Positions 1-5,495 of a stretch of DNA of 5,495 nucleotides are shown in pieces (within the stretch, counting starts at the first letter, position 1; the number at the start of each line of letters is the position of its first letter). Position numbers and translations under genes: made by a program. The stretch is taken from NCBI GenBank assembly GCA_014384545.1, contig JACNFQ010000096.1:1-5495 (forward strand), written 5' to 3'. Below the pieces are notes generated by a model. The model had not been told where the DNA came from, did not search any database, and saw only the letters and a list, made by a program, of their open reading frames with translations. The stretch comes from a bacterium (GTDB lineage: Bacteria > UBP7 > UBA6624).

Positions 1-2670
1 CTCCCACCGGGACACCCAATGGTGACAGGACAACAAACCGTTGACTTTGATCTCTGTAATGTGGAATATAGTGATGTTGCGATTTGCTGGGGAATGAACT
101 TCATTTCCACCAAAATGCCCGATGCCCACTTCCTTACCGAAGCACGGATGAAAGGGACAAAAGTGATCGTCATCTCTACCGATTACAACTCCACCTGTAG
201 TAAGGCTGATGAAGTTGTCATCATTCGCCCTGGTACCGACCCCGCTTTGGCTTTAGGTGTAGCCAGAGAGATTATTGACGAAAAACTCTATGACGAAGAG
301 TTCGTCAAAGGGTGGACCGATCTCCCCTTCCTTATTCGGATGGATACGAACGAACTTCTCCGAGCCAAGGATCTCTTCCCACGATACAAGAATAAGACAC
401 TCACGAATACGCGCATCTTGGAAAAGGGCGAGAAAGTTGCTCCTTTTGCTACGAACGTTGGAGGGCCTACCATCTCCAAAGAACAACGGGAAGCATGGGG
501 GGATTTCGTCGTTTGGAACGAGCATTCCAACGAAGCTGTTGCTGTAAGTAGAGATGAGCTGGGTATCCACGCTCCCCGTGGCGTTGACCCCGCCTTAGAA
601 GGGAGTTTCACAGTAAGAATCAAAGGGAAACGCGTCCAAGTTCGCCCCGTCTTTGACCTCGTTGCACAACATCTCCGAGATACTTGGAGTTTGGAGAATG
701 TAGAGAAAGTGACCTGGGCACCACAAAGTGCTGTAAAGAGTTTGGCTAGGACAACCGCTGCTAACCCAGAAAAGACGCTCTTTATCGTTGGAATGGGACC
801 GAATCAAATGTTCAATGCTGACCAAAAGGACCGATCGATTTTCTTGGTCGCTGCCCTGACTAAGAATGTCGGTTTCTTCGGTGGAAATGTAGGGAGTTAT
901 GCGGGCAACTACCGCGCCGCTTACTTCAACGGTATGCCAAAGTATATCGCAGAGAACCCTTTTGATATTGAGATGGATAGCAAGAAAGATCCCCGTGTCA
1001 AGCCCTATTTTAAGATGCAATCTGCTCACTTTTATACCCATGGCGATGGACCCCTTGACATTCATGGCAAGGTCTACAACGGGAAAACCCATATGCCCCT
1101 TCCCACGAAGCTCTTTTGGTTCTCCGGCAGCAACTCTATTCTGGGGAATGCGAAGGGTCATTATGACGTGGTGATGAACCTCATCCGTCACCCCAATTAC
1201 CGAAGCGAGAAAGCGGGCAAGCGCATGATTGAAGCCCTCTTTGTCAACGAGTGGTGGTGGACCGCAAGCTGTGAATACGCAGATATCGTCTTTGGTGTAG
1301 ATAGTTGGGGGGAATACAAAGTACACGACATTACAAACTCATGTACGAACCCCTTTATGCAGGTTATGCCCCTGTCACCGATTGACAGGATTCATGATAC
1401 CCGTAGCGATACCGAAGTCTACTCTTTGGTTGCATCAGCACTTGCCAAAGCAACAGGCGATCAGCGCTTTGATGACTACTGGCATTTCATTCGAGAAAAC
1501 AAGGCAAAGACTTATATCCAGCGCATCCTTGACAACTGCAATATCACCAAAGGGTACCAAATTGATGACCTTCTAGAGAAAGCCGAACAGGGCATCCCCG
1601 TCATGATGATGGGTCGCACCTACCCCAAGTTTATTGGTTACGAACAGAGTAACGAAAGCAAGCCTTGGTACAACCGCACTGGTCGCTTGGAGTTCTTTAG
1701 AGACGAGCCCGAGTTTACTATGCATGGAGAGAATATACCTCTCCACCGAGAACCGATTGATGCGACCTTCCATGAACCCAATGTCATCGTTGCAGAGCCT
1801 CACCCCTGCATCCAACCGCAAACACCAGAAGATTTTGGGTTTTCCAGGGATGACCTTTCGGGGGAAGTCCGCCAAGTGAGGAATGTGATCAAAACACCTG
1901 CCGAGTTGGTAAAGACGGAACACCCCCTCATGAAAGATGGGTTTACCCATCAATACCTTACCCCCAAGTATCGACACAGTGTCCATACTCTCTTTGTTGA
2001 TATTGATGTTCTTTCTGTTTGGTGGGCTGGCTTTGGTGATTTCTATCGCCGTGACAAGCGGTCACCTTGGGTTGGGGAGGCTTATATCGATCTCAACCCT
2101 AAAGATGCCCAAGATCTGGGGTTCAATGATGGTGACTACATCTGGCTAGATGCTGACCCCGAGGATCGACCCTTCAAGGGTTGGGAGGACCGGCCCAAGG
2201 AATACAAAGTAGCCCGAGCTATGATGCGCGTTCGCCACTATCCAGGCACCCCACAAGGAGTGGGTAGAACTTGGTTCCATTTCTTGGGCGCATCCTTTGG
2301 TTCGGTAGAAGGACAGAAGAATAGACCAGATGGATTGGCAAAGAATAGCAAAACCTCTTACCAAGCGATGTACCGGTTTGGTAGCCACCAAAGTGCAACC
2401 AGATCTTGGCTTCGTCCCACACTCCTAACAGATACCCTGACTAGGAAGAACCTAATGGGACAAGGTATCGGACAGGGCTTTGTCCCTGATGTCCATTGTG
2501 CCAATGGTGCCCCTCGAGAATCCTTTGTCAAGTTGGTCAAGGCTGAAGATGGTGGAATGGGAGGCTCTGGGAAATGGTCGCTGGTAGACCGTGGGGTCCG
2601 ACCAGGAACAGAGAGTGATGTGATGAAGAAGTACATCGCTGGCGATTTCATTACGGTGAGGGAGGGCTAA
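1..2670 (+). CDS. nxrA: Molybdopterin oxidoreductase alpha subunit, NXR/nitrate reductase-like (5' partial)
   Basis: Catalytic subunit of a type II DMSO reductase-family enzyme; it would carry Mo-bisMGD and one Fe-S cluster. The frame is open from base 1, which encodes LPPGHP just before the Met at 19, so the gene begins upstream and 889 residues are visible. In NarG/NxrA an LPPxxP segment directly follows the motif with the Mo-binding aspartate, so that residue, the N-terminal cluster motif and any Tat signal lie outside. Residues counted from base 1: PDAHFLTEAR at 40-49, a GTDPALALG cofactor-binding segment near 78-86, NEWWWTASCEYADIVFG near 416-432, DADPEDRPFKGW near 717-728, GSHQSATRSWLRPTL near 794-808 and GAPRESFVK near 836-844. 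The last three closely resemble the NxrA C-terminus as I remember it. A full length near 1,100-1,150 residues is inferred, above the roughly 900-980 of selenate or ethylbenzene enzymes. The symbol is provisional; nitrate reductase is equally possible. Confidence 0.9.
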   Translation, partial: LPPGHPMVTGQQTVDFDLCNVEYSDVAICWGMNFISTKMPDAHFLTEARMKGTKVIVISTDYNSTCSKADEVVIIRPGTDPALALGVAREIIDEKLYDEEFVKGWTDLPFLIRMDTNELLRAKDLFPRYKNKTLTNTRILEKGEKVAPFATNVGGPTISKEQREAWGDFVVWNEHSNEAVAVSRDELGIHAPRGVDPALEGSFTVRIKGKRVQVRPVFDLVAQHLRDTWSLENVEKVTWAPQSAVKSLARTTAANPEKTLFIVGMGPNQMFNADQKDRSIFLVAALTKNVGFFGGNVGSYAGNYRAAYFNGMPKYIAENPFDIEMDSKKDPRVKPYFKMQSAHFYTHGDGPLDIHGKVYNGKTHMPLPTKLFWFSGSNSILGNAKGHYDVVMNLIRHPNYRSEKAGKRMIEALFVNEWWWTASCEYADIVFGVDSWGEYKVHDITNSCTNPFMQVMPLSPIDRIHDTRSDTEVYSLVASALAKATGDQRFDDYWHFIRENKAKTYIQRILDNCNITKGYQIDDLLEKAEQGIPVMMMGRTYPKFIGYEQSNESKPWYNRTGRLEFFRDEPEFTMHGENIPLHREPIDATFHEPNVIVAEPHPCIQPQTPEDFGFSRDDLSGEVRQVRNVIKTPAELVKTEHPLMKDGFTHQYLTPKYRHSVHTLFVDIDVLSVWWAGFGDFYRRDKRSPWVGEAYIDLNPKDAQDLGFNDGDYIWLDADPEDRPFKGWEDRPKEYKVARAMMRVRHYPGTPQGVGRTWFHFLGASFGSVEGQKNRPDGLAKNSKTSYQAMYRFGSHQSATRSWLRPTLLTDTLTRKNLMGQGIGQGFVPDVHCANGAPRESFVKLVKAEDGGMGGSGKWSLVDRGVRPGTESDVMKKYIAGDFITVREG
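2661..2666 (+). promoter_or_regulatory. Ribosome binding site of the beta subunit gene
   Basis: GGAGGG lies inside the last codons of alpha, 5 bases before the beta ATG at 2672. Only one base separates the alpha stop (2668-2670) from this ATG. Translation of the two subunits is therefore probably coupled, which fits their 1:1 assembly. Confidence 0.75.
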
Positions 2671-2671
2671 T

Positions 2672-3811
2672 ATGTCAAAAGTATTCAACTGGCAGTTGGG
2701 ACGGGAGATGGACTATCCCCGAGAAGTTACTTCCCCACAAAAACAGATTGGGTGGATTTTTGATACGAACAAATGTATCGCTTGCCAAACATGTTCTATC
2801 GCCTGCAAGATGACTTGGACCTCTGGTCGGGGTCAGGAAAGCATGTTCTGGAACAATGTAGAAACGAAGCCTTACGGTAGCTACCCCACAGCGTGGGACT
2901 TGGAAGTGATGAAGAAGATTGGTCCTGGCTCTTGGGAAGAGGGTGTCTATGATGGTCAGACGGTTTTTGAAGCTGCTGATGGTCGCAAGGAAAAAGTTGC
3001 AGGCGTTCTCCCCTCTGATGAGGATTGGGCACACCCCAATCACGGAGAGGATGAGATTGCCGGTGGCACGATGCCACAAGGGATGCATATCAACGAGGAG
3101 ACCCACCCCCTTTGGTTTTTCTACCTACCCCGTATCTGTAACCATTGTTCCTACCCAGCCTGTTTGGGCTCTTGCCCCCGAAATGCAATCTATAAGAGAC
3201 CAGAGGATGGAGTCGTCCTTATTGACCAAAGCAGGTGCAGGGGTTATAGAGAATGTGTCAAAGCATGCCCTTACGGAAAAACGATGTTCCGCCCTAACCA
3301 TGAAGTCTCTGAAAAGTGCATTGCGTGCTATCCCAAACTAGAAAAAGGGCTACAAACACAATGTGTGGAACAGTGTATTGGAAAGATTCGTGGGCAGGGT
3401 TGGATCTCTAACCCTAAAGAGGGTGTTCGAGAAGATCACCCCATTGATTACCTCGTTCACATAAAGAAAATGGCCCTCCCCCTTTATCCCCAGTTCGGCA
3501 CCCAACCCAATGTCTTCTATATCCCACCCACACATGTTCCTGCTGACTATCTTGCTCAGATGTTCGGTCCAGGTGTCGCACACGCTCAAGAAGCGTACCG
3601 CACCATCAAGAAGGATGAGAAACTTGCGGGACTTATTCAACTCTTTGGCAGTACGCCTTTCATCTTAGAACGATTTGATGTAAGAAACGGTATCGCTAAG
3701 GGGTTTGACAAGGATGGAACACTCGTTGCCGAAGTACCAGTAACCGAACCCACAGTCGTTCGGGATCATTACGACAAGAAGCGGGATGTCTACCGCTTGG
3801 ATGTCACCTAA
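2672..3811 (+). CDS. nxrB: Iron-sulfur beta subunit, NxrB/NarH-like, four Fe-S clusters
   Basis: Electron-transfer subunit of 379 residues that should pair with alpha and pass electrons through four Fe-S clusters. Four cysteine groups are visible: C35-C38-C41-C45; C156-C159-C164-C168; C189-C195-C199; and C216-C219-C231-C235. The third group has Tyr192 (CRGYREC) where a ferredoxin would have a cysteine, as expected for the [3Fe-4S] cluster of type II beta subunits. WNNVETKPYG (60-69), RICNHC (154-159), KRPEDGVVLIDQ (175-186), SEKCIACYP (213-221) and MFGPGV (297-302) match NxrB as I recall it. No signal peptide is present, so it is probably exported folded together with alpha. It is about 50 residues shorter than Nitrospira NxrB, mostly between the first two cysteine groups. 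It starts one base after alpha with a good ribosome binding site. NarH-type nitrate reductase beta is the main alternative. Confidence 0.93.
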   Translation: MSKVFNWQLGREMDYPREVTSPQKQIGWIFDTNKCIACQTCSIACKMTWTSGRGQESMFWNNVETKPYGSYPTAWDLEVMKKIGPGSWEEGVYDGQTVFEAADGRKEKVAGVLPSDEDWAHPNHGEDEIAGGTMPQGMHINEETHPLWFFYLPRICNHCSYPACLGSCPRNAIYKRPEDGVVLIDQSRCRGYRECVKACPYGKTMFRPNHEVSEKCIACYPKLEKGLQTQCVEQCIGKIRGQGWISNPKEGVREDHPIDYLVHIKKMALPLYPQFGTQPNVFYIPPTHVPADYLAQMFGPGVAHAQEAYRTIKKDEKLAGLIQLFGSTPFILERFDVRNGIAKGFDKDGTLVAEVPVTEPTVVRDHYDKKRDVYRLDVT

Positions 3812-3816
3812 AGGAG
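3811..3816 (+). promoter_or_regulatory. Ribosome binding site of the gamma subunit gene
   Basis: AAGGAG begins on the last base of the beta stop codon and sits 6 bases before the ATG at 3823. It is a near-consensus site and settles the gamma start. Confidence 0.8.
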
Positions 3817-3822
3817 ATTACC

Positions 3823-4650
3823 ATGTATACCAGAAAAAACTTCTCTCTTCTTCCCCTATCCTTACTTTTTTTCTTTTCGGCTGGAGTGCTCGGTGCAACG
3901 GAGAATCCCTGTGCACCACCCAACCCCACCGAAGTCGTTGCCGTTGCTGCCTCCGTAGCACCTCTCTCACCCGCCAATCCCCTCTGGGACGATGTGCCCT
4001 CTATGGAAATCACCCTCTTTGAACAACTCGTTACTCCTCCCGTTGGCGGAGGATCTACACCCACGATCCATGTACAAGCTATCCACGACGGCGAATGGGT
4101 CTCTTTCCGCCTTACTTGGTTAGATGATACAGAAAATGATAGTGTAGGTGTTGATACGTTCCGCGATACCGTTGCCGTGGGCTTTCCCATAGACCCTGCG
4201 GTTTTTCCATCTCCATTCATGGGTGATGCTACAAATGGCGTCTCTATTTGGCAATGGACCGCGAATAGTCAAGCCGATGCTGAAGGACGAGGCAAGTTTG
4301 ACGAGATGTACCCCAGCACAGAAGGTGTTTGGTATTTTCCCCAGGATGAGGATATCTCCAACCTCAATGAGGAATGGAGAGGGCATCTACCCGCTGACGC
4401 ATATATTGCTTATGGCTTTGGTACTTTAGAGCGCTCCTCCCAAGAAGGACTCACGGGGATGGGGCTATACGCTGAAGAGAGCTGGCGTGTCGTCATTCGG
4501 AATCGGCTTGACGGGGGAATGCTCCCCCTATCCCCCGAGGGTCTCTCTAAGATGATATTTGCTGTTTGGGATGGAGCTGAAAACGAGGTCAATGGAAGAA
4601 AATCTGTGACCCTCATGTGGACGCCATTCGTTCTTTCCCCCCTCTCATAG
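3823..4650 (+). CDS. Exported haem b-binding gamma subunit, ethylbenzene dehydrogenase gamma (EbdC/NxrC)-like
   Basis: A 275-residue periplasmic subunit that should bind one b-type haem and link the beta clusters to an external electron carrier. Residues 1-6 (MYTRKN) are basic and 7-24 hydrophobic, with a likely Sec cleavage after Gly24 or Ala25. The rest resembles the EbdC-type haem-binding beta-sandwich: a VQAIHDGEWVSFRLTW strand pair (84-99), PFMGDATNGVSIWQW (131-145), a SWRVVIRNRL strand (220-229), FAVWDG (246-251) and NGRKSVTLMW (257-266). In EbdC the haem ligands are a Met and a Lys; Met133 and Lys260 are the best candidates here, which is inference. No CxxCH motif occurs, so it is not a c-type cytochrome, and there is no second membrane segment. 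It begins 11 bases after beta, and its 3' end overlaps the chaperone gene. Comparable subunits are the gamma subunits of selenate, chlorate and DMS enzymes and NxrC. Confidence 0.85.
   Translation: MYTRKNFSLLPLSLLFFFSAGVLGATENPCAPPNPTEVVAVAASVAPLSPANPLWDDVPSMEITLFEQLVTPPVGGGSTPTIHVQAIHDGEWVSFRLTWLDDTENDSVGVDTFRDTVAVGFPIDPAVFPSPFMGDATNGVSIWQWTANSQADAEGRGKFDEMYPSTEGVWYFPQDEDISNLNEEWRGHLPADAYIAYGFGTLERSSQEGLTGMGLYAEESWRVVIRNRLDGGMLPLSPEGLSKMIFAVWDGAENEVNGRKSVTLMWTPFVLSPLS
4512..4537 (+). repeat. G/C-tract inverted repeats inside the gamma gene
   Basis: CGGGGGA at 4512-4518 can pair with TCCCCCG at 4531-4537 (7 bp, 12-base loop). Alternatively, GGGGGA at 4513-4518 pairs with TCCCCC at 4523-4528 (6 bp, 4-base loop). 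The tracts encode part of DGGMLPLSPEG, so the structure may be incidental. There is no following T-run, so it is not a standard terminator. Confidence 0.4.
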
Positions 4651-5324
4651 AATCCTCTGTGCACCATTCACCCCTTCCTAGAGCTGTTCTCTATCACAGC
4701 TTATCCCTACTCTTTGCGCATCCAGGAAAGGAAGAGATGAAGAGCATCTCAACTTACCTGTCAGTCATGGAAACCGCCTTCAATGAGGCCAGTGCGCCAC
4801 AGACCCTTTTGGAGCAGATAGACGCCCTAAAGAAGGTCTTGCCTACTTCAGATATGGAGTCTTTGCTGGAGGGGTACTCTAGAGCGTTTGAGCCAAGCGG
4901 GGGACTACTGGCGCCTCCCACAGAGACTTTCCATACCTCCACCACGCCCGGGCATGCCATTACAAGACATGTGGAAGTAGCAGATGTTGCTGGCTTCTAT
5001 AAGGCATTTGGTGTGAAAGTTGCCGAGGGGTCCGAGCGCCCCGACCACATCACCGCCGAACTTGAGTTTCTCCAGTTGCTTGCCCTCAAAGAGGCACAGG
5101 CTCTGGAGGATGAGGGGGGGGAAGAAAACGCTTCTATTTGCCTCAACGCAACGCGTTCATTCCTGAAAGATCACCTATTACTGTGGGTTGTTCCTTTTGC
5201 TGAGAAACTGGAGAATCCTGCCGTTCATCCCTTTTATCAAGCCTTGGGTCAACTCCTAAGTGATTTCGTCCTTTGGGATGCTTCTGTTCTTGGCATTGGA
5301 GACGCCACACCACAAACGGGCTAG
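4617..5324 (+). CDS. TorD-family molybdoenzyme maturation chaperone (delta subunit)
   Basis: Cytoplasmic chaperone of 235 residues, the usual size for TorD/DmsD/NarJ-like proteins. These bind apo-alpha and any Tat signal until the Mo cofactor is inserted, and they are not part of the mature enzyme. Family signs are RAVLYHSLSLLFAHP (22-36), LLEGYSRAF (83-91), APPTETF (99-105), ERPDHITAELEFLQLLALKEAQA (140-162), a FLKDHLLLWVVPF helix (182-194) and FYQALGQLL (206-214). The protein looks all-helical and has no signal peptide. The start is uncertain. GTG at 4617 overlaps gamma by 34 bases; GTG at 4659 lies 8 bases after the gamma stop and would shorten the protein by 14 residues. Neither has a strong ribosome binding site, so translation is probably coupled to gamma. 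The A-B-gamma-chaperone order matches ebdABCD, whereas ser, clr and ddh operons place the chaperone before gamma. Confidence 0.88.
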   Translation: MDAIRSFPPLIESSVHHSPLPRAVLYHSLSLLFAHPGKEEMKSISTYLSVMETAFNEASAPQTLLEQIDALKKVLPTSDMESLLEGYSRAFEPSGGLLAPPTETFHTSTTPGHAITRHVEVADVAGFYKAFGVKVAEGSERPDHITAELEFLQLLALKEAQALEDEGGEENASICLNATRSFLKDHLLLWVVPFAEKLENPAVHPFYQALGQLLSDFVLWDASVLGIGDATPQTG

Positions 5325-5339
5325 AAGGTCTGAACTTGG

Positions 5340-5360
5340 TCTCAATCCACTCACTTGAGA
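5340..5360 (+). repeat. Inverted repeat TCTCAA-N9-TTGAGA
   Basis: TCTCAA (5340-5345) and TTGAGA (5355-5360) form a perfect 6-bp inverted repeat 16 bases after the chaperone stop. It could be a regulator half-site pair or a small RNA hairpin. At 6 bp with no T-run it is weak as a terminator. Confidence 0.45.
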
Positions 5361-5402
5361 AACGAATGGTGGAAAAATGAATAGGATAATCTGACTAGGG
5401 AG

Positions 5403-5420
5403 TGAGATAAATAAATCTCA
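5403..5420 (+). repeat. Inverted repeat TGAGAT-AAATAA-ATCTCA
   Basis: TGAGAT (5403-5408) and ATCTCA (5415-5420) form a perfect 6-bp inverted repeat around an A/T-only 6-base loop, 31 bases before the next ATG. Its TGAGA/TCTCA core is the same as in the upstream inverted repeat but with the arms in opposite order. It could be an operator or a 5'-leader hairpin. Confidence 0.5.
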
Positions 5421-5437
5421 GTTTGGTTCCCTTTACT

Positions 5438-5444
5438 AGGAAGG
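5438..5444 (+). promoter_or_regulatory. Ribosome binding site of the downstream gene
   Basis: AGGAAGG lies 7 bases before the ATG at 5452. It supports this short terminal frame as the start of a real gene. Confidence 0.7.
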
Positions 5445-5451
5445 TTGATCG

Positions 5452-5495
5452 ATGAAAACATTCCACTTGCTTCTCTTATCCGTCGTTGCACCCTT
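5452..5495 (+). CDS. Start of a putative exported protein (3' partial)
   Basis: Only 14 full codons are visible: MKTFHLLLLSVVAP. A lysine at position 2 followed by a run of hydrophobic residues (FHLLLLSVVA) looks like the start of a Sec signal peptide, so the product is probably periplasmic or outer-membrane. A good ribosome binding site precedes the ATG, and the spacing fits a separate transcription unit or a loosely attached operon member. Given the neighbours, a periplasmic electron carrier such as a cytochrome c, or another accessory subunit, is plausible. Nothing in the visible residues identifies it. Confidence 0.6.
   Translation, partial: MKTFHLLLLSVVAP

Follow-up and report, generated by a model that had tools for sequence, protein, structure and literature searches.

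A periplasmic-type molybdoenzyme operon from the sister clade of nitrite oxidoreductases adjoins an iodate reductase gene cluster

Introduction

Periplasmic nitrite oxidoreductases (NXR) of Nitrospira, Nitrospina and anammox bacteria, represented by the Kuenenia structure 7b04, share a plan of alpha, beta and EB_dh-type gamma subunits together with a TorD-type chaperone. The haem b of the gamma subunit is ligated by Met and Lys, the FS0 cluster is held by three Cys and one Asp, and the Kuenenia enzyme is active in both directions in vitro (PMC8387239). A clade sister to NXR has also been described; it holds the NXR of Ca. Nitrotoga, the periplasmic nitrate reductase of Hydrogenobacter and putative archaeal and bacterial NarG proteins, and it includes known nitrate reducers (PMC6050957).

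Iodate reductases are recognised by synteny with two peroxidases (PMC8692401, PMC10989891), and the electrons of iodate reducers come from cytochrome c (PMC8692401). In oxygen-deficient zones nitrite is apparently oxidised anaerobically, and iodate has been proposed as one of the oxidants; part of the samples studied gave evidence against this role, and a gene system with which to test it has been lacking (PMC8114937, PMC11373643).

Here we analyse a window that comprises the entire 5,495-bp contig C28 of a 1.39-Mb genome bin (107 contigs, 79% complete). Its NXR-like enzyme is, as judged from sequence, a further member of the already described sister clade. What is new is the junction of this operon with an iodate reductase (idr) cluster, for which, as far as the literature shows, we found no description in the papers searched.

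Results

The window carries four genes on the + strand of C28 that overlap or nearly touch one another, with family matches to Molybdopterin, Fer4_11, EB_dh and Nitrate_red_del, respectively. The first encodes the NXR-like catalytic subunit alpha (Mo-bisPGD type; 1..2670), which was assigned from its open reading frame, family, structure matches and trees; its 889 residues contain no internal stop and the gene is open at the 5' contig end. The Fe-S subunit beta with four clusters (2672..3811) and the gamma subunit, an EB_dh haem-b domain protein with an export signal (3823..4650), were each assigned from open reading frame, family, structure match and alignment. A TorD/NarJ-type assembly chaperone, recognised by family, follows (4617..5324); its start codon is uncertain, and the listed start overlaps gamma. 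All four proteins also matched the type-II DMSO reductase set TIGR03479/78/77/82, with scores under its cut-offs. A weak terminator-like site was seen inside the chaperone gene.

Contamination was considered as the source of C28 and of C40, the contig that continues it, and was rejected because their tetranucleotide profiles agreed with those of other host contigs (r ~0.90, compared with <0.30 for the foreign loci examined). The host itself is isolated and belongs to a scarcely sampled lineage: its rpoB is 39-47% identical to that of every named genome compared, roughly equidistantly, alpha and IdrA were absent from two genomes of the same family, and its next kin share only the domain.

Among solved structures, alpha was best matched by Kuenenia NxrA (7b04_B; 614 bits over residues 3-886), the one match to cover its full length; the next, PcrA, scored 158 bits and covered residues 19-312 only, and EbdA scored 123 bits. 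Beta matched 7b04_A with 361 bits versus 218 for the next structure, and gamma matched 7b04_C with 80 bits versus 50 for EbdC. In two maximum-likelihood trees of 62 and 49 rows, where canonical NXR rows were marked by their match to 7b04_B (2405 bits for the anammox row, 1587 bits for the Nitrospira row), alpha lay outside canonical NXR and within its sister clade, with a support of 100 (SH-aLRT) in one tree and of 100/100 in the other, in which a row with a wrong ORF and a very long branch (L211) is disregarded. Both trees set NXR and the sister clade apart from Haloferax pNarG and from a Pcr-type, chlorite-dismutase-linked enzyme, and one tree set them apart from E. coli NarZ and Ideonella ClrA as well. 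The original prediction of an NXR-like enzyme is thus borne out by the structure matches and the sister position, and alpha was found in none of the NarG/pNar, chlorate or perchlorate clades; the EbdA score, far below the 614 bits of NxrA, likewise speaks against an ethylbenzene-type placement, the references compared for this wider group being ClrA, a Pcr-type enzyme, PcrA and EbdA. Its motifs, all of which are found in the translations of alpha and beta, had been ascribed to the NXR branch; a place inside NXR itself was not supported, as alpha belongs to the sister clade and beta lacks an insertion typical of NxrB.

This sister clade spans many phyla and haloarchaea, including Natronococcus. 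Of the genomes sampled, about 12 of 198 from Nitrospirota and about 25 of 294 from Planctomycetota carried members at 45-67% identity, although a few of the copies at 45% group with NXR in the tree; many canonical-type copies at 36-42% occurred in the same samples. The nearest kin of alpha, at 71-74% identity, come from Myxococcota and SAR324 metagenome-assembled genomes, and since the rpoB of the host is only ~39-44% identical to that of these genomes, alpha has evidently moved by horizontal transfer. The beta tree supported the nearest kin of the window and did not resolve the sister clade as a single group. We infer that this clade corresponds to the Nitrotoga/Hydrogenobacter clade of PMC6050957, whose Ca. 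Nitrotoga and Hydrogenobacter sequences lie outside our tree samples: both are sister to NXR, occur in bacteria and archaea, and combine a Tat-type alpha and soluble gamma with a beta that has Cys at the Asp45 position and no insertion. They differ in the Mo motif, which ends in QM in Nitrotoga versus QT in the relatives of the window (Y-4x-D-11x-QT).

C28 starts one codon past the expected position of the Mo-ligand Asp, and the FS0 region, this Asp and the Tat signal of alpha would fall upstream of its start. Recovery of this upstream part, which the original prediction had proposed, was attempted without success, as no contig end in the genome bin overlaps the window start. Every aligned relative with an intact N-terminus carries the Mo-ligand Asp (HTDLPPGHP in the sister clade) as well as the FS0 motif and the Asn that contacts the substrate (substrate Asn); these Mo Asp and substrate Asn residues are shared with periplasmic NXR. 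An RR-type Tat signal opens nearly all relatives having an intact start, and alpha of this host is most likely periplasmic, as had been predicted. The FS0 motif of most of the nearest relatives has the form CxxNCxxxC (CxxN-C-xxx-C), which probably provides four Cys ligands, in contrast to the 3Cys/1Asp arrangement of periplasmic NXR.

Alignment showed a complete set of Fe-S Cys residues in the window beta, with Cys where Nitrospira (N. defluvii) NxrB has Asp45. The ~8-residue insertion (GKDPL..) that is present in nearly all canonical-type betas is missing from this beta and from all sister-clade betas, and Ca. Nitrotoga NxrB likewise has Cys at the Asp45 position and lacks the 8-residue insertion (PMC6050957). 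In gamma, Met133 and Lys260 align with the conserved haem-ligand Met and Lys, and an N-terminal export signal was recognised by eye; together with the EB_dh domain this agrees with the predicted exported haem b subunit, here of the soluble type. The locus shares with periplasmic NXR the subunit plan, the Fe-S chain, the haem b Met/Lys pair and the C-terminal alpha motifs, but it is ~39% identical, has a shorter beta and shows no NXR-T or NXR-type gene cluster on C28. NarGHI and haloarchaeal pNar (Haloferax narBCGH type) have the type II alpha/beta in common with it, and pNar is likewise Tat-exported with an EB_dh gamma; both nevertheless occupy separate tree branches, and neither a NarI nor a NarC anchor is encoded on C28.

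The genome check for denitrification genes that had been suggested, which covered the host's metabolism in spots, revealed a NapA nitrate reductase, and the host also carries a caa3-type oxidase. These genes bear on the possibility of a genuine NXR function, in which nitrite would be oxidised in the periplasm and cytochrome c would hand the electrons on to the caa3-type oxidase and O2, leaving Idr as a separate or back-up acceptor. With a suitable oxidase at hand, NapA already serving nitrate reduction, and a clade that is sister to NXR and in which a nitrite oxidiser with the same beta traits, Ca. Nitrotoga, has been reported (PMC6050957), such a role is conceivable; we nonetheless hold it to be doubtful, because alpha lies outside the NXR clade proper and its own clade occurs in many lineages, several of them reported nitrate reducers (PMC6050957).

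At its end, C28 overlaps C40 in dovetail fashion (5418..5495 with C40 bases 1-77; 97% identity over 77 bases), and it is by this contig-end overlap that the two are joined. Across the join, 127 bp past the NXR-like operon, an idrP-idrP-idrB-idrA cluster begins, the first codons of idrP (MKTFHLLLLSVVAP; di-haem cytochrome c peroxidase) lying on the + strand of the window from the ATG at 5452 to 5495 and the remainder on C40. The original prediction had overlooked this cluster, whose beginning occupies the final 44 bases of the window. Neither a promoter nor a terminator was matched in the 127-bp gap between chaperone and idrP, a result without weight either way. The lack of a membrane anchor gene noted earlier holds for C28; the next genes, on C40, encode a pair of di-haem peroxidases, a Rieske protein of the Tat type (IdrB) and an AioA-like, IdrA-type molybdoenzyme, which has no signal and whose gene is cut by the contig end. 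With idrA-idrB adjoining two di-haem peroxidases, C40 bears the published mark of iodate reductase. In trees its IdrA grouped with that of an Azonexus plasmid (56% identity), which has the identical CCP-CCP-Rieske-Mo order, and separately from the AioA of Thermus and NT-26 (28-30% identity). An arsenite oxidase was accordingly rejected on the IdrA-clade placement and the adjoining peroxidases. The known iodate reducers Denitromonas, Pseudomonas SCT and Ca. Methylomirabilis iodofontis (IdrABP1P2) show the same P-P-B-A order, Tat-type IdrB and signal-less IdrA, whereas the cluster on C40 differs in its direct join to an NXR-like operon. Viral and phage collections held no Idr relative, their annotated phage matches being NapA.

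IdrA was found in 5 of 290 phylum-spread genomes, this host included. A second direct junction was present in G1347, a genome unrelated to the host below domain level: on its contig L233, idrP-idrP-idrB-idrA (3083-8930) is followed on the same strand, after 42 bp between idrA and alpha, by NXR-like alpha-beta-gamma-chaperone (8973-15127), an order that is the reverse of that in the window. The G1347 alpha sits in another subclade of the tree than the window alpha. A third genome, G048, has idr and NXR-type genes ~30 kb apart on one contig, with an alpha of canonical NXR type; in G1444, idr adjoins a bd-like oxidase, cytochromes c and an EB_dh/cytochrome c fusion, and the idr contig of G1548 is too short to show neighbours. 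Among 28 other genomes with a sister-clade or canonical-type alpha, three had an IdrA-clade gene, and two of these three carriers fall among the five nearest relatives of the window alpha.

The neighbourhood might be a functionally meaningless outcome of island traffic, as alpha is horizontally mobile (71-74% identity to Myxococcota/SAR324 despite the distant rpoB) and Idr has been described as a mobile island (PMC8692401). Two independent direct junctions of opposite order among only five IdrA genomes of 290, and a third genome with both gene sets on one contig, make chance the least probable of the explanations we weighed, and the pairing is probably not accidental. Moreover, the opposite order of the two junctions and the discordant relationships of alpha and IdrA suggest repeated assembly of the pair, and not one inherited island; the sample is small, and shared habitats may have contributed to the recurrence.

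The same junctions bear on a role of the NXR-like enzyme within the Idr pathway, acting on an intermediate of iodate reduction or on another halogen oxyanion such as chlorate. Two unrelated genomes show it next to idr, in opposite orders, and nitrate and perchlorate reductases reportedly reduce iodate in vitro (PMC8692401). We regard such a role as unlikely, given that most sampled carriers of the clade lack IdrA, the clade as a whole conserves the Asp and Asn of the nitrate/nitrite type, trees separate alpha from the reductases for chlorate and perchlorate, and Idr islands elsewhere do without an NXR-like enzyme (PMC8692401; Azonexus).

Discussion

Nitrate/nitrite is our best guess for the substrate of the clade. 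The direction of the reaction, left undecided by the original prediction, indeed cannot be read from sequence, and the neighbours of clade members, often a Rieske/cytochrome b unit with a multihaem c directly upstream and in some cases a bd-like oxidase with cytochrome c genes, make both modes possible.

We consider it about an even bet that a Tat-exported, soluble, three-subunit periplasmic enzyme that interconverts nitrate and nitrite is joined here to idr, the two forming parallel terminal reductases. Electrons would run between the Mo-bisPGD of alpha, five Fe-S clusters, the haem b of gamma and a soluble c-type cytochrome, and the product of the fourth gene would serve as the insertion chaperone of the complex. 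Both oxyanion reductases would draw on one pool of quinol, bc complex and cytochrome c, a wiring suggested by the Rieske/cytochrome b and multihaem c genes directly upstream in clade members, and the NXR-like enzyme of this host would chiefly reduce nitrate when oxygen is low. Consistent with this, Kuenenia NXR is the top solved relative of all three subunits. Against it counts that NapA makes a second periplasmic nitrate reductase partly redundant, that the caa3-type oxidase would suit nitrite oxidation with O2, and that the join to Idr rests on the contig-end overlap.

The eight genes could alternatively act as one unit, in which the NXR-type enzyme would oxidise nitrite and cytochrome c would carry the electrons to the iodate reductase. 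Electron flow from nitrite to iodate is downhill (~+0.42 V vs +0.72 V; PMC8387239, PMC8692401). As a periplasmic reaction, NO2- + 1/3 IO3- -> NO3- + 1/3 I- would, however, move no charge or protons across the membrane and would be hard to sustain as the sole energy metabolism; parallel reductases are favoured on this ground, and we judge the circuit rather improbable. We thus favour parallel terminal reductases over nitrite oxidation with O2, and the latter over a nitrite-iodate circuit.

Should the nitrite-iodate unit be true, it would provide genes for a mechanism proposed in oxygen-deficient waters and hitherto without known genes. In either case, the repeated NXR-like/Idr link supplies defined genes from two genomes, together with a marker arrangement for which metagenomes and transcripts can be screened, so that the long-debated link between nitrogen and iodine becomes testable. 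As for the suggestion that the locus extends the range of NXR-like enzymes, the presence of such a gene in a new host has by itself ceased to be surprising, as its clade was already known with Nitrotoga and Hydrogenobacter (PMC6050957). Matches to 'nxrA' that come from the sister clade should accordingly be counted as nitrite oxidisers only where their context supports it.

The Fe-S site of alpha and related operons

At FS0, the Fe-S cluster site near the N-terminus of alpha, most of the nearest relatives of the window carry CxxNCxxxC (alpha N-termini of L014, L016, L017 and L019), whereas elsewhere the motif reads CxxNDxxxC. CxxNCxxxC probably constitutes a four-Cys site.

In another IdrA-bearing genome, an NXR-like alpha-beta-gamma-chaperone operon directly follows the iodate reductase cluster idrPPBA (L233, G1347:C24, 3083-15127), the reverse of the gene order at the window. 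In a third (G1444:C29, L234/L235), idrPPBA is followed by genes for a HEAT-repeat protein, a cytochrome c, a cytochrome bd-like oxidase subunit, a second cytochrome c and an EB_dh/cytochrome c fusion.

On a planctomycete contig (G410:C92, L174/L175), about 13 kb separates an NXR alpha of the canonical type from one of the sister clade, and both types are present in several other planctomycetes.

Plasmid 2 of the cultured haloarchaeon Natronococcus occultus carries alpha, beta and chaperone genes (L155, 14539-18896), with no gamma detected alongside them. This alpha may be frameshifted: the gene table of the plasmid leaves it unannotated, and the N-terminal FS0 part is absent from its open frame. 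A haloarchaeal NXR/EBDH-like operon on a Halobaculum plasmid (L156, 4326-10597) branches just outside NXR plus the sister clade in the alpha tree.

Other molybdoenzymes of the host

The host NapA (L040, G000:C70) scores above the NCBIfam cut-off. Its cluster (3528-9010), comprising NapA, cytochrome b, a multihaem c protein and a NapB/c3-like protein, is an unusual nap arrangement and includes a bc-type cytochrome b. The host also encodes a further exported, Phs/Psr/Arr-like molybdoenzyme, alongside genes for Fe-S, NrfD-type and chaperone proteins (L039, G000:C74, 2604-8233).
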